DNA of 64,000 bases from Alphaproteobacteria bacterium (GTDB lineage Bacteria; Pseudomonadota; Alphaproteobacteria; Rhizobiales; BM303), in the NCBI GenBank assembly GCA_024275895.1, contig JAJRYE010000046.1, forward strand, positions 33,353 through 97,352, given 5' to 3'. Position numbers and translations under genes: made by a program. The notes under the pieces are model-generated. The model saw only the letters and a list, made by a program, of their open reading frames with translations, was not told the DNA's origin and ran no database searches. Below are positions 1 through 64,000 of this stretch, in pieces; position 1 is the stretch's first letter; each line of letters begins with the position of its first letter.

Positions 1-445
1 CGAGCGCATGCGTCCGGAAATCTCCAGAATTATCCTGATGGCGCCCATGACCTGGGATGCGCAATATGCCGCCAAATCCTATCAGAAAAATTATAGCGTC
101 AAGCTTGCGCCCCTGCTGGCGAAGGCCGGAACCCTGGGCGATGAGACCATGAAATCGGTCGATTTCATCTACTGCCCCAAAACGGATGTCAAGGCCGCAA
201 GCTTCGTCTCCTATTACCGTGATGACCCACGCAAGGACACGCCCTATCTGCTGCCGAAAATCAAACGCCCCGTGCTGGTGCTGGTGGCGGAAAATGACAA
301 GGTCGTGAAAAATCTTGCCCCGAAGATCGAGCCCCTCACGGCAGACAGCCAGGTCAAAATGGTGGAAATCCCCGAGGCTGGCCATATGTTTCTCGATTTT
401 GCTCTTGATGACGCCGCCGATTCCATCGCCGAATTTCTCGAATAG
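1..445 (+). CDS. alpha/beta hydrolase, C-terminal part (5' end outside window)
   Basis: ORF open from window edge; C-terminal 'KRPVLVLVAENDKVV...EIPEAGHMFLDF' with the Asp/His spacing of alpha/beta hydrolases. Confidence 0.75.
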   Translation, partial: ERMRPEISRIILMAPMTWDAQYAAKSYQKNYSVKLAPLLAKAGTLGDETMKSVDFIYCPKTDVKAASFVSYYRDDPRKDTPYLLPKIKRPVLVLVAENDKVVKNLAPKIEPLTADSQVKMVEIPEAGHMFLDFALDDAADSIAEFLE

Positions 446-472
446 GCATTATTTTCAGGAGGACCGGGCGCC

Positions 473-1165
473 ATGCCGCAAGATAAACTCGACAATATCA
501 GGGCCTGTGTTTTCGACGCCTATGGCACCTTGTTCGATATTCACGCCCCGGTGGAGAGCAACGCCGCAAGCCTGGGAGAGCAGGCCGCGCCAATCTCCAG
601 TTTGTGGCGGCATAAACAATTGCAATACACCTGGCTGCGGACATTAATGGGCAAGCACGCCGATTTCCGGCAAATCACCCGCGATGCGCTTGATTACGCC
701 TTTGCCGCCAATGGCATTGAGGATGATGCGCTTAAAGAAAAGCTGCTGCAATCCTACATGACCATCAATGCCTATGCAGATGCCGCAAGCGCTCTGGCGG
801 CAATTCGTAATAGCGGCCGCGCCACCGCCATCTTGTCCAACGGAACGCCGGAAATGCTGCGCGCTGCGTGCAATTCCGCCGATCTGACAAACCTTGTGGA
901 TGAGTTGATCTCGATTGAAGATATCGCCATCTACAAGCCCTCCCCGGCAGTATATCAGCTTGCGCCGGACAGGCTCGGTATGGCGCGCGAGGAAATCTGT
1001 TTTGTCTCCGCCAATGCCTGGGATGTCAGCGGCGCGGCAAGCTTTGGTTTCCAATGCGTCTGGATCAACCGTTTTGACATGGCGTCCGAACGCCTGCCTG
1101 GCTGCCCCCGGGCGCGCATCAAATCCCTCGCCGAGCTTCCCTCTCTTCTGACCGGGGCCACTTAA
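473..1165 (+). CDS. haloacid dehalogenase type II (HAD superfamily hydrolase)
   Basis: 'VFDAYGTLFDIH' motif I, 'ILSNGTPEML' motif II, 'KPSPAVYQLA' motif III, 'FVSANAWDVSGA' typical of (S)-2-haloacid dehalogenases. Confidence 0.88.
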   Translation: MPQDKLDNIRACVFDAYGTLFDIHAPVESNAASLGEQAAPISSLWRHKQLQYTWLRTLMGKHADFRQITRDALDYAFAANGIEDDALKEKLLQSYMTINAYADAASALAAIRNSGRATAILSNGTPEMLRAACNSADLTNLVDELISIEDIAIYKPSPAVYQLAPDRLGMAREEICFVSANAWDVSGAASFGFQCVWINRFDMASERLPGCPRARIKSLAELPSLLTGAT

Positions 1166-1254
1166 AGTCTTCCACGGCAAATCACCCCTCCGTGGCAGGG
1201 TAAGCTGGCAAAGCCAGCGCCGGCCCGAGAACGGACGCGAGCCGGAGGGCGAGC

Positions 1255-1309
1255 GGAAAAACAAAAAGTTAGAGCCCGGTTTTGATTCAATCAAAACCGG
1301 AAAGGCTCT
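1255..1309 (-). terminator. intrinsic terminator for the response regulator gene
   Basis: inverted repeat agagcccggttttgattcaatcaaaaccggaaaggctct; read on the minus strand it is followed by AACTTTTTGTTTTT. Confidence 0.75.
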
Positions 1310-1940
1310 AAAACATGCCCCGGTCAATCGCATAGCGCGTCAGCCCCGCCGTGGAGGTAATGCCGAGCTTTTGCTTGATATGTTTACGGTGGGTTTCAAC
1401 CGTCCTGACGCTGATATCAAGCGCGAGCGCGATCTCCTTGTTGCTTCCCCCCGAAGCCAGCTTGAGCAACACATCGCACTCGCGCGGCGTCAGTTCGCCG
1501 CGGTCGGCCTGAGGGCCGGTTTTCATGATCACATCCGATATGCCGGAGCTGAAATAGGTGCCGCCCGAATGCACCGCGCCGATTGCGGCCACCACCTCGC
1601 TTGACGGCACATCTTTCAGGATAAAGCCCCGCGCGCCGTTATGCATGGCGGTGTAGATATATTCACGCTTGTCGTGCATGCTCAGGAATATGACGCGGAT
1701 TTGAGGAAAATCCCGGCGGAAAATTGCAGCCGCCCGCAGCCCGTTAAGCTCGGGCATATTGATATCCAGCAAAACAATATCGGGCGCCGTTTCCGCCGCC
1801 ATCTCCAGCGCCTGCGCGCCATTGCCCGCGGTTCCGACGATATCGAGATGATCATAGGTCTCCAGACACGCCCTGATCCCTTCCAGAACCAGCGGATGGT
1901 CGTCGGCCAGCAATATTTTTATTTTTCCCTCTTTTCCCAT
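1308..1940 (-). CDS. LuxR/NarL-family response regulator
   Basis: receiver domain 'ILLADDHPLVLEGI...VLLDINMPELNG' plus C-terminal HTH 'LTPRECDVLLKLASGGSNKEIALALDISVRTVETHRKHI'. Confidence 0.93.
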   Translation of the reverse strand: MGKEGKIKILLADDHPLVLEGIRACLETYDHLDIVGTAGNGAQALEMAAETAPDIVLLDINMPELNGLRAAAIFRRDFPQIRVIFLSMHDKREYIYTAMHNGARGFILKDVPSSEVVAAIGAVHSGGTYFSSGISDVIMKTGPQADRGELTPRECDVLLKLASGGSNKEIALALDISVRTVETHRKHIKQKLGITSTAGLTRYAIDRGMF

Positions 1941-1959
1941 TTTCCCTTCCCCGGGTTTC

Positions 1960-3462
1960 TCAGCCCCTTGATGCCGGCAATTGCGCCTTGACCAGCGTTC
2001 CGTTTGCCGATGAGACCAGTTTGAGCCTGCCGCCGATATGGGCTAGCCTTTCGCGCATGTTTTTCAAACCGATGCCGCTCTCCGGGCCGGCGGATTTGCG
2101 CATTTCATCAAAATCAAAGCCGTGACCGTCATCCTTGACATCGAGATATATCCAGTTTTTCGTGCAGCCCAGCTTCAATTCCACATTTTTCGCCCCGGAA
2201 TGGCGCTCGATATTGGTCAGCGATTCCTGCGCCACCCTGAACAAGGTTGTGCGCGTACCGCGCGGCATGTCTTCGGCCAGGGACGCAGCATCAATCTTCA
2301 CCTTGATGCCGGTGCGTTCGGAAAAATCCGCCGCCAGAGAGTGCAGCGAGGGGAGCAATCCCAGATCATCCAGCATTCCGGGGCGCAGATCACGCGAAAT
2401 CCGCCGCACTTCGCGGATCGCCCTGGTCACCCCCTGCGTGCCCTTCTCCAGCGCCGGCAAAACGCCCTTCCGGTTCTTGTTTAACAAGATCCCCGCCAGT
2501 TCAAGCGTGTATTTCACCGAGCTTAAATTCTGGCTGATCCCGTCGTGCAACTCGCGCGCCACCCGGCTGCGTTCCTCCTCCTGCGCCTCGACAATGCGCC
2601 GTGTGAGCCTTTTTTGCGACAGGGCCGCCTGCCGGTTTTCCCGAAGGGCAAGATAAACCCCGGTGGCAAAAACGGCCGATACGGCGGCAAAGGAGAGGAT
2701 GGAAATCAGGATGAACACCTGCCTGATCTGGCCGGTGACTTCCGCTTTGAGCTCATCAACCCGGGCGCTGATATCATCCATGTAAAGCCCGGTGCCGATC
2801 ATCCAGCGCCATTTTTCAAGCCCGACCGCATAGCCAATTTTCTCCGACAGCGAGCTGGCCGAGGGGCGCTCCCACATATAGCGATAATACCCGCCGCCCT
2901 TCTTGGCCTGGGCGATCAGGTTCTGGATCACCAGATTGCCTTTTGCGTCTTTCAGATCCCACCAGTTTTTTCCAACCCTGAAAGCCTGACGCGGATGAAC
3001 CAGAGAGTTGCCCTTGTAATCATAAACAAAAAAATACCCGTCCGGCCCATAGGACAGATCATTCAGGATCACCCGGGCGCGCGCCTTGGCTTCTGCATCA
3101 TCCGCCTTCGCATGGCGGTAGATATGTTCGATGGAATTGAGCGCCAGAGCGATATAGTAACGCAGTTCCGCCTTTTTCGCCTCCAGCAAGGAGCGCTCAA
3201 GCGTGGCGATCTGTTTGTCCGAGAGATTTTTTGACTGCTCGATAATCAAAGCGCCGATGGCCAACATGGCCACAACCAGCGGTAAAGCCGCCAGCAGAAC
3301 TATTTTTAACCGCAGACTCAAATTCAGCTTCCCCGTCCCCAGCACGCCCCGCAGTCTAGCACAGGTGGCATCATCTGTATTCACCACCACAGCGCAGCCC
3401 TCCCTACCCAGTATTACGGATACGGTCTCCCAGCTGCTCCGTATAGGCCCGCCGCGCCGCAT
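1960..3462 (-). CDS. cache-domain sensor histidine kinase (HisKA_3/NarX type)
   Basis: 'GPDGYFFVYDYKGNSLVHP' cache sensor, 'EEERSRVARELHDGISQNLSSVKY' HisKA_3 box, ATPase 'DDGHGFD...GIGLKNMRERL'. Confidence 0.92.
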   Translation of the reverse strand: MRRGGPIRSSWETVSVILGREGCAVVVNTDDATCARLRGVLGTGKLNLSLRLKIVLLAALPLVVAMLAIGALIIEQSKNLSDKQIATLERSLLEAKKAELRYYIALALNSIEHIYRHAKADDAEAKARARVILNDLSYGPDGYFFVYDYKGNSLVHPRQAFRVGKNWWDLKDAKGNLVIQNLIAQAKKGGGYYRYMWERPSASSLSEKIGYAVGLEKWRWMIGTGLYMDDISARVDELKAEVTGQIRQVFILISILSFAAVSAVFATGVYLALRENRQAALSQKRLTRRIVEAQEEERSRVARELHDGISQNLSSVKYTLELAGILLNKNRKGVLPALEKGTQGVTRAIREVRRISRDLRPGMLDDLGLLPSLHSLAADFSERTGIKVKIDAASLAEDMPRGTRTTLFRVAQESLTNIERHSGAKNVELKLGCTKNWIYLDVKDDGHGFDFDEMRKSAGPESGIGLKNMRERLAHIGGRLKLVSSANGTLVKAQLPASRG

Positions 3463-3665
3463 TTGCTAGTCTTGGCCGCGCAAAAGGCCCGATCGGGATT
3501 TAAGCTGGATATGAGGGTTGTCTTTACCGGTGAGTTGGGCTTTAGTTTCATGGTCTGAAATTGATGACGCATCTTGTCTCAGGCGCATGAATTACAAACA
3601 GTCATGTTGACCGGCCGCGATTTGCCAGGGGCAGCATGACACAGCTACAGGGAGTAAATAATAAT

Positions 3666-4754
3666 ATGGATCGTCGCTCATTTTTGAAAAATGCCGGGCT
3701 GGCTACCGGCGCCGCCGCAGCTTCAACGCTCGCCGCGCCCGCCATCGCCAAGCAAGTCAAGCACCTTAAAATGGTCATGTCCTGGCCCAAGAACTTCCCC
3801 GGCCTCGGCACATCCGCCGCCCGTTTCGCCAAGAGGATCGAGACCGCCTCGGACGGCAGATACAAGATCACGCTCTATGCCGGCGGCGAGCTGGTGCATC
3901 CGCTCAAATGCCTCGACGCCGTGCAAGAAGGCACCGCCGATCTTTATCACTCGGCGGAATATTATTATCAGGGCAAGATGAAAGCCTTCAGTTTCTTCGC
4001 CGCCGTTCCTTTCGGCTTCCGCCCCGATGAAATGGACGCCTGGATTCATCATGGCGGCGGCCAGCAGCTTTGGGACGAGGTTTCGGCCCAGTTTGGCGTC
4101 AAGCCCTTTGCATGTTCCAATACCGGCTCGCAGATGGGCGGCTGGTTCAAGAAGCCGATCCGCACGGTTGAGGATTTCAAGGGCCTGAAAATGCGCATCC
4201 CGGGTCTTGGCGGCGACGTCATCAAGGCGCTGGGCGGCACATCGGTCACCCTGGCCGGTTCGGAAATCCTGCCCGCATTGCAGGCCGGCACGATTGACGC
4301 CACCGAATGGGTCGGCCCGTGGAACGATCTCGCCTTTGGCATCTACAAGATCGTCAAGCATTACTATTACCCCGGCTTCCATGAGCCGGGAACGGTTTTG
4401 AGCCTCGGGGTGAGCAAAAAGCTCTATGATGGCATGAGCGCTGGCGACCGGGCCCTGTTTGAAGCCTGTGCCACGGCTGAAAACAACTTTGGTCTGGCCG
4501 AGTTCAACGCCAACAATTCCGCCGCCCTGGATACGCTGGTGAGCAAGCACGGCGTTGAATTGCATGAGTTCTCCGACGGGATCTTCAAGGCCGCAGGCGC
4601 CGCCGCCAGGGATGTGCTGGCCTCGGCCGGAGCGGCTGACCCCCTGACCAAAAAGGTCTATGACAGCTTCATGACTTTCCGCAAAAACGCCGTTAGCTGG
4701 TCGCGCATTTCCGATCAGGCCTATATGCAAAAACGCGGGCTTGTCTCCTTCTAG
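3666..4754 (+). CDS. TRAP transporter substrate-binding protein (DctP family), Tat signal
   Basis: Tat-like 'MDRRSFLKNAGLATGAAAA'; 'KCLDAVQEGTADLYHSAEYYYQGK', 'GLKMRIPGLGGDVIKALGGTSVTLAGSEILPALQAGTIDATEWVGP' typical of DctP/TtpA-type proteins. Confidence 0.93.
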   Translation: MDRRSFLKNAGLATGAAAASTLAAPAIAKQVKHLKMVMSWPKNFPGLGTSAARFAKRIETASDGRYKITLYAGGELVHPLKCLDAVQEGTADLYHSAEYYYQGKMKAFSFFAAVPFGFRPDEMDAWIHHGGGQQLWDEVSAQFGVKPFACSNTGSQMGGWFKKPIRTVEDFKGLKMRIPGLGGDVIKALGGTSVTLAGSEILPALQAGTIDATEWVGPWNDLAFGIYKIVKHYYYPGFHEPGTVLSLGVSKKLYDGMSAGDRALFEACATAENNFGLAEFNANNSAALDTLVSKHGVELHEFSDGIFKAAGAAARDVLASAGAADPLTKKVYDSFMTFRKNAVSWSRISDQAYMQKRGLVSF

Positions 4755-4784
4755 GGGCGAGGCAAAAAGCCTTACAGCAAAGAC

Positions 4785-4817
4785 CCGCACCGGATTTGTT
4801 CCGGTGCGGCTTGTTTT
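4785..4817 (+). terminator. hairpin terminator/attenuator between TRAP SBP and permease genes
   Basis: perfect 10-bp stem ccgcaccgga/tccggtgcgg with 5-nt loop followed by cttgtttt. Confidence 0.6.
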
Positions 4818-4850
4818 CACAACCGGAGCAGGACCCGTGGGGGGGATCGC

Positions 4851-5384
4851 GTGAAATTTCTCAATGCACTGGCAACAGGCATAGATACTCTGAATGAGTA
4901 TACCGGCCGCGGCATCGCCTGGGTGGCGCTCATCATGGTGCTGGTGCAGTTTGCTGTCGTCATCATGCGCTATGTGTTTTCCATCGGCTTCATTCCGATG
5001 CAGGAATCGATCTGGTACATGCACGGCACTTTGTTCATGGTCGGCGCGGGTTATACCCTGCTGCATGACGGCCATGTCCGGGTGGATATTTTCTACCGCG
5101 AAGCCAGCGCCAGACGCAAAGCGCTGGTGAACATGATCGGGGCGCTGGTCTTTCTTATTCCGCTGATGCTGCTCACCTTCTGGCTTTCCTGGTCCTATGT
5201 CATCAATAGCTGGAAGACTCTTGAAGGTTCTACCGAAATCAGCGGTCTGCCTCTGATCTTCTTGTACAAAACCGTGATCTGGGTGTTTGCCGTCCTTTTG
5301 GGCCTTCAGGCCATCTCCATGGCAATCCGCTCCCTTCAAACGCTTCTGGACGATGATCCCGGGCTGAAAACCGGCAGGAGTTAG
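4851..5384 (+). CDS. TRAP transporter small permease subunit (DctQ family)
   Basis: GTG start; four hydrophobic segments, 'HDGHVRVDIFYREASARRKALVNMIG' DctQ signature; lies between dctP- and dctM-like genes. Confidence 0.9.
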   Translation: MKFLNALATGIDTLNEYTGRGIAWVALIMVLVQFAVVIMRYVFSIGFIPMQESIWYMHGTLFMVGAGYTLLHDGHVRVDIFYREASARRKALVNMIGALVFLIPLMLLTFWLSWSYVINSWKTLEGSTEISGLPLIFLYKTVIWVFAVLLGLQAISMAIRSLQTLLDDDPGLKTGRS

Positions 5385-5388
5385 CCAT

Positions 5389-7011
5389 ATGGAAATGTTT
5401 CTCCAGCCCGCCGCCTTTTGCGCTTATATGTTTCTGGTCGCCATTTTCCTGCTTCTGAGCGGATTTCCGGTCGCCTTTACCCTGGCCGGGACTGCGGCCG
5501 GCTTTGCCTTTTTGGGTTATTTTATCGGTATTTTCGACATTACCTTCCTGACCGCCTTTCCCCAGCGCATATTCTCCACCATGTCGAACGAAGTGCTGGT
5601 CGCGGTGCCGCTGTTTGTCTTTATGGGGGTGATGCTGGAGCGCTCGAAAGTCGCGGAAGAGCTGCTCGACAATATGGGCCGCCTGTTCGGACGCATGCCC
5701 GGCGGCATTGCCTATTCGGTCTCCATTGTCGGCATGCTGCTCGCCGCCTCCACCGGCATTGTCGGCGCCACCGTCGTCACCATGGGGCTTTTGTCCCTGC
5801 CCACCATGATCCGGCGCGGTTACAGCCCGTCTTTTGCCTGCGGCTCGATCTGCGCCTCTGGCACGCTGGGCCAGATTATCCCGCCTTCCATCGTGCTGGT
5901 ACTGCTGGGCGACCAGCTTTCGGTCGCGTTTCAGAACGCCCAGTTCGCCAAGGGTATTTTTGCCCCCGACACCGTTTCGGTGAATGATCTGTTTGCCGGG
6001 GCGCTTTTTCCCGGCCTGATGCTCGTCGGCATGTATCTCATCTACCAGATCGGTTTTTCGCTCCTTAACCCCTCCAAGGCGCCGCCAATTCCACCTGAAC
6101 ACCACGAGGATGAAACCGCAAGAGAGTTCTATCTCAATCTCCTCGGATCGTTATTCGCGCCGCTGATTCTTATCATCGCCGTTTTGGGCTCGATTCTGGC
6201 CGGCCTTGCCTCGCCGACGGAAGCGGCCGCCGTCGGCGCCATCGGCGCAACCCTTCTGGCCGGTTACCGGGTAAACCCCGCCCGCAGCCTGCCGGTTTTT
6301 ATCGGCGCCCTGTCTCTGGCCGCGGTTTTGACCCTCTCTGTCTTCTTTGATCTTCGCATGCAGCGCAATGTCATCCCGGCGGGCGAAAAATTCGCCATCG
6401 GCATTGCCCTGATCCTGTCGCTGGGAATCATCTGGGGCGTACTCACCGCCGTTCTGCGCACCTATGGGCATAACAGCAACGGCGAGAGCGTTTTGATCTC
6501 GGTCATGCGCCAGACCATGCTGATCTCGTCCATGGTATTCGTCATTCTGGTCGGCGCCGGCATGTTCTCCCTGGTGTTCCGCGGCTTTGGCGGTGATATT
6601 CTGATCGAGGAGTTTTTGTCCAACCTGCCCGGCGGCACCGTTACCGCCATGCTGGTGGTGATGGCTGTGATGTTCTTTATGGGCTTTTTTCTTGATTTCC
6701 TCGAAATCATTTTCATCGTTGTGCCGATTGTCGCTCCGATCCTGCTTCAGATGGAGGTCGCCCCCGGTGTATTGATGAGCCCGGTCTGGCTCGGCGTCAT
6801 GATGGCGATCAATCTGCAAACCTCTTTCCTCACCCCGCCCTTTGGCTTTGCGCTGTTTTATCTGCGCGGCGTTGCGCCCAATTCGGTGCGCACCATGGAT
6901 ATCTACCGCGGTGTTGCGCCTTTCGTCCTGATCCAGATTGTCGGACTGGTTCTGATCTGGTTTATGCCGCAAATCGCCACCTGGCTCCCCATCGCGGTTT
7001 ACGGCCGATAA
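5389..7011 (+). CDS. TRAP transporter large permease subunit (DctM family)
   Basis: 'FMGVMLERSKVAEELLDNMGRLFGRMPGGIAYSVSIVGMLLAASTGIVGATVVTMGLLSLP', 'ASGTLGQIIPPSIVLVLLGDQ'. Confidence 0.94.
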   Translation: MEMFLQPAAFCAYMFLVAIFLLLSGFPVAFTLAGTAAGFAFLGYFIGIFDITFLTAFPQRIFSTMSNEVLVAVPLFVFMGVMLERSKVAEELLDNMGRLFGRMPGGIAYSVSIVGMLLAASTGIVGATVVTMGLLSLPTMIRRGYSPSFACGSICASGTLGQIIPPSIVLVLLGDQLSVAFQNAQFAKGIFAPDTVSVNDLFAGALFPGLMLVGMYLIYQIGFSLLNPSKAPPIPPEHHEDETAREFYLNLLGSLFAPLILIIAVLGSILAGLASPTEAAAVGAIGATLLAGYRVNPARSLPVFIGALSLAAVLTLSVFFDLRMQRNVIPAGEKFAIGIALILSLGIIWGVLTAVLRTYGHNSNGESVLISVMRQTMLISSMVFVILVGAGMFSLVFRGFGGDILIEEFLSNLPGGTVTAMLVVMAVMFFMGFFLDFLEIIFIVVPIVAPILLQMEVAPGVLMSPVWLGVMMAINLQTSFLTPPFGFALFYLRGVAPNSVRTMDIYRGVAPFVLIQIVGLVLIWFMPQIATWLPIAVYGR

Positions 7012-7119
7012 ACGCCCGGGTTCCGGTCGCGGGAAGTTGTGTTGACAGCCAGCCTTATATTATGTCAGTATTATTGACCTAAATGCAGGCGGCGGGATTG
7101 AAGGTATTTTTAGATCACC

Positions 7120-10100
7120 ATGACACTGGCCAGGGTTAGCCTTGAAGACAAATATGATTTAGACAAAACCCGCATTTATGTCAGCGGTTCACAGGCGGTT
7201 GTCCGCCTTGTTCTCATGCAGCACGCCAGAGACAGGGCGCAGGGCCATGACACCGCCGGTTTCGTAACCGGTTACCGTGGCTCTCCGGTAGGCGGTATTG
7301 ACCAGCAATTCTGGCGCGCCGGCAAAACGCTTGAAGCCGCCAGCATCATCTTCCAGCCCGGTATAAACGAGGATCTGGCCGCCACCGCGCTGTGGGGAAC
7401 CCAGCAGGCCGGACTTGCCGGCGAGGGTAAATATGACGGCGTCTTCGGGCTCTGGTACGGCAAGGGGCCCGGGGTTGATCGCACCGGCGATGTTTTCCGC
7501 CACGCCAATCATGCCGGCACATCGGCTCTGGGGGGCGTTGTTGCGCTGATGGGCGATGACCATACCTGTGAGTCCTCCACCAGCGCCCATCAAAGCGAAT
7601 TTGCCCTTGTGGACGCCATGATCCCGATCCTCAACCCGGCCGGGGCGCAGGAAATTCTTGATTACGGGCTATACGGTTTTGCCCTCTCGCGTTTTAGCGG
7701 CTGCTGGGTGGGTTTGAAATGCATCAAGGACAATATCGAATCCACCGCCATTATCGACGCCTCTCCCGGACGGGTCAAAATCAACACCCCGGATGATTTT
7801 CAAATGCCCCCCGGCGGCCTGAATATCCGCCTCAATGACACGGCGCTGGAAAAAGAGGCGCGGCTGCATGACTTCAAACGCTACGCCATTCAGGCCTTCA
7901 CCCACGCCAATCATCTCGACAAGCTTGTCTATGGCGGCGGCAAAGCGCCCAAAATCGGCATTGTCACCACCGGTAAGAGTTATCTCGATACCGCCCAGGC
8001 GCTTGGCGATCTGGGGATCGGCGCGGCCCGCGCCGATGAACTGGGGCTCAAACTCTACAAGGTGGCTCTGGTCTGGCCGCTGGAGCCCTCCGGGATCAGG
8101 GATTTTGCCAAAGACCTCGATCTGATCATCGTGGTGGAAGAAAAACGCTCGCTGATCGAAACCCAGATTCGCGAGCAACTTTACGGGGCCCCTTGCGCCC
8201 CTCTCATTATCGGCAAGCATGATGAGGAAGGCCGCGATCTTTTCCCCGCCAAGGGCGCGCTGGAGCCCAACAAGATCGCACTGGCCATTTCAACACGGCT
8301 GCTGGAGCGCGCACCCGATGAGGCGTTAAAGGCCAAAAGCGAAGCCATCGCGCAGATCACGGGGCGGATTGGCAACACGCCCGAAATTGCCGCCCGCACG
8401 CCGTGGTTCTGCTCCGGCTGCCCGCACAACACCTCAACCCGCGTCCCCGAAGGCGCTAGGGCAAGCGCCGGAATCGGCTGCCACTATATGGCGCTGTGGA
8501 TGGACCGGCAAACCTGCGGCTTTACCCAGATGGGCGGCGAGGGCGCCAACTGGGTCGGCGAGGCGCCGTTTTCGACCCGCGATCACATCTTTCAGAATAT
8601 CGGCGACGGCACTTATCAGCATTCGGGGCTGCTGGCGATCCGGGCCGCAAGCGCCGCCGGGGTTAACATCACCTATAAAATCCTCTTTAACGATGCCGTC
8701 GCCATGACCGGCGGCCAGCCGGTTGACGGCGCGCTGAGCGTGGCCAAAATAGCGCATCAGGTTGCCGCTGAAGGCGCAAGGCGGATTTACATCCTGAGCG
8801 ATCATCCGGAAAAATACCCGTTGCAGAGTGATTTTCCACCCGGCACAATCATCAAACACCGAGATTATCTCAATCCGGTTCAGGAGGAACTGGCGCGGGT
8901 AAAGGGGCTCAGCATCCTCATTTTTGACCAGACCTGCGCCGCCGAGCTGCGCCGCCGCCGCAAGCGCGGCTTGGCAAAAACTCCGAAACAGCGGGTATTT
9001 ATCAATTCCCTCGTCTGTGAGGGCTGCGGCGATTGTTCGGTGCAGTCAAACTGCGTCTCCATCATTCCCCTTGAGACCGAATACGGCCGTAAACGCGCCA
9101 TACATCAATCCTCCTGCAACAAGGATTTTTCCTGTCTCGACGGGTTCTGCCCCAGCTTTGTCACCATAACGGGGGCAAGGCTCAAAGCCGGAACAACGGC
9201 GCGGCTCAACGAACCGGCGGACGGTTTTGAAGATATACCTATGCCGCGAGTTCCGCCTCTGGATAAAAACTTCGCCATGGTCATCACCGGCGTTGGCGGC
9301 ACCGGTGTTGTCACTATCGGCGCGCTGATAGGCATGGCGGCGCATCTTGAGGGCAAGGGCTGTGGCATTATCGATATGGCCGGTCTGGCGCAAAAGGGCG
9401 GTGCGGTAATCTCCAATCTGCGCCTTGCCCCCTCGCCGGACGACATTCAGGCCATCCGGGTCGCCGCCGGCGGGGCCGATCCGGTTCTGGGCTGCGATTA
9501 TGTGGTCACTGCCTCCGAAAAAGTCCTCGCTTGCATCAAACCCGGGCGCACGAAACTGGCGGTCAATAATCACGAGACCATCACGGCCGATTTTACCCTT
9601 GACCCGGATGCGGTCCTGCCGACGGATTTGATCAGAACCGTCATTACGGCCAGGGCGGGCGCAAATAGCGCCGATTTCATTGATGCGGGCACATTGGCAA
9701 CCCGGCTGATGGGCGATTCCATTGCCGCCAATTTGTTTCTGCTCGGCTTTGCCTGGCAAAAGGCCATGCTGCCGCTCTCCCATGACGCCCTGATCCGCGC
9801 CATAAAGATCAACGGCGTCGCCGTTGAGATGAATACAAAAGCCTTTTTATGGGGCCGCCGCGCCGCCTGGGACATCGCCCGGGTCGAGACAATCGCCAAT
9901 ACGCAAGGCACTGCCTCATCCGATCTGCATCTGTCCTCCAGCCTCGACGAGGCCATCGCAAGACGCATGGATGAGCTCACCGCCTACCAGAACGCCGCCC
10001 TTGCCGCCCGTTATGAAAAACTGGTTGAAAGGACAAGAGAGGCCGAGGCCAAAATCGAAGCCCGGAGCAAAGAGTTAAGCCGCGCCGTGATGTTCAATTA

Positions 10101-10587
10101 TCACAAACTGCTTGGCTACAAGGACGAGTACGAAGTGGCGCGGCTTTTCAGCAATGGCGAATTTGAGGCCACCTTGCGCAATCATTTCAGCGGCGACATT
10201 CAGATCGAATTCCAGTTTGCCCCCCCCTTCATCGCCCAGCGCGACAAGGCCACCCGCCGCCTGCGCAAATTGCGCTTTGGCCCATGGATGATGCGGGCGC
10301 TGCGCCTGCTCGCCGGACTGAAAATCATACGCGGCAGTCTCCTCGATCCCTTCAGATACCAGCCCGAACGCGCTCTGGAGCGCGCCCTCATCCGCCAGTA
10401 TGAAACCGATATTTCAACCGTTCTGGACCGTCTGAACCGCAACAATTACCAGATCGCGGTTGATATCGCCTCGCTTCCCGCCGGCATCCGCGGATTTGGC
10501 CCCATCAAGATCGAAGCGGCAAAACAGGCCGAAGCCAAAAGAGATGACCTGTTCACACGGTTTTACGCCGAATCCGCAACATCTTAG
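7120..10587 (+). CDS. indolepyruvate ferredoxin oxidoreductase family protein (fused alpha/beta type, 1155 aa)
   Basis: 'GFVTGYRGSPVGGIDQQFW', 'ENKA'-type TPP region 'CSGCPHNTS', Cys-rich 'VCEGCGDCSVQSNC', C-terminal gamma-like domain 'GVGGTGVVTIGALIGMAAHLEGKG'. Confidence 0.93.
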   Translation: MTLARVSLEDKYDLDKTRIYVSGSQAVVRLVLMQHARDRAQGHDTAGFVTGYRGSPVGGIDQQFWRAGKTLEAASIIFQPGINEDLAATALWGTQQAGLAGEGKYDGVFGLWYGKGPGVDRTGDVFRHANHAGTSALGGVVALMGDDHTCESSTSAHQSEFALVDAMIPILNPAGAQEILDYGLYGFALSRFSGCWVGLKCIKDNIESTAIIDASPGRVKINTPDDFQMPPGGLNIRLNDTALEKEARLHDFKRYAIQAFTHANHLDKLVYGGGKAPKIGIVTTGKSYLDTAQALGDLGIGAARADELGLKLYKVALVWPLEPSGIRDFAKDLDLIIVVEEKRSLIETQIREQLYGAPCAPLIIGKHDEEGRDLFPAKGALEPNKIALAISTRLLERAPDEALKAKSEAIAQITGRIGNTPEIAARTPWFCSGCPHNTSTRVPEGARASAGIGCHYMALWMDRQTCGFTQMGGEGANWVGEAPFSTRDHIFQNIGDGTYQHSGLLAIRAASAAGVNITYKILFNDAVAMTGGQPVDGALSVAKIAHQVAAEGARRIYILSDHPEKYPLQSDFPPGTIIKHRDYLNPVQEELARVKGLSILIFDQTCAAELRRRRKRGLAKTPKQRVFINSLVCEGCGDCSVQSNCVSIIPLETEYGRKRAIHQSSCNKDFSCLDGFCPSFVTITGARLKAGTTARLNEPADGFEDIPMPRVPPLDKNFAMVITGVGGTGVVTIGALIGMAAHLEGKGCGIIDMAGLAQKGGAVISNLRLAPSPDDIQAIRVAAGGADPVLGCDYVVTASEKVLACIKPGRTKLAVNNHETITADFTLDPDAVLPTDLIRTVITARAGANSADFIDAGTLATRLMGDSIAANLFLLGFAWQKAMLPLSHDALIRAIKINGVAVEMNTKAFLWGRRAAWDIARVETIANTQGTASSDLHLSSSLDEAIARRMDELTAYQNAALAARYEKLVERTREAEAKIEARSKELSRAVMFNYHKLLGYKDEYEVARLFSNGEFEATLRNHFSGDIQIEFQFAPPFIAQRDKATRRLRKLRFGPWMMRALRLLAGLKIIRGSLLDPFRYQPERALERALIRQYETDISTVLDRLNRNNYQIAVDIASLPAGIRGFGPIKIEAAKQAEAKRDDLFTRFYAESATS

Positions 10588-10721
10588 AGTTAATGTAAAT
10601 ATTGATCCCGGCTCATAATTTCCCCTTAGACAAAAGAAGGCTTGATTTGCGGCTCATTTGTGCGTTTGATGTCAGCAATAATTAATAAGCAATCAATCAG
10701 TTGTCCGATCAGGGAGAAGCA

Positions 10722-12704
10722 ATGCCCGCAAAGGGAGTCACGGGACAAGAGGGACTCGATACGTTTCCAAAACTGCTGTTGCACAACGCCAGGACCTTAC
10801 CGGATCATCCGTCAATACGTGAGAAGGATCTTGGCATCTGGCAAAGCTGGAACTGGAGTGAGGTTCTTGAGGAAGTCCGCGCACTGGCCATAGGCCTGCA
10901 AAAACTGGGTCTGCAGGCCGGAGAAAAAATCGCAATCTGCGGCGAGAACCGTCCGCGGCTTTACTGGACCTTTGTCGCCGCCCAATCCGTCGGCGCGGTC
11001 CCCGTCCCGGTCTATCAGGATTCGGTCGCCGAAGAGATGGCCTATGTCATGGAGCATGCCGGGGCCGCCTTTGTCGTCGTGGAAGATCAGGAACAGGTGG
11101 ACAAGCTTTTCCAGATCAGTGAGACCGTGAGCTGCATCCGCCATATCATTTATGACGACCCGCGCGGTTTGCGCGATTATCAAGAGGAAAATCTGCACTC
11201 TTTCAAAGATGTGCAGGAGAAGGGTCGCAAGGCTCTCCGGGACGCCCCGCAGGCCAAAACCGGCTGGGAGGAAACGATCAATGCTGGCAAGGGCTCCGAT
11301 ATATCGGTATTCCTCTATACTTCCGGCACAACCGGCCGCCCCAAGGGTGTGGTGCTGAGCCATGACAATGTTCTGATTACCGCCCGCGAGACCGCTATTC
11401 TGGAAGGCCTGCGCCCGGATGAAGAGGTGCTGGCCTATCTGCCCATGGCCTGGGTGGGGGATCACATTTTTTCCTATGGCCAGTCCTATGTTTGCGGCTT
11501 TTGCGTCTCGTGCCCGGAAAGTCCGGAAACCATGTTGCAGGATTTGCGCGAGATCGGTCCGACCTATTTTTTCGCCCCGCCGCGCATTTTTGAAAATATC
11601 CTGACCACCGTCATGATCCGCATGGAGGACGCCGCGCCGCTCAAGCGCAAATTGTTCAAATACTTCCTCGGTGTCGCCAAGGAATATGGCGAGGCGATCC
11701 TGAACGGCGAGAATGTGCCGCTCAAGGGCCGGTTGCTTTACGCCCTTGGCAATATCCTGATTTACGGGCCCTTGAAAAACACCCTGGGGTTTTCGCGCAT
11801 CCGTATCGGCTATACGGCGGGCGAGGCGATCGGGCCGGAGATTTTCCGCTTTTACCGCTCGCTCGGCATTAACCTGAAACAGCTTTACGGCCAGACCGAA
11901 GCGGCGGTTTTTATCACCGTGCAGCCCGATGGCGAGATCCATGCCGACACCGTCGGCGTCCCGGCGCCGGGGGTGGAAGTCAAAATTGCCGAGAGCGGCG
12001 AGGTGCTCTACCGCTCTCCGGGCGTCTTTGTCGAATATTATAAAAACCCCGAATCCACCAGCGAAACAAAAACCGGCGGCGGCTGGGTGCATTCGGGCGA
12101 TGCCGGTTTCTTTGATGACCGCGGTCATCTGAAAATCATCGACCGCGCCAAGGATGTGGGCCGCTTGAACAATGACGCCATGTTCGCCCCCAAATATATC
12201 GAGAACAAGCTTAAGTTCTACCCCAATATCAAGGAAGTCGTGGCTTTTGGCGACGGCCGGGATATGTGCACCGTCTTCATCAATATCGACCTCACCGCCG
12301 TCGGCAGCTGGGCGGAGCGCAACAACGTGCCCTATGCCAGTTATCAGGAACTGGCCGCCAATGATCTTGTCTATGACATGATCGAGGCGCATGTGGATGA
12401 GGTCAATGCCGGTCTTGCCCGTGAACCGGGCATTTCCGGCTCGCAAATCCGCCGTTTCTTAATCCTCCACAAGGAACTCGACGCCGATGACGGCGAGTTG
12501 ACCCGGACCCGCAAGGTGCGCCGCGCCTTTATCGCCGATCGTTACGCACCGCTCGTCACCGCGCTTTATGACGGCAGCGAAATGACCCATATCGAAACCG
12601 AAGTGACCTTTGAGGACGGACGCAAGGGCATGATCGCCGCCGATATCCAGATCCGTGACATGCAGACCTATGAACCGCCCACATCCATGGAGGCGGCGCA
12701 ATGA
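10722..12704 (+). CDS. AMP-dependent long-chain acyl-CoA synthetase/ligase
   Basis: intact AMP-binding P-loop 'FLYTSGTTGRPKGVVLSH', 'LYGQTEAAVF', 'HSGDAGFFDDRGHLKIIDRAKD'; RBS-like agggagaa before ATG 10722. Confidence 0.92.
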   Translation: MPAKGVTGQEGLDTFPKLLLHNARTLPDHPSIREKDLGIWQSWNWSEVLEEVRALAIGLQKLGLQAGEKIAICGENRPRLYWTFVAAQSVGAVPVPVYQDSVAEEMAYVMEHAGAAFVVVEDQEQVDKLFQISETVSCIRHIIYDDPRGLRDYQEENLHSFKDVQEKGRKALRDAPQAKTGWEETINAGKGSDISVFLYTSGTTGRPKGVVLSHDNVLITARETAILEGLRPDEEVLAYLPMAWVGDHIFSYGQSYVCGFCVSCPESPETMLQDLREIGPTYFFAPPRIFENILTTVMIRMEDAAPLKRKLFKYFLGVAKEYGEAILNGENVPLKGRLLYALGNILIYGPLKNTLGFSRIRIGYTAGEAIGPEIFRFYRSLGINLKQLYGQTEAAVFITVQPDGEIHADTVGVPAPGVEVKIAESGEVLYRSPGVFVEYYKNPESTSETKTGGGWVHSGDAGFFDDRGHLKIIDRAKDVGRLNNDAMFAPKYIENKLKFYPNIKEVVAFGDGRDMCTVFINIDLTAVGSWAERNNVPYASYQELAANDLVYDMIEAHVDEVNAGLAREPGISGSQIRRFLILHKELDADDGELTRTRKVRRAFIADRYAPLVTALYDGSEMTHIETEVTFEDGRKGMIAADIQIRDMQTYEPPTSMEAAQ

Positions 12705-13525
12705 GTCCGGAACCGGTTCAAACCCGTATTTTTGAAGAGGAAATCCTCTCCGTATCGGATGTCTCGCTTTCCTTTGGCGGCGTAAAGGCCATTCAGAATG
12801 TCAGCTTTGATATCAAACGCGGTGAAATCCGCGCCATTATCGGCCCCAACGGCGCCGGCAAAACCTCGATGCTGAACGTCATCAACGGTTTTTATCACCC
12901 GCAAGAAGGCCTGATCCGCTTCAAGGGCAAGGCGCGCCGCCGCATGCGCCCCTCCATCGCCGCAGCTCAGGGCATTGCCCGCACCTTCCAGAATGTCGCT
13001 CTTTTCAAGGGCATGAGCACTCTGGACAACATCATGACCGGCCGCCTGCCACGGCTGGAAAAAGGCATTTTTGGCGAAATCGTCAATGTTTTCCTGCAGG
13101 CCGCCTATCTCGGGCCCGCCCGGCGCAGCGAGCTGGAGCAGCGCAAATATGTCGAGGAAATAATCGATTTCCTCGAAATCCAGCATATCCGCCGCACCCC
13201 GGTGGGCCGTCTGCCCTATGGTCTGCAAAAGCGCGTCGAACTTGGCCGGGCGCTGGCCATGGAGCCGGAGCTGCTGCTTCTCGATGAGCCCATGGCGGGC
13301 ATGAATCTGGAAGAAAAAGAGGACATGTCGCGCTTTATCATCGATGTGAATGACCAGTACGGAACCACCATCGCCCTGATCGAACATGATATCTCGGTCG
13401 TGATGGATTTGTCCGACCGCATTATCGTGCTGGATTACGGCCGCAAGATTGCCGATGGCACACCGGGCGAGGTGCAGAGCAACCAGGCGGTGATGGACGC
13501 CTATCTGGGGGTGCCCCATGAATAG
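12701..13525 (+). CDS. livG: branched-chain amino acid-type ABC transporter ATP-binding protein (LivG)
   Basis: Walker A 'GPNGAGKTSMLNVING', LivG 'GIARTFQNVALF', Walker B 'LLLLDEPMAGMNLEEKEDM'. Confidence 0.9.
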   Translation: MSPEPVQTRIFEEEILSVSDVSLSFGGVKAIQNVSFDIKRGEIRAIIGPNGAGKTSMLNVINGFYHPQEGLIRFKGKARRRMRPSIAAAQGIARTFQNVALFKGMSTLDNIMTGRLPRLEKGIFGEIVNVFLQAAYLGPARRSELEQRKYVEEIIDFLEIQHIRRTPVGRLPYGLQKRVELGRALAMEPELLLLDEPMAGMNLEEKEDMSRFIIDVNDQYGTTIALIEHDISVVMDLSDRIIVLDYGRKIADGTPGEVQSNQAVMDAYLGVPHE

Positions 13526-13543
13526 GGAAGTGAGGGTGAGCGC

Positions 13544-14440
13544 ATGATGTTTTTTCTCGAAGTTACGATCAGCGGCCTGATGGCCGGGGTGATGTACTCG
13601 CTGGTAGCGCTTGGTTTCGTGCTGATTTTCAAGGCCTCTGGGGTGTTTAACTTCGCGCAAGGGGTCATGGCGCTGTTTGCCGGCTTGACTCTGGTCGGCC
13701 TGATGGAAAAATTCGGCCTGCCGCCCTGGGCCGGAATCATGGCAACCATTGCCGTGATGATCTTGCTGGCCTGGCTGATTGAATTTCTCATTCTGCGCCG
13801 CCTTGTGAATCAGGAACATATTATCTTGTTCATGGCCACTATCGGCCTTGCCTATGTGCTTGAGGGTCTGGGCGATGTCATGTGGGGGTCGGATGTCAAG
13901 CTGCTGGATATCGGCTTGCCGCAAGGCGCGGTGGACTGGCTGCTGGATGATTATAACCTCTATGTCGAAAAGCTCGAGGTGGCCGCGGCGGTCACGGCGG
14001 TGATCATGGTGATCGTGCTGGCGATTTTTTTTCAAAAAACCCGCATCGGACGCGCCCTGCGCGCCGTGGCGGACGATCATCAGGCCGCCCTCTCGGTCGG
14101 CATTTCCCTGCGCACCATCTGGGTGATCGTCTGGTCGGTATCGGGTATTGTCGCCCTGGTGGCCGGGATCATGTGGGGCTCCAAATCGGGTGTGCAGTTC
14201 TCGCTCTCGCTGATCGCCCTGAAAGCCCTGCCGGTGTTGATGCTCGGCGGCTTCACTTCCATTCCCGGTGCCATTATCGGCGGGCTGATCATCGGCATGG
14301 GCGAGAAATGGGCCGAGATATACATGGGGCCGATAATTGGCGGCGCCATTGAAAACTGGTTTGCCTATATGCTGGCTCTCGTCTTTTTGCTGTTCCGGCC
14401 ACAAGGGCTGTTCGGCGAAAAAATCATTGAGAGGATTTGA
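13544..14440 (+). CDS. livH: branched-chain amino acid-type ABC transporter permease (LivH)
   Basis: hydrophobic; 'GVMYSLVALGFVLIFKASGVFNFAQGVMAL' and 'GRALRAVADDHQAALSVGI' LivH motifs. Confidence 0.92.
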   Translation: MMFFLEVTISGLMAGVMYSLVALGFVLIFKASGVFNFAQGVMALFAGLTLVGLMEKFGLPPWAGIMATIAVMILLAWLIEFLILRRLVNQEHIILFMATIGLAYVLEGLGDVMWGSDVKLLDIGLPQGAVDWLLDDYNLYVEKLEVAAAVTAVIMVIVLAIFFQKTRIGRALRAVADDHQAALSVGISLRTIWVIVWSVSGIVALVAGIMWGSKSGVQFSLSLIALKALPVLMLGGFTSIPGAIIGGLIIGMGEKWAEIYMGPIIGGAIENWFAYMLALVFLLFRPQGLFGEKIIERI

Positions 14441-14443
14441 GGC

Positions 14444-15520
14444 ATGTTTTACCGCGAAGCTGGACAGTTTAAAACGACCTACAAGTCCGATCAGGCCCTG
14501 TTTCCCATTGCCCAGGACCGCTATTTCGTCATCGGCGTGGTTCTGTTTGCCTTTCTGGTTATTCCGTTTTTCATCACCGATTACTGGGCCAACGCCTTGT
14601 TGCTGCCCTTCCTGATTTACGCCCTGGCGGCGATCGGGCTCAATATCCTCACCGGCTATTGCGGCCAGCTCTCGCTGGGGACCGGCGGCTTTCTGGCCGT
14701 GGGCGCCTATGCCTCCTACAAGCTGATGACGTCGTTTCCGGAGATGAACCTTATTGTCGTCTTCTTGCTCTCGGGCCTGATCACCGCTCTGGTCGGCATT
14801 TTTTTCGGCGTGCCCTCGCTCCGCATCAAGGGGTTTTATCTTGCCGTGGCGACGCTGGCCTCGCAGTTCTTCATTGTCTGGCTGTTCAACAAGGTGCCGT
14901 GGTTCTTCAATTACAGCGCCACCGGGCAGATCAGCGTGCCGCCGCGGGAGATTTTCGGTTTTCTCGTCACCGGCCCCGACGCCTCTCCCGCCATCACCTA
15001 TCTGTTTACCCTGACGCTCGTCAGTATCTTTGCCCTTCTGGCCAAGAACATGGCGCGCGGCAATGTCGGGCGCAGCTGGATGGCGATCCGCGATATGGAT
15101 ATCGCCGCCGAGATCATCGGCATAAGGCCGCTGAAAACCAAGCTGATCGCATTTGCCGTCTCATCCTTTTATATCGGCATTGCCGGTGCCTTGCTGTTTG
15201 CCGTTTGGCTGGGCTCGGCCGAACCGACGGAGGCTTTCGGCATTGACCAGTCTTTTCTTATTTTATTCATGATCATCATTGGCGGTCTTGGTTCCATACT
15301 CGGCTCGTTCATGGGCGCGGCGTTCATGGTTCTGATGCCGATCTTTTTGAAAAACTTCATGGTTGACGGTCTTGGCCTGCAACCGGCGTTCTCCGAGCAT
15401 GTACAGATCATGCTGATGGGCGTCCTGATTATCTTTTTCCTGATCGTGGAACCGCACGGATTAGCGCGGTTGTGGCAGATCGCCAAGGAAAAACTCAGAA
15501 TCTGGCCGTTCCCGTATTAA
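14444..15520 (+). CDS. livM: branched-chain amino acid-type ABC transporter permease (LivM)
   Basis: 'ALAAIGLNILTGYCGQLSLGTGGFLAVGAYASY', 'GRSWMAIRDMDIAAEIIGI' LivM motifs. Confidence 0.92.
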   Translation: MFYREAGQFKTTYKSDQALFPIAQDRYFVIGVVLFAFLVIPFFITDYWANALLLPFLIYALAAIGLNILTGYCGQLSLGTGGFLAVGAYASYKLMTSFPEMNLIVVFLLSGLITALVGIFFGVPSLRIKGFYLAVATLASQFFIVWLFNKVPWFFNYSATGQISVPPREIFGFLVTGPDASPAITYLFTLTLVSIFALLAKNMARGNVGRSWMAIRDMDIAAEIIGIRPLKTKLIAFAVSSFYIGIAGALLFAVWLGSAEPTEAFGIDQSFLILFMIIIGGLGSILGSFMGAAFMVLMPIFLKNFMVDGLGLQPAFSEHVQIMLMGVLIIFFLIVEPHGLARLWQIAKEKLRIWPFPY

Positions 15521-15629
15521 ACGGAGCTGCGGTGGATAAACAGCAAGGGACGATGGAGTTCTTTTGCATGTGAGGGGGAAAGAAGGCGGTATTGGACCGC
15601 CGGACAACATCAAGGAGGATATAAAAGAC

Positions 15630-16940
15630 ATGAAACTCAAACAACTGGCTCTCGGGCTGATCGCGGCCGTCGCGATAACCGGCAGCGCCTCGGCCTATGA
15701 GCTGACCGTGCCGACAATGGATTACCGCACCGGCCCTTATGCGCCCAACGGAATTCCTTTCGCCAATGGGTTCAGCGACTATTTCACCTTGCTCAATGAG
15801 CGCGATGGCGGCATTAACGGCGTCAGGATCAAACTGGTGCCGTGCGAAACCGGCTACAACACCAAAAAGGGTGTGGAATGCTATGAAAAAACCAAAAAGG
15901 TCGGCTCCGGCGCCCTGTTTTATTCGCCGCTCTCCACCGGCATGACCTATCAGCTCATTCCCAAGGTCACCGCGGACGGCATTCCGCTTTACACCATGGG
16001 CTATGGCCGCACTTCAGCCGCCAATGGCAAGGTCTTCAAATGGGTGTTTAATGTCCCCCTGACCTATTGGGACGGCGCCACGGTCGCGGTCAAATATGCC
16101 GGCGAGAAATCCGGCGGCATGGACAAGCTGAAGGGCAAGAAAATCGCCCTCGTCTATCACAACTCCGCCTATGGCAAAGAACCTATTCGCACCTTGCAGG
16201 TCTTGTCGAAAAAGTTCGGTTTTGATCTGAAACTTCTGCCCGTAGATCATCCGGGTCAGGAACAAAAGGCCACATGGCTGCAAATCCGCCGCGACAAGCC
16301 CGACTGGGTCTTCATGTGGGGCTGGGGCGTCATGAATCAGGTGGCGATCAAAGAAGCCGCCAGCATCCGTTTCCCCATGGATCATTTCGTCGGTGTCTGG
16401 TGGTCCGGTTCTGAAAACGATGTCCTGCCGGCCGGCATCAAGGCCGATGGCTACAAATCCCTTGCCTTCCATGCTCCGGGCGCCGATTTTCCGCTTCATA
16501 AAGACATTCTCAAATATGTCTATGACGGCGGCAAGGCGGTTGATCCGGGCTTCAAGGCCCGTGTCGGCGAAGTGCTCTACAACCGCGGTCTGATCAATGC
16601 GTTATGGGCCTCCGAAGCCATCCGCACCGGCATGAACATTCATAAAACCAAGGAACCTACAGCCGCGATGGTGCGCGACGGTTTCGAGGCTTTGGATGTC
16701 TCCGAAGACCGCCTGAAGGAACTGGGGCTTCCCGGCTTCACCTTCGGTGTCAAGGTGACCTGCGCCAACCACAAGGGACCGGGCAAGGTCGCCATCCAGT
16801 CCTGGGACGCAAAAGCGAAAAAATGGAGCATCGTGACCAAATTCTATCAGCCTATGGATGATGTCACCGGTCCGCTGATCGCTGAAGATTCGGCAAAATA
16901 CGCCAAGGAAAACAACATCACACCGCGGACATGCAAATAG
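15630..16940 (+). CDS. ABC transporter substrate-binding protein (LivK/Peripla_BP_6 family)
   Basis: RBS aaggagga upstream of ATG 15630; signal peptide 'MKLKQLALGLIAAVAITGSASA'; 'GINGVRIKLVPCETGYNTKKGVECYEK'. Confidence 0.9.
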   Translation: MKLKQLALGLIAAVAITGSASAYELTVPTMDYRTGPYAPNGIPFANGFSDYFTLLNERDGGINGVRIKLVPCETGYNTKKGVECYEKTKKVGSGALFYSPLSTGMTYQLIPKVTADGIPLYTMGYGRTSAANGKVFKWVFNVPLTYWDGATVAVKYAGEKSGGMDKLKGKKIALVYHNSAYGKEPIRTLQVLSKKFGFDLKLLPVDHPGQEQKATWLQIRRDKPDWVFMWGWGVMNQVAIKEAASIRFPMDHFVGVWWSGSENDVLPAGIKADGYKSLAFHAPGADFPLHKDILKYVYDGGKAVDPGFKARVGEVLYNRGLINALWASEAIRTGMNIHKTKEPTAAMVRDGFEALDVSEDRLKELGLPGFTFGVKVTCANHKGPGKVAIQSWDAKAKKWSIVTKFYQPMDDVTGPLIAEDSAKYAKENNITPRTCK

Positions 16941-16953
16941 GCATATACGCATT

Positions 16954-16990
16954 TGCGGGGCGGCCCGGGCCGTCCCGCATGTTCTTTTTT
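16954..16990 (+). terminator. intrinsic terminator after the substrate-binding protein gene
   Basis: GC-rich stem tgcggggcggcc/ggccgtcccgca followed by tgttctttttt. Confidence 0.75.
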
Positions 16991-17009
16991 CATCCTTCAG
17001 GTCAAGCCC

Positions 17010-17855
17010 ATGAACCCGTCCGCCGCCAAAGAAATACCCGACACAGCGCCTGAAAAGGCCATTTTGTCAGTCAACAATATCGAGGTGATCTACAATCACG
17101 TTATTCTGGTTCTCAAGGGTGTCTCGCTTGAGGTGCCCAAGGGCGGCATTGTCGCTCTTCTGGGAGCCAATGGGGCAGGCAAAACCACCACCTTGAAGGC
17201 GGTTTCAAATCTGCTCCACTCCGAACGCGGCGAAGTCACCAAGGGATCGATCGAGTTTGAAGGCGATGAAGTCAATGACATGACCCCCAACGATCTGGTG
17301 CGGCGCGGCTGCATCCAGGTTATGGAAGGCCGCCATTGTTTTGAACATTTGACGGTTGAGGAAAATCTTCTCACCGGCGCCTATACCCGTAACGACGGAT
17401 ATGGCGCCATCAGGGCTGATCTTGACCTGGTTTACACCTATTTTCCGCGTCTCAAGGAACGGCGCAAAAGCCTTGCCGGCTACACATCGGGTGGTGAGCA
17501 GCAGATGACGGCGATCGGCCGGGCGCTGATGTCGAAACCAAAAATGATTCTGCTTGATGAGCCCTCCATGGGGCTCGCCCCCCAGCTTGTGGAGGAGATT
17601 TTTGAAATCATCAGGGCGCTGAACGAAAATGAGGGCGTCTCTTTGCTGCTGGCGGAACAAAACACCAATATCGCGCTTAAATACGCCGATTTCGGCTATA
17701 TTCTGGAATCGGGCCGCGTTGTTCTTGACGGCGAAGCCGCCATCTTGCGCGAGAATGAAGATGTCAAGGAATTCTACCTCGGCGTGGCCGGTGAAAACCG
17801 CAAATCCTTCCGTGATTTCAAACACTATAAACGCCGCAAACGCTGGCTGGCTTAA
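17010..17855 (+). CDS. livF: branched-chain amino acid-type ABC transporter ATP-binding protein (LivF)
   Basis: Walker A 'GANGAGKTTTLKAVSNLL', 'RRGCIQVMEGRHCFEHLTVEENL', Walker B 'ILLDEPSMGLAPQLVEEIF'; start moved inside the ORF to ATG 17010, downstream of the terminator. Confidence 0.9.
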   Translation: MNPSAAKEIPDTAPEKAILSVNNIEVIYNHVILVLKGVSLEVPKGGIVALLGANGAGKTTTLKAVSNLLHSERGEVTKGSIEFEGDEVNDMTPNDLVRRGCIQVMEGRHCFEHLTVEENLLTGAYTRNDGYGAIRADLDLVYTYFPRLKERRKSLAGYTSGGEQQMTAIGRALMSKPKMILLDEPSMGLAPQLVEEIFEIIRALNENEGVSLLLAEQNTNIALKYADFGYILESGRVVLDGEAAILRENEDVKEFYLGVAGENRKSFRDFKHYKRRKRWLA

Positions 17856-17866
17856 GGTTTTTTAAC

Positions 17867-19099
17867 ATGAGCTCCCCGTTTTATGACGATCTGGAAATCC
17901 GCGATACCGAGACGCGCGAGGCAGATTATTTCACCCGGTTGCCCGGCTTTTTGCAAACCGCCACCGCCGCCTCAAAAGGCTGGGCGGCGCATCTGGACGG
18001 GATTGATCTTGCCGCCATTACGTCGCGCAGGGCTCTGGCCGCGCTGCCGGTTTTGCGCAAGAGCTATCTGATGCAGAAACAGGCGCAGGATTTGCCCTTT
18101 GGCGGCTTTATCGCCGATATGAATTTCTCCCGCATATTCATGTCGCCCGGACCGATTTACGAGCCGCAGGGGCGCGGCGCGGATCCCTGGGGCGCGGCGC
18201 GCGCCTTTTTCGCCGCCGGTTTTGCCAGGGGCGATATCGTCCATAACGCCTTTTCCTACCACCTCACACCGGGCGGCTTCATCATGGATACCGGCGCGCG
18301 CGCCCTTGGCTGCGCTGTCTTTCCCGCCGGAACCGGCAATACCAAAATGCAGGTTGAGGCCATCGCGGCAATAAAGCCTTCGTGCTATGCGGGCACACCC
18401 GATTATCTTAAAATTCTCCTCGATGAAGCGCAAAATGAGGACATGGATGTCTCCTCCATCAAATGCGGCCTTGTCTCGGGAGGTGCTTTATTCCCCTCCC
18501 TGCGCGAGGAATATGCCAGCCGCGGCATCAAGGTACGACAATGCTACGCCACGGCTGATCTTGGAGTTATCGCTTACGAATCCGACGCCATGGAGGGCAT
18601 GATCGTCAACGAGGATTTTATCCTCGAGATCGTCACCCCGGGCACCGGCGATCCGGTCGGGGAGGGTGAGATCGGCGAGATCCTCGTAACCAGCTTCAAC
18701 CACGTCTATCCGATGATCCGTTTTGCCACCGGCGATTTATCCGCCATCCTGCCGGGACAAAGCCCGTGTGGTCGCACCGGCCAGCGCATCAGGGGCTGGA
18801 TGGGACGGGCCGACCAGACGGCGAAGATCAAGGGCATGTTCGTGCACCCGGAACAGATCGCCAAAATCGCCAAAGCACATCCCGGGGTTACTCGCCTGCG
18901 ACTCACCATCACCCGCGAGGGCGAACGCGATGTCATGACCCTGCTGGCTGAAAGCGCCAGTTCGGGCGAAGATGTAAAAGCCGCGCTTGGCGCAACGCTG
19001 GGCGAGGTTACCAAACTGCGCGGCAAGGTTGAGCTTGTCGCCCCCGGCGCCCTGCCGCGCGATGGCATCATCATAGCCGATGAACGCAAATATGACTGA
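17867..19099 (+). CDS. phenylacetate-CoA ligase (PaaK)-like protein with altered P-loop
   Basis: PaaK-like layout ('FARGDIVHNAFSYHLTPGGF...CAVFPAGTGNTKMQVEAIAAIKPSCYAGTPDYLKILL', 'RIRGWMGRADQTAKIKGMFVHPEQI') but 'MSPGPIYEPQG' where SSGTTGxP is expected. Confidence 0.85.
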   Translation: MSSPFYDDLEIRDTETREADYFTRLPGFLQTATAASKGWAAHLDGIDLAAITSRRALAALPVLRKSYLMQKQAQDLPFGGFIADMNFSRIFMSPGPIYEPQGRGADPWGAARAFFAAGFARGDIVHNAFSYHLTPGGFIMDTGARALGCAVFPAGTGNTKMQVEAIAAIKPSCYAGTPDYLKILLDEAQNEDMDVSSIKCGLVSGGALFPSLREEYASRGIKVRQCYATADLGVIAYESDAMEGMIVNEDFILEIVTPGTGDPVGEGEIGEILVTSFNHVYPMIRFATGDLSAILPGQSPCGRTGQRIRGWMGRADQTAKIKGMFVHPEQIAKIAKAHPGVTRLRLTITREGERDVMTLLAESASSGEDVKAALGATLGEVTKLRGKVELVAPGALPRDGIIIADERKYD

Positions 19100-20093
19100 A
19101 ACCAGAACCCGTGTGGCGGCTCTTATCATAAATCTGGGTACGCCCGAAGCCACCGATTACTGGTCCATCCGCAGATATTTAAAGGAATTCCTCTGGGATA
19201 AAAGGGTGGTCGAGGTGCCGCGCCCCGTATGGTGGCTGATCCTGAACGGGATTATTCTGACCTTCCGTCCCAAAAAGAGCGGCCGCGCCTATGACAGGAT
19301 ATGGAACAAGGAGCGCGGCGAATCGCCCCTGAAAACCATCACCCGGGCGCAGGCGCAAAGACTGGCCCGGGGTTTTGCCAAATCCCATCCTGATCTGGTC
19401 ATCGACTGGGCCATGCGTTACGGCAAGCCCTCCATTGAAGCGCGCATCAACGCGCTATTGGCAAAAGGCGCCGATCGCATCTTGCTGTTTCCGCTTTATC
19501 CGCAATACAGCGCCACAACCACCGCCACCGTGGTGGACAAGGCGGCCGGGGCGCTGATGAAGCTGCGCGCCCAGCCCAGCCTGCGCACCGTGCCGCCATT
19601 TCCCGCTGATCCGCTTTATATCGAGGCGTTGGCGGATTCGATAAAGTCGCAGCTTGCAACGCGGCCCGAAAAGCCGCAGGATTTACTGCTTTCCTTTCAT
19701 GGCCTGCCCCAATCCTATGTGGAAAAGGGCGATCCTTATCAAAGCCATTGCCAGCAAACCGCAACAGCTCTTCGCGAAGCGCTGGGCTGGCCGCAAAAGC
19801 ATTACCATCTGGCCTTTCAGTCACGTGTCGGCCGCGCCGAGTGGCTGCGCCCCTATACCGATGAAACCATCGCTTCGCTGGCGCGCTCCGGGGTGAAAAA
19901 TCTGGCGGTCGTCACCCCGGGATTTGTTGCCGATTGCGTCGAGACTCTGGAAGAGATCGCCATCGGCGGGCAGGAAATCTTTCGCGCCAATGGCGGCAAA
20001 AACCTCACCTGCCTTGCCTGTCTGAATGATTCCGACGAGAGCATCGCCATGTTGCGGGCGATAATAAAACGCGAAATCTGCGGCTGGATGTGA
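19092..20093 (+). CDS. hemH: ferrochelatase
   Basis: 'LIINLGTPEATDYWSIRRYLKEFLWDKRVVE', 'LLLSFHGLPQSYVEKGDPYQSHCQQTA', 'FQSRVGRAEWLRPYTDE'. Confidence 0.96.
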   Translation: MTETRTRVAALIINLGTPEATDYWSIRRYLKEFLWDKRVVEVPRPVWWLILNGIILTFRPKKSGRAYDRIWNKERGESPLKTITRAQAQRLARGFAKSHPDLVIDWAMRYGKPSIEARINALLAKGADRILLFPLYPQYSATTTATVVDKAAGALMKLRAQPSLRTVPPFPADPLYIEALADSIKSQLATRPEKPQDLLLSFHGLPQSYVEKGDPYQSHCQQTATALREALGWPQKHYHLAFQSRVGRAEWLRPYTDETIASLARSGVKNLAVVTPGFVADCVETLEEIAIGGQEIFRANGGKNLTCLACLNDSDESIAMLRAIIKREICGWM

Positions 20094-20179
20094 GCAACCG
20101 TCAAGCTTGCCCTTTTCCTTGCGCTTCAAACATGGTATCGGGCCTCAACCCCATTTTATTTGCTTGAAAAGGATCGGCC

Positions 20180-21772
20180 ATGTCCACCTCTCCCGCACCC
20201 ATTGCCCGCGCTCTTTTATCGGTTTCCGACAAGAGCGGTCTTGTTGATTTCGCCAGGGGTCTTGCCGGTTACGGCGTTGAGCTTGTTTCAACCGGCGGCA
20301 CCGCCAATGCCCTGCGTGAAGCGGGGCTGGATGTGAAGGATGTCTCCGAAATCACCGGCTTTCCCGAAATCATGGACGGGCGGGTCAAAACCCTGCACCC
20401 CAATGTCCATGGCGGCCTGCTGGCCATTCGCGGCCATGAAGAGCATGAAAAAGCAAAAGCCGATCAGGGGATCAGGAACATTGATCTGCTGGTGGTCAAT
20501 CTCTACCCCTTCGAGGCCACCATCGCCAGAGGAGCAGATTTTGATACCTGTATCGAAAACATCGATATCGGCGGCCCGGCGATGATCCGCGCCGCGGCCA
20601 AGAACCACGCCGATGTGACGGTTGTGGTTGAGCCTTCCGATTATGAAAAACTGCTTGGCGACATGGCCCAGCACAAGGGCGCGACCTGCGCCAAATTCCG
20701 CCGCAAGCTGGCCGCCAAGGCTTTCGCCCGTACCGGGGCTTATGACGCGGCCATCTCCAACTGGTTTGCGGCAGAGCTTGGGCTCAATGCGCCGGTTTAC
20801 CGCGCCTTTGGCGGCAATCTGGCTCAAACCCTGCGCTATGGCGAAAACCCGCATCAAAGCGCCGCCTTTTATACTGACGCCAATGCCCGCCCCGGCGTCG
20901 CCAGCGCCCGTCAGCTTCAGGGCAAGGAGCTTTCCTATAACAATATCAACGACACCGACGCCGCCTTTGAGCTGGTCAGCGAATTTGCCGCCAGCGGCAA
21001 GGCGGCTGTTGCGATCATCAAGCATGCCAATCCTTGCGGCGCGGCGCTGGGCGAGACCCTGGCCGAGGCTTATGACAAGGCCTTTTTATGTGACCAGATC
21101 AGTGCCTTTGGCGGCATTGTTGCGATGAACCGGACCCTTGATGCTGAAATTGCCAAAAAAATCGCCAATGTCTTTACCGAGGTTGTCATCGCGCCCGATA
21201 TCGAGGAGGACGCCGCCGAAATCCTCGCCGCGAAAAAGAATTTGCGCCTTCTCGTCACTGGCGGCATGGCGGATGCGGGCGCGAAGGGCCTGACATTCAA
21301 ATCCGTATCGGGGGGCTTTCTGGTCCAGTCGCGCGATAACGGCCGCATCGGGCAGGAAGATTTGCGCGTGGTTACCAAACGTCAGCCGAGCGAGCAGGAA
21401 ATGGCCGATCTGATCTTTGCTTTTCGCATCGCCAAACATGTCAAATCCAACGCCATTGTCTATGTCAGAGACGGCGCAACGGTGGGCATTGGCGCCGGGC
21501 AGATGAGCCGGATTGACAGCGCCCGTATCGCAGCGCGAAAATCCGAAGACGCCGCCAGGGCCGCCGGGATTGCCGAGCCGCTGGTCAAAGGCTCCGTTGT
21601 CGCCTCCGATGCCTTCTTTCCCTTCGCTGATGGCCTGCTGGCTGCCGCTGAAGCGGGCGCAACAGCGGTCATCCAGCCTGGCGGCTCCATGCGCGATGAC
21701 GAGGTCATCAGGGCCGCCGATGAAGCCGGGCTCGCCATGGTCATGACTGGCATGCGCCATTTCCGGCATTAA
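20180..21772 (+). CDS. purH: bifunctional AICAR formyltransferase/IMP cyclohydrolase
   Basis: '[18 protein letters not shown]', '[16 protein letters not shown]', '[14 protein letters not shown]', '[10 protein letters not shown]'. Confidence 0.97.
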
Positions 21773-21775
21773 AAT

Positions 21776-21821
21776 CCTTCACATCTGAACGGCACCGGCC
21801 CGGCGCCGGTTCAACCGGAAG
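21776..21821. repeat. intergenic palindrome family, copy 1
   Basis: cttcacatctgaacggcaccggcccggcgccggttcaaccggaag. Confidence 0.65.
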
Positions 21822-21830
21822 ACAAACAAT

Positions 21831-21865
21831 CCGGATTGCCTCGCATCCTGAACGAGGCAATCGGG
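21831..21865. terminator. bidirectional terminator-like hairpin between convergent purH and NAD-GDH genes
   Basis: ccggattgcctcg / cgaggcaatcggg arms separated by a 9-nt loop. Confidence 0.4.
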
Positions 21866-21882
21866 GCCGCGAAGGATACAGA

Positions 21883-24800
21883 TCACGAAGCAGCCACCAG
21901 ATCACTGACATAGCCGTTGGCCACGGTCAGCCGCGACAGGCTGAGCGGTCCGCTGGCGGCAAGATCGGCAATGGCGGTCGTTGTGCGCGCCACAAGCTCT
22001 TCATTCGTCTCCAGCCAGATTTGCAGGCACGCTTCCCAGTTACCCTTTTTATTCAGCACTCTTTCCGTCAGGCGTCTTTGCGCCACCCCGGTATTGCCGA
22101 TCACGCGGGAGAATGCCAGACTGTCAAGATATCCCTCCGGCGAGGCCGCATCGGCATTTTCAAGCAGGGTTTCAAGACCGAGCGCCCGGCCGATGGCAAA
22201 ATAGACCCTCGCCACATCCCTGGCCTCGCGGCCGGTATTTTCCGCCGCCCGGATGATATCCGGCGCATCCATCAAAATCGGAAAAGCGGCAAAACGGAAC
22301 GCATCCTCCTCGCCGACATTTTGATGAACCAAGCGGTTTTTTTCATCCAGTATGGATTGCCAGAACGCCGGTTCCAGCAAATCTTCCAGCCGGGTGATAA
22401 AATCATCAACGATAAGCCGGTAATCCCTGATCGTCACCGCAAGCTTGTCCGCACCCGGCCCGTTGCGCAAAAACCACAGGGTCTGACGCCGCAGCAGATT
22501 TTGAATATTGAGATAAAGCCGGGTCTGAAAGGCGCTGGGAACCTTGTTGTCGAGCCGGTCAACCGATTTTGAAAGCGCCGAGAGGGAGAAAATATCCCGC
22601 GCCAGCACATGCGCCGCCGCGATCGCCCCGGCATCAGAACCGGTTTCATCCCCCATACGCGAAGCAAAAGCCGTGCCGCCGCGATTAATCATATCATTGG
22701 CAATCAGGGTCGAGATAATCTCACGCCGCAATTTGTGCTGTTTGATATCCTCCGCAATCTTCTTTTGCATGTTTTTGGGAAAATAATGCAGCAAATCAGT
22801 GCTGAAATAAGGATCATCCACCAGAGCGCCCTCAAGCAGATCATTGAACAGGCTGATCTTGCTATAGGCAAACAAAACCGCAATCTCGGGCCGCGTCAGC
22901 CAGCGCCCCTGTTTTTGATATTGCCGCATGGTCAGATCATCGGGCAAAAACTCGATCACCCGGTCAAGCTCGCCCAAAGCTTCAAGTTTCGACATCAGGC
23001 GCATCTGGGAGCCGGACTCCGCGCCGCCCCGCGCCTGATCGAGCGTAATCGCCAGGGTCTGGCTGTAATTGTTGCGCAGCGCCAGATGACCGACCTGATC
23101 CGTCATGCCGGCAAGAAATTCGGCGCGCCCGGCCGGGTCAAGCCGCCGGTTCTTGATCGCCCCGTCAAGAGCGATCTTGATATTGACCTCGATATCGGAG
23201 GTGTTCACCCCGGCCGAATTGTCAATCGCATCGGTATTGATACGCCCGCCGCAAGACGCAAACTCGATACGGCCCCTCTGGGTCACGCCCAGATTGGCCC
23301 CCTCGCCAATGACCTTGACCCGCAACTCTTCACCGGTGATCCGGATCGGATCATTAATCCGGTCCCCGACATCAATATCGGATTCGTCACTGGCGCGGAC
23401 ATAGGTCCCGATGCCGCCAAACCACATCAGATCGGCCCTGGTCTTCAAAATCGCGTTGATCAGCGCCGCCGGCGTCATCTTGCCGCGCTCCGTGCCCAGC
23501 AGTGCCTTGAGTTCATCACTCAGCGCAATGGATTTAAGCTTGCGGCTGAAGATACCGCCGCCCCGGCTGATGAGATCCCTGTTGTAATCGCGCCAGCTCG
23601 AGCGCGGCATATGAAACAACCGCTCGCGCTCGCCCCAGCTTGTCTCGGGGTCCGGGTTCGGGTCAATAAAGATATCCCGGTGGTCAAAAGCGGCCACCAG
23701 CCTGATCTGGCGTGACAGCAGCATGCCGTTGCCAAAGACATCCCCCGACATATCGCCAACCCCGATCACCGTGAACGGCTTGGTCTGGATATTCATGTCC
23801 ATTTCCTGGAAATGGCGCCTGACCGCCTCCCAGGCGCCGCGGGCGGTAATGCCCATTTTCTTGTGGTCATAGCCGACCGAGCCGCCCGAGGCAAAAGCAT
23901 CGCCAAGCCAGAAACCGTGACTGAGCGAGATTTCATTGGCGATATCGGAAAATGTTGCCGTCCCTTTATCCGCCGCCACGACCAGATAGGGATCATCGCC
24001 GTCATAGCGCAAAATGCCCGCCGGCGGCACGACCTTGTCGCCGTCAAGATTATCCGTGATGCGCAGCAATTCGGAGATAAAAATCCGGTAACAGGCGGTC
24101 CCCTCCTGCAAGATTTGCTCGCGGCTGGCAAGCGGCGGGATTTTCTTTGGTACAAATCCGCCCTTGGAGCCAACCGGAACAATCACCGCGTTCTTGACCC
24201 GCTGGGCTTTCATCAGGCCTAAAACCTCGGTGCGGAAATCCTCCGGCCGGTCCGACCAGCGAATGCCGCCGCGCGCGATGGCGCCGCCGCGCAGATGCAC
24301 CCCCTGCACTCGCGGCGAACAGACGAAAATTTCGGCAAACGGCCTGGGTTTGGGAAGCTGCTCCAGCATCGGGCTTTTGATTTTGAAAGACAGCGCCGGC
24401 GGCGGCGCGCCGTTTCCATCATGCATATAGGCATTGCTGCGCAAGAAGGCGCGGAGCAGATCGAGATAAAGCCGCAAGACCCGGTCTTCATCAAGACTGT
24501 CCACCTTCTCAAGCGCCGCTTCAAATCTGGCCGCCTGTTGCTCAAAAGCCTTTTGCCTGTCGGTGGTCTTGCCCTTCCATTCAGGATCAAACCGGGTGCG
24601 GAACATTTCAATAAACAAGGCGGCAAGATGCGAATGCTGACACAATACCCGCGCCATATAGGTGCGGCTATGGGCAACCCCGGCCTGTTTGAGATAATGG
24701 GTGCAGGCGCGCAATATGGCAATATTGCGCCAGTCGAGGCTGATAACCGATGTCAGGGCGTTATGGGCGTCATCCTCTGCCCTGCCGGTCCAGACGGCCA

Positions 24801-26700
24801 GAAAAGCCGCCTCGACAAGACCGTTTAATATGTCCTTGCGCACCGGCGAGCCATCGGCGGTTTCAATCGAAATGGAGTGATACCAGATCATCTGGCCGCC
24901 ATTGCCGTCCTTGCGCATGATGGGATATGTGCGCTCGGCGATTGAGCGAAAGCCCATATTTTCAAGGATCGGCAGGCGGTCGCTCAGAGCAATCGGCTCG
25001 CCCATGTGAAACATTTTAAGCCGCAGGCCGTTATCGCCGTATTCGTCACGGTGATAAAAATCAATCACCAGATCATTCTCCCGCCTCAGCCCTTCCATGA
25101 GGCTGATATCATACAAGGCGTCCTCAATCCCGAATGTGTTCTGATAGGCTTTGGAAAAACTTCCCTTGTAGCGGGCGGTCGAGACCGGATGTTCCATGAG
25201 GGACATCTGGGAGAACAGATTATCCTCCCAGCTTCGCGCCGCGCGGGCAATTAAAGCCTCGATCCCGTCCTTGTCCGGCGAAGGTGTAACCCCGCTATAA
25301 CGGCCGATGATAAAATGCACTCGCGCCAGCGGCCCCTCGGGAAAGGCAGGGTAAAACGCCGACACGCTGCCATCATAGGCCTCGCACAAAATCTTGCCGA
25401 TTTTTATCCGCAATGCGGTGTCATAGGAATCCTTGGGAACAAAGATAAGAACCGAGACAAACCGGTCGAACTTGTCGCGGCGGATGAAAACGCGGGTTCG
25501 CGGCCGCTCATAGAGTTGCAGGATACCGATGACAAACTCATAGAGCTTGTCGACCTCGATCTGAAACAGCTCGTCGCGCGGATAGGAGTTGAGGACATTC
25601 ATGATCGCGCGACCCGAATGGCTGGTGCGCGAGTACCCCGAGCGGCGTATAATCAGGGCGGCCTTGCGGCGCAGGAAGGGAATACTGCCTACCGAACGCG
25701 TATAGGCGCTGGCCGTAAACAGACCAACAACGCGAAGCTCTCCCGTGAGCGTACCATTGTCGTCAAACTGCTTGATGCCGATATAATCCATATGGACGTT
25801 GCGGTGCACCGTTGCACGCACATTGGCCTTGGTGATAATCAGCGGCGCCGGCTGCAATAAAAAATCGCGCACCTCGGGCGTCAGCACCACCAGTTCGCGG
25901 CCCCGGCGCAAAACCTTCACATCCCGGTTGCGCAGGGTCCCGAGGCCCGAGCCCCTGACCTCAACGAGCCCGCCGGTTTTGCCGTCATCCTCAAACACAA
26001 ACTCGCGTATGCCGAGAAACAGAAAATTGTCGTCATTGAGCCATTGCAGAAACTGAATAGTCTCTGCCAGCTCATCAACCGGCACCGGAGGCGGACAGGA
26101 CTGGTAACTGGCAATTGTGCGGTTCAGCCGTTCCTGCATCAGCGGCCAGTCAAGAACAACCGTGCGCACATCATCAAGGATATCGGCAAGTTTTGAGACC
26201 AGCGCCTCCCGGTCCGCTTCCAGCGAGATCCGGCGCACATGAATGTGAATCAGGCTCTCACGCAAACTTTGGCCGTTTTGCTGTTCAAGCACCTTCTCGC
26301 GCTTGCCCCTGGCGTCCCGCTCAACATCGAAGATGGGATGGAGAACCAGATGAACCTCATACCCGCCGGATGATATTTGCGCCATGACCGAATCGACAAG
26401 AAACGGCATGTCGTCACTGCAAATCTCGATAACCGAGATGGCCTCAAGCTGGCTCAGTTCAGGTTCGAATATGCGGATTTTGGCATGACCATAGGGACGC
26501 AGTCCGGTAAATTCCCAAGCCTCCAGAGCAATGCTCAACAAGTCCCCGGCAGAATACCCGATAAGATCATCATATATGGCTTTGGCAAAAAAGGTTTTGA
26601 TGAAAATCAACTGGTCAGAACTTCTGAGCCCCTGAGCCCGGGCGGCTTTCAGAACTCCCTTGATGGTTTTCTTGAGTTTCTTGTCTTTTTCTGCCGGCAT
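21883..26700 (-). CDS. NAD-specific glutamate dehydrogenase, large (~180 kDa) type
   Basis: 1605 aa; 'RGGIRWSDRPEDFRTEVLGLMKAQRVKNAVIVPVGSKGGFV', 'GVGDMSGDVFGNGMLLS' typical of NAD-GDH (Bac_GDH). Confidence 0.96.
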   Translation of the reverse strand: MPAEKDKKLKKTIKGVLKAARAQGLRSSDQLIFIKTFFAKAIYDDLIGYSAGDLLSIALEAWEFTGLRPYGHAKIRIFEPELSQLEAISVIEICSDDMPFLVDSVMAQISSGGYEVHLVLHPIFDVERDARGKREKVLEQQNGQSLRESLIHIHVRRISLEADREALVSKLADILDDVRTVVLDWPLMQERLNRTIASYQSCPPPVPVDELAETIQFLQWLNDDNFLFLGIREFVFEDDGKTGGLVEVRGSGLGTLRNRDVKVLRRGRELVVLTPEVRDFLLQPAPLIITKANVRATVHRNVHMDYIGIKQFDDNGTLTGELRVVGLFTASAYTRSVGSIPFLRRKAALIIRRSGYSRTSHSGRAIMNVLNSYPRDELFQIEVDKLYEFVIGILQLYERPRTRVFIRRDKFDRFVSVLIFVPKDSYDTALRIKIGKILCEAYDGSVSAFYPAFPEGPLARVHFIIGRYSGVTPSPDKDGIEALIARAARSWEDNLFSQMSLMEHPVSTARYKGSFSKAYQNTFGIEDALYDISLMEGLRRENDLVIDFYHRDEYGDNGLRLKMFHMGEPIALSDRLPILENMGFRSIAERTYPIMRKDGNGGQMIWYHSISIETADGSPVRKDILNGLVEAAFLAVWTGRAEDDAHNALTSVISLDWRNIAILRACTHYLKQAGVAHSRTYMARVLCQHSHLAALFIEMFRTRFDPEWKGKTTDRQKAFEQQAARFEAALEKVDSLDEDRVLRLYLDLLRAFLRSNAYMHDGNGAPPPALSFKIKSPMLEQLPKPRPFAEIFVCSPRVQGVHLRGGAIARGGIRWSDRPEDFRTEVLGLMKAQRVKNAVIVPVGSKGGFVPKKIPPLASREQILQEGTACYRIFISELLRITDNLDGDKVVPPAGILRYDGDDPYLVVAADKGTATFSDIANEISLSHGFWLGDAFASGGSVGYDHKKMGITARGAWEAVRRHFQEMDMNIQTKPFTVIGVGDMSGDVFGNGMLLSRQIRLVAAFDHRDIFIDPNPDPETSWGERERLFHMPRSSWRDYNRDLISRGGGIFSRKLKSIALSDELKALLGTERGKMTPAALINAILKTRADLMWFGGIGTYVRASDESDIDVGDRINDPIRITGEELRVKVIGEGANLGVTQRGRIEFASCGGRINTDAIDNSAGVNTSDIEVNIKIALDGAIKNRRLDPAGRAEFLAGMTDQVGHLALRNNYSQTLAITLDQARGGAESGSQMRLMSKLEALGELDRVIEFLPDDLTMRQYQKQGRWLTRPEIAVLFAYSKISLFNDLLEGALVDDPYFSTDLLHYFPKNMQKKIAEDIKQHKLRREIISTLIANDMINRGGTAFASRMGDETGSDAGAIAAAHVLARDIFSLSALSKSVDRLDNKVPSAFQTRLYLNIQNLLRRQTLWFLRNGPGADKLAVTIRDYRLIVDDFITRLEDLLEPAFWQSILDEKNRLVHQNVGEEDAFRFAAFPILMDAPDIIRAAENTGREARDVARVYFAIGRALGLETLLENADAASPEGYLDSLAFSRVIGNTGVAQRRLTERVLNKKGNWEACLQIWLETNEELVARTTTAIADLAASGPLSLSRLTVANGYVSDLVAAS

Positions 26701-26887
26701 GGATGATGCCCTTTCCGTGTTTCTACCGGATTAAACGGTTTGACATTGACCCTGCTTCCTCGCCTTGACAAGCTAAAACATCCCTGTCTCTCTTTTTTTT
26801 TACCCGAACATAAGGAGCTTGACTTACGGCCGCGCACAAGCTGACTTTGATTGGGTAGTCCTGGATATTCTCGAACCCTTTGGCGCC

Positions 26888-27769
26888 ATGCATTTCAATT
26901 TCGTTTTCAACCATATCGGCAAAGCCTGGAGCATTGCCCTTGATGCCACCTCGCATTTGATCGAGGATGATGGCCTGGCGCTGGCGGGCAATATTGCCTT
27001 TTGCATGATACTGGCGCTGTTTCCGTTTTTGATTCTGCTCACCGCGTTCGCTGGATTTCTGGGCAATCAGCAACTGGCCGAAACGGTTGTCAATTACCTG
27101 CTCTCCGTCGCCCCGCGCGAGATCGCCGGACCTCTGGCGCCCGAGATTCACAAACTCCTCACTGTCCCGCGAACCGGTTTACTCACCCTTGGCGTCCTGT
27201 TGACCCTGTGGACGGCCTCGGGCGCGGTCGAGAGCGTTCGTGTCGGCCTCAACCGCGCCTATGAGTTTAACGAGCGCCGCTCCTACGGGTTCCGGCTGCT
27301 GGAAAATATTGTCTTTGTCATCGGCGGCGCGGCCGTCTTGCTGGTGCTGGCGGCCGGCATTGTCTTCGGCCCTGTTTTGTGGGCCAAAATCACTTATTTC
27401 ATACCGGCCATGAAGGCGTTTACACCGGCGTTTCATTTCCTGCGCTATCCGGTCTCGCTTTTCTTGCTGGCCGGCGCGCTCATCCTCGGGCATCTGTTCC
27501 TGCCCGTTTACCGCCACGCTCTGGCAGAGCTTTGGCCCGGCATTGTCCTGACCATGATTTTATGGCTGGCCGGGGCCATCGGCTATTCAGAATATCTGGC
27601 GCGCTTCAGCACATTATCGAGCATGTATGCCGGACTGACCGGATTTATTATCGCCCTGATCTTTTTATATCTCTCCGCCGCCCTGTTGATCTGGGGCGGC
27701 GAGGTCAACCAGATTCTGATCCAGCGCCGCCAGGCCCGGCAACCGGCGCGCGCCTGTACCCGTTCATGA
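26888..27769 (+). CDS. YihY/virulence factor BrkB family inner membrane protein
   Basis: 'DGLALAGNIAFCMILALFPFLILLTAFAGFLG', multiple TM segments, 'YAGLTGFIIALIFLYLSAALLIWGGEVNQIL'. Confidence 0.88.
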   Translation: MHFNFVFNHIGKAWSIALDATSHLIEDDGLALAGNIAFCMILALFPFLILLTAFAGFLGNQQLAETVVNYLLSVAPREIAGPLAPEIHKLLTVPRTGLLTLGVLLTLWTASGAVESVRVGLNRAYEFNERRSYGFRLLENIVFVIGGAAVLLVLAAGIVFGPVLWAKITYFIPAMKAFTPAFHFLRYPVSLFLLAGALILGHLFLPVYRHALAELWPGIVLTMILWLAGAIGYSEYLARFSTLSSMYAGLTGFIIALIFLYLSAALLIWGGEVNQILIQRRQARQPARACTRS

Positions 27770-28258
27770 TTTGCCCGCGCGGGCATAAAAAAAACTGAAC
27801 AGGGCAAAACCGATCGAGTAAAACACATTATATCCGGCAGGCGAGAGACCAAGGATACGAAATGGTGGTTCATCGCAAGGTACAATTTTTGCGTGTTTGA
27901 GTTGTGACATCAGATCGCCGACATTGCCCGAAAACCCGTTTCCCGGCGAGCAGGCCGTGGGCCCGGACCAGAATTTCCATTCCACCCCGGAATGAAAGAC
28001 CGCAATCCCGGCGCCGATCAGCATCAACCCGCCAACAAGAGCGATTACCAGCCGCGCCGCGCCTTGTTTGTCAAAACGAATCAGGCCAAGCGCGGCAAAC
28101 CCAAGCCCGAAGGCGAGATAATACGGCCAGCGCTGCTTCAGGCACAGCGAGCAGGGCGCATATCCCAGACCATACTGGGTAAACCAGGCCACGCATAATG
28201 CGGTCGCGCTGGCAAGAATAATCAGGAAGGAAACCTGGGAGAGACGAAGCTGCGGCAT
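27764..28258 (-). CDS. disulfide bond formation protein B (DsbB family)
   Basis: 'GYAPCSLCLKQRWPYYLAF' CxxC loop, second Cys loop 'GPTACSPGNG...IVPCDEPPFRILGLSPAGYN'. Confidence 0.9.
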   Translation of the reverse strand: MPQLRLSQVSFLIILASATALCVAWFTQYGLGYAPCSLCLKQRWPYYLAFGLGFAALGLIRFDKQGAARLVIALVGGLMLIGAGIAVFHSGVEWKFWSGPTACSPGNGFSGNVGDLMSQLKHAKIVPCDEPPFRILGLSPAGYNVFYSIGFALFSFFYARAGKS

Positions 28259-28272
28259 GAGTTTTTTTCCGG

Positions 28273-28854
28273 TTACAGCAGATATTTGACGGCTATAAAG
28301 CCGCCAAAGAGTAAAACAACAAAAAGCGTCGCCGCAAGGCCGAATCGCTTTTCGATAAAATCGCGCACCTGGGGGCCAAGCCAGTAGAGCAGGGCGGTAA
28401 CGGCAAAAAACCGCAAGCCGCGCGCCGCGATGCTGGCGAAAACAAATACCGCCAGATTAAGCTCCGCCGCACCGCTGGCAATGGTGATCAGTTTATAGGG
28501 CAGGGGCGTAAGCCCGAAAGCAAAAACGATCCAGGCGCCATATTCATGATACTGGGCCGTGAACTGGGCAAACTTGTCCTCAAGGCCGTAAATGCCCAGA
28601 ATCATCTGGCCGATACCCGCCATGAGAAAAAATCCGATAGCGTATCCCAGCATGCCGCCCAGAACCGAAGCGGTCATGGCAATTGCCGCCAGAGCCCAGG
28701 CCCGGGCCCGCTGGGCCAGCACCATGGGGACAAGCATGATATCGGGCGGAATGGGGAAAAACGAGCTTTCGACAAAAGAAACCCCCGCCAGCGCCCAGCG
28801 CGCATGCCTGTGTCCGGCCAGGTCCAGCGTCCAGTGATAAAGTCTTTTCAGCAT
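28273..28854 (-). CDS. YqaA/DedA-like (VTT domain) membrane protein
   Basis: 'FVESSFFPIPPDIMLVPMVLAQRARAWALAAIAMTASVLGGMLGYAIG'; start placed at internal Met. Confidence 0.85.
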   Translation of the reverse strand: MLKRLYHWTLDLAGHRHARWALAGVSFVESSFFPIPPDIMLVPMVLAQRARAWALAAIAMTASVLGGMLGYAIGFFLMAGIGQMILGIYGLEDKFAQFTAQYHEYGAWIVFAFGLTPLPYKLITIASGAAELNLAVFVFASIAARGLRFFAVTALLYWLGPQVRDFIEKRFGLAATLFVVLLFGGFIAVKYLL

Positions 28855-29016
28855 ATCGCCCCTTGGCGTTATTGCGGCTTTGCGTTGCAGGTGAACTGTT
28901 AGCAGCGCCGTCCCGGCTTGTCCATGCAATGACAAAACTCTTGCGCCGTTCCACCGATCACCATTCGAGGTTGACGGGTCCGCTCTCTTGAGTATGATCC
29001 GCCCGCATACAGCCTT

Positions 29017-29103
29017 GCCCCTGTGGCGGAATTGGTAGACGCGCTGGATTCAAAATCCAGTTCCCGTACGGGAGTGGGAGTTCGATTCTCCCCGGGGGCA
29101 CCA
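29017..29103 (+). tRNA. tRNA-Leu (anticodon CAA), CCA encoded
   Basis: gcccctg acceptor pairs with cgggggc; anticodon stem ctgga/tccag with loop ttcaaaa (CAA); long variable arm; T-arm gggag-ttcgatt-ctccc. Confidence 0.95.
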
Positions 29104-29405
29104 TTTTACATATCTCGCGGCTACTCCTCGCTACGCTCGGGCCTCCGGTGGGGCGGCTTGACCGGCCGTCGCCCGGTCGGGCTTTGGGGAGAGTATTCGA
29201 GGTTTCTCTGCCCCGCTGCACCATTATTTGTCTCGCGGCTATTCCTCGCTAGCGCTCGGGCCTCCGACGGGGCGCGCTGGCCGCGCGGCGCCCGGTCGGG
29301 CTCTGGGGAGAGTGTTCGAGGTTTCTCAGCCCTACTGCACCATTATTTGTCTCGCGGCTATTCCTCGCTACGCTCGGGCCTCCGGTGGGGCGGCTTGACC
29401 GGCCG
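29101..29405 (+). repeat. ~120-bp tandem repeats downstream of tRNA-Leu, each complete unit ending in a degenerate tRNA 3'-end-like sequence
   Basis: 'ccatt..' boundaries at 29101, 29221, 29340; 'ctcgcggctaYtcctcgcta(g)cgctcgggcctccg' occurs three times; 'ggggagagtRttcgaggtttctc.gccc..ctgcaccatta' occurs at the end of two units. Confidence 0.85.
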
Positions 29406-29534
29406 GCGGCGCTTGCACCGCTTGGTGCGCCGGGCTTGAGGTTTAACCTCTCAAAGGTTCATGTTCTTTATTGCTCCCCGGCCGCTTTTGTGCCTTTTCT
29501 TGGCTTTTTTCAGAAACCGGCGGGATGATTTTAC

Positions 29535-29548
29535 TTGACTTAAGTCAA
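29535..29548. promoter_or_regulatory. FNR/FixK-type (CRP/FNR superfamily) binding-site-like palindrome
   Basis: perfect TTGAC-TTAA-GTCAA within 16-bp palindrome cttgacttaagtcaag, intergenic. Confidence 0.6.
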
Positions 29549-29562
29549 GAGCGGTCATAAAA

Positions 29563-29760
29563 TTGTTATGGCTATGGCAGCAATATGACAAATTGTCGCG
29601 GTGGCTGGGGGCACGTTTGGCGCATGAACGCTTGGCGGGCTTCGGGGAAAAAGAGCAATCGCAATTCTTGTTGATGAAAATTACATTATCATTTCTGGTA
29701 TTGATAATTTTTATCAGTATTATTTGTTGCGCTTCATTATATTTTCTAAAAAATGCCTGA
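29563..29760 (+). CDS. small hypothetical protein with C-terminal transmembrane segment
   Basis: 65-aa ORF (TTG start; internal ATG at 29674) ending in 'MKITLSFLVLIIFISIICCASLYFLKNA'. Confidence 0.35.
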   Translation: MLWLWQQYDKLSRWLGARLAHERLAGFGEKEQSQFLLMKITLSFLVLIIFISIICCASLYFLKNA

Positions 29761-29903
29761 TTACACTTCGACTATTTTGTTGGTTTGGTATATTATTATC
29801 TTATAATAAGTATTTAGTTATAAATTTATTGACAATATAGTTTATTGGGTATTTCATACACTTCCATCTGGGGAATAATAACAAACAAGAGGATGGCAAC
29901 AAA

Positions 29904-30749
29904 ATGGGGGAAATACAGAAAATGGAGACAATACGGAACTCTTTGAAAAATATGGTAATGGCCGGGTTGCTCGCTACAGCAGCCGGGTTCGGGTTCAGCG
30001 CATCTGCTCTTGCCGAAGGCGATGACAAGGATGCTCATGAAGCCGCCGTGATGGAACTGGTTGTGAAAAAGGGGATTCCCATCCCCCCGGACTATATTGA
30101 AAGCCTGTTCAAAATTCCCAACGCTTTTGGCGAAGGGGCCGCATGCGTGATCTGTCACAGCTCCAATGATCCCAAAAAAGCCTATCGCGGTCTTGACCTG
30201 TCAAGCTGTCAGGGGCTTTTGAAAGGCTCGATGGAAGCTCCGGTGCGCAAGGTGGTTATTCCCGGAAAACCCAAAGCGGGCTTCCTGCGCCGGTTCCTGC
30301 GCAATAACCGCATGCCGCTGGGTGTGGCTTTCGACTATCCGACCGATACGGAGAATATTCTGGCCGTTAAGAAATGGATTGATGACGGGGCCAGGGACAG
30401 CAATCACTTCGAGCAAAAAATCCTTCCCCTTTTCGCCCAGAGGAATGCGTTCGGGACCGAACATACCTGCGTTGAATGCCATATGTCCAATCAGGAGCCG
30501 CCCAGCTTCCACGAGCTGAACATGTCAAGCTACAAGGGCATCATGCTCGGGGCCGATGCTGTCGCCAAGGCCGCCGAAGGCAAGCCGCCGGTCAAGATCG
30601 TGATCCCCGGAGATTCGGCAAACAGCAAGCTGTATCAGCGCCTTGTCGAAAACCGCATGCCCGCCGGCGTTGATCCGGGTGAAAACCGCAATCACCCGAA
30701 TCTGCAGATATTGCTGTCATGGATCAAACAGGGCGCTAAATGCAAATAA
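29904..30749 (+). CDS. exported two-domain c-type cytochrome-like protein
   Basis: signal peptide '...ATAAGFGFSASALA'; two CxxCH motifs (CVICH, CVECH), each in a duplicated domain ending NRMP...WI.(D/Q)GA. Confidence 0.8.
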   Translation: MGEIQKMETIRNSLKNMVMAGLLATAAGFGFSASALAEGDDKDAHEAAVMELVVKKGIPIPPDYIESLFKIPNAFGEGAACVICHSSNDPKKAYRGLDLSSCQGLLKGSMEAPVRKVVIPGKPKAGFLRRFLRNNRMPLGVAFDYPTDTENILAVKKWIDDGARDSNHFEQKILPLFAQRNAFGTEHTCVECHMSNQEPPSFHELNMSSYKGIMLGADAVAKAAEGKPPVKIVIPGDSANSKLYQRLVENRMPAGVDPGENRNHPNLQILLSWIKQGAKCK

Positions 30750-31870
30750 ACCGCAAGGGCCGGTCATCGCCGTCCGGCCCGGCGATTTCGCGCCGCCGTT
30801 TTCTGGCCTGGATTTCAGGCCTGGCGGCGGCCTCCGCCTGTTCGTCCCCGGGCATGGGCAAGACCGCGGGCGCAAGGCTCATTGGCCGCTGGCAAACGGG
30901 CAACCGCAATCTGGTTCCGTTCACCTGTAAAAACGGCCTTGTATATGTTGCCGGAGACAACAGCGTTGAGGTCTGGAAACCGGGGCAGGATCAACCGCTC
31001 TGGCAGCGCAAACTTGCCCGCCCCTCCGCCTTCCGGCCGCGGCTGGGCAACACAATCCTGCTGGTATCGGGCCGCACGCACATGTCGGCCTGGCAGCGCG
31101 GCACCGGCGCGCATCTGTGGTCGCGGGAGCCTGCCGGGGACAGGCAGTTTGCCGTCCCGCTGATCCATGACGGCCGCATTTATTTTGGACAGGGGCCTAA
31201 AATTATCAGCCTTGACGCCGCCACGGGAAAACGTCTCTGGGATTTTGCCACGACACCAGAGACCAGCAGCGCTTATGCGCCCACTGCCTGCAGGGATATG
31301 ATTTTGTTCGGGCCCGGCGACGGCATTCTTTACGCCTTTGAGGCAGTGAGCGGCAGGCTTTTATGGCAGCTGGACCGGGAGAAGGACTGGCAATATCTGC
31401 GCCAGCTCCATATGAGCGGCGATATCCTGATCGCCGGCGGCTATAAAGAGCATCTTTACGGGCTGGGCGTCAAGGATGGCCGCCAGCTCTGGCGTTTTTA
31501 TGCCGGCAATTTCATAAACTCCCATCTTGTCTCTGACGGCATGGTGTTTTTCTGGTCGCCCACGGGGTGGATATATGCTCTGGATGCGGCCAGCGGCAAA
31601 CGCCTGTGGCGGCACCGGACCACAGATTATAAAAAGGCATCGCGTAAAAAAAACTGGGCGCCGGTCATGGCGGAACTGGTGGCTGATCACAAATATCTCT
31701 ATGTGCTGGCCATGGACCGTGTCCTGCACGTGCTTGACAAGAATACCGGCCTCAAGGCACGGACCTGCCGCCTTGGCGTTGCCGTGCGGCCGTTTGTCTG
31801 CCTGACCGCGGAGCCGGGCAAAGTTCTCCTTGGCTCCATGCACAGGGCGAGATTTTACATTTTGATCTGA
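30740..31870 (+). CDS. PQQ-like beta-propeller repeat protein, Tat-type/lipoprotein signal
   Basis: 'SRRRFLAWISGLAAASAC' twin-Arg plus lipobox; repeated blades 'ISLDAATGKRLWDF', 'YAFEAVSGRLLWQL', 'YALDAASGKRLWRH'; overlaps preceding cytochrome by 10 nt. Confidence 0.85.
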   Translation: MQINRKGRSSPSGPAISRRRFLAWISGLAAASACSSPGMGKTAGARLIGRWQTGNRNLVPFTCKNGLVYVAGDNSVEVWKPGQDQPLWQRKLARPSAFRPRLGNTILLVSGRTHMSAWQRGTGAHLWSREPAGDRQFAVPLIHDGRIYFGQGPKIISLDAATGKRLWDFATTPETSSAYAPTACRDMILFGPGDGILYAFEAVSGRLLWQLDREKDWQYLRQLHMSGDILIAGGYKEHLYGLGVKDGRQLWRFYAGNFINSHLVSDGMVFFWSPTGWIYALDAASGKRLWRHRTTDYKKASRKKNWAPVMAELVADHKYLYVLAMDRVLHVLDKNTGLKARTCRLGVAVRPFVCLTAEPGKVLLGSMHRARFYILI

Positions 31871-31930
31871 ATTCAGACGCCTGACGGGGGCAGATACCGG
31901 GAGATAACTTTTTCACGTCCCGGCGCGGTT

Positions 31931-32689
31931 TTAATTCACCACTTCACCCGGATAGACGCCCCACAAGGTATTTTGCGCCACCCAGCCTTTATAGTCTCCG
32001 ACGACAACCGAACACCAGCTTCCGCTGCACTGGCGCACTTTCGCCATCACGCCGGGCTCCAGGAAAGCGATGATTTTGGAAAGATGCGAGGGTTTTTCTG
32101 CCAGCTCGATCCGCCCCTGTTTTTCCCACGGCGCCACCGTAACCATGCGGGTACCCGAAAGCAGGGAGTGAAACACCCAGCCCTCTTCACCGTCGGCATC
32201 GCGAATCCGCCGCCAGTTTTCAAATTCGGCAATGACCTCCACCGGCAGGCCCTTGCGGTTGAAAACCCACTGCACGGCATGATTGGTTCCGGGCCCGCGC
32301 CTGATATTAATGCGGCTTTTCTTGAGGCTGACAAAGCGCGGCAGCGGCAATCCGCTGATTGAGGTCCCGCGCGGCGCCGGCGCCAGCGAGGCCCGCGCGC
32401 TCGGAGTGCCCTCGACGCTCAGCAATCCCCGGTCATAGACAATGCCGCCCAGCCCGGCCAGAATTGCGGCGCCAAGCAGGATAAGACCGTAAAAACGGAA
32501 GGATCTTCTATATGAACGTGGTGTATTCCCCATCCCGATACTGTTTCCCGAAACCAATGCCCCCTTCCCAATTTTCAATTTTGAGATGATTTTGTCAATA
32601 CGCACGGGAATGCCCTTTGTGTTTTTAAAAGCTTCTGCTAGAGATTTCATGGCAAGGGTTCGGCCTCGGGAAAATTCTAGCGCAAACAC
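31931..32689 (-). CDS. SH3 domain-containing protein
   Basis: TM segment then 'SLKKSRINIRRGPGTNHAVQWVFNRKGLPVEVIAEFENWRRIRDADGEEGWV' bacterial SH3 repeats. Confidence 0.85.
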   Translation of the reverse strand: MFALEFSRGRTLAMKSLAEAFKNTKGIPVRIDKIISKLKIGKGALVSGNSIGMGNTPRSYRRSFRFYGLILLGAAILAGLGGIVYDRGLLSVEGTPSARASLAPAPRGTSISGLPLPRFVSLKKSRINIRRGPGTNHAVQWVFNRKGLPVEVIAEFENWRRIRDADGEEGWVFHSLLSGTRMVTVAPWEKQGRIELAEKPSHLSKIIAFLEPGVMAKVRQCSGSWCSVVVGDYKGWVAQNTLWGVYPGEVVN

Positions 32690-32727
32690 AGTTAACGAGC
32701 CTTAAATAAAATTGCAGGATAGCATCC

Positions 32728-33720
32728 ATGACCACGTCCAAACCTCTCGTCATCATCACACGCAAACTCCCTGACATTATCGAGACAAGGATGCGGGAGC
32801 TTTTTGACGCCCGGTTGAATCTGGAGGATATCCCCATGGACCGCGCGGCGCTGATCGAGGCGGTCGCCAGGGCCGATGTCATTGTCCCTACCATCACCGA
32901 CCGCCTTGACGCCGGGATTCTCGAGGCGGCCGGACCAAATTTGAAAATGATCGCCAATTTCGGCACCGGCGTTGACAATATCGACATGCAGGCGGCCGAA
33001 GCGCGTGGCATAACGGTGAGCAACACCCAGGGCGCGCTGACCGAGGATACCGCCGATATGACCATGGCTCTCATTCTGGCCACCGCGCGGCGACTGGTCG
33101 AGGGGGTGCAGGTGATCAAGACCGGAACGCCCGAATGGAAAGGCTGGTCGCCCACCTGGATGCTGGGATCGCGCATCTGGGGCAAGCGCATCGGCATTAT
33201 CGGCATGGGCTCCATCGGCGCGGCACTGGCGCGGCGCGCCAAGGCCTTTGGCCTGCAAATCCATTATCACAATCGTAACCGGGTTACCGATGAGCTTGAG
33301 GAAGAGCTTGAGGCCACCTATTGGGAAAGCCTTGACCAGATGCTGGCCCGGATGGATATCATCTCCGTCAACTGCCCCCATACCCCGGCGACCTATCACC
33401 TGCTCTCGGCCCGCCGGTTGCGCCTCATGCGGCCCGACGCCTATATCGTCAACACCGCCCGCGGCGAGGTTATTGACGAAAACGCCCTGGCGCAGATGAT
33501 CGAGGCCGGCGAGCTGGCCGGCGCCGGGCTTGATGTTTTCGAACATGCCCCCGCCGTCAATCCCAAGCTCAAGGCAAGCGATAAAGTGGTGCTCCTGCCC
33601 CATATGGGCTCAGCCACCCTTGAAGGGCGGGTTGAAATGGGCGAGATGGTGATTATCAATATCAAGACCTTTATCGATGGTCATGTGCCGCCGCACCGGG
33701 TATTGCTGGAAATGCTTTAA
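32728..33720 (+). CDS. D-isomer specific 2-hydroxyacid dehydrogenase (glyoxylate reductase-like)
   Basis: 'IANFGTGVDNIDMQAAEARGITVSNTQGALTEDTADMTMAL', 'GKRIGIIGMGSIGAALARRA', 'YIVNTARGEVIDE'. Confidence 0.92.
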   Translation: MTTSKPLVIITRKLPDIIETRMRELFDARLNLEDIPMDRAALIEAVARADVIVPTITDRLDAGILEAAGPNLKMIANFGTGVDNIDMQAAEARGITVSNTQGALTEDTADMTMALILATARRLVEGVQVIKTGTPEWKGWSPTWMLGSRIWGKRIGIIGMGSIGAALARRAKAFGLQIHYHNRNRVTDELEEELEATYWESLDQMLARMDIISVNCPHTPATYHLLSARRLRLMRPDAYIVNTARGEVIDENALAQMIEAGELAGAGLDVFEHAPAVNPKLKASDKVVLLPHMGSATLEGRVEMGEMVIINIKTFIDGHVPPHRVLLEML

Positions 33721-33810
33721 ATCCCCGGCAACAGGCACAAGTTGACAGAATCAGGTCATTTGCGCAGCATGGCCCTTATTCTCGCCGGATTTGGTACGCA
33801 AGAAAGATCG

Positions 33811-34503
33811 ATGAACCCATCTTCTCATACATTATTGTCGAAAACGGTTTTTTTCCTCCTTGCCCTGGGCACGTTGCTGGTGTTCACGCCAGGCGCGGCG
33901 CAAGCCGCCAAGCGCGACAAGCCCGGGGCGCTGGTCCTGACCAGGGAAGAACGCGCCGAGGTCAAACGCATCAACGCCTATCTCAACAAGATCATTCATC
34001 TTGAGGGCGATTTTGTCCAGATCGGTCCTGACGGGCAGGTCTCCGAGGGGCGGTTTTACCTGCGCCGCCCCGGGCGCATGCGCTTCAGCTATAATCCGCC
34101 CAATCCCATACTGGTCGTGGCGGACGGGTTCTGGATCGGCATTACCAATTCCAGGCTCAAAACCACCGACCGCATTCCGATCCGGGCAACGCCGATCTGG
34201 GCGCTGGTCGAAAAACGCGTCGATCTGATGAAATCATCCCGCATTGTGGAAATTGATATCGAACCGGAGCTGCGCACCCTGACCATCGAGGACGCCAAGG
34301 GCAAGGCAAACGGCCAGTTGACCCTGATCTTTCAGGGCGAGCCGATGGAGCTCAAACAGTGGATCGTCAAGGACCCGCAAGGGCTGATCACAACCGTATC
34401 CCTGTCCAATCTGGTCAAGAACAAACCGGCCCGCATCACCCTTTTCACCATCAAGGACATTAATCCGCCCCAACGCGTCAGCCCGTTGGGGGATGACCGT
34501 TAG
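33811..34503 (+). CDS. LolA family outer membrane lipoprotein carrier protein
   Basis: signal peptide; 'INAYLNKIIHLEGDFVQIGPDGQVSEGRFYLRRPGRMRFSYNPP' LolA motif. Confidence 0.88.
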   Translation: MNPSSHTLLSKTVFFLLALGTLLVFTPGAAQAAKRDKPGALVLTREERAEVKRINAYLNKIIHLEGDFVQIGPDGQVSEGRFYLRRPGRMRFSYNPPNPILVVADGFWIGITNSRLKTTDRIPIRATPIWALVEKRVDLMKSSRIVEIDIEPELRTLTIEDAKGKANGQLTLIFQGEPMELKQWIVKDPQGLITTVSLSNLVKNKPARITLFTIKDINPPQRVSPLGDDR

Positions 34504-34568
34504 GGCACTTCTTAGAAAATTGGGAACCGGTTTTCCGCTAAAAAGTGCGGCAACAACCAATAATTAGT

Positions 34569-34703
34569 GCCTGGTTTTGATTCAGCCACATCGTGCATGA
34601 CATTAGCCATTATTGCGCTTGCCAGCCCTTATTCCATCATTCCTGCGCAGGCGGGAATCTTAGGAGATATGCTGCTTTGTTGCAGTCAAAACCGGAAAGG
34701 CTA
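34569..34703. repeat. interrupted inverted repeat (second copy of the 1271-1309 element with ~100-nt apical insertion)
   Basis: gcctggttttgattcag ... gcagtcaaaaccggaaaggct, matching agagcccggttttgattcaatcaaaaccggaaaggctct. Confidence 0.6.
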
Positions 34704-34704
34704 T

Positions 34705-34767
34705 GGAGCGTGCCCTGTTTTATCTGATTCGGCACCGGCCCGGTGCCGGTTAAACATGACATGCTCC
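34705..34767. repeat. intergenic palindrome family, copy 2
   Basis: ggagcgtgccctgttttatctgattcggcaccggcccggtgccggttaaacatgacatgctcc. Confidence 0.7.
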
Positions 34768-34773
34768 AGGCGT

Positions 34774-35076
34774 TCATTCTTCCCCGAAGCGCTCATCCAC
34801 CAGATTGCTCAGGGCGTCCAGAGCCTCGGCCGCATCAGGTCCGGTGGCGGTCACGCCGATCCGGCTTCCAGGTCCCGCCGCCAGCATCAGCAGGCCCATT
34901 ATCGATGTGGCGCTAACCTGCTCTCCCTTGCGTGAGACGGTAATATCCGCATCGAAACTTTCGGCGCATTTGACAAATTTCGCCGAGGCACGCGCATGCA
35001 GCCCGCGGATATTACTGATGGTCAAAACCCGGCTTTGCGACCGGGCCGAACGTACGGAGCCCGGGGTTTCAGTCAT
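34774..35076 (-). CDS. ptsH: HPr family phosphocarrier protein
   Basis: 'NIRGLHARASAKFVKCA' active-site His and 'SATSIMGLLMLAA' regulatory Ser region; start at internal Met 'MTETPGS'. Confidence 0.93.
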   Translation of the reverse strand: MTETPGSVRSARSQSRVLTISNIRGLHARASAKFVKCAESFDADITVSRKGEQVSATSIMGLLMLAAGPGSRIGVTATGPDAAEALDALSNLVDERFGEE

Positions 35077-35473
35077 TCCCGGACAAAACCTTGCTGGCAA
35101 TATTGATATAATTGCGCGCCGCATCCTGGCTGAGCCGGGCAGCTTCATCAAGCGTCGCGCCGCAACGCACTGACTGAAGCTTGATCAGCATCGGCAGATT
35201 CACCCCCGCGATCACCTCCAGCCCCGAGCGCCCCATGAGGGAAATGGCCAGATTGGAAGGGGTGCCGCCGAACATATCAGTCAGGATAATCACCCCCTTG
35301 CCGCTATCCACCTTATCCACGGCGGCGGAGATATCCTTGCGGCGCTTTTCCATGTCATCATCGGGTCCGATGGAAATCATTTCAAGATTTTCAACCGGGC
35401 CGACGATATGCTCAAGCGCCGCGCCAAACTCGCGCGCCAGATGACCATGCGTTACCAGTACCATACCAATCAT
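35069..35473 (-). CDS. PTS EIIA-Man-type component
   Basis: 'MIGMVLVTHGHLAREFGAALEHIVG', 'GVIILTDMFGGTPSNLAISLM'. Confidence 0.93.
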   Translation of the reverse strand: MIGMVLVTHGHLAREFGAALEHIVGPVENLEMISIGPDDDMEKRRKDISAAVDKVDSGKGVIILTDMFGGTPSNLAISLMGRSGLEVIAGVNLPMLIKLQSVRCGATLDEAARLSQDAARNYINIASKVLSGND

Positions 35474-35533
35474 TTTTCCACCCTAAAATGATTTTCCCGG
35501 CGGCGCCATATCTGTTTTGCCGCCATATCCGAT

Positions 35534-35983
35534 TTATCCATCGTGACCCGGTTGCCGCAAAATAGACACCGCCATCCTGATTTTGGCGACAGCGGAAGCC
35601 TCAAACGGGTTCAGGCGCAGATGCGGCAGTTCCACATCCCTGACCATGATGCGGTTTTGGGGAAATTCCGGCGCTCTTTCAATATCGCCCCCTGCGGCAA
35701 GATCGACCACCAGCCCCAAAGTAATGCTGTCGCAAACCGGTATTTGCACCACTCCGATGCCGCGCACTTCAAGCTGTCCGCGAAGAACAGAAGGGGCCGA
35801 GGCCACAAGCCGCCCCTGCTTCCTTGCAAGGACAACCCGGTCATCAGCGACAAGCCTTGCCGGATATGAAGCATTGTCCTCAAGCAGCCGCAGCGCAAGA
35901 TCGGATTTGCCGGCCCCTGATCTGCCACGCAGCAATACGCCAAGACCCGCAATGTCAAGACATGTGCCGTGCAGTGTAATCAT
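35534..35983 (-). CDS. hprK: HPr kinase/phosphorylase, short C-terminal-domain form
   Basis: 'LLRGRSGAGKSDLALRLL' Walker A, 'LEVRGIGVVQIP' signature; 149 aa. Confidence 0.9.
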   Translation of the reverse strand: MITLHGTCLDIAGLGVLLRGRSGAGKSDLALRLLEDNASYPARLVADDRVVLARKQGRLVASAPSVLRGQLEVRGIGVVQIPVCDSITLGLVVDLAAGGDIERAPEFPQNRIMVRDVELPHLRLNPFEASAVAKIRMAVSILRQPGHDG

Positions 35984-37788
35984 GACAAGGCTTGACTCTC
36001 CCCCGCTTTTACGGCCAGGGCGGGCAGATGAACCACGAACCTTGCGCCGGAGCTCAGGAGCTGACCATCAGCGTCCTTGCGGTTTTCAACAAAAACACGT
36101 CCGTCATGAGCCTCGATGATCTGTTTGGAAATGCTCAGCCCCAACCCTGAATTTTGCCCGAAAGCGCCTTCCTGCGGCCGGTCGGTATAAAACCGCTCAA
36201 AGATCCGGCCGCGCATATCAGGGTCAACGCCGGGTCCCTCATCCTCAACCGCAATTTCCAGAATTTCGCCGTTTCTGCGGATAATGACGCGAACCGGCGC
36301 ATTCTCGGGCGAGAAAGAAAGGGCGTTGTCGATCAGATTGCGTACCACCTGCCCCAGACGGGCGCCCTGCCCCATGACGCAAAAGTTATTTTCAGCCGCC
36401 GTTTCCCGGTTGACGATTTCAAGCTTGATTCCGGGGCCTGATTTGCGGGTCTCATTTGATGTCGAAACCACACTGTAGAGCATTTGGGCCATATCAACCG
36501 GCGCCATTTCCTCGCGCGAGAGCTCCGCGTCAAGGCGCGAAGCGGCTGAAATATCGGTGATCAGGCGGTTTAACCTTTGCACATCGAACTGGATAATCTC
36601 AATCAGGCGTTTGCGCGAAGCCTCATCCTTTGCCACCGGCAGGGTCTCAACTGCGCTGCGCAGGGAGGTCAGCGGGTTTTTCAGCTCATGTGCCACATCG
36701 GCGGCAAAGCTCTCAATGGCGTCAATCCGGTCATAAAGGGCTGAAGTCATATCCCTGAGCGCGCCGGAAAGATGGCCGATTTCATCGCTGCGATAGGTAA
36801 AATCAGGGATTTCCTCACGCACATGATGCCCCTTGCGCACCCGCTCGGCCGCCGCCGCCAGACGTTTTACCGGCCCGACAATGGCGCTGGCCAGCAAAAA
36901 GGACATTAAAATCGTCACCCCGGCGGCAACCAGAAACACCCTTAAAATGCCCCAGCGTTCGGCGCTGACAATGGCGTCAATATCGCCGCCCTTGGTGGAA
37001 AGAACCAGCGCCCCCAGAACCGCCCGGAAACGCTGCACGGGCACGGCGACAAACACGATCATCTCGCCCCTTTTGTTCACCCGGACCACCGAAACCGAAG
37101 CGCCGGACAAGGCAGCGGTAACTTCGGGGTATTTCTTGCCCTCATCAGGGCCGTACTCCTCGAAAAACGGCAGATCGCCGCGGCGTAAAAAGGCTTTGAT
37201 ACTGCGCCAGATTTCCCGGAATATGCTTGTGTCCTCCTCGCCGGGCGGCGGCAAATCATAGCGCAGGATCTGGCCGCGGGTGAACAGATCGCGCGTATCA
37301 ACCACAATAACCCCCTCGCGGTCATAGATGCGCGCTCTTGCCCTTGCCGGTTTGATCAGCCGCCGCAATACCGGTGCGGCGCGTTCCGGGTTAATGGGAA
37401 AATCCAGCGATTTGATCTCTTCTTCCGCCGGCGAGAGGCTCTCGCCCGGCCTGAGTGACAAAAGCGCTTCTGGGTCTATGCTGAGCAGATCTGAATCAAT
37501 GGTCGCCGACGAGGCGATGGCGCTGGCGATAATCTCGGCCTGAGTGCGCAGGGACTGGACCTTGGCGTCAATCAGCCCGGCCCGGAACTGGTTGAGATAC
37601 AAGATACCGGCCACGAGCAGGGCAAGAGCGACCAGATTTAAAATAACAATGCGCCGCGTCAGGGACGAGAACCAGGTGTTCAGGGTCCAGCTACCGCGTT
37701 TCTTTTGCGGTTTTTCGCTTTTGATGCCTTTGCGGGACGCCGGTGCCCGCGCTATCCCGGCGCTATCATGTCCAGCCTCAAGGGTCAT
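35980..37788 (-). CDS. chvG: ChvG/BvrS-family sensor histidine kinase
   Basis: periplasmic stimulus-sensing domain, HAMP, 'FAADVAHELKNPLTSLRSAVETL', 'DEGPGVDPDMRGRIFERFYTDRP'; adjacent to chvI-like regulator. Confidence 0.9.
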   Translation of the reverse strand: MTLEAGHDSAGIARAPASRKGIKSEKPQKKRGSWTLNTWFSSLTRRIVILNLVALALLVAGILYLNQFRAGLIDAKVQSLRTQAEIIASAIASSATIDSDLLSIDPEALLSLRPGESLSPAEEEIKSLDFPINPERAAPVLRRLIKPARARARIYDREGVIVVDTRDLFTRGQILRYDLPPPGEEDTSIFREIWRSIKAFLRRGDLPFFEEYGPDEGKKYPEVTAALSGASVSVVRVNKRGEMIVFVAVPVQRFRAVLGALVLSTKGGDIDAIVSAERWGILRVFLVAAGVTILMSFLLASAIVGPVKRLAAAAERVRKGHHVREEIPDFTYRSDEIGHLSGALRDMTSALYDRIDAIESFAADVAHELKNPLTSLRSAVETLPVAKDEASRKRLIEIIQFDVQRLNRLITDISAASRLDAELSREEMAPVDMAQMLYSVVSTSNETRKSGPGIKLEIVNRETAAENNFCVMGQGARLGQVVRNLIDNALSFSPENAPVRVIIRRNGEILEIAVEDEGPGVDPDMRGRIFERFYTDRPQEGAFGQNSGLGLSISKQIIEAHDGRVFVENRKDADGQLLSSGARFVVHLPALAVKAGESQALS

Positions 37789-37815
37789 GGTTCAGCTCTC
37801 CAACCATGAAAGACT

Positions 37816-38517
37816 CTAGGCCTCCTTGAAACGGTATCCGACGCCGTAGAGCGTCTCGATGGAATTGAAATTTGCATCAACCGCCTTGAATTTCTTGCGC
37901 AGCCGCTTGATGTGACTGTCGATGGTCCGGTCATCGACATAAACCTGATCATCATAGGCGGCGTCCATCAGCGCATCGCGGCTTTTGACAATTCCGGGGC
38001 GCTGGGCAAGCGATTGCAGGATCAGATATTCGGTGACCGTGAGCGTCACCGGCACCCCGTCCCAAGTGCTCAAGTGACGGTCCGGGTCCATCACCAGCTT
38101 GCCGCGTTCAAAGGATTTTCCGCTTTGCTCCGCCGCGCCGGAAATCTGCTCGCGCGGCCGCGAACGGCGCAGCACCGCCTTGACCCTCTCCAGCAGCAGG
38201 CGCTGGGAAAACGGCTTGCAGATATAATCATCCGCGCCCATTTTCAGACCGAACAGCTCGTCAATCTCGTCATCCTTGGAGGTGAGGAAGATAACCGGCA
38301 GGTTGGATTTCTGCCGCAACCGCCGCAAAAGCTCCATACCATCCATGCGCGGCATCTTGATATCGAATATGGCGATATCGGGCGGGTTGTCCTGCAGCCC
38401 CGAAAGCGCCGTTGAACCATCGGTATAGGTGCGCACCTCATAGCCTTCCGCTTCCAGGGCCATGCTGACCGATGTCAGAATATTGCGGTCGTCATCGACC
38501 AGTGAAATACTCGCCAT
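37816..38517 (-). CDS. chvI: ChvI/BvrR-family OmpR-type response regulator
   Basis: '[31 protein letters not shown]', '[19 protein letters not shown]', C-terminal winged helix. Confidence 0.92.
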
Positions 38518-38667
38518 GTCTTGGCACTCCAGCTTGTTATTTTCGTGCAGATGAAATCGGGTTACTTAGTAATCGGATCGAAACGGGACTTTGACAACCG
38601 CACATGAATAATGGCTTTTCTGGTCTCTGTATAGCACAGTATCGCCGCCCGCCCATAGAGCTACAAT

Positions 38668-38720
38668 GCTTCATCTTTCGATCTTAACGGCACCGGGCCG
38701 GTGCCGGTTAAACATGGAAG
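38668..38720. repeat. intergenic palindrome family, copy 3
   Basis: tgcttcatctttcgatcttaacggcaccgggccggtgccggttaaacatggaag. Confidence 0.7.
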
Positions 38721-38891
38721 ACTTTAAGCGCAGTTGGATCATGGAATGAGACTTGCGATTTCTGTCACATCCTGTAGGTTCGGCGCGAAATCATTAACCA
38801 TTGTTATCGCTTCATATGTTTTGCTGTTTTGCGCCGCGCACGGCGGTGCTGAACATCTCCATTATATGCCCGAGAAAGAGGAAAACCGCTT

Positions 38892-40739
38892 ATGAGCATT
38901 TCACATGACGGCGCCAGCCGGACCAGCAACAATGACCTGCTGAACTGGGTCGATGAAGTTGCGGATATGTGCCAGCCCGACAGCATCACCTGGTGTGACG
39001 GCTCGCAAGAAGAGTATGACCGGCTGTGCCGCGAACTTGTCGATGCCGGTGTCTATACCCGCCTGAACCCGGAGCTGAGGCCCAACAGCTTTCTGGCCCG
39101 CTCCCATCCTTCCGATGTCGCCCGGGTGGAAAACCGTACTTTTATGTGCCATGAAAAAGAAGAAGATGCCGGCCCTACCAACAACTGGATGGCCCCGGCC
39201 AAAATGAAGGCCGAGCTGAAAGCAAGCTTTAAAGGCTGCATGCGCGGCCGCACCATGTATGTCATCCCCTTTTCCATGGGTCCCATCGGCTCGCCGATCG
39301 CCCATATCGGCATCGAGATCACCGATTCGGCCTATGTGGTCACCAATCAGCGCATCATGACCCGCATGGACCAGAAGGTTCTCGATACCCTGGGCAAAGA
39401 CGGCACGTTTATCAAATGCCTGCATTCGGTTGGCGCGCCGCTTGCGCCGGGCGAAAAAGACGTGCCCTGGCCCTGCGAAGCCGATATCGATAAAAAATAT
39501 ATCTCGCATTTCCCCGAAACCCGCGAGATCTGGTCTTACGGGTCCGGTTATGGCGGCAATGCGCTGCTGGGCAAGAAGTGTCTGGCGCTGCGCATCGCCT
39601 CAAACATGGCGCGCGAGGAAGGCTGGCTGGCCGAGCATATGCTGATCCTTGGCCTGGAATCGCCTTCGGGAGAAAAAACCTATGTGGCCGGGGCCTTTCC
39701 CAGCGCCTGCGGCAAAACCAATCTTGCCATGATTATTCCGCCTGAGGAGATGGGCAACTGGAAGGCGCTGACCGTGGGTGATGATATCGCCTGGATCAAG
39801 CCGGCCAGCGACGGCACATTGCGCGCCATCAACCCGGAAAACGGCTTTTTCGGCGTGGCGCCGGGCACCTCCTACAAGACCAATCCGATGGCCATGGACT
39901 CCATGAAGGAAAACTGCATCTTCACCAATGTCGCCCTGACCGATGAGGGCGATGTGTGGTGGGAAGGCATGGGGCCGCCGCCCGCCCACGCCATTGACTG
40001 GAAAGGCGAGAACTGGACGCCGGACATGGACCACCCCGCCGCCCATCCCAATTCGCGTTTCACTGCGCCTGCGGGCCAGTGCCCTACTATCGACCCGGCC
40101 TGGGAAGACCCCGAGGGCGTGCCCATCAGCGCTTTCTTGTTCGGCGGGCGCCTGTCGAAAACCTTCCCGCTGGTTTATGAGGCCCTGTCGTGGAATCACG
40201 GCGTCTTCCTCGCCGCCAGCATGGGCTCGGAGGCCACCGCCGCCGCCATCGGCGTTTCTGGCATTCGCCGCGATCCTTTCGCCATGCTGCCCTTCGCCGG
40301 CTATAATATGGGCGATTACTGGCAGCACTGGCTGGACATTGCTAAAATCGAGGGACTCAAACTGCCCGAAATCTTCCGTGTCAACTGGTTCCGCAAGGAT
40401 GAGAACGGCAACTTCATCTGGCCCGGTTTTGGTCAGAACATGCGGGTGCTGCAATGGGTGGTCGAACGCGTTCAGGGCCAGGCCAGCGGGCAGACAAGCC
40501 CGTTTGGCATCGTGCCCGGATATGAGGATATCAACTGGAAGGGGCTCGATTTCCCCCAGGAGAAATTCACCCTCCTGACTGAAATCAGCCGCGCCGAAGG
40601 TCTGGCCGAGACCGGCGATCTGGCGACCTATTTTGCCCGATTCGGCGACCATTTGCCGCTAAAAATCGAAGAGGAACGAAAAGCGCTTGAAGAGCGTCTG
40701 AACAAGGGCCCGGAACTCTGGCGCGCCGGTTCGGCCTGA
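38892..40739 (+). CDS. pckG: phosphoenolpyruvate carboxykinase (GTP)
   Basis: 615 aa; GTP-type signature '[16 protein letters not shown]', '[22 protein letters not shown]', '[27 protein letters not shown]'. Confidence 0.96.
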
Positions 40740-40857
40740 ATTAGACACAAATCCGTATAAGTTCTTGCATTGTTCTTGCGCTGCACCTGTCTTTACGCTA
40801 CTCTCAGGCATCCGGCAATCATGAAAATGGCCGCCGGATGCCTGAGGGGAGACGCTT

Positions 40858-42390
40858 ATGGTTGCACATGTAAACACGGTGGCGTTTGAGGGCGTTGAAG
40901 CGCGCCATGTGGATGTGCAGGTTCACATTGCCGGCGGCCTGCCGGCCTTTACCCTTGTGGGTCTGCCGGACAAGGCGGTGGCGGAAAGCAGCGAGCGGGT
41001 CCGCGCCGCCCTGCACGCCATCGGCATCGCCCTTCCCGCCAAGCGCGTTACCATTAATCTGGCACCGGCCGATCTGCCGAAGGAAGGCTCGCATTTTGAT
41101 CTTCCCATCGCGCTCGGGCTGCTGGTTTGCATGGGCGCGCTGCCGGGCGATATACTGGAACGCTATGTCGTCATCGGCGAGCTGGGGCTTGACGGCGCCA
41201 TTGCGCCGGTGACCGGCGCGCTGCCCGCCGGGATTTACGCCAACGGGCGCGCTCTGGGGCTGATCTGCCCGGCCGGTTGCGGTTCTGAAGCGGCCTGGGC
41301 TGGTGAGGATGTCGATATCCTGAACCCGCGCAATCTGATCACGCTCATCAACCATTTCAAGGGCACCCAGGTTCTCACCCGCCCGCTGCCCCTGCGCGCG
41401 CAAGAGCCGGCGCATCTGCCCGATCTGCGCGATATCAAGGGGCAGGAGAGCGCCAAGCGGGCGCTGGAGGTCGCCGCCGCCGGAGGCCACAATCTGCTGA
41501 TGAACGGCCCGCCCGGCGCCGGTAAATCCATGTTGGCGGCCAGATTGCCTTCAATTCTGCCCCCCATGCGGCCGCGTGAAATGCTGGAAGTCAGCATGAT
41601 CGCCAGTATCGCCGGCGCTCTGGCGCAGGGGCGCATCAGCCGCGCACGCCCGTTCCGCAACCCGCATCACTCCGCCTCCATGCCGGCGCTTGTGGGCGGC
41701 GGTATGCGCGCAAGGCCGGGCGAAATCTCCCTTGCCCATCGCGGGGTGCTGTTTCTGGACGAGTTGCCCGAATTCCCGCCGCAGGTGCTTGATTCGCTGC
41801 GCCAACCTCTGGAAACCGGCGAAGCGGTGATCGCCCGGGCCAATCATCATGTCACCTACCCGGCCCGTTTTCAGCTCATAGCCGCCATGAACCCGTGCAA
41901 ATGCGGCCATGCCGGAGAGCCCGGCTATAGCTGCCGCCGTGGTCCGCGCTGCGCGGCGGATTATCAGGCGCGGATCTCAGGGCCGCTGCTTGACCGTTTT
42001 GATCTCTTCATCGATGTTCCGGCCCTCAACGCCTCCGATCTTGTCCTGCCGCCCCCGGCCGAGGGCTCGGCGGCAGCAGCAGCGCGCATCGCCCGGGCGC
42101 GCGAACGCCAGATTGAACGTTTCGCGGCCCTTGGACGAGAGGATGTTCTGTGCAACGGTGAAGCCGACGGCAAGCTTCTGGAGCAAATCGCCAGCCCTGA
42201 TGCGCCGGGCCTTGCGCTGCTGCATGACGCCGCCAACGCCATGCGCCTGTCCGCCCGGGCCTATCATCGTGTGCTGAAAGTGGCGCGGACCCTGAGCGAT
42301 CTTGCCGGGTGCGAACAGGTGGCCCGCAGCCATATCGCCGAAGCCCTGAGCTACCGCTCGCGCCACCGCCCCGCGCGTATGGCGGCCTGA
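40858..42390 (+). CDS. YifB/ComM family Mg-chelatase-like AAA ATPase
   Basis: 'HVDVQVHIAGGLPAFTLVGLPDKAVAESSERVRAAL', 'MNGPPGAGKSMLAARLPSILPPM', 'FRNPHHSASMPALVGGG'. Confidence 0.94.
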   Translation: MVAHVNTVAFEGVEARHVDVQVHIAGGLPAFTLVGLPDKAVAESSERVRAALHAIGIALPAKRVTINLAPADLPKEGSHFDLPIALGLLVCMGALPGDILERYVVIGELGLDGAIAPVTGALPAGIYANGRALGLICPAGCGSEAAWAGEDVDILNPRNLITLINHFKGTQVLTRPLPLRAQEPAHLPDLRDIKGQESAKRALEVAAAGGHNLLMNGPPGAGKSMLAARLPSILPPMRPREMLEVSMIASIAGALAQGRISRARPFRNPHHSASMPALVGGGMRARPGEISLAHRGVLFLDELPEFPPQVLDSLRQPLETGEAVIARANHHVTYPARFQLIAAMNPCKCGHAGEPGYSCRRGPRCAADYQARISGPLLDRFDLFIDVPALNASDLVLPPPAEGSAAAAARIARARERQIERFAALGREDVLCNGEADGKLLEQIASPDAPGLALLHDAANAMRLSARAYHRVLKVARTLSDLAGCEQVARSHIAEALSYRSRHRPARMAA

Positions 42391-42401
42391 CATGCCTTCC
42401 C

Positions 42402-42866
42402 TCAGGCAGCGTTTGAGGCTGCCGGTTCGGTTAAAATGGCGTAAATGCTTCTGGCGTCATTGGCGTAGCTGATCTTGTCCAGCATGGCCTTGTCCTTGAC
42501 CAGACGCGAGATAAGGGCCAGCGCTTTCAAATGATCCGCCCCGGCGTTTTCCGGCGCCAGCAGAAGAAACACGATGCTGACGGGTTCTTCATCCACGGCT
42601 TCAAAATCCACCGGCGAGGAAAGCCGCGCAATAATTCCGAATATGCGATTGATGCCGTCAATTTTGCCATGGGGGATCGCCACCGCATGGCCAATTCCCG
42701 TGGAGCCAAGACGTTCACGCTGCAAAATGGTCTCGAAAATATCGCGCGCATCCAGACCGGTCAACTCCTGGGCCTTGTTGGCAAGCTCCTGCAAAACCTG
42801 TTTTTTGCTATTGGCCCGCAAGGGGCAAATAATCGAATCCGGCGCAATCAGATCAGTAAGATCCAT
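42402..42866 (-). CDS. ptsN: PTS IIA-like nitrogen-regulatory protein
   Basis: 'ERLGSTGIGHAVAIPHGKI' active-site His motif; located near rpoN/hpf. Confidence 0.93.
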   Translation of the reverse strand: MDLTDLIAPDSIICPLRANSKKQVLQELANKAQELTGLDARDIFETILQRERLGSTGIGHAVAIPHGKIDGINRIFGIIARLSSPVDFEAVDEEPVSIVFLLLAPENAGADHLKALALISRLVKDKAMLDKISYANDARSIYAILTEPAASNAA

Positions 42867-42926
42867 CTGCTCATCCTCAAGATTACAATTTCGTCATCAG
42901 GCCGGGAGACTGGCCGCCGAAATCCG

Positions 42927-43502
42927 TCACGATTTGGCGGGTTCCGGATCAATCCAGCCGATATTCCCGTCAGGCCGCCGGTATACCACATTGATTCGCC
43001 CATGACCTGAATTGTGGAATACAAGCATGGGAGATTCCACCAGGTCAAGCTGCATCACCGCTTCGCCAACCGTTAAATGGCGCAAGGTGGTCCGGGTTTC
43101 GGCGATAATAACCGGGTTAAGTTCTTCTGGTTCCGGCTCTTTTTCATTCTCCGGTGCAATCACGTAAGACGCGGCGTCAAAGCCCGGCTGGTTTTGATTA
43201 TTTCGCTTTGAGTGACTGGAAAGCCGCCTTTTATAGCGCCGCAGCCGTTTCTCCAGTTTCTCGGCCGCCTCGTCAAAGCTGGCATAAGCATCGCCGGCCT
43301 GACCGCGTGAATGCAGATCGATGCCGCTGTCTATGTGCATATAGCATTCCGTGCGGAAATCATGCCCTTCCTTGTCGAGAGAAACATGGCCATGAATCCG
43401 GTCGCCAAAATATTTGGTACCGATCTGGTCAATTCGTTCTGCAATATGAGAGCGTAAAGAATCGCCAATATCAAAATTCTTGCCGGTAATCTGAACCTGC
43501 AT
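42927..43502 (-). CDS. hpf: ribosome hibernation promoting factor, long form (HPF/RaiA)
   Basis: N-terminal S30AE domain 'MQVQITGKNFDIGDSLRSHIAERI' plus C-terminal 'LTVGEAVMQLDLVESPMLVFHNSGHGRINVVYRRPDGNIGWIDP'. Confidence 0.94.
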   Translation of the reverse strand: MQVQITGKNFDIGDSLRSHIAERIDQIGTKYFGDRIHGHVSLDKEGHDFRTECYMHIDSGIDLHSRGQAGDAYASFDEAAEKLEKRLRRYKRRLSSHSKRNNQNQPGFDAASYVIAPENEKEPEPEELNPVIIAETRTTLRHLTVGEAVMQLDLVESPMLVFHNSGHGRINVVYRRPDGNIGWIDPEPAKS

Positions 43503-43832
43503 TGTTCCCGCCAGTTTTTAGTTGTTCCAGATAAATGTCACTTATAGATGAGCTGTGTTCGCAGCTTGCGTCAAAACCGTCAGACTTTGCTGTTCTTTGG
43601 ATCCGTCCACCATCAGTCCTGAAGCGTCGCGAACCTAGTCGCGACTGAATAACAAGTCAACATAGGCACCGTATTTTAGATCATTTTCTTACTCTTTTAT
43701 AGGGGCTGTGTCCCTGTTTCTGGACAAATCGGTTGTGGTTTCGGGGAAACCCTGCGCCGGAATGCAAATCTGCCTCTGTGGGGCCCTGGCAAAGGGCTGC
43801 CGCCAACCGCGTTGAACCGGCCCCGCGCCACT

Positions 43833-45368
43833 TCAAATCGGATTTCGCTTTTCCCGGCGACGCTGCACGGATGAGGGAATTTTCAAGGCTTCACGGTATT
43901 TGGCGACTGTGCGCCGCGCAATATCAATGCCCATATCACGCAATAGTGAAACAATCTTGTCATCGGAGAGGACGGCATCGGGCGATTCAGCCTCAATCAA
44001 CGCCTGAATCCGGTAGCGCACCGCTTCGGCGGCAAAACTCGCGGACCCGTCAGTGGCGGCGATGGATGACGAGAAGAAATACTTAAGCTCGAAAACGCCG
44101 CGCGGGGTCGAGATATATTTGTTTGAGGTGACGCGGCTTATGGTTGATTCATGCATACCGACGGCATCGGCCACCATCCGCAGATTCATCGGTTTGAGAT
44201 ATTGAACCCCTCTGGTGAAAAAACCGTCCTGCTGCCGCACAATCTCCCGCGCGGTCTTGAGAATGGTTCTGGCGCGCTGATCGAGGCTTTTCACCAGCCA
44301 GCTTGCATTGCTCAGACATTCAGACAGGTAAACCTTGTCGTCCTTGTTCATCACCGAGTTTGAAACGGTGGCGAAATACTGCCGGTTGACGAGAACGCGG
44401 GGCAGGGTATCGCTGTTGAGCTCAACCAGCCAGTTGCCATCGGGTCCCTCGCGCACAAAGACATCGGGAACCACGGGCTGGATAATGGCGGTTCCGAAAA
44501 TATGCCCAGGTTTCGGGTTCAGATTGCGAATCTCATTGATAATTTCAAGCAGTTCGGACTGGCCCAGCCCGGTGACCCGGATCATTTTCGCCAAATCGTG
44601 TTTGGCCAGCAAATCTAGATTGTCAAGCACCGAGCGGATGACCGGGTCAAGGCGGTTTTGTTCCTTGAGCTGAAGCGCGAGACATTCGGTCAGATCGCGG
44701 GCAAAAACCCCGGGCGGATCAAACTCCTGCATTTGCGTCAAGGTCGCCTCGACAAGTTCAAGCGGCGCCCCGAGCTGCTGCGCCAGGGCTTCAAGATCGC
44801 CGCGCAAATAGCCATCCTCGGACACCATATCAATCAAGAACGCCCCGATCATTTGCTGAACCGGATCGGTTATGGAGACCTGCAACTGGGCGGTAAGATG
44901 CCCGGTCAGGCTGGGCTGCTCGCTGATCGTGGCCTCAAAACCCTCGCCATCGGAAGAAGGACCGGCGCCGCGGTGGGTGGGACCAAGGGATGTCCACCCT
45001 GAATCCTTCATCTCTGGCGCCGCCGATGTGGTGCCGGTAGGGACCGGTTGATCATCGGGGAAGACATTCTCAAGGCTGGTATCGAGTTTGCTGTCAATGT
45101 CCTTCAGACCGGCCGCATCGCTCAGGTCAAGCCCCTTTGGTTCAGTTGTATCGGCCCCGTTTCCACTGCCGGTTTCCGTCGCATCCAGGTTCCGGATGAC
45201 CTCGTTTTTTTCATCGCGCTCAAGCAGCGGGTTGCGTTCCAGTTCATTTTCCACATAGGCGCTCAAATCAATATTCGAGAGTTGCAGCAATTTGATCGCC
45301 TGCTGCAATTGCGGCGTCATGACCAGATTCTGGCCCTGCCGCATTTCCAGTTTGGGGAAAAGCGCCAT
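43833..45368 (-). CDS. rpoN: RNA polymerase sigma-54 factor
   Basis: 'QQAIKLLQLSNIDLSAYVENELERNPLLE', C-terminal RpoN box 'ARRTVAKYREALKIPSSVQRR'. Confidence 0.97.
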   Translation of the reverse strand: MALFPKLEMRQGQNLVMTPQLQQAIKLLQLSNIDLSAYVENELERNPLLERDEKNEVIRNLDATETGSGNGADTTEPKGLDLSDAAGLKDIDSKLDTSLENVFPDDQPVPTGTTSAAPEMKDSGWTSLGPTHRGAGPSSDGEGFEATISEQPSLTGHLTAQLQVSITDPVQQMIGAFLIDMVSEDGYLRGDLEALAQQLGAPLELVEATLTQMQEFDPPGVFARDLTECLALQLKEQNRLDPVIRSVLDNLDLLAKHDLAKMIRVTGLGQSELLEIINEIRNLNPKPGHIFGTAIIQPVVPDVFVREGPDGNWLVELNSDTLPRVLVNRQYFATVSNSVMNKDDKVYLSECLSNASWLVKSLDQRARTILKTAREIVRQQDGFFTRGVQYLKPMNLRMVADAVGMHESTISRVTSNKYISTPRGVFELKYFFSSSIAATDGSASFAAEAVRYRIQALIEAESPDAVLSDDKIVSLLRDMGIDIARRTVAKYREALKIPSSVQRRREKRNPI

Positions 45369-45417
45369 GGCTTACGCTGCTCCTGCAGATCTTACCGCCA
45401 GGGCGGCGGAAGCGGCG

Positions 45418-46200
45418 TTAGAGTTTGAACTGCTCACCCAGATAAAAACGCCGCACCTTTTCATTGCCGACAATCTCGTCCGGCGTGCCCTCGAACAGGA
45501 CATGCCCGTCATGAATGATAAGCGCCCGGTCGATAAGCTCCAGGGTTTCGCGCACATTGTGATCCGTGATAAGCACGCCGATCCCGCGCGCCGTGAGATG
45601 GTGCACGAGATTGCGGATATCGCCGATGGCGATGGGGTCAATCCCGGCAAAGGGCTCATCGAGAAGCATGAATGAAGGTTCGGTCGCCAATGCGCGGGCA
45701 ATCTCGACCCGGCGGCGCTCGCCGCCCGAGAGGGTGAGCGCCGGGCTGGCGCGTAAATGAGTGATTCCAAACTCTTCCAGAAGCGCATCGAGTTTTCTAT
45801 CCCGTTCCTCTTTATTGTGTTCAACCAGTTCCAGAACAGCCCTGATATTTTCCTCAACCGTCAGACCACGGAAAATCGAAGGCTCCTGCGGCAGATAGCC
45901 GATCCCCAAACGCGCCCGGCGGTACATCGGATAACGGGTGATATCATACCCATTCAGGTAAATATTGCCATAATCGACCGCAATCAGCCCGGTGATCATG
46001 TAGAAAATAGTCGTTTTTCCAGCGCCGTTGGGGCCCAGAAGCCCCACCGCTTCGCCCTGTTGAACGCTTAAAGATACATCCTGAACCACAAGATTTTTTT
46101 TATAACTTTTCCCCACCGCGCGAACCGCGATGCCGGTGTCGGGGATGGTGGGCCTGTTCTCCTCCCCTTTTTCTTTTGTTCTCTCGGCCGACTCGAGCAC
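45418..46200 (-). CDS. lptB: LPS export ABC transporter ATP-binding protein LptB
   Basis: 'GLLGPNGAGKTTIFYMITGLI', 'GIGYLPQEPSIFRGLTVEENI', 'LDEPFAGIDPIAIGDI'. Confidence 0.95.
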   Translation of the reverse strand: MLESAERTKEKGEENRPTIPDTGIAVRAVGKSYKKNLVVQDVSLSVQQGEAVGLLGPNGAGKTTIFYMITGLIAVDYGNIYLNGYDITRYPMYRRARLGIGYLPQEPSIFRGLTVEENIRAVLELVEHNKEERDRKLDALLEEFGITHLRASPALTLSGGERRRVEIARALATEPSFMLLDEPFAGIDPIAIGDIRNLVHHLTARGIGVLITDHNVRETLELIDRALIIHDGHVLFEGTPDEIVGNEKVRRFYLGEQFKL

Positions 46201-46241
46201 AGCATTTTCCAGTCTTGTTGCGATTTTCCGGTCAGGCAGGC

Positions 46242-46793
46242 TTACTGGCCGGTCTTTTTTGTCTTCTGTTCGGGAAGGAAGAGGCCGCGAACCCGGCTTT
46301 TGACGCCGCCGGCAGAAGAGATAAATCGGGTTTTACCGGTTCTTTGATTGACAAACAACCGGCGTCCGCGAATGACATTCTTGCCCTGGGTCACCACAAC
46401 ATCGCCGCCAACCGTAACCGTATCGGCTTTTAAATCAAACTTGGCCCATTCGCCGGTAATCTTCTGGGTGCGCGTGATGATAACCACCCCGCCCTTGGCG
46501 TCCATACTCTTGACATCCGTGCCGCCTCCTTTTTTTTTCTCGTAATAAACCACCAGTTCCGTGGAGTTCAAACGCAGATCATCCTGTTTGGCGATGACGT
46601 TGCCGGAAAACACCGCCGTGTTTTTATTCTCGTCAATCTCCAGAATATCCGCCTCGATATCAACCGGCGCCTTGGAATTCTTGTTCAATCCGCCGCCGAT
46701 GCCCTGTGCCTGCAGGGGCGCGGCCATCATGGCAAGAAAAAAAACCAGCCCCGCATACCCCATGCCCGAATGCCTGATCCAGCCTGATCTCAT
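46242..46793 (-). CDS. lptA: LptA/OstA family LPS transport periplasmic protein
   Basis: 'PVDIEADILEIDENKNTAVFSGNVIAKQDDLRLNSTELVVYY'. Confidence 0.9.
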   Translation of the reverse strand: MRSGWIRHSGMGYAGLVFFLAMMAAPLQAQGIGGGLNKNSKAPVDIEADILEIDENKNTAVFSGNVIAKQDDLRLNSTELVVYYEKKKGGGTDVKSMDAKGGVVIITRTQKITGEWAKFDLKADTVTVGGDVVVTQGKNVIRGRRLFVNQRTGKTRFISSAGGVKSRVRGLFLPEQKTKKTGQ

Positions 46794-47548
46794 TTTTTTT
46801 GACCTTCCTTGTTCAGAATTAGTTTCATATGTACCCGGTTTTCAAAGCGGAAAACCTTGCCGCGCTGGAGAATTTCCATACGGCTGGCGCGAATAATGCC
46901 GTTTGGCATAGTGACCACAACAGGGCTCCTTGTTACCAGATCGCCTTTTTTGACATTCAGTTTGGCCGTATCCATGCGCGCGACCTGCCCGTTGTCGGAA
47001 CGCATTTCAACATTGGTTTTCAAATCCAGTATATCCGTATTTTTATCATAAATGCCATGCTCGGCGCGCAGCTTCGACCATCCTCCGGATTTCTTGCTCA
47101 GGGTGGCTTTGACATTCACCAGCAAGAACCGGCTCGGATTGTCAATCCGGCGTGTTGCGGTATCCGCCGTCAATTCGTAATTGCCCTCGCTCTTTCCCTT
47201 GGTCACAAGTCGTGGATTCTGCATGATCACGGAATCCTTGTTCAGCTGTATACTCTCGACCTCGGCGGTGAATTTATCCGTTTGCAGTTTGCGCGAAGGC
47301 GAAAATGCCCCGGAGGCATAAAGAAAGGTTCCGATCACGAGAACAACAATAACCGGAAGAATATATTTCAGCTTCCTGATGATGCGGGAATGATGCTGCG
47401 CCTTTTGAAATCCGAGAATATCCGGCGAGTTCAGCTTTGCATTTTTGCCGGACCGGGGCGCCGAGTAAGAAGATATTTGCATCAAAAACGCCTTGTTTGC
47501 CTGGCGGAATACTTGTGACAGGTCCAAAATCCGCTCAGATACGATCAC
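46790..47548 (-). CDS. lptC: LPS export protein LptC
   Basis: single N-terminal TM, 'DKFTAEVESIQLNKDSVIMQNPRLVTKGKSEGNYELTADTATR'; overlaps lptA. Confidence 0.85.
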   Translation of the reverse strand: MIVSERILDLSQVFRQANKAFLMQISSYSAPRSGKNAKLNSPDILGFQKAQHHSRIIRKLKYILPVIVVLVIGTFLYASGAFSPSRKLQTDKFTAEVESIQLNKDSVIMQNPRLVTKGKSEGNYELTADTATRRIDNPSRFLLVNVKATLSKKSGGWSKLRAEHGIYDKNTDILDLKTNVEMRSDNGQVARMDTAKLNVKKGDLVTRSPVVVTMPNGIIRASRMEILQRGKVFRFENRVHMKLILNKEGQKK

Positions 47549-47586
47549 ATACGGATACTCAGAGCTTACCCGGAAAAGCCCAAAAC

Positions 47587-48198
47587 CTAATGCGAAAAAA
47601 TATCACTATCCGGCCACCCCGCCAGATCAAGCCGGGCGCGCACGGGAAGGAATGAAAAACACGCCGCCGCCAGATCTTCACGGTTTTCACGGGCCAGCAT
47701 CATGTCCAGCCGCGCCTTGAGGGCATGCAAATGCAGCACATCGAGCGCCGCATAACGCTGTTGTGCCGCGCTCAGGGTTTTGGCCCCCCAATCAGAACTT
47801 TGCTGCGCCTTGGAAAGATCAATATCAAGGATTTCCCGGCACAGATCCTTCAGCCCGTGGCGGTCAGTGTAGGTGCGCACCAGCTTTGAGGCAATCTTCG
47901 TGCAGTACACCGGCGCGCAGGCAACCCCGAGATACTTGTCCAGCATGGCAATATCAAACCGGGCAAAATGAAAAATTTTGAGTACTTGGCTATCGCCCAG
48001 CAGATGTTTGAGATTGGGCGCGTCATAGCCGGAACGGTCAAGCTGCACCAGATGCGCCGAGCCGTCACCGCTGGAAAGCTGCACCAGACACAGCCTGTCG
48101 CGCACCGGATTGAGCCCCAGGGTTTCGGTGTCAACCGCAACCATCGCGCCCAGATCCAGATCATCGGGAAGATCGCCTTGATGTAGCGTTATCATCAT
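47587..48198 (-). CDS. ribonuclease D-like 3'-5' exonuclease
   Basis: 'MVAVDTETLGLNPVRDRLCLVQLSSGDGSAHLVQ', 'HFARFDIAML', 'SDWGAKTLSAAQQRYAALDVLHLHAL'. Confidence 0.92.
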   Translation of the reverse strand: MMITLHQGDLPDDLDLGAMVAVDTETLGLNPVRDRLCLVQLSSGDGSAHLVQLDRSGYDAPNLKHLLGDSQVLKIFHFARFDIAMLDKYLGVACAPVYCTKIASKLVRTYTDRHGLKDLCREILDIDLSKAQQSSDWGAKTLSAAQQRYAALDVLHLHALKARLDMMLARENREDLAAACFSFLPVRARLDLAGWPDSDIFSH

Positions 48199-48393
48199 AC
48201 CAAGCCCTGTAAAATATAACCCGCTGAATTTGTTTTCTTATCACGGCAAATCTGAGCTGTCATGTAGCAACTGGCCCGAATGGCCGCAACCGCCAAATTC
48301 GCGCCGCGACTGACACAGCAAACCCGCCGCCCGGGCCAATACTCGGGCGGGGGGGAGAGATTTTCACATTAATTTCAGGCGTAGCGGAAAGCT

Positions 48394-48579
48394 TTAAAAC
48401 TCGTCCCGGGGCTCAAGAATCTGACGGCCGTTATATTTGCCGCTTTTCAGATCAATGTGATGCGGCCGGCGCAGCTCGCCTGAATCCTTGTCCTCGACAT
48501 AGCTCGGCTGCTTGAGTGCATCGGCCGAACGCCGGAAGCCGCGTTTCATCCGCGACACTTTTTTCATTGGGACAGCCAT
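48394..48579 (-). CDS. rpmF: 50S ribosomal protein L32
   Basis: '[55 protein letters not shown]'; start set at internal Met. Confidence 0.95.
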
Positions 48580-48666
48580 AGCCGTGTACTCCTTCAATTT
48601 ACGCCAAACGCGGCTCTGCCGCCGTCTCGCATCTTGCCTGTTCAATCCATGCACCGCCCATGGAAC

Positions 48667-48742
48667 TGGTGGAGCCGAGGGGAATCGAACCCCTGACCTC
48701 TACATTGCGAACGTAGCGCTCTCCCAACTGAGCTACGGCCCC
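48667..48742 (-). tRNA. tRNA-Ala (anticodon CGC), CCA encoded
   Basis: reverse complement ggggccgtagctcagttgggagagcgctacgttcgcaatgtagaggtcaggggttcgattcccctcggctccacca; loop ttcgcaa. Confidence 0.95.
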
Positions 48743-49027
48743 TTTTGTCATTCAGATGGTGCAGTTGTTTGCTTCAAGGCGCGTTTTATGGGGCTTTTGC
48801 CCGCCATGTCAAGCATTGCCGCTGATTGCCGGATTTATTTCCGGCGCCTTTTGCCTTTTCGCGAGAAAAATTATATTTCCGGCGGGGCACGAAGGCCAAG
48901 CCGCGGGCGACGGCACAGGCGGTTGAAAAAAACTTTGAAATTAACCCTTTTCCCAATCACACTTGCACATGCTCGGCTCAGAGCTTAAATGTGTCAGAAG
49001 AAATAAATTCTTCATTTGGAAACCTCA

Positions 49028-49306
49028 ATGCAATCCATTCTTATCCTGCTGAGCCAGATTATCTCCCTCTATGTGTGGATTCTTATCGCCAGCGCCGTCC
49101 TGAGCTGGCTGGTGGCATTTAATGTTGTCAACACCCAGAACCGCTTTGTCTATGCCGTCGGCAATTTTCTGCACAAGATAACGGAACCGGCCCTTCGTCC
49201 CATCAGGAAGATCATGCCTGATCTGGGCGGAATTGACCTTTCGCCGATTGTCCTCATTCTGGGCCTGTTTTTCCTGCGCAACCTGCTGTTTGAGATGTTG
49301 ATGTAA
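49028..49306 (+). CDS. YggT family membrane protein
   Basis: '[62 protein letters not shown]'. Confidence 0.93.
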
Positions 49307-49307
49307 T

Positions 49308-49652
49308 TTGCTCGCCCCGGCCCCGCTTTTTTCCCTGCTTCCCGACGGCGTCAGGCTGAGTGTCCGCCTGACGCCCAAATCATCCCGTGACGCACTTGAC
49401 GGGCTGGCCGCATTATCCGATGGCCGCAAGGTGCTCAAGGCACGGGTGCGCGCCGTACCGGAGAAGGGAGCCGCCAATACTGCCCTTCTTCGCCTGCTGG
49501 CCAGGGCGTTAAATCTTTCCCGCAGACAGGTAACGCTTGCATCAGGAGCCACATCCCGTATTAAAACGGTTAGGCTGGAAGGTGAACCAGCCGCATTGAA
49601 GCAGCAACTCGAAACCGTTTTTGCGGCACTAGCGGGGGAGAAAACGCCATGA
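49308..49652 (+). CDS. DUF167 (YggU) family protein
   Basis: '[18 protein letters not shown]...[26 protein letters not shown]'. Confidence 0.9.
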
Positions 49653-50557
49653 GCAGGCAGGCGAGGATTATTGACGGCAAGGCGATCGCGGCAGATCTGC
49701 GCGCCACCATAAAAACCGCCACGGAAAAAATGGCCCGCAAACATGATATTCAGCCTGGACTTGCGGTGGTGCTGGTGGGCGAGGATCCGGCAAGCCAGGT
49801 CTATGTGCGCAACAAGGGCCGGCAATGCGCCGAGGCGGGAATGAAATCCTTCACCCACCGCCTGCCGGCCGAAACCGGCGAGGAACAAATCCTCGAACTG
49901 GTTGAAAACCTCAACCGCGCCCCCGCGGTGGACGGCATTCTGGTCCAGCTTCCCCTGCCCGGGCATATCGACGCCAATCGCATCATCGACGCCATTGATC
50001 CGGACAAGGATGTTGATGGGCTGCATGTGATCAATGCCGGCCGCCTGATCAGCGGCCGCGAGGGTTTGCGCCCCTGCACCCCGGTTGGCTGTGTCATGCT
50101 GGCGCGCCATGCCCTTGGCGATTTACAGGGTTTGAACGCGGTCATTGTCGGGCGTTCCAATCTGGTCGGCAAGCCGCTGGCGCAATTGCTGCTGAATGAA
50201 AACTGCACCGTCACCATTGCCCATTCGCGCACCCGCCATCTCAACCAGGTCTGCCACGGCGCCGACCTGCTTATCGCGGCGGTTGGGGTTCCGGAACTGA
50301 TCAAGGGGAGCTGGGTGCGCCCTGGGGCCTGTGTCATTGATGTCGGGATCAACCGGGTGGATGCGGGCGGCGGCAAGATGCGCCTGATCGGCGATGTCGA
50401 GTTTGACACCGCCGTGAAAACCGCCGGCTTCATCACCCCGGTGCCGGGCGGCGTCGGCCCGATGACCATCGCCTGTCTGCTGCTCAACACCCTGCGGGCC
50501 GCATGCACGCATCACGATATCGCGCTTGCAAGCTATATTGATCTGACCCGGATATAA
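49649..50557 (+). CDS. folD: methylenetetrahydrofolate dehydrogenase/cyclohydrolase
   Basis: '[25 protein letters not shown]', '[14 protein letters not shown]', '[13 protein letters not shown]', '[12 protein letters not shown]'. Confidence 0.97.
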
Positions 50558-50572
50558 GGATAAAACCAGCCC

Positions 50573-51124
50573 ATGCATCCCGTCATCAAAGCGCTTAGCG
50601 AATATGGTCCTCTTGTCGTTTTTTTTGCTGCCAACGCCAGATACGGCATTTTTACCGCCACCGCCATCTTCATGGCCGCCAGCGCCATAGCGCTGGTTGT
50701 CTCTTTTGTCCTGACCCGGAGACTGGCGAAAATGCCCCTGATCACGGCGGCGTTTGTGTTTGTCTTCGGCGGGCTGACCCTGTGGCTGAATGATGAAACC
50801 TTTATCAAGGTGAAACCCACTCTGGTCTATCTGCTCTTTACGGTGATCCTGCTTGGCGGATACTGGATGAAGCGTTATTTCCTCGCTGATTTGTTTGGCG
50901 CCGCGCTTGAGCTTGACACGGAGGGCTGGCGGCGCATGACCTTGCGCTGGGCGGTGTTTTTTGCCGGGCTTGCCCTGCTCAATGAGTATATCTGGCGCAA
51001 TTTCTCCACCGATATGTGGGTCAATCTGAAAGTTTTCGGTTTTGCGCCCTTGACGGTCGTTTTTGCCATGGCTCAAACCGGATTGATCAAAAAGCACATG
51101 ATCGAACGTGATGACACCGCCTGA
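50573..51124 (+). CDS. inner membrane-spanning / septation protein A family (YciB)
   Basis: 'EYGPLVVFFAANARYGIFTATAIFMAASAIALVVSFVLTRRLAKMPLITAAFVFVFGGLTLWLNDETFIKVKPT'. Confidence 0.92.
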   Translation: MHPVIKALSEYGPLVVFFAANARYGIFTATAIFMAASAIALVVSFVLTRRLAKMPLITAAFVFVFGGLTLWLNDETFIKVKPTLVYLLFTVILLGGYWMKRYFLADLFGAALELDTEGWRRMTLRWAVFFAGLALLNEYIWRNFSTDMWVNLKVFGFAPLTVVFAMAQTGLIKKHMIERDDTA

Positions 51125-51647
51125 ACCGCCCCGTTCCGTAAGACTGCCGAAAGAGCTTGTCAGGCTCGACCGATCCATGGCCCATCTCCTGCACCGGGCG
51201 CAGCAACTGGCCACCGAGATTTTCCGCGAGGAAATGGGAACCATCGGTCTCACCCGGCCGCAATTTGCCTTTTTGCTATCCATCTTGCGCGGCCCCGGTC
51301 TGGGCCAGAAGGAGCTGGCGGCGCAAATGGGCGCAGATACCAGCACGATCGCCGAAATCGCCGCACGCATGGAGGCTTGCGGCTATATCACCCGCGAACC
51401 GCGTCAGGGCAGCCCGCGCGGGGTCCGGCTTGATCTGACCCTCGCTGGCAAACGCCGGCTGAAAAGAGCCCGGCAGGCCGCCGCCAGGGCAGACCGTATT
51501 TTGCTGCATCTTTTCCCCGCCCGCGACCGGCGCGCGGTCCTGACCGGGTTAATGCATCTGTCGGATGAAATGGGCAGGCGCGAGAAAGAGCGCCGTGAAC
51601 CCCGCAAGGTCCGGCCCCGCAAATCCGCACCGCAAAAGCGCAGATGA
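51108..51647 (+). CDS. MarR family transcriptional regulator
   Basis: 'GLTRPQFAFLLSILRGPGLGQKELAAQMGADTSTIAEIAARMEACGYITREP' wHTH. Confidence 0.87.
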   Translation: MMTPPEPPRSVRLPKELVRLDRSMAHLLHRAQQLATEIFREEMGTIGLTRPQFAFLLSILRGPGLGQKELAAQMGADTSTIAEIAARMEACGYITREPRQGSPRGVRLDLTLAGKRRLKRARQAAARADRILLHLFPARDRRAVLTGLMHLSDEMGRREKERREPRKVRPRKSAPQKRR

Positions 51648-51749
51648 AACCGGTCTGCCGTTAAATTCCAGGGCATGGCGCAAGTTAACGCTGAATTAAA
51701 CCGCTTTTTCTAGGGTGAAAACCGGTACGATTCGTGTCAGGACCCAGCT

Positions 51750-53804
51750 TTGACCAGCCAGAAAAAAAAGCCAAACGGCAAAGTCCGCCCGCCGAGCCGC
51801 AGAACCGGCGGCAGGGTGCAGCAAAGCACGCTGCGTAAAAAGCGCCGCAATCCGCGCCGCAAAAGCTCGACTACGCTGATTATTTTCAAAAAACTGACCT
51901 ATTGGAGCACCGTCGCCGGCTTGTGGCTCATGCTGGGATTTGCCGGTATGATGGGGTATTACGCCCTGTCTCTGCCAGGCCCGGACAAACTCAAAATTCC
52001 CCAGCGCGCCCCCTCCATCGTGATTCTCGACCGCCATGGCGGCGAACTGGCACGGCGCGGCGCCTATCGCGGCCATGCCTTGCGCATCGAAGACATGCCG
52101 CCCCATCTCCTGCAAGCGGTTATCGCCACCGAGGACCGGCGGTTTTACTCGCATTTCGGTGTCGATCCGCTGGGGCTCTTCCGCGCCACATTCGCCAATC
52201 TCATCGCCGGGCGCATTGTTCAGGGCGGCAGCACCATCAGCCAGCAGCTTGCCAAAAACCTGTTCCTGAAGCCGGATCGAACTTTTGGCCGTAAAATGCG
52301 CGAACTTCAGCTTGCCCTGTGGCTGGAACGCAAATATTCCAAAAACCAGATTCTGGAGATGTATCTCAATCGGGTTTATCTGGGTGCGGGCACCTATGGA
52401 GTTGACGCTGCCGCCCGGCGTTATTTTGGCAAATCGGCGCGCCATGTTACCTTAAGCGAGGCCGCCACCCTGGCCGGATTATTAAAAGCCCCCTCGCGTT
52501 ATGCGCCAAATAAAAACCCCGAACTTGCCCGCGCCCGCACATCTCTCGTTCTGGCCAATATGCGCGGCGAGGGCTATATCAGCCAGGCGGAACAGGCCCA
52601 CGCGCTGAAATATCCCGGCTCAAGATCAATACGCAAACCCCTGCCCGGTTCGGGCTATGCGGTGGACTGGGTGGCCGGGATGCTGCGTGATTATACCGGC
52701 GAGCTCAGCGGCGATGTTGTTGTGGAGACCACCCTGGACCGGGTCTTGCAGCAAAAGGCAAGATATGTGGTTCAAAAATGGATGAAACGGGAAGGCCCGC
52801 GGGGGAATGCCGGGCAGGCCGCCCTGATAGCAATGGATGAAAACGGCGCCGTTCTGGCGCTGGTGGGGGGCAAGGATTACGGTACCAGCCAGTTCAACCG
52901 GGCGGTCAAGGCACGCCGCCAGCCCGGCTCGGCCTTTAAACCCTTTGTCTATTTAAGCGCTCTCGAAGCGGGCCTTACCCCCCGGACCGTTCGCAAGGAC
53001 CGCCCGATGATCATCAAGGGCTGGATGCCGCGCAACTATTCGGGCGGCTATTCGGGCAAGGTCACGTTGCAAGCTGCGCTCGCCCGCTCGATCAATACCG
53101 TGGCGGCCGGCCTCACCGAAGAGGTGGGCATAAACAAGGTGATCTCCACCGCACGCCGGCTGGGCATATCCTCGCCCCTGCATAACAATCCTTCCTTGTC
53201 GCTCGGAACGGCGGAAGTTTCCCTGCTTGAGCTTACCGGTGCCTATACACCGTTCATGAATGGCGGCTTCAGCGTTATCCCCCATGTCATCACAAGGGTG
53301 CGCACAAGAAGCGGCAAGGTGCTCTTTGAGCGTTCAGTCTCGGGGCCAAGGCGGATTATCAGGCCCGAACATGTCGCGCAGATGAATACCATGCTGCGGG
53401 CCGTGGTAAGCAGCGGTACCGGCAAACGCGCCCGCATGAAGCGCATGGTAGCGGGGAAAACCGGCACCTCGCAAGGTTTCAGGGATGCCTGGTTTATTGG
53501 TTACAGCGCCGATCTGAGCACCGGTGTCTGGGTCGGCAATGATGACGGCTCCAGCATGATAAAGGTCACCGGCGGCAGGCTGCCGGCGCAAATCTGGAAG
53601 GATTTCATGGTGTTGGCCCATGAGAGGCTTCCCGGCCGCGGCCTGCCTGGAATAGGCGGCAGCCTTAACTCAGGCCTCAAAGTGGCCTCAAGCTCCAAAA
53701 CCGATCTGGCCTCGCCAGCCAGGCCGCCGGAACGCAAGCGCGGATTTTCCGTTGATGCGGGATTTCTCAAACGGCTGTTTTCAGGTTCCGGGAACAGCCA
53801 GTAG
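51750..53804 (+). CDS. class A penicillin-binding protein (PBP1A family)
   Basis: GT51 'ATEDRRFYSHFGVDPLGLFRA', 'GGSTISQQLAKNLFL'; transpeptidase 'RRQPGSAFKPFVYLSAL', 'GKTGTSQGFRDAWF'. Confidence 0.95.
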   Translation: MTSQKKKPNGKVRPPSRRTGGRVQQSTLRKKRRNPRRKSSTTLIIFKKLTYWSTVAGLWLMLGFAGMMGYYALSLPGPDKLKIPQRAPSIVILDRHGGELARRGAYRGHALRIEDMPPHLLQAVIATEDRRFYSHFGVDPLGLFRATFANLIAGRIVQGGSTISQQLAKNLFLKPDRTFGRKMRELQLALWLERKYSKNQILEMYLNRVYLGAGTYGVDAAARRYFGKSARHVTLSEAATLAGLLKAPSRYAPNKNPELARARTSLVLANMRGEGYISQAEQAHALKYPGSRSIRKPLPGSGYAVDWVAGMLRDYTGELSGDVVVETTLDRVLQQKARYVVQKWMKREGPRGNAGQAALIAMDENGAVLALVGGKDYGTSQFNRAVKARRQPGSAFKPFVYLSALEAGLTPRTVRKDRPMIIKGWMPRNYSGGYSGKVTLQAALARSINTVAAGLTEEVGINKVISTARRLGISSPLHNNPSLSLGTAEVSLLELTGAYTPFMNGGFSVIPHVITRVRTRSGKVLFERSVSGPRRIIRPEHVAQMNTMLRAVVSSGTGKRARMKRMVAGKTGTSQGFRDAWFIGYSADLSTGVWVGNDDGSSMIKVTGGRLPAQIWKDFMVLAHERLPGRGLPGIGGSLNSGLKVASSSKTDLASPARPPERKRGFSVDAGFLKRLFSGSGNSQ

Positions 53805-54977
53805 TTTTTTGCCCGCAATCAGAAGGAAAGCGGCAACGCCCAGCAGGGCAATCAGGAGCGCCAGCCCCCAGGCGCCGTTTGCCAGATTGTGACCGGCAAG
53901 AATGCCCGCCGCCGCCCCGGAGCTTGTCTGCAAGAACCCGAGCAATGAAGACGCCGTACCGGCTTTTTCGGGAAAAGGCGTCAGCGCCCCGGCCATGCAT
54001 TGCGGCAGAACCATGCCGACCCCGGCGGAATACAGTGTCATGGGCATGATAATGTTCCAGGCCCCGGCGAGCTGGTAAAAGACCATGGCCGCCATGATTA
54101 TCCCGCCGGCAAGAAGAAAAAGCGCCCCCAGATTAATCACCCGGTCCAGTCCCAGCTGCATGGTAAGCCGCGCTCCGATCAGGGTTCCGGTGATATATCC
54201 GGCCACCATGAAAGCAAAGGAAAGCCCGTAAAGGCGAGGGGAAAGACCATAGACATCCTGAAAGACAAAGGAGGAACCCGAGATAAAGGCAAACAGCCCG
54301 GCAAAAGCCAGAGAGGCCCCGGCGACATAAAACACAAAAATACGATTTTGCAGCAACCGTTTGTAATTACACAGGATTTCGGCAAGACCGGGCGGCTGCG
54401 CCCGTCTGGCCTTGAGCGTTTCAGGCAAGGCGCGCGCCCCCAGCCACAGCAGCGCCAGAGCCAGCAGGGCGGTCACGGCAAAATTTATCCGCCAGCCGAA
54501 AGCCTCATGCAACAGGCCGCCAACAACCGGGGCAATCGCCGGCACCAGCCCCATGATCGCCCCCATATGGGAAAGCATGCGCCCGGCCTCGGGGCCGCGG
54601 TAAAGATCGCGCACAATGGCGCGCGCCAGTACCACGGGACCGGCCGCGCCGATCGCCTGAACGAAACGCCCGGCGATCAAAAATTCGATTGAGGGGCTGA
54701 ATGTACATATGAATGTCGCCACAACAAAAAGTCCCAGCCCGCTCAGCAGGACGGGCCTGCGCCCCAGCCGGTCGGCAAGGGGGCCGTAAATCAGCATTCC
54801 AGCGGCAAAGCCGAACAAAAACACGCTCAAGGTGAGCTGGGTGTTGGCATCGCTTGTGGCAAGCTGCCGCGAGATATCGGGCAGGGAGGGCAGATACATA
54901 TCGGTCGAGAGTGGTCCCATGGCTGTGAGCAGGGCGAGCAAAACCGTTAATCTGAATGTTCCGGGGGGGGCAATCAT
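53781..54977 (-). CDS. Bcr/CflA family multidrug MFS transporter
   Basis: 'TAMGPLSTDMYLPSLPDISRQLATSDANTQLTLSVFLFGFAAGMLIYGPLADRLGRRPVLL'. Confidence 0.93.
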   Translation of the reverse strand: MIAPPGTFRLTVLLALLTAMGPLSTDMYLPSLPDISRQLATSDANTQLTLSVFLFGFAAGMLIYGPLADRLGRRPVLLSGLGLFVVATFICTFSPSIEFLIAGRFVQAIGAAGPVVLARAIVRDLYRGPEAGRMLSHMGAIMGLVPAIAPVVGGLLHEAFGWRINFAVTALLALALLWLGARALPETLKARRAQPPGLAEILCNYKRLLQNRIFVFYVAGASLAFAGLFAFISGSSFVFQDVYGLSPRLYGLSFAFMVAGYITGTLIGARLTMQLGLDRVINLGALFLLAGGIIMAAMVFYQLAGAWNIIMPMTLYSAGVGMVLPQCMAGALTPFPEKAGTASSLLGFLQTSSGAAAGILAGHNLANGAWGLALLIALLGVAAFLLIAGKKLLAVPGT

Positions 54978-54983
54978 TATACT

Positions 54984-55763
54984 TTACTCATGAGCGGCGC
55001 ATCTTCCATAACGATGCAGCCGGTTGCCGTTGGTCTTCAGCCAGCGCCGCGCCTCTTTCATATCCGGGCAGGTGCCCTGCACATGACGCCAGAAGGCTTT
55101 TGAGTGGTTCATCTCCAGAAGATGCGCCACCTCATGCGCCGCGACATAGTCAAGAACCCCGGGCGGCGCGAGAATCAGCCGCCAGGAAAAATTAAGATTG
55201 CCGCGCGAGGAGCAGGACCCCCAGCGGCTGCTCTGATCGCGCACGGATAGGCGCGCCGGTTTGACCCCAAGCCTCAAAGCGTGGGTTTTGACCGCCCGGC
55301 CCAGATCGCGCCTTGCCTCGCCCCTGAGCCAGTCCCGCAGCCTCCGTGGCAGATGTTCGGGCGGGGCAGGAACGATGAGCCGGGCGGCGGCGGCATCAGT
55401 GCGGGGAATGGAGCGCACCAGACCGCGCAACTGTTTCTTGTGCCGGATCACATGATCTTCCCCGCGCAGCGGGATGACCTGCCCGTCGGCAAAGGGAATA
55501 TCGGGCGGACGCGCTTCAAGCTGGCGCCGTATCCAGTTCTCATGGGCGCGGGCGAAATCATAGGCCTTTTCCAGCTTGCAGCCGCGCGGCACCACCAGGG
55601 CGATTTTGCCTTGCTGCGGGCTCAGGCGCAGGGCAAGACGCCGCGCGCGTTCCGAATGGCGGATTTTAAGCGCCAGCATTCCATCCTGGGTCTGCATTTC
55701 CCAAATGCCGTTTGCCGCGTCAGGGGCGTCTTGCCCGGCGCGCGCCCTGAATATCCGCCTCAT
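54984..55763 (-). CDS. YgjP-like metallopeptidase (M48/DUF45 family)
   Basis: 'RWGSCSSRGNLNFSWRLILAPPGVLDYVAAHEVAHLLEMNHSKAFW' HExxH. Confidence 0.9.
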   Translation of the reverse strand: MRRIFRARAGQDAPDAANGIWEMQTQDGMLALKIRHSERARRLALRLSPQQGKIALVVPRGCKLEKAYDFARAHENWIRRQLEARPPDIPFADGQVIPLRGEDHVIRHKKQLRGLVRSIPRTDAAAARLIVPAPPEHLPRRLRDWLRGEARRDLGRAVKTHALRLGVKPARLSVRDQSSRWGSCSSRGNLNFSWRLILAPPGVLDYVAAHEVAHLLEMNHSKAFWRHVQGTCPDMKEARRWLKTNGNRLHRYGRCAAHE

Positions 55764-56641
55764 CTGGCGTTAAGAACGGTTGTACAGGCAGCAGGCAGAT
55801 CGGCCAGGGTGATGGGCGGTTTGGGCTTGTATTTGACCTTTGGTTTCTTTTTGGGCGGTTTCTTGCGCGCATAGGGGGCGTCGGAAAGCCACCAGTCGAG
55901 TTTTTTACCACAGCCATCGCCGGGCGGCGGCGGCGGCTGGTTCTTGCATTTCCCCCTGGGGCTCTGGCATTTCAGACGAACATGGAAATGATAATGATGC
56001 CCGTACCAGGGACGGATCTTGCGCAGCCATTTGCGGTCCTTGCCGGCAAATTCACACAGCGCCTTCTTGATGGTGGGGTGAACAAAAATGCGAGCCACCT
56101 CATCATAAGAGGCGGCGCGGCGGATCAGCCTTGCATGTTTGTCGGTCCATCTTTGCCGGTTTATTTCCTTGTTGTTTTTTTTCATGGAAATCGCGCTGAT
56201 GGATTCGCGGCGTTTCTTGCTCAGGCGCTCTTGCGGCATGGGCAGCAGCCAGATATCGGCGTCAAGGCCGATCTGGTGGCTGGCGTGGCCGGTCAGCATC
56301 GGCCCGCCGCGCGGCTGGGACATATCGCCCACCAGCAGGCCGGGCCAGTCATCATAAACATCCGCGTCAATCGAGAGGCGTTTGAGATATTTGACAAGGG
56401 CCGGATGCCCCCATTGGCGGTTGCGTTTCAGGCGCATGGACTGCCAGCTTGGGCCATCCGCCGCCAGCTTCTCGCCCCCGGCCAGACAACCCTTGTTATA
56501 GGTTCCGAACGAATCAGGTTTCAGATGCGCCGGGCCTTCCACATGGCCGAACAGCTCCTTGGCCGGCTTGAGCTTCGGCTTGGCCTGAAGCGGGGAAACC
56601 AGGGTAAAGACAAAAAGAATATATAAACACAACCGAATCAT
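55760..56641 (-). CDS. mepA: penicillin-insensitive murein endopeptidase
   Basis: 'AKELFGHVEGPAHLKPDSFGTYNKGCLAGGEKLAADGPSWQSMRLKRNRQWGHP', 'ASHQIGLDADIWL', 'YGHHYHFHVRLKCQ'. Confidence 0.93.
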   Translation of the reverse strand: MIRLCLYILFVFTLVSPLQAKPKLKPAKELFGHVEGPAHLKPDSFGTYNKGCLAGGEKLAADGPSWQSMRLKRNRQWGHPALVKYLKRLSIDADVYDDWPGLLVGDMSQPRGGPMLTGHASHQIGLDADIWLLPMPQERLSKKRRESISAISMKKNNKEINRQRWTDKHARLIRRAASYDEVARIFVHPTIKKALCEFAGKDRKWLRKIRPWYGHHYHFHVRLKCQSPRGKCKNQPPPPPGDGCGKKLDWWLSDAPYARKKPPKKKPKVKYKPKPPITLADLPAACTTVLNAR

Positions 56642-56669
56642 GGCCCGATGATACTTCTCAAATGCGCGC

Positions 56670-57608
56670 TTACAAACGTTTTTCGATTGCATCCCAGATC
56701 AGGGCGGCGATATCCGGGCCACCAAAGGCTTTGATCTCGCGAATGCCGGTGGGCGAGGTGACATTGATCTCGGTAAGATATTTGCCGATCACGTCAATGC
56801 CGACAAAGATCAGCCCCTTCTGTTTCAGGAACGGGCCCAGCGCGGCACAAATCTCGTATTCATGCCCGGTCAATTGCGCCTTTTCGGCTTTCCCGCCCAC
56901 ATGCAGGTTGGAACGCGCCTCACCCTTGGCCGGAACCCGGTTCAGCGCGCCCGCCGGTTCGCCGTCAACCAGGATAATGCGCTTGTCACCCCGGCGCACA
57001 TCGGGAAGATAGGCCTGGATCATCAAGGGTTCGCGGTAGAGCCTCAAGTAAAGCTCCAGCAGGGCATTCATGTTTTCGTCAACGGGCGTGATACGAAAAA
57101 CCCCCTCGCCGCCGTTGGAATTGAGCGGCTTGATGATGATATCGCCATACTCCTTCCGGAAGGCACGGATATCGGCGGCATCGCGCGAGACCAGCGTCGG
57201 CGGCATGAACTGCGAAAAATGCAGGGTGACGAGCTTTTCGGGCGAATCGCGAACAAATACCGGATCGTTGACAACCAGCGTTTCGGGGTGGATATGCTCA
57301 AGCAGGTGACAGGCGGAAATATAACCCATGTCAAAGGGCGGGTCCTGACGCATGAGGATGGCGTCAAAGCCGGAAAGATCACGTTGCTCCTCGTCCCGGG
57401 CCGTGAAATGATCGCCCTTGACATCGCGCACTTCCACCGCGTTTCCCCTCGCGGTCAGGATTTGCTTTTGAAACGAAAGCGCCGCCGGGTGATAGACAAA
57501 CAGCGAGTGGCCGCGGTTTTGCGCCTCAAGCATCAGGGCAAAACTGGAATCGCCCGCTATGGCGATTGATTCAAGAGGGTCCATCTGAACGGCAATACCA
57601 AGCGCCAT
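56670..57608 (-). CDS. gshB: glutathione synthase
   Basis: 'DSSFALMLEAQNRGHSLFVYHPAAL', 'IIKPLNSNGGEGVFRI', 'TEINVTSPTGIREI'. Confidence 0.95.
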   Translation of the reverse strand: MALGIAVQMDPLESIAIAGDSSFALMLEAQNRGHSLFVYHPAALSFQKQILTARGNAVEVRDVKGDHFTARDEEQRDLSGFDAILMRQDPPFDMGYISACHLLEHIHPETLVVNDPVFVRDSPEKLVTLHFSQFMPPTLVSRDAADIRAFRKEYGDIIIKPLNSNGGEGVFRITPVDENMNALLELYLRLYREPLMIQAYLPDVRRGDKRIILVDGEPAGALNRVPAKGEARSNLHVGGKAEKAQLTGHEYEICAALGPFLKQKGLIFVGIDVIGKYLTEINVTSPTGIREIKAFGGPDIAALIWDAIEKRL

Positions 57609-57619
57609 GGAAGTATCCT

Positions 57620-57985
57620 TTAAAAATTACCTGCCGCAAAGGCGTTTTCAATGTGGCGCGGCCGGCGCCGCGGCGCAATCAGAATAACGTCAAATCTTTT
57701 TGTATGATAGCCGGGTTTATCAAAGTTTTGCAGCCAGATTCCGGCGGCATTCTCAATTCGCCGCTTCTGATGCGGACCCAGCGCCCATCTGGCTTCTTCA
57801 AGTGAGCGCCGCGCCTTGACCTCGACAAAGCAGAGCACGCCGGACCGGGCGGCAACAATATCGATCTCGCCGCAAGATGTCTTGTGGCGCCGCGCCAAAA
57901 CCCTATAGCCCTTCAGCCTGAGCCACATGGCGGCGCGTGCCTCGGCGCTGTGGCCGAAAAAATAGGCGCGGCGGCGTAAGTGCAA
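57620..57985 (-). CDS. YraN/UPF0102 family protein
   Basis: 'GHSAEARAAMWLRLKGYRVLARRHKTSCGEIDIVAARSGVLCFVEVKARRSLEEA'. Confidence 0.92.
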   Translation of the reverse strand: MHLRRRAYFFGHSAEARAAMWLRLKGYRVLARRHKTSCGEIDIVAARSGVLCFVEVKARRSLEEARWALGPHQKRRIENAAGIWLQNFDKPGYHTKRFDVILIAPRRRPRHIENAFAAGNF

Positions 57986-58869
57986 GGCCCCGGTCTTTTT
58001 AAATCAGGATTTTTCAACGCAAGCGCCCTTGCATAGGCCGTCTTTTTGCTCACGCCGCAAAGCCGGGCGGCCTGCACAGCAGCATCACGCACCGAGCCCG
58101 TCTTCAACTCGTCCAGCAAAACCTCGTCAAGATTTATTTGCGGCCGGATTTGTGGCGGCCCGGTGACAATGACGACCTCGCCCCTGGGCGGTCCGGCCAC
58201 TTCATAATGCTCCGCCAGTTCCACAAGCGTGCCGCGGCGCAGTTCCTCATGGATTTTGCTCAGCTCGCGGGCAGTGGCGGCGGAGCGGTTGCCCAGAACC
58301 TCGCTCATATCGGCGAGGCTGCGCGCCAAGCGTTTGGGCGATTCAAAAAAGATCAGGGAGGCGGGCGCGTCCTTGACCTGCTCCAGCGCCTTGCGCCGCG
58401 CACCTTGCTTTGAGGCCAAAAAGCCGCAAAACATAAACCGGTCCGGTGGCAGACCGGACAAGGTGAGGGCAAGAATACCGGCCGAGGCCCCGGGCGCGGC
58501 GGTGACATAAATTCCCTGATCACACGCCGCCCGCACCAGCTTGAATCCCGGATCCGAGACCAGCGGCGTCCCGGCGTCGGAAATCAGCGCGATGGCCTCT
58601 CCCGCCTCCAGCTGGGCCAGAACGCGCGGGCGCACCCGCTCCGAATTGTGCTCATGATAAGCCAGCAACGGGGTTTTAATCGCATAGCGTTCCAGCAGTC
58701 TGCGGCTCACTCTTGTGTCTTCGCAAAGAATGACATCGACCCCGCTCAGGATTTCAAGTCCCCTGATGGTGATATCTTTCAGGTTTCCAATCGGTGTCGC
58801 GACAAGATGAAGCCCTGCCCGCGCCGGGGCGGCTTCCATGTCGTGTCCGGCAATCCGGTATCTGCACAT
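57913..58869 (-). CDS. rsmI: 16S rRNA (cytidine 2'-O)-methyltransferase RsmI
   Basis: 'LHLVATPIGNLKDITIRGLEILSGVDVILCEDTRVSRRLLERY', 'ISDAGTPLVSDPGFKLV', 'FFESPKRL'; start approximate. Confidence 0.93.
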   Translation of the reverse strand: MCRYRIAGHDMEAAPARAGLHLVATPIGNLKDITIRGLEILSGVDVILCEDTRVSRRLLERYAIKTPLLAYHEHNSERVRPRVLAQLEAGEAIALISDAGTPLVSDPGFKLVRAACDQGIYVTAAPGASAGILALTLSGLPPDRFMFCGFLASKQGARRKALEQVKDAPASLIFFESPKRLARSLADMSEVLGNRSAATARELSKIHEELRRGTLVELAEHYEVAGPPRGEVVIVTGPPQIRPQINLDEVLLDELKTGSVRDAAVQAARLCGVSKKTAYARALALKNPDLKRPGPCTYAAAPIFSATAPRHAPPCGSG

Positions 58870-59153
58870 CCTGCCGCCTGTCATCAAAATCTGGCCCCTG
58901 TCATATGCTTCTTGTTCCCGCCACATTTGCCGGCATATATACAATCCCTGATGGAAATTTACCAAAAATGGGCGCGAAAAAGAAAGCCTTCTTGTTTTCA
59001 ACCGGCCGGAAGGCACGCAATTCCGGTTTACCTGCGGCCTGCATCAGGCTAATCTCGTGCACAATTTGAATATTAAACCTGTTGAAGCCGTTTTGCATCT
59101 TTAATAAGGCATCACGCATCATTTCAGTCAGGCGTTGGGGAATATCGGTGGTG

Positions 59154-60401
59154 ATGCTTATGTCCTGGACGGGCGATCAAAAACGAGGAATTATCCGGCG
59201 CGGTTTCATTATCGCGGCGGTCGGTATGCTTGCGCTCTCGGTAGCGGCCTGCGGCGGGCGGCGGTTTAATTTTTCCGGTGGCTCCCAGCCATCAGAAACC
59301 GACATGGCGGCGGCGGACAAGATTTTCGCTCCCGGCGCTGAAGACGGCAAGGCAACGCGCGTTGCCCTTCTGCTGCCTTTGAGCGCCCGCGGCAAGTTCG
59401 GCCGGGTGGCCAAATCGCTCAAAAGCGCCGCCGAACTGGCGCTGTTTGATTCAGGAAGCTCCGATATACTGCTGATCCCGAAAGATACCGGCGGCACGCC
59501 CGAAGGGGCGCGCAAGGCGGCAAGCGAGGCGCTGGCTGACGGCGCCGAGATTATTCTTGGGCCGCTTTTTGCCGGCTCCGTGACCAGCGCCGGCGCGGTG
59601 TCGCGCGCCAGAAACGTGCCGGTGATCGGCTTTTCCACCACCGCCAGTGTAGCCGGAAACGGGGTCTATCTCCTCTCCATGACGCCGCAGGAAGAAGTTG
59701 GCCGCATCATTGATTATACCATGAAGCGCGGCAAGTCGCGCTTTGGTGCTCTCATCCCCAAAGGCGGCTATGGCGATGTGGTCCTGAGTGCCTTTGAGCG
59801 CGCCGTGCAAAGGCGCGGCGGCACGGTGGTCGCGGTTGAGCGCTATGCGCCCAACGTTGGCGCCATGACCGAACCGGCCGCTAAACTGGCGCGCTTCGCC
59901 AAGGGCTCAAACCCGAAAATCGACGCAATCCTGCTGGCCGAAGGCGAGCCGCTGCTGCGCTCGCTCGCTCCGCTGCTGCCTTATAACAATGTCGATGTCA
60001 AACGCGTCAAGCTGATCGGCACCGGGCTGTGGGGCAATCCGGCGATTACCAGCGAACCGGCGCTGCGCGGCGGCTGGTTCCCCGGCGGCGATCCGGCGCA
60101 AAGGCGCAATTTCGAGCGCCGCTACCGGGAAGTTTACGGCGCCCGGCCCGTCGCCATCGCGGCGCTGGCTTATGATGCGGTCAAGCTGGTCTCGCGCCTT
60201 GCCGCCGATGCGCCGCGCGGCCAGCGCTTTACTCCCGAGCGTCTGGAAAACCCGCAAGGCTTCACCGGCGTAAACGGCCTGTTCCGCTTCAATTCCAGCG
60301 GCCGCCCCGAACACGGGCTTTCCATATTGGAAGTCACCTCAAACGGCTTCCGCGTCATCGAGTCGGGCCGCGACCATTTTGGCTCCGGACTGGCATTTTA
60401 A
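59154..60401 (+). CDS. penicillin-binding protein activator (LpoA-like), lipoprotein
   Basis: lipobox 'LALSVAAC'; 'RVALLLPLSARGKFGRVAKSLKSAAELALFD', 'ADGAEIILGPLFAGSVTSAG'. Confidence 0.85.
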   Translation: MLMSWTGDQKRGIIRRGFIIAAVGMLALSVAACGGRRFNFSGGSQPSETDMAAADKIFAPGAEDGKATRVALLLPLSARGKFGRVAKSLKSAAELALFDSGSSDILLIPKDTGGTPEGARKAASEALADGAEIILGPLFAGSVTSAGAVSRARNVPVIGFSTTASVAGNGVYLLSMTPQEEVGRIIDYTMKRGKSRFGALIPKGGYGDVVLSAFERAVQRRGGTVVAVERYAPNVGAMTEPAAKLARFAKGSNPKIDAILLAEGEPLLRSLAPLLPYNNVDVKRVKLIGTGLWGNPAITSEPALRGGWFPGGDPAQRRNFERRYREVYGARPVAIAALAYDAVKLVSRLAADAPRGQRFTPERLENPQGFTGVNGLFRFNSSGRPEHGLSILEVTSNGFRVIESGRDHFGSGLAF

Positions 60402-60440
60402 CGGGCGTGATTTTCCAGGTGTCGCCCCAGACCCTCTTTT

Positions 60441-60506
60441 ATCATTCCCGGCTCTATCCCGTCATTCCCGCCTCTCTACCGTCATTCCCGCGAAGGCGGG
60501 AATGAC
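60441..60506. repeat. REP-like 'tcattcccgc' element: two half units plus one complete palindrome, 20-bp spacing
   Basis: (a/g)tcattcccg at 60441, 60461, 60481; complete palindrome gtcattcccgcgaaggcgggaatgac at 60481-60506. Confidence 0.8.
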
Positions 60507-60523
60507 GAGGAACGTGCCAACCC

Positions 60524-61984
60524 CTACCGCTTGATCTCCCAGGTGGTCCGTTCCGGGCCATCCTTGAGAACAATCCCCATCGCATCCAGTTCATCGCGGA
60601 TGCGGTCGGCCTCGTTCCAGTCTCGTGCTTCCCGGGCGGCATTGCGGTTGTCAATCAGTTCCTCAACACGGCCGACATTGATGTCCTGATCATCAATAAT
60701 CGTGGTCCCTTCCTGATAGGTTTCAAACCTAGCCATGGAATCAAACGAGGCCAGTCCCAAAAAGTTAAGAGTGGCGAAAAGAGAGTGACCATCTGAAATA
60801 TCATCGGCCTTGGCCAGCTTGTGCAACTCCGCAATAGCTCCGGCTGTGTTCAGATCGTTTTTCAGATGATCAATGACCGTTTTTGCCGGAGGAAAACCAG
60901 AATAATAGTCCCTGTTCCCCTCCTGAAACGAAACCTTCAGGGACAGGATTTTTTCTTTCCAGCCGTATAATTCGCCATATGCCTGCTCAAGAGCCTTGGT
61001 CGTCCAGTCGATCGGTTGACGGTAGTGCGTTTTCAGCATGACGAGACGTAAAACATCCCCCGGCCATTTCCGTCCACCAAATTTCTCTGTCTTCAGCAGA
61101 TCATGGATGGTAATAAAATTTCCCAGACTTTTGGACATCTTCTCGCCCTCGACCTGCAAATAGCCGTTATGGACGAAGTATTTCGCCATCACCGCATTGC
61201 CATGAGCGCAGGTGCTCTGGGCGATTTCGTTTTCATGATGCGGGAAAATCAGATCCGCACCGCCGCCATGGATATCGAAGGTTTTGCCCAAATACTTCTC
61301 CGACATCACCGAGCATTCGATATGCCAGCCCGGCCGCCCGTACCCCCAGGGGCTGTCCCAGCCGGGCAGGCTTGTTTGCTTCCCGCCCGCGCCGCCGCCG
61401 CCCCGCGCCTCTTGCGGGGAGGGCTTCCACAGCACAAAATCCATCGGATCTTTTTTGTATGACGCCACGTCAACCCGCGCCCCGGCCCGCATTTCGTCCG
61501 GAGAACGGTTCGACAGGCAGCCATAGCTTTGGTCACTTGATACGCTGAACAGTACATGCCCGTCCGCCTCATAGGCATGGCCGCGTTCAATCAGGGTTTT
61601 GATCATGGCGATCATGCCCTCGATATGTTCGGTGGCACGTGGCTCCTTATCCGGCGGCAAAACACCAAGGGCTTTGATGTCTTCATGAAACTGTTTTATC
61701 GTGCGCGCCGTAATCTCGCCTATGGAGACCCCTTCTTGCGCCGCCCGCGCATTGATTTTGTCATCCACATCGGTGATGTTGCGCACATAGGTGACATGGG
61801 CCTCGCCATAAAGATACCGCAGCAGACGGTAAAGCACATCAAACACAATGATGGGGCGCGCATTGCCGATATGGGCATGATCATAAACCGTCGGTCCGCA
61901 GACATACATGCCGACTTTCTCAGGATTGATCGGTTTGAAAAGCTCTTTCTTGCGGCTCAGGGTGTTGTATAATTTCAGGCTCAA
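60524..61984 (-). CDS. cysS: cysteinyl-tRNA synthetase
   Basis: '[35 protein letters not shown]', '[39 protein letters not shown]', '[12 protein letters not shown]'. Confidence 0.97.
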
Positions 61985-62160
61985 GCTCTTGTCCCCATCT
62001 CTCTGCGGCGCAAGGGTAAAACGCGCCCCGGACTGTTTCCCGGGCTCTTTTTATCAGGCGCAAATCGATTTTGCGCGCTTTATATGCGCCCCGGGCCGCA
62101 TATTCTTTTACTTGCCTATTCTGTACCATTCCCTTTTAATCGCTTTGTTACATTTGTGTA

Positions 62161-63741
62161 GTGTTATTTGGGATGATCACCATCGGGGACGGGGGAGAAG
62201 ACACAGGGTGGCAAACCGCTCCATCCGGACACCGACAGGGCTTTGCCGACACCGCAGATACGGTGTTTTTTCACTTTGACCGGACGCGGCCAAGGGCCAT
62301 AGGGCAACAAGCGCGACAGATTGAACGCTCCACCACCAGCGCTCTTCGTCGCCGCCGCCCCGCCCTGAGCGCCTCTTACGGACTTTCCGGCGCCCAGATC
62401 AGCGGCCTTCTCACCCTTGCCATATTTATCCCGTCAGGCATGTGGATATTCGGCGCGCCGGCAATCCTGGCGCTGAATTTCTTCTTCTCCATATTTTTCG
62501 CCGCCCTTGTTGCCATCCGGCTGGCGGCGTTTTTTCTCGCCCCTTGCGAAAAAACCGGGAATGAGCCGCAAGGGGATACGGCGCGCCGGGATGAGGATTT
62601 GCCGGTCTATTCGGTTTTGGTGCCGGTGTTCCGGGAGGCGGTAATTTTGCCGCAACTGGTCATGGCGCTTTCCCGAATTGATTATCCGCGCAGCAAACTC
62701 GACATCAAGCTGATCTTTGAAGAAGCCGATACCGGGACGCTTGAAAAGGCCCTGACGCTGGCGCTTCCTTGCCATTTTGAATGTCTGGTTGTCCCCGGCG
62801 GAGCGCCGCAAACCAAACCCAGAGCCCTGAATTACGCCCTTGCTTTTGCCCGGGGAGACTATATCACAATCTTTGACGCCGAGGATATCCCGGCCACGGA
62901 CCAGTTGCGCCGCGCCTTGCAGGCCTTTGAAAACGGGCCTGAAAACCTGGCCTGCGTCCAGGCCCCGCTTGGATTTTACAACAGTGAAGACAACTGGCTG
63001 ACGCATCAGTTCACCCTCGAATACGCCGGCCTTTTTCATGTTCTCCTGCCAACGCTGGCGGCATTTGATCTGCCTTTATTGCTGGGCGGAACCTCAAATC
63101 ATTTCAAAACCGGCATACTCAGACAAGCAGGCGCCTGGGACCCATTCAACGTCACCGAAGACGCTGATCTGGGGATCCGCTTATCACGCATGGGCTATAA
63201 ATGCGGTGTCATCTGGTCCGCGACGAAGGAAGAGGCCAACGGGCGCTTGCGAGGCTGGATCCGGCAGCGTTCGCGCTGGCTGAAAGGGTGGATGCAGACC
63301 TATGCGGTTCATATGCGCAATCCGCTTTCATTATGGCGTCAATTGGGACCCAAAGGCTTTTTCACCTTTCAGGCTCTGGCCGGCGGTATGATTGTCTCGT
63401 CGCTGGTTTACCCGGTTTTCCTCCTTTTGCTGCTGTTTATTCTGCTCCAGGATCAGCTTCTCGCGGGGTTGAACAGCCTGACCGGCTACATCCTGCTCGC
63501 CCTCAACGGCTTTAATTTCATTCTCGGTTATACAGCCGCCGCCATGATCGGGGTTGAAGGGGTGCGGCGGACAGGGCAGATGCATCTGGCGCGCTGCGTG
63601 TTCGGCGTTCCCCTTTACTGGCTGCTGGTCTCGCTCGGCGCTTATCTTGCTCTTTGGCAGTTTTTCACCCGACCGTTTTTCTGGGAGAAAACAAATCACG
63701 GCCTCTCCCCCAATATGCCGGGCGCTTCCAACAAGGACTAA
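62161..63741 (+). CDS. family 2 (cellulose synthase-like) glycosyltransferase, membrane-bound
   Basis: 'VYSVLVPVFREAVILPQLVMALSRIDYPRSKLDIKLIFEE', 'FDAEDIPATDQLRRAL', 'TEDADLGIRLSRMGYKC', 'RQRSRWLKGWMQT'; start uncertain. Confidence 0.9.
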   Translation: MLFGMITIGDGGEDTGWQTAPSGHRQGFADTADTVFFHFDRTRPRAIGQQARQIERSTTSALRRRRPALSASYGLSGAQISGLLTLAIFIPSGMWIFGAPAILALNFFFSIFFAALVAIRLAAFFLAPCEKTGNEPQGDTARRDEDLPVYSVLVPVFREAVILPQLVMALSRIDYPRSKLDIKLIFEEADTGTLEKALTLALPCHFECLVVPGGAPQTKPRALNYALAFARGDYITIFDAEDIPATDQLRRALQAFENGPENLACVQAPLGFYNSEDNWLTHQFTLEYAGLFHVLLPTLAAFDLPLLLGGTSNHFKTGILRQAGAWDPFNVTEDADLGIRLSRMGYKCGVIWSATKEEANGRLRGWIRQRSRWLKGWMQTYAVHMRNPLSLWRQLGPKGFFTFQALAGGMIVSSLVYPVFLLLLLFILLQDQLLAGLNSLTGYILLALNGFNFILGYTAAAMIGVEGVRRTGQMHLARCVFGVPLYWLLVSLGAYLALWQFFTRPFFWEKTNHGLSPNMPGASNKD

Positions 63742-63803
63742 CCGAAAGCGGCATGGACTCATTCATATTCACGCCCGCGCCCTGTTTCATTTACTAGAGT
63801 CTG

Positions 63804-63965
63804 TCATGTTTTAATTGAAGCGTATCCTGAATTTTGAAGATAGTTTGCACATTCGGTTGCGGTAACTGCAACCCCAAACCGTTCAGCAACAGCTCTGGTC
63901 GGCTCCCCGTCTATAACAGCTTTAACAGCGCGTTCGCGCAAATCAATCGAATAGGGCTTAACCAT
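63804..63965 (-). pseudogene. IS630-family transposase remnant (N-terminus joined to C-terminus)
   Basis: manual reverse-strand translation MVKPYSIDLRERAVKAVIDGEPTRAVAERFGVAVTATECANYLQNSGYASIKT*; IS630 N-terminal HTH followed directly by an IS630 C-terminal-like tail. Confidence 0.75.
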
Positions 63966-64000
63966 ACATACTGGCCTCCTCAATCCAGTATGTAACTTGA

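Follow-up and report, generated by a model that had tools for sequence, protein, structure and literature searches.

Tandem repeats behind tRNA-Leu(CAA) in an alphaproteobacterial genome: candidate non-coding cassettes at duplicated tRNA 3' termini

We have analyzed a tandem repeat array that stands flush with the CCA of a tRNA-Leu(CAA) gene, with no gap between the two. The array is one instance of a class-wide phenomenon, a covarying repeat family that lies flush with tRNA 3' ends and carries duplicated termini that match the tRNA next to each repeat; the repeats of at least one genus are exchangeable cassettes. We lean, with slightly better than an even chance of being right, towards reading the array as a small tRNA-anchored stack of non-coding cassettes, inserted and shuffled at duplicated tRNA 3' termini. 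This reading draws on direct observations of placement, covarying structure, an own-specific terminus, relatedness within genomes and changing order at an orthologous tRNA.

The array behind tRNA-Leu(CAA)

The window, which is the whole stretch of 64,000 nucleotides analyzed here, contains the tRNA-Leu(CAA) gene with its encoded CCA at positions 29017-29103 (ARAGORN; Rfam RF00005, 59.7 bits); this anchor and all features of the array lie on the forward strand. A promoter-like site found by consensus scan, TTGACG-16-TATGAT, is located on the same strand just 5' of the tRNA (28971-28998). Tandem Repeats Finder reports a period of 119, 2.5 copies and 87% matches (score 476 at 29113-29408), which bears out the tandem array of ~120-bp units noticed in a preliminary description of this DNA, and the unit boundaries given there are correct to within a few bases. 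Units 1 (29104-29223) and 2 (29224-29342) each consist of a body, matched by model R1 at 29107-29183 (93.3 bits) and 29225-29302 (92.8 bits), and of a tail with the end GCTGCACCA in unit 1 and ACTGCACCA in unit 2; both terminate in ...GCACCA. Unit 3 (29343-29440) is partial, with an altered P4 arm and without the tRNA-like CCA tail, and its body is still matched by the model (29344-29419, 74.2 bits). Across the window, the body covariance model finds no site above 11 bits beyond the three units, all of which are of one type, designated A below.

The tRNA-like tail of unit 1 (29184-29223) is made up of a hairpin, GGGGAGAG/CTCTgCCCC with TTCGA, followed by GCTGCACCA; that of unit 2 occupies 29303-29342. 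Unit 1's tail was assigned from sequence, fold and the own-terminus tests described below, that of unit 2 from sequence. Compared with the 3' end of tRNA-Leu(CAA), the exact part of the tail is GCACCATT, a match that would suit several tRNAs, and the last 12 nt agree at 9 of 12 positions. The TTCGAGG of the array lies 29 nt from the end of the CCA, 5 nt wider than in a tRNA. Intrinsic terminators, searched for as a GC hairpin with a T-run, number 0 between 28850 and 29950. The five nearest ORFs are predicted to encode a VTT-domain protein, DsbB, a BrkB-family protein, a cytochrome c-like protein and a PQQ-propeller protein; there is no integrase or recombinase among them, and no attC-type site was identified. 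The second tRNA of the window, Ala(CGC) at 48667-48742, has no unit behind it and is a natural comparison for the array locus. A short tandem repeat of period 20 and 2.5 copies (TCATTCCCGCCTCTATACCG) was also seen at 60442-60491.

A dispersed and structured body

Searching the host genome (2.47 Mb in 138 contigs) with BLAST, we found that the unit matches 36 places, some of them away from tRNAs. With the body scattered in this way, simple local tandem duplication of the tRNA end was rejected as a full account of the array. The preliminary description had taken the unit for a duplicated tRNA end plus trailer; the terminus is indeed a duplicate, but the unit as a whole is not, its ~77-nt body being dispersed, structured and present also away from tRNAs. 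Occurrence of the unit elsewhere in the genome had been named there as a finding that would count against a tRNA origin. It is partly what we see, and the siting next to tRNAs is still far above chance. Among 29 tRNA matches in the genome, six intact tRNAs (Leu-CAA, Thr-GGT, Glu-CTC, Val-CAC, Ala-GGC and Leu-TAA) carry the body right after the CCA, as does a seventh, readable as Leu-TAG, which is truncated at a contig boundary; most of the 29 have no body there. With 29 tRNAs, a 10-nt window at each and two strands of 2.47 Mb, we estimate the chance of such siting at ~6e-5 per copy.

We aligned 32 bodies, drawn from several families within the order, with no guidance from structure, and folded the alignment with RNAalifold. 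In the predicted layout P1 encloses P2 and is followed by P3, P4 and a variable hairpin, over ~77 nt. The paired arms read TATC/GATG, TGTC/GACG or TCGC/GCGG in P1, GGC/GCC in P2, CGGCC/GGCCG, GCGCG/CGCGC or CGACC/GGTCG in P3, and GCCC/GGGC, GGCC/GGCC or GCGC/GCGC in P4. Two-sided changes occur in 12 of 16 pairs, with a covariation of 0.355 against 0.102 for shuffled and at most 0.057 for slid alignments. In 150 copies aligned by the model, an alignment biased towards the structure, the figures are 14 of 16 pairs and 0.459, compared with 0.123 after shuffling and no more than 0.054 after sliding. U-G is present at one P1 pair, and the arms of an extra hairpin that comes next also change together (CGAACCC/GGGTTCG, CGAGCCC/GGGCTCG, CCGATG/CATCGG). 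The structural claim rests on covariation only, since minimum free energy folds of single units are no better than those of shuffled sequences (z -0.9 and +0.3). Only tRNA attains the gathering score in Rfam, which excludes a known RNA family there as the identity of the body, and the open-access literature that we searched gave no account of the element. The covariation points to a structured, RNA-like family that is absent from Rfam.

Distribution and placement

The model matches at least 67 of 199 genomes of the order (at least 52 of the 173 good ones), with often 24 or more copies per genome. Over the class the body is sparser, with at least 13 of 282 good genomes in a sample. A DNA pattern run over named genomes found it in records of Maricaulis, Marinicaulis, Mesorhizobium, Rhodobium, Phreatobacter, Hephaestia, Neomegalonema and Robiginitomaculum; this pattern is unfit for gauging tRNA association because it demanded CCATT. 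Phage records gave no match to the body, and in the plasmid database PLSDB a Mesorhizobium query matched with its tRNA part only and not with the element. An origin of the body from the phages or plasmids in these collections was accordingly set aside.

At 67 distinct sampled tRNA loci the model starts 1-7 nt past the CCA (at one locus, at -8), and the tRNAs concerned include Leu, Ser, Thr, Arg, Val, Ala, Met, Lys and others. Copies away from tRNAs tend to follow protein genes in the sense orientation: 22 of 86 lie within 12 nt past a stop codon, versus 3-5% of random positions. For a limit of 25 nt the figures are 31 of 86 versus 6-9%. Several intergenic gaps contain two inverted copies that face each other, each possibly behind its own convergent gene. 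Intrinsic terminators were found in 4 of 61 tRNA-type units, near the 1-3 of shuffled sequences, and there is little T-tract enrichment after the last hairpin; with the 0 in the window region, these counts led us to reject a role as intrinsic terminator.

The tail repeats the terminus of the adjacent tRNA

The tail of tRNA-type units ends in CCA, most commonly 29 nt past TTCG (exactly 29 at 13 loci). TTCGA itself occurs in 27 of 61 tRNA-type, 18 of 47 pseudo-site and 18 of 172 gene-type copies, versus ~3% in shuffled sequences. A recognisable CCA tail is kept in only about one third to one half of the tRNA-type units.

The tail agrees with the terminus of its own tRNA better than with those of permuted tRNAs: over the last 8 nt z=6.1, with 0 of 20000 permutations as high (p<5e-5). 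Loci that share one genome are not independent in these tests. When 22 loci, picked for a CCA at the expected spacing and with at least one or two of them misanchored, are aligned on the CCA, the own match reaches 91% at positions -6 and -4, where 36% and 50% would be expected; at -9 to -7 it is 59%. Permutation gives 0 of 20000 for -9 to -4 and p=0.006 for +0 to +5, and the profile has no excess of own matches upstream of -10. When the test is confined to single-unit loci it loses strength (K=8, p=0.00025; K=12, p=0.2). Examples are Lys-CTT, with CCACCATTCCTTC on both sides, Arg-CCT with TCACCAT, and Thr-CGT with ACCCATGCGGCACCA.

The last ~6-9 nt of a tRNA-type unit are a copy of the adjacent tRNA's terminus, while the T-arm-like TTCGAGG part is a generic hairpin of the element and is not specific to that tRNA; an own-specific T-arm was rejected, as the CCA-aligned profile shows no excess of own matches that far upstream. 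The likeness to a tRNA 3' end in the preliminary description stands for the terminus, which is own-specific across loci, and falls for the T-arm, which has the 5-nt wider spacing. Flanking duplication is seen in tRNA-type copies (7.19 vs 5.62) and not in gene-type copies (4.80 vs 4.72, p=0.22). Target duplication is not general for the family, since gene-type copies lack it, and a MITE that makes a target-site duplication at every insertion was rejected on this ground.

Relatedness within genomes and cassette order in Maricaulis

Copies of the body relate by genome and not by tRNA. Units behind different tRNAs of the same genome have a likeness of 0.757, versus 0.634 for units behind the same tRNA in different genomes and a background of 0.643. 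In the host genome, identity between the Leu-CAA unit and the Thr-GGT unit is 93%.

Order was compared at 17 Maricaulis loci of the orthologous tRNA-Arg(ACG). Here A denotes the body family of the window array and B an unrelated body (..CCCGCTCCGCTCGACCCGAGCC..). The orders found are A-B-B', A-B-A, B-A-B, B-A', B-B-A', B alone and none; there are also a B that has an A/B hybrid and then a truncated A behind it, as well as decayed A or B, and two loci hold apparently unrelated inserted sequence. The junctions between these bodies are GGTGCGCCATTT or close variants, a sequence made up of the end of tRNA-Arg(ACG) and the beginning of its trailer. Behind Maricaulis Arg-TCT, B ends instead in CCTGCCGGGGGCGCCATTTT, which resembles that tRNA's own end. 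Unequal crossing-over could yield part of this reordering.

Other unrelated repeats in Mesorhizobium also begin at the CCA. At two Maricaulis and eight Mesorhizobium loci we noted at least three other unrelated hairpin-rich bodies flush with a tRNA CCA, one of which, in Mesorhizobium, ends in GGTTCGATTCAGGGCCGCTGAGGCGCACCA, the same 30-nt tail from T-loop to CCA. No clean empty site was found at tRNA-Leu(CAA) in 81 Mesorhizobium genomes, where the DNA past the CCA is too diverged.

Origin of the arrays

In the reading that we favour, a cassette would be a ~77-nt structured body plus a tail closing with a short duplicate of the terminus of the tRNA beside it. It would enter at the tRNA 3' terminus so that the terminus, ~N68-A76 plus TTT, becomes duplicated on both sides and the tRNA remains intact. 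The duplicates would then provide a homology or recombination site for the gain, loss and reordering of cassettes, including those with unrelated bodies. Insertion, by some enzyme, probably made the duplicate terminus, and the sense siting behind tRNAs and stop codons would reflect tolerance of a folded 3' trailer or a use for it, perhaps to block exonucleases or to end the transcript. Against this model stand the gene-type copies, which show no flanking duplication, the frequent loss of tails, the weaker signal of single-unit loci, the negative outcome for a clean empty site and for a recombinase, and crossing-over as an alternative source of the shuffling. A stronger version, in which a dedicated site-specific reaction at tRNA 3' termini (N68-CCA-TTT) inserts, loses and reorders several unrelated kinds of folded cassette in Alphaproteobacteria, is offered tentatively, as it is rather unlikely to hold; if it does, tRNA genes would be the counterpart of the integron attachment site.

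Slippage or unequal crossing-over is the presumed origin of the E. coli tyrT repeats. The same process, copying a stretch that starts close to the tRNA 3' end and takes in the repeat behind it, with no site-specific step, would explain arrays with partial last copies, and E. coli tyrT has such a layout though it is unrelated to the body. As an account of the present arrays we consider it doubtful. The own-specific stretch begins at about -9 to -6 in independent loci, single-unit loci included, one body stands behind many tRNAs and has its closest likeness in copies that the same genome carries at other tRNAs, and the junction is common to the unrelated bodies A and B.

Equally doubtful to us is a selected trailer RNA, kept because it helps to finish the pre-tRNA or mRNA, stops 3' exonucleases or serves as a small RNA, with the tail as a functional mimic. 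The strong RNA-type covariation, including the U-G at a P1 pair, and the sense siting right behind tRNAs and stop codons agree with such a role. It fits poorly with the patchy distribution (13/282 good genomes in the class sample and 52/173 in the order, both lower bounds), the majority of tRNAs per genome that have no body, the lack of a canonical intrinsic terminator in the array and of marked T-tract enrichment in tRNA-type copies, and the tails missing from many units.

Remnants of attL and attR left by phages or islands that integrated at tRNA 3' ends are quite improbable: such integration with direct repeats, of 12-98 bp, is usual in S. meliloti (PMC11476347), and three copies follow a bare tRNA-Ser 3' fragment as islands leave it, but the body has a conserved fold and occurs behind protein genes too, phage records do not match it and plasmid records matched a query by its tRNA portion only, the own-specific repeat mostly measures 6-13 nt, and the spacing within the tail is 5 nt off that of a tRNA. 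With a further locus, the element was seen at four places behind a bare tRNA 3' fragment (e.g. TTCGAATCCCTCTCTCTCCGCCA), an attR-like arrangement.

Comparison with known systems

To our knowledge, the E. coli tyrT repeats have so far been an isolated curiosity. The preliminary description had likened the array to this locus, and in layout the comparison is sound: re-reading the region downstream of E. coli tyrV, we found three 178-bp units, each of which terminates in 19 nt identical to the 3' end of tRNA-Tyr. Like the tyrT/tyrV repeats (rttR, which is rtT RNA, and tpr), the array consists of tandem units after a tRNA that each end in its 3' terminus. The comparison does not extend to homology of sequence or structure, as model R1 has no match up to E=10 in NC_000913 at 1284800-1288800. 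The tyrT type is also marked by a stable processed RNA and a small basic peptide. In E. coli there is a single locus, its unit 178 bp long and its exact copy 19 nt; the body described here is dispersed and covarying, and is found at many tRNAs in many genera.

Integron arrays (attI/attC) share with the present system a single anchor, unrelated bodies, a repeated junction and an order that varies between species. We found this combination at Maricaulis tRNA-Arg(ACG) and not in the window. The cassettes here differ in having non-coding bodies, a tRNA 3' end as anchor and no identified integrase or attC-type site. REP/BIME and rhizobial RIME-type repeats are likewise short, palindrome-rich, dispersed and intergenic; we set the present family apart by description, as it starts exactly at the tRNA CCA or past stop codons and has the own-tRNA tail. 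Islands and prophages integrated at tRNAs also exploit tRNA 3' ends and leave the terminus behind as direct repeats, whereas the present element is ~100 nt, gene-free and has a conserved RNA-like fold.

A tyrT-like layout recurs in Alphaproteobacteria, at many tRNAs, with one common covarying body and exchangeable unrelated bodies, and tRNA ends have the appearance of places where small non-coding cassettes dock. The comparative set now allows tests of the origin of tRNA-trailing repeats and of tRNA 3' ends as general docking sites for tiny non-coding DNA, and it adds a structured RNA-like family that Rfam lacks. In three Mesorhizobium genomes a copy seems to lie within a protein-coding region, which is reminiscent of the Rickettsia palindromic elements.
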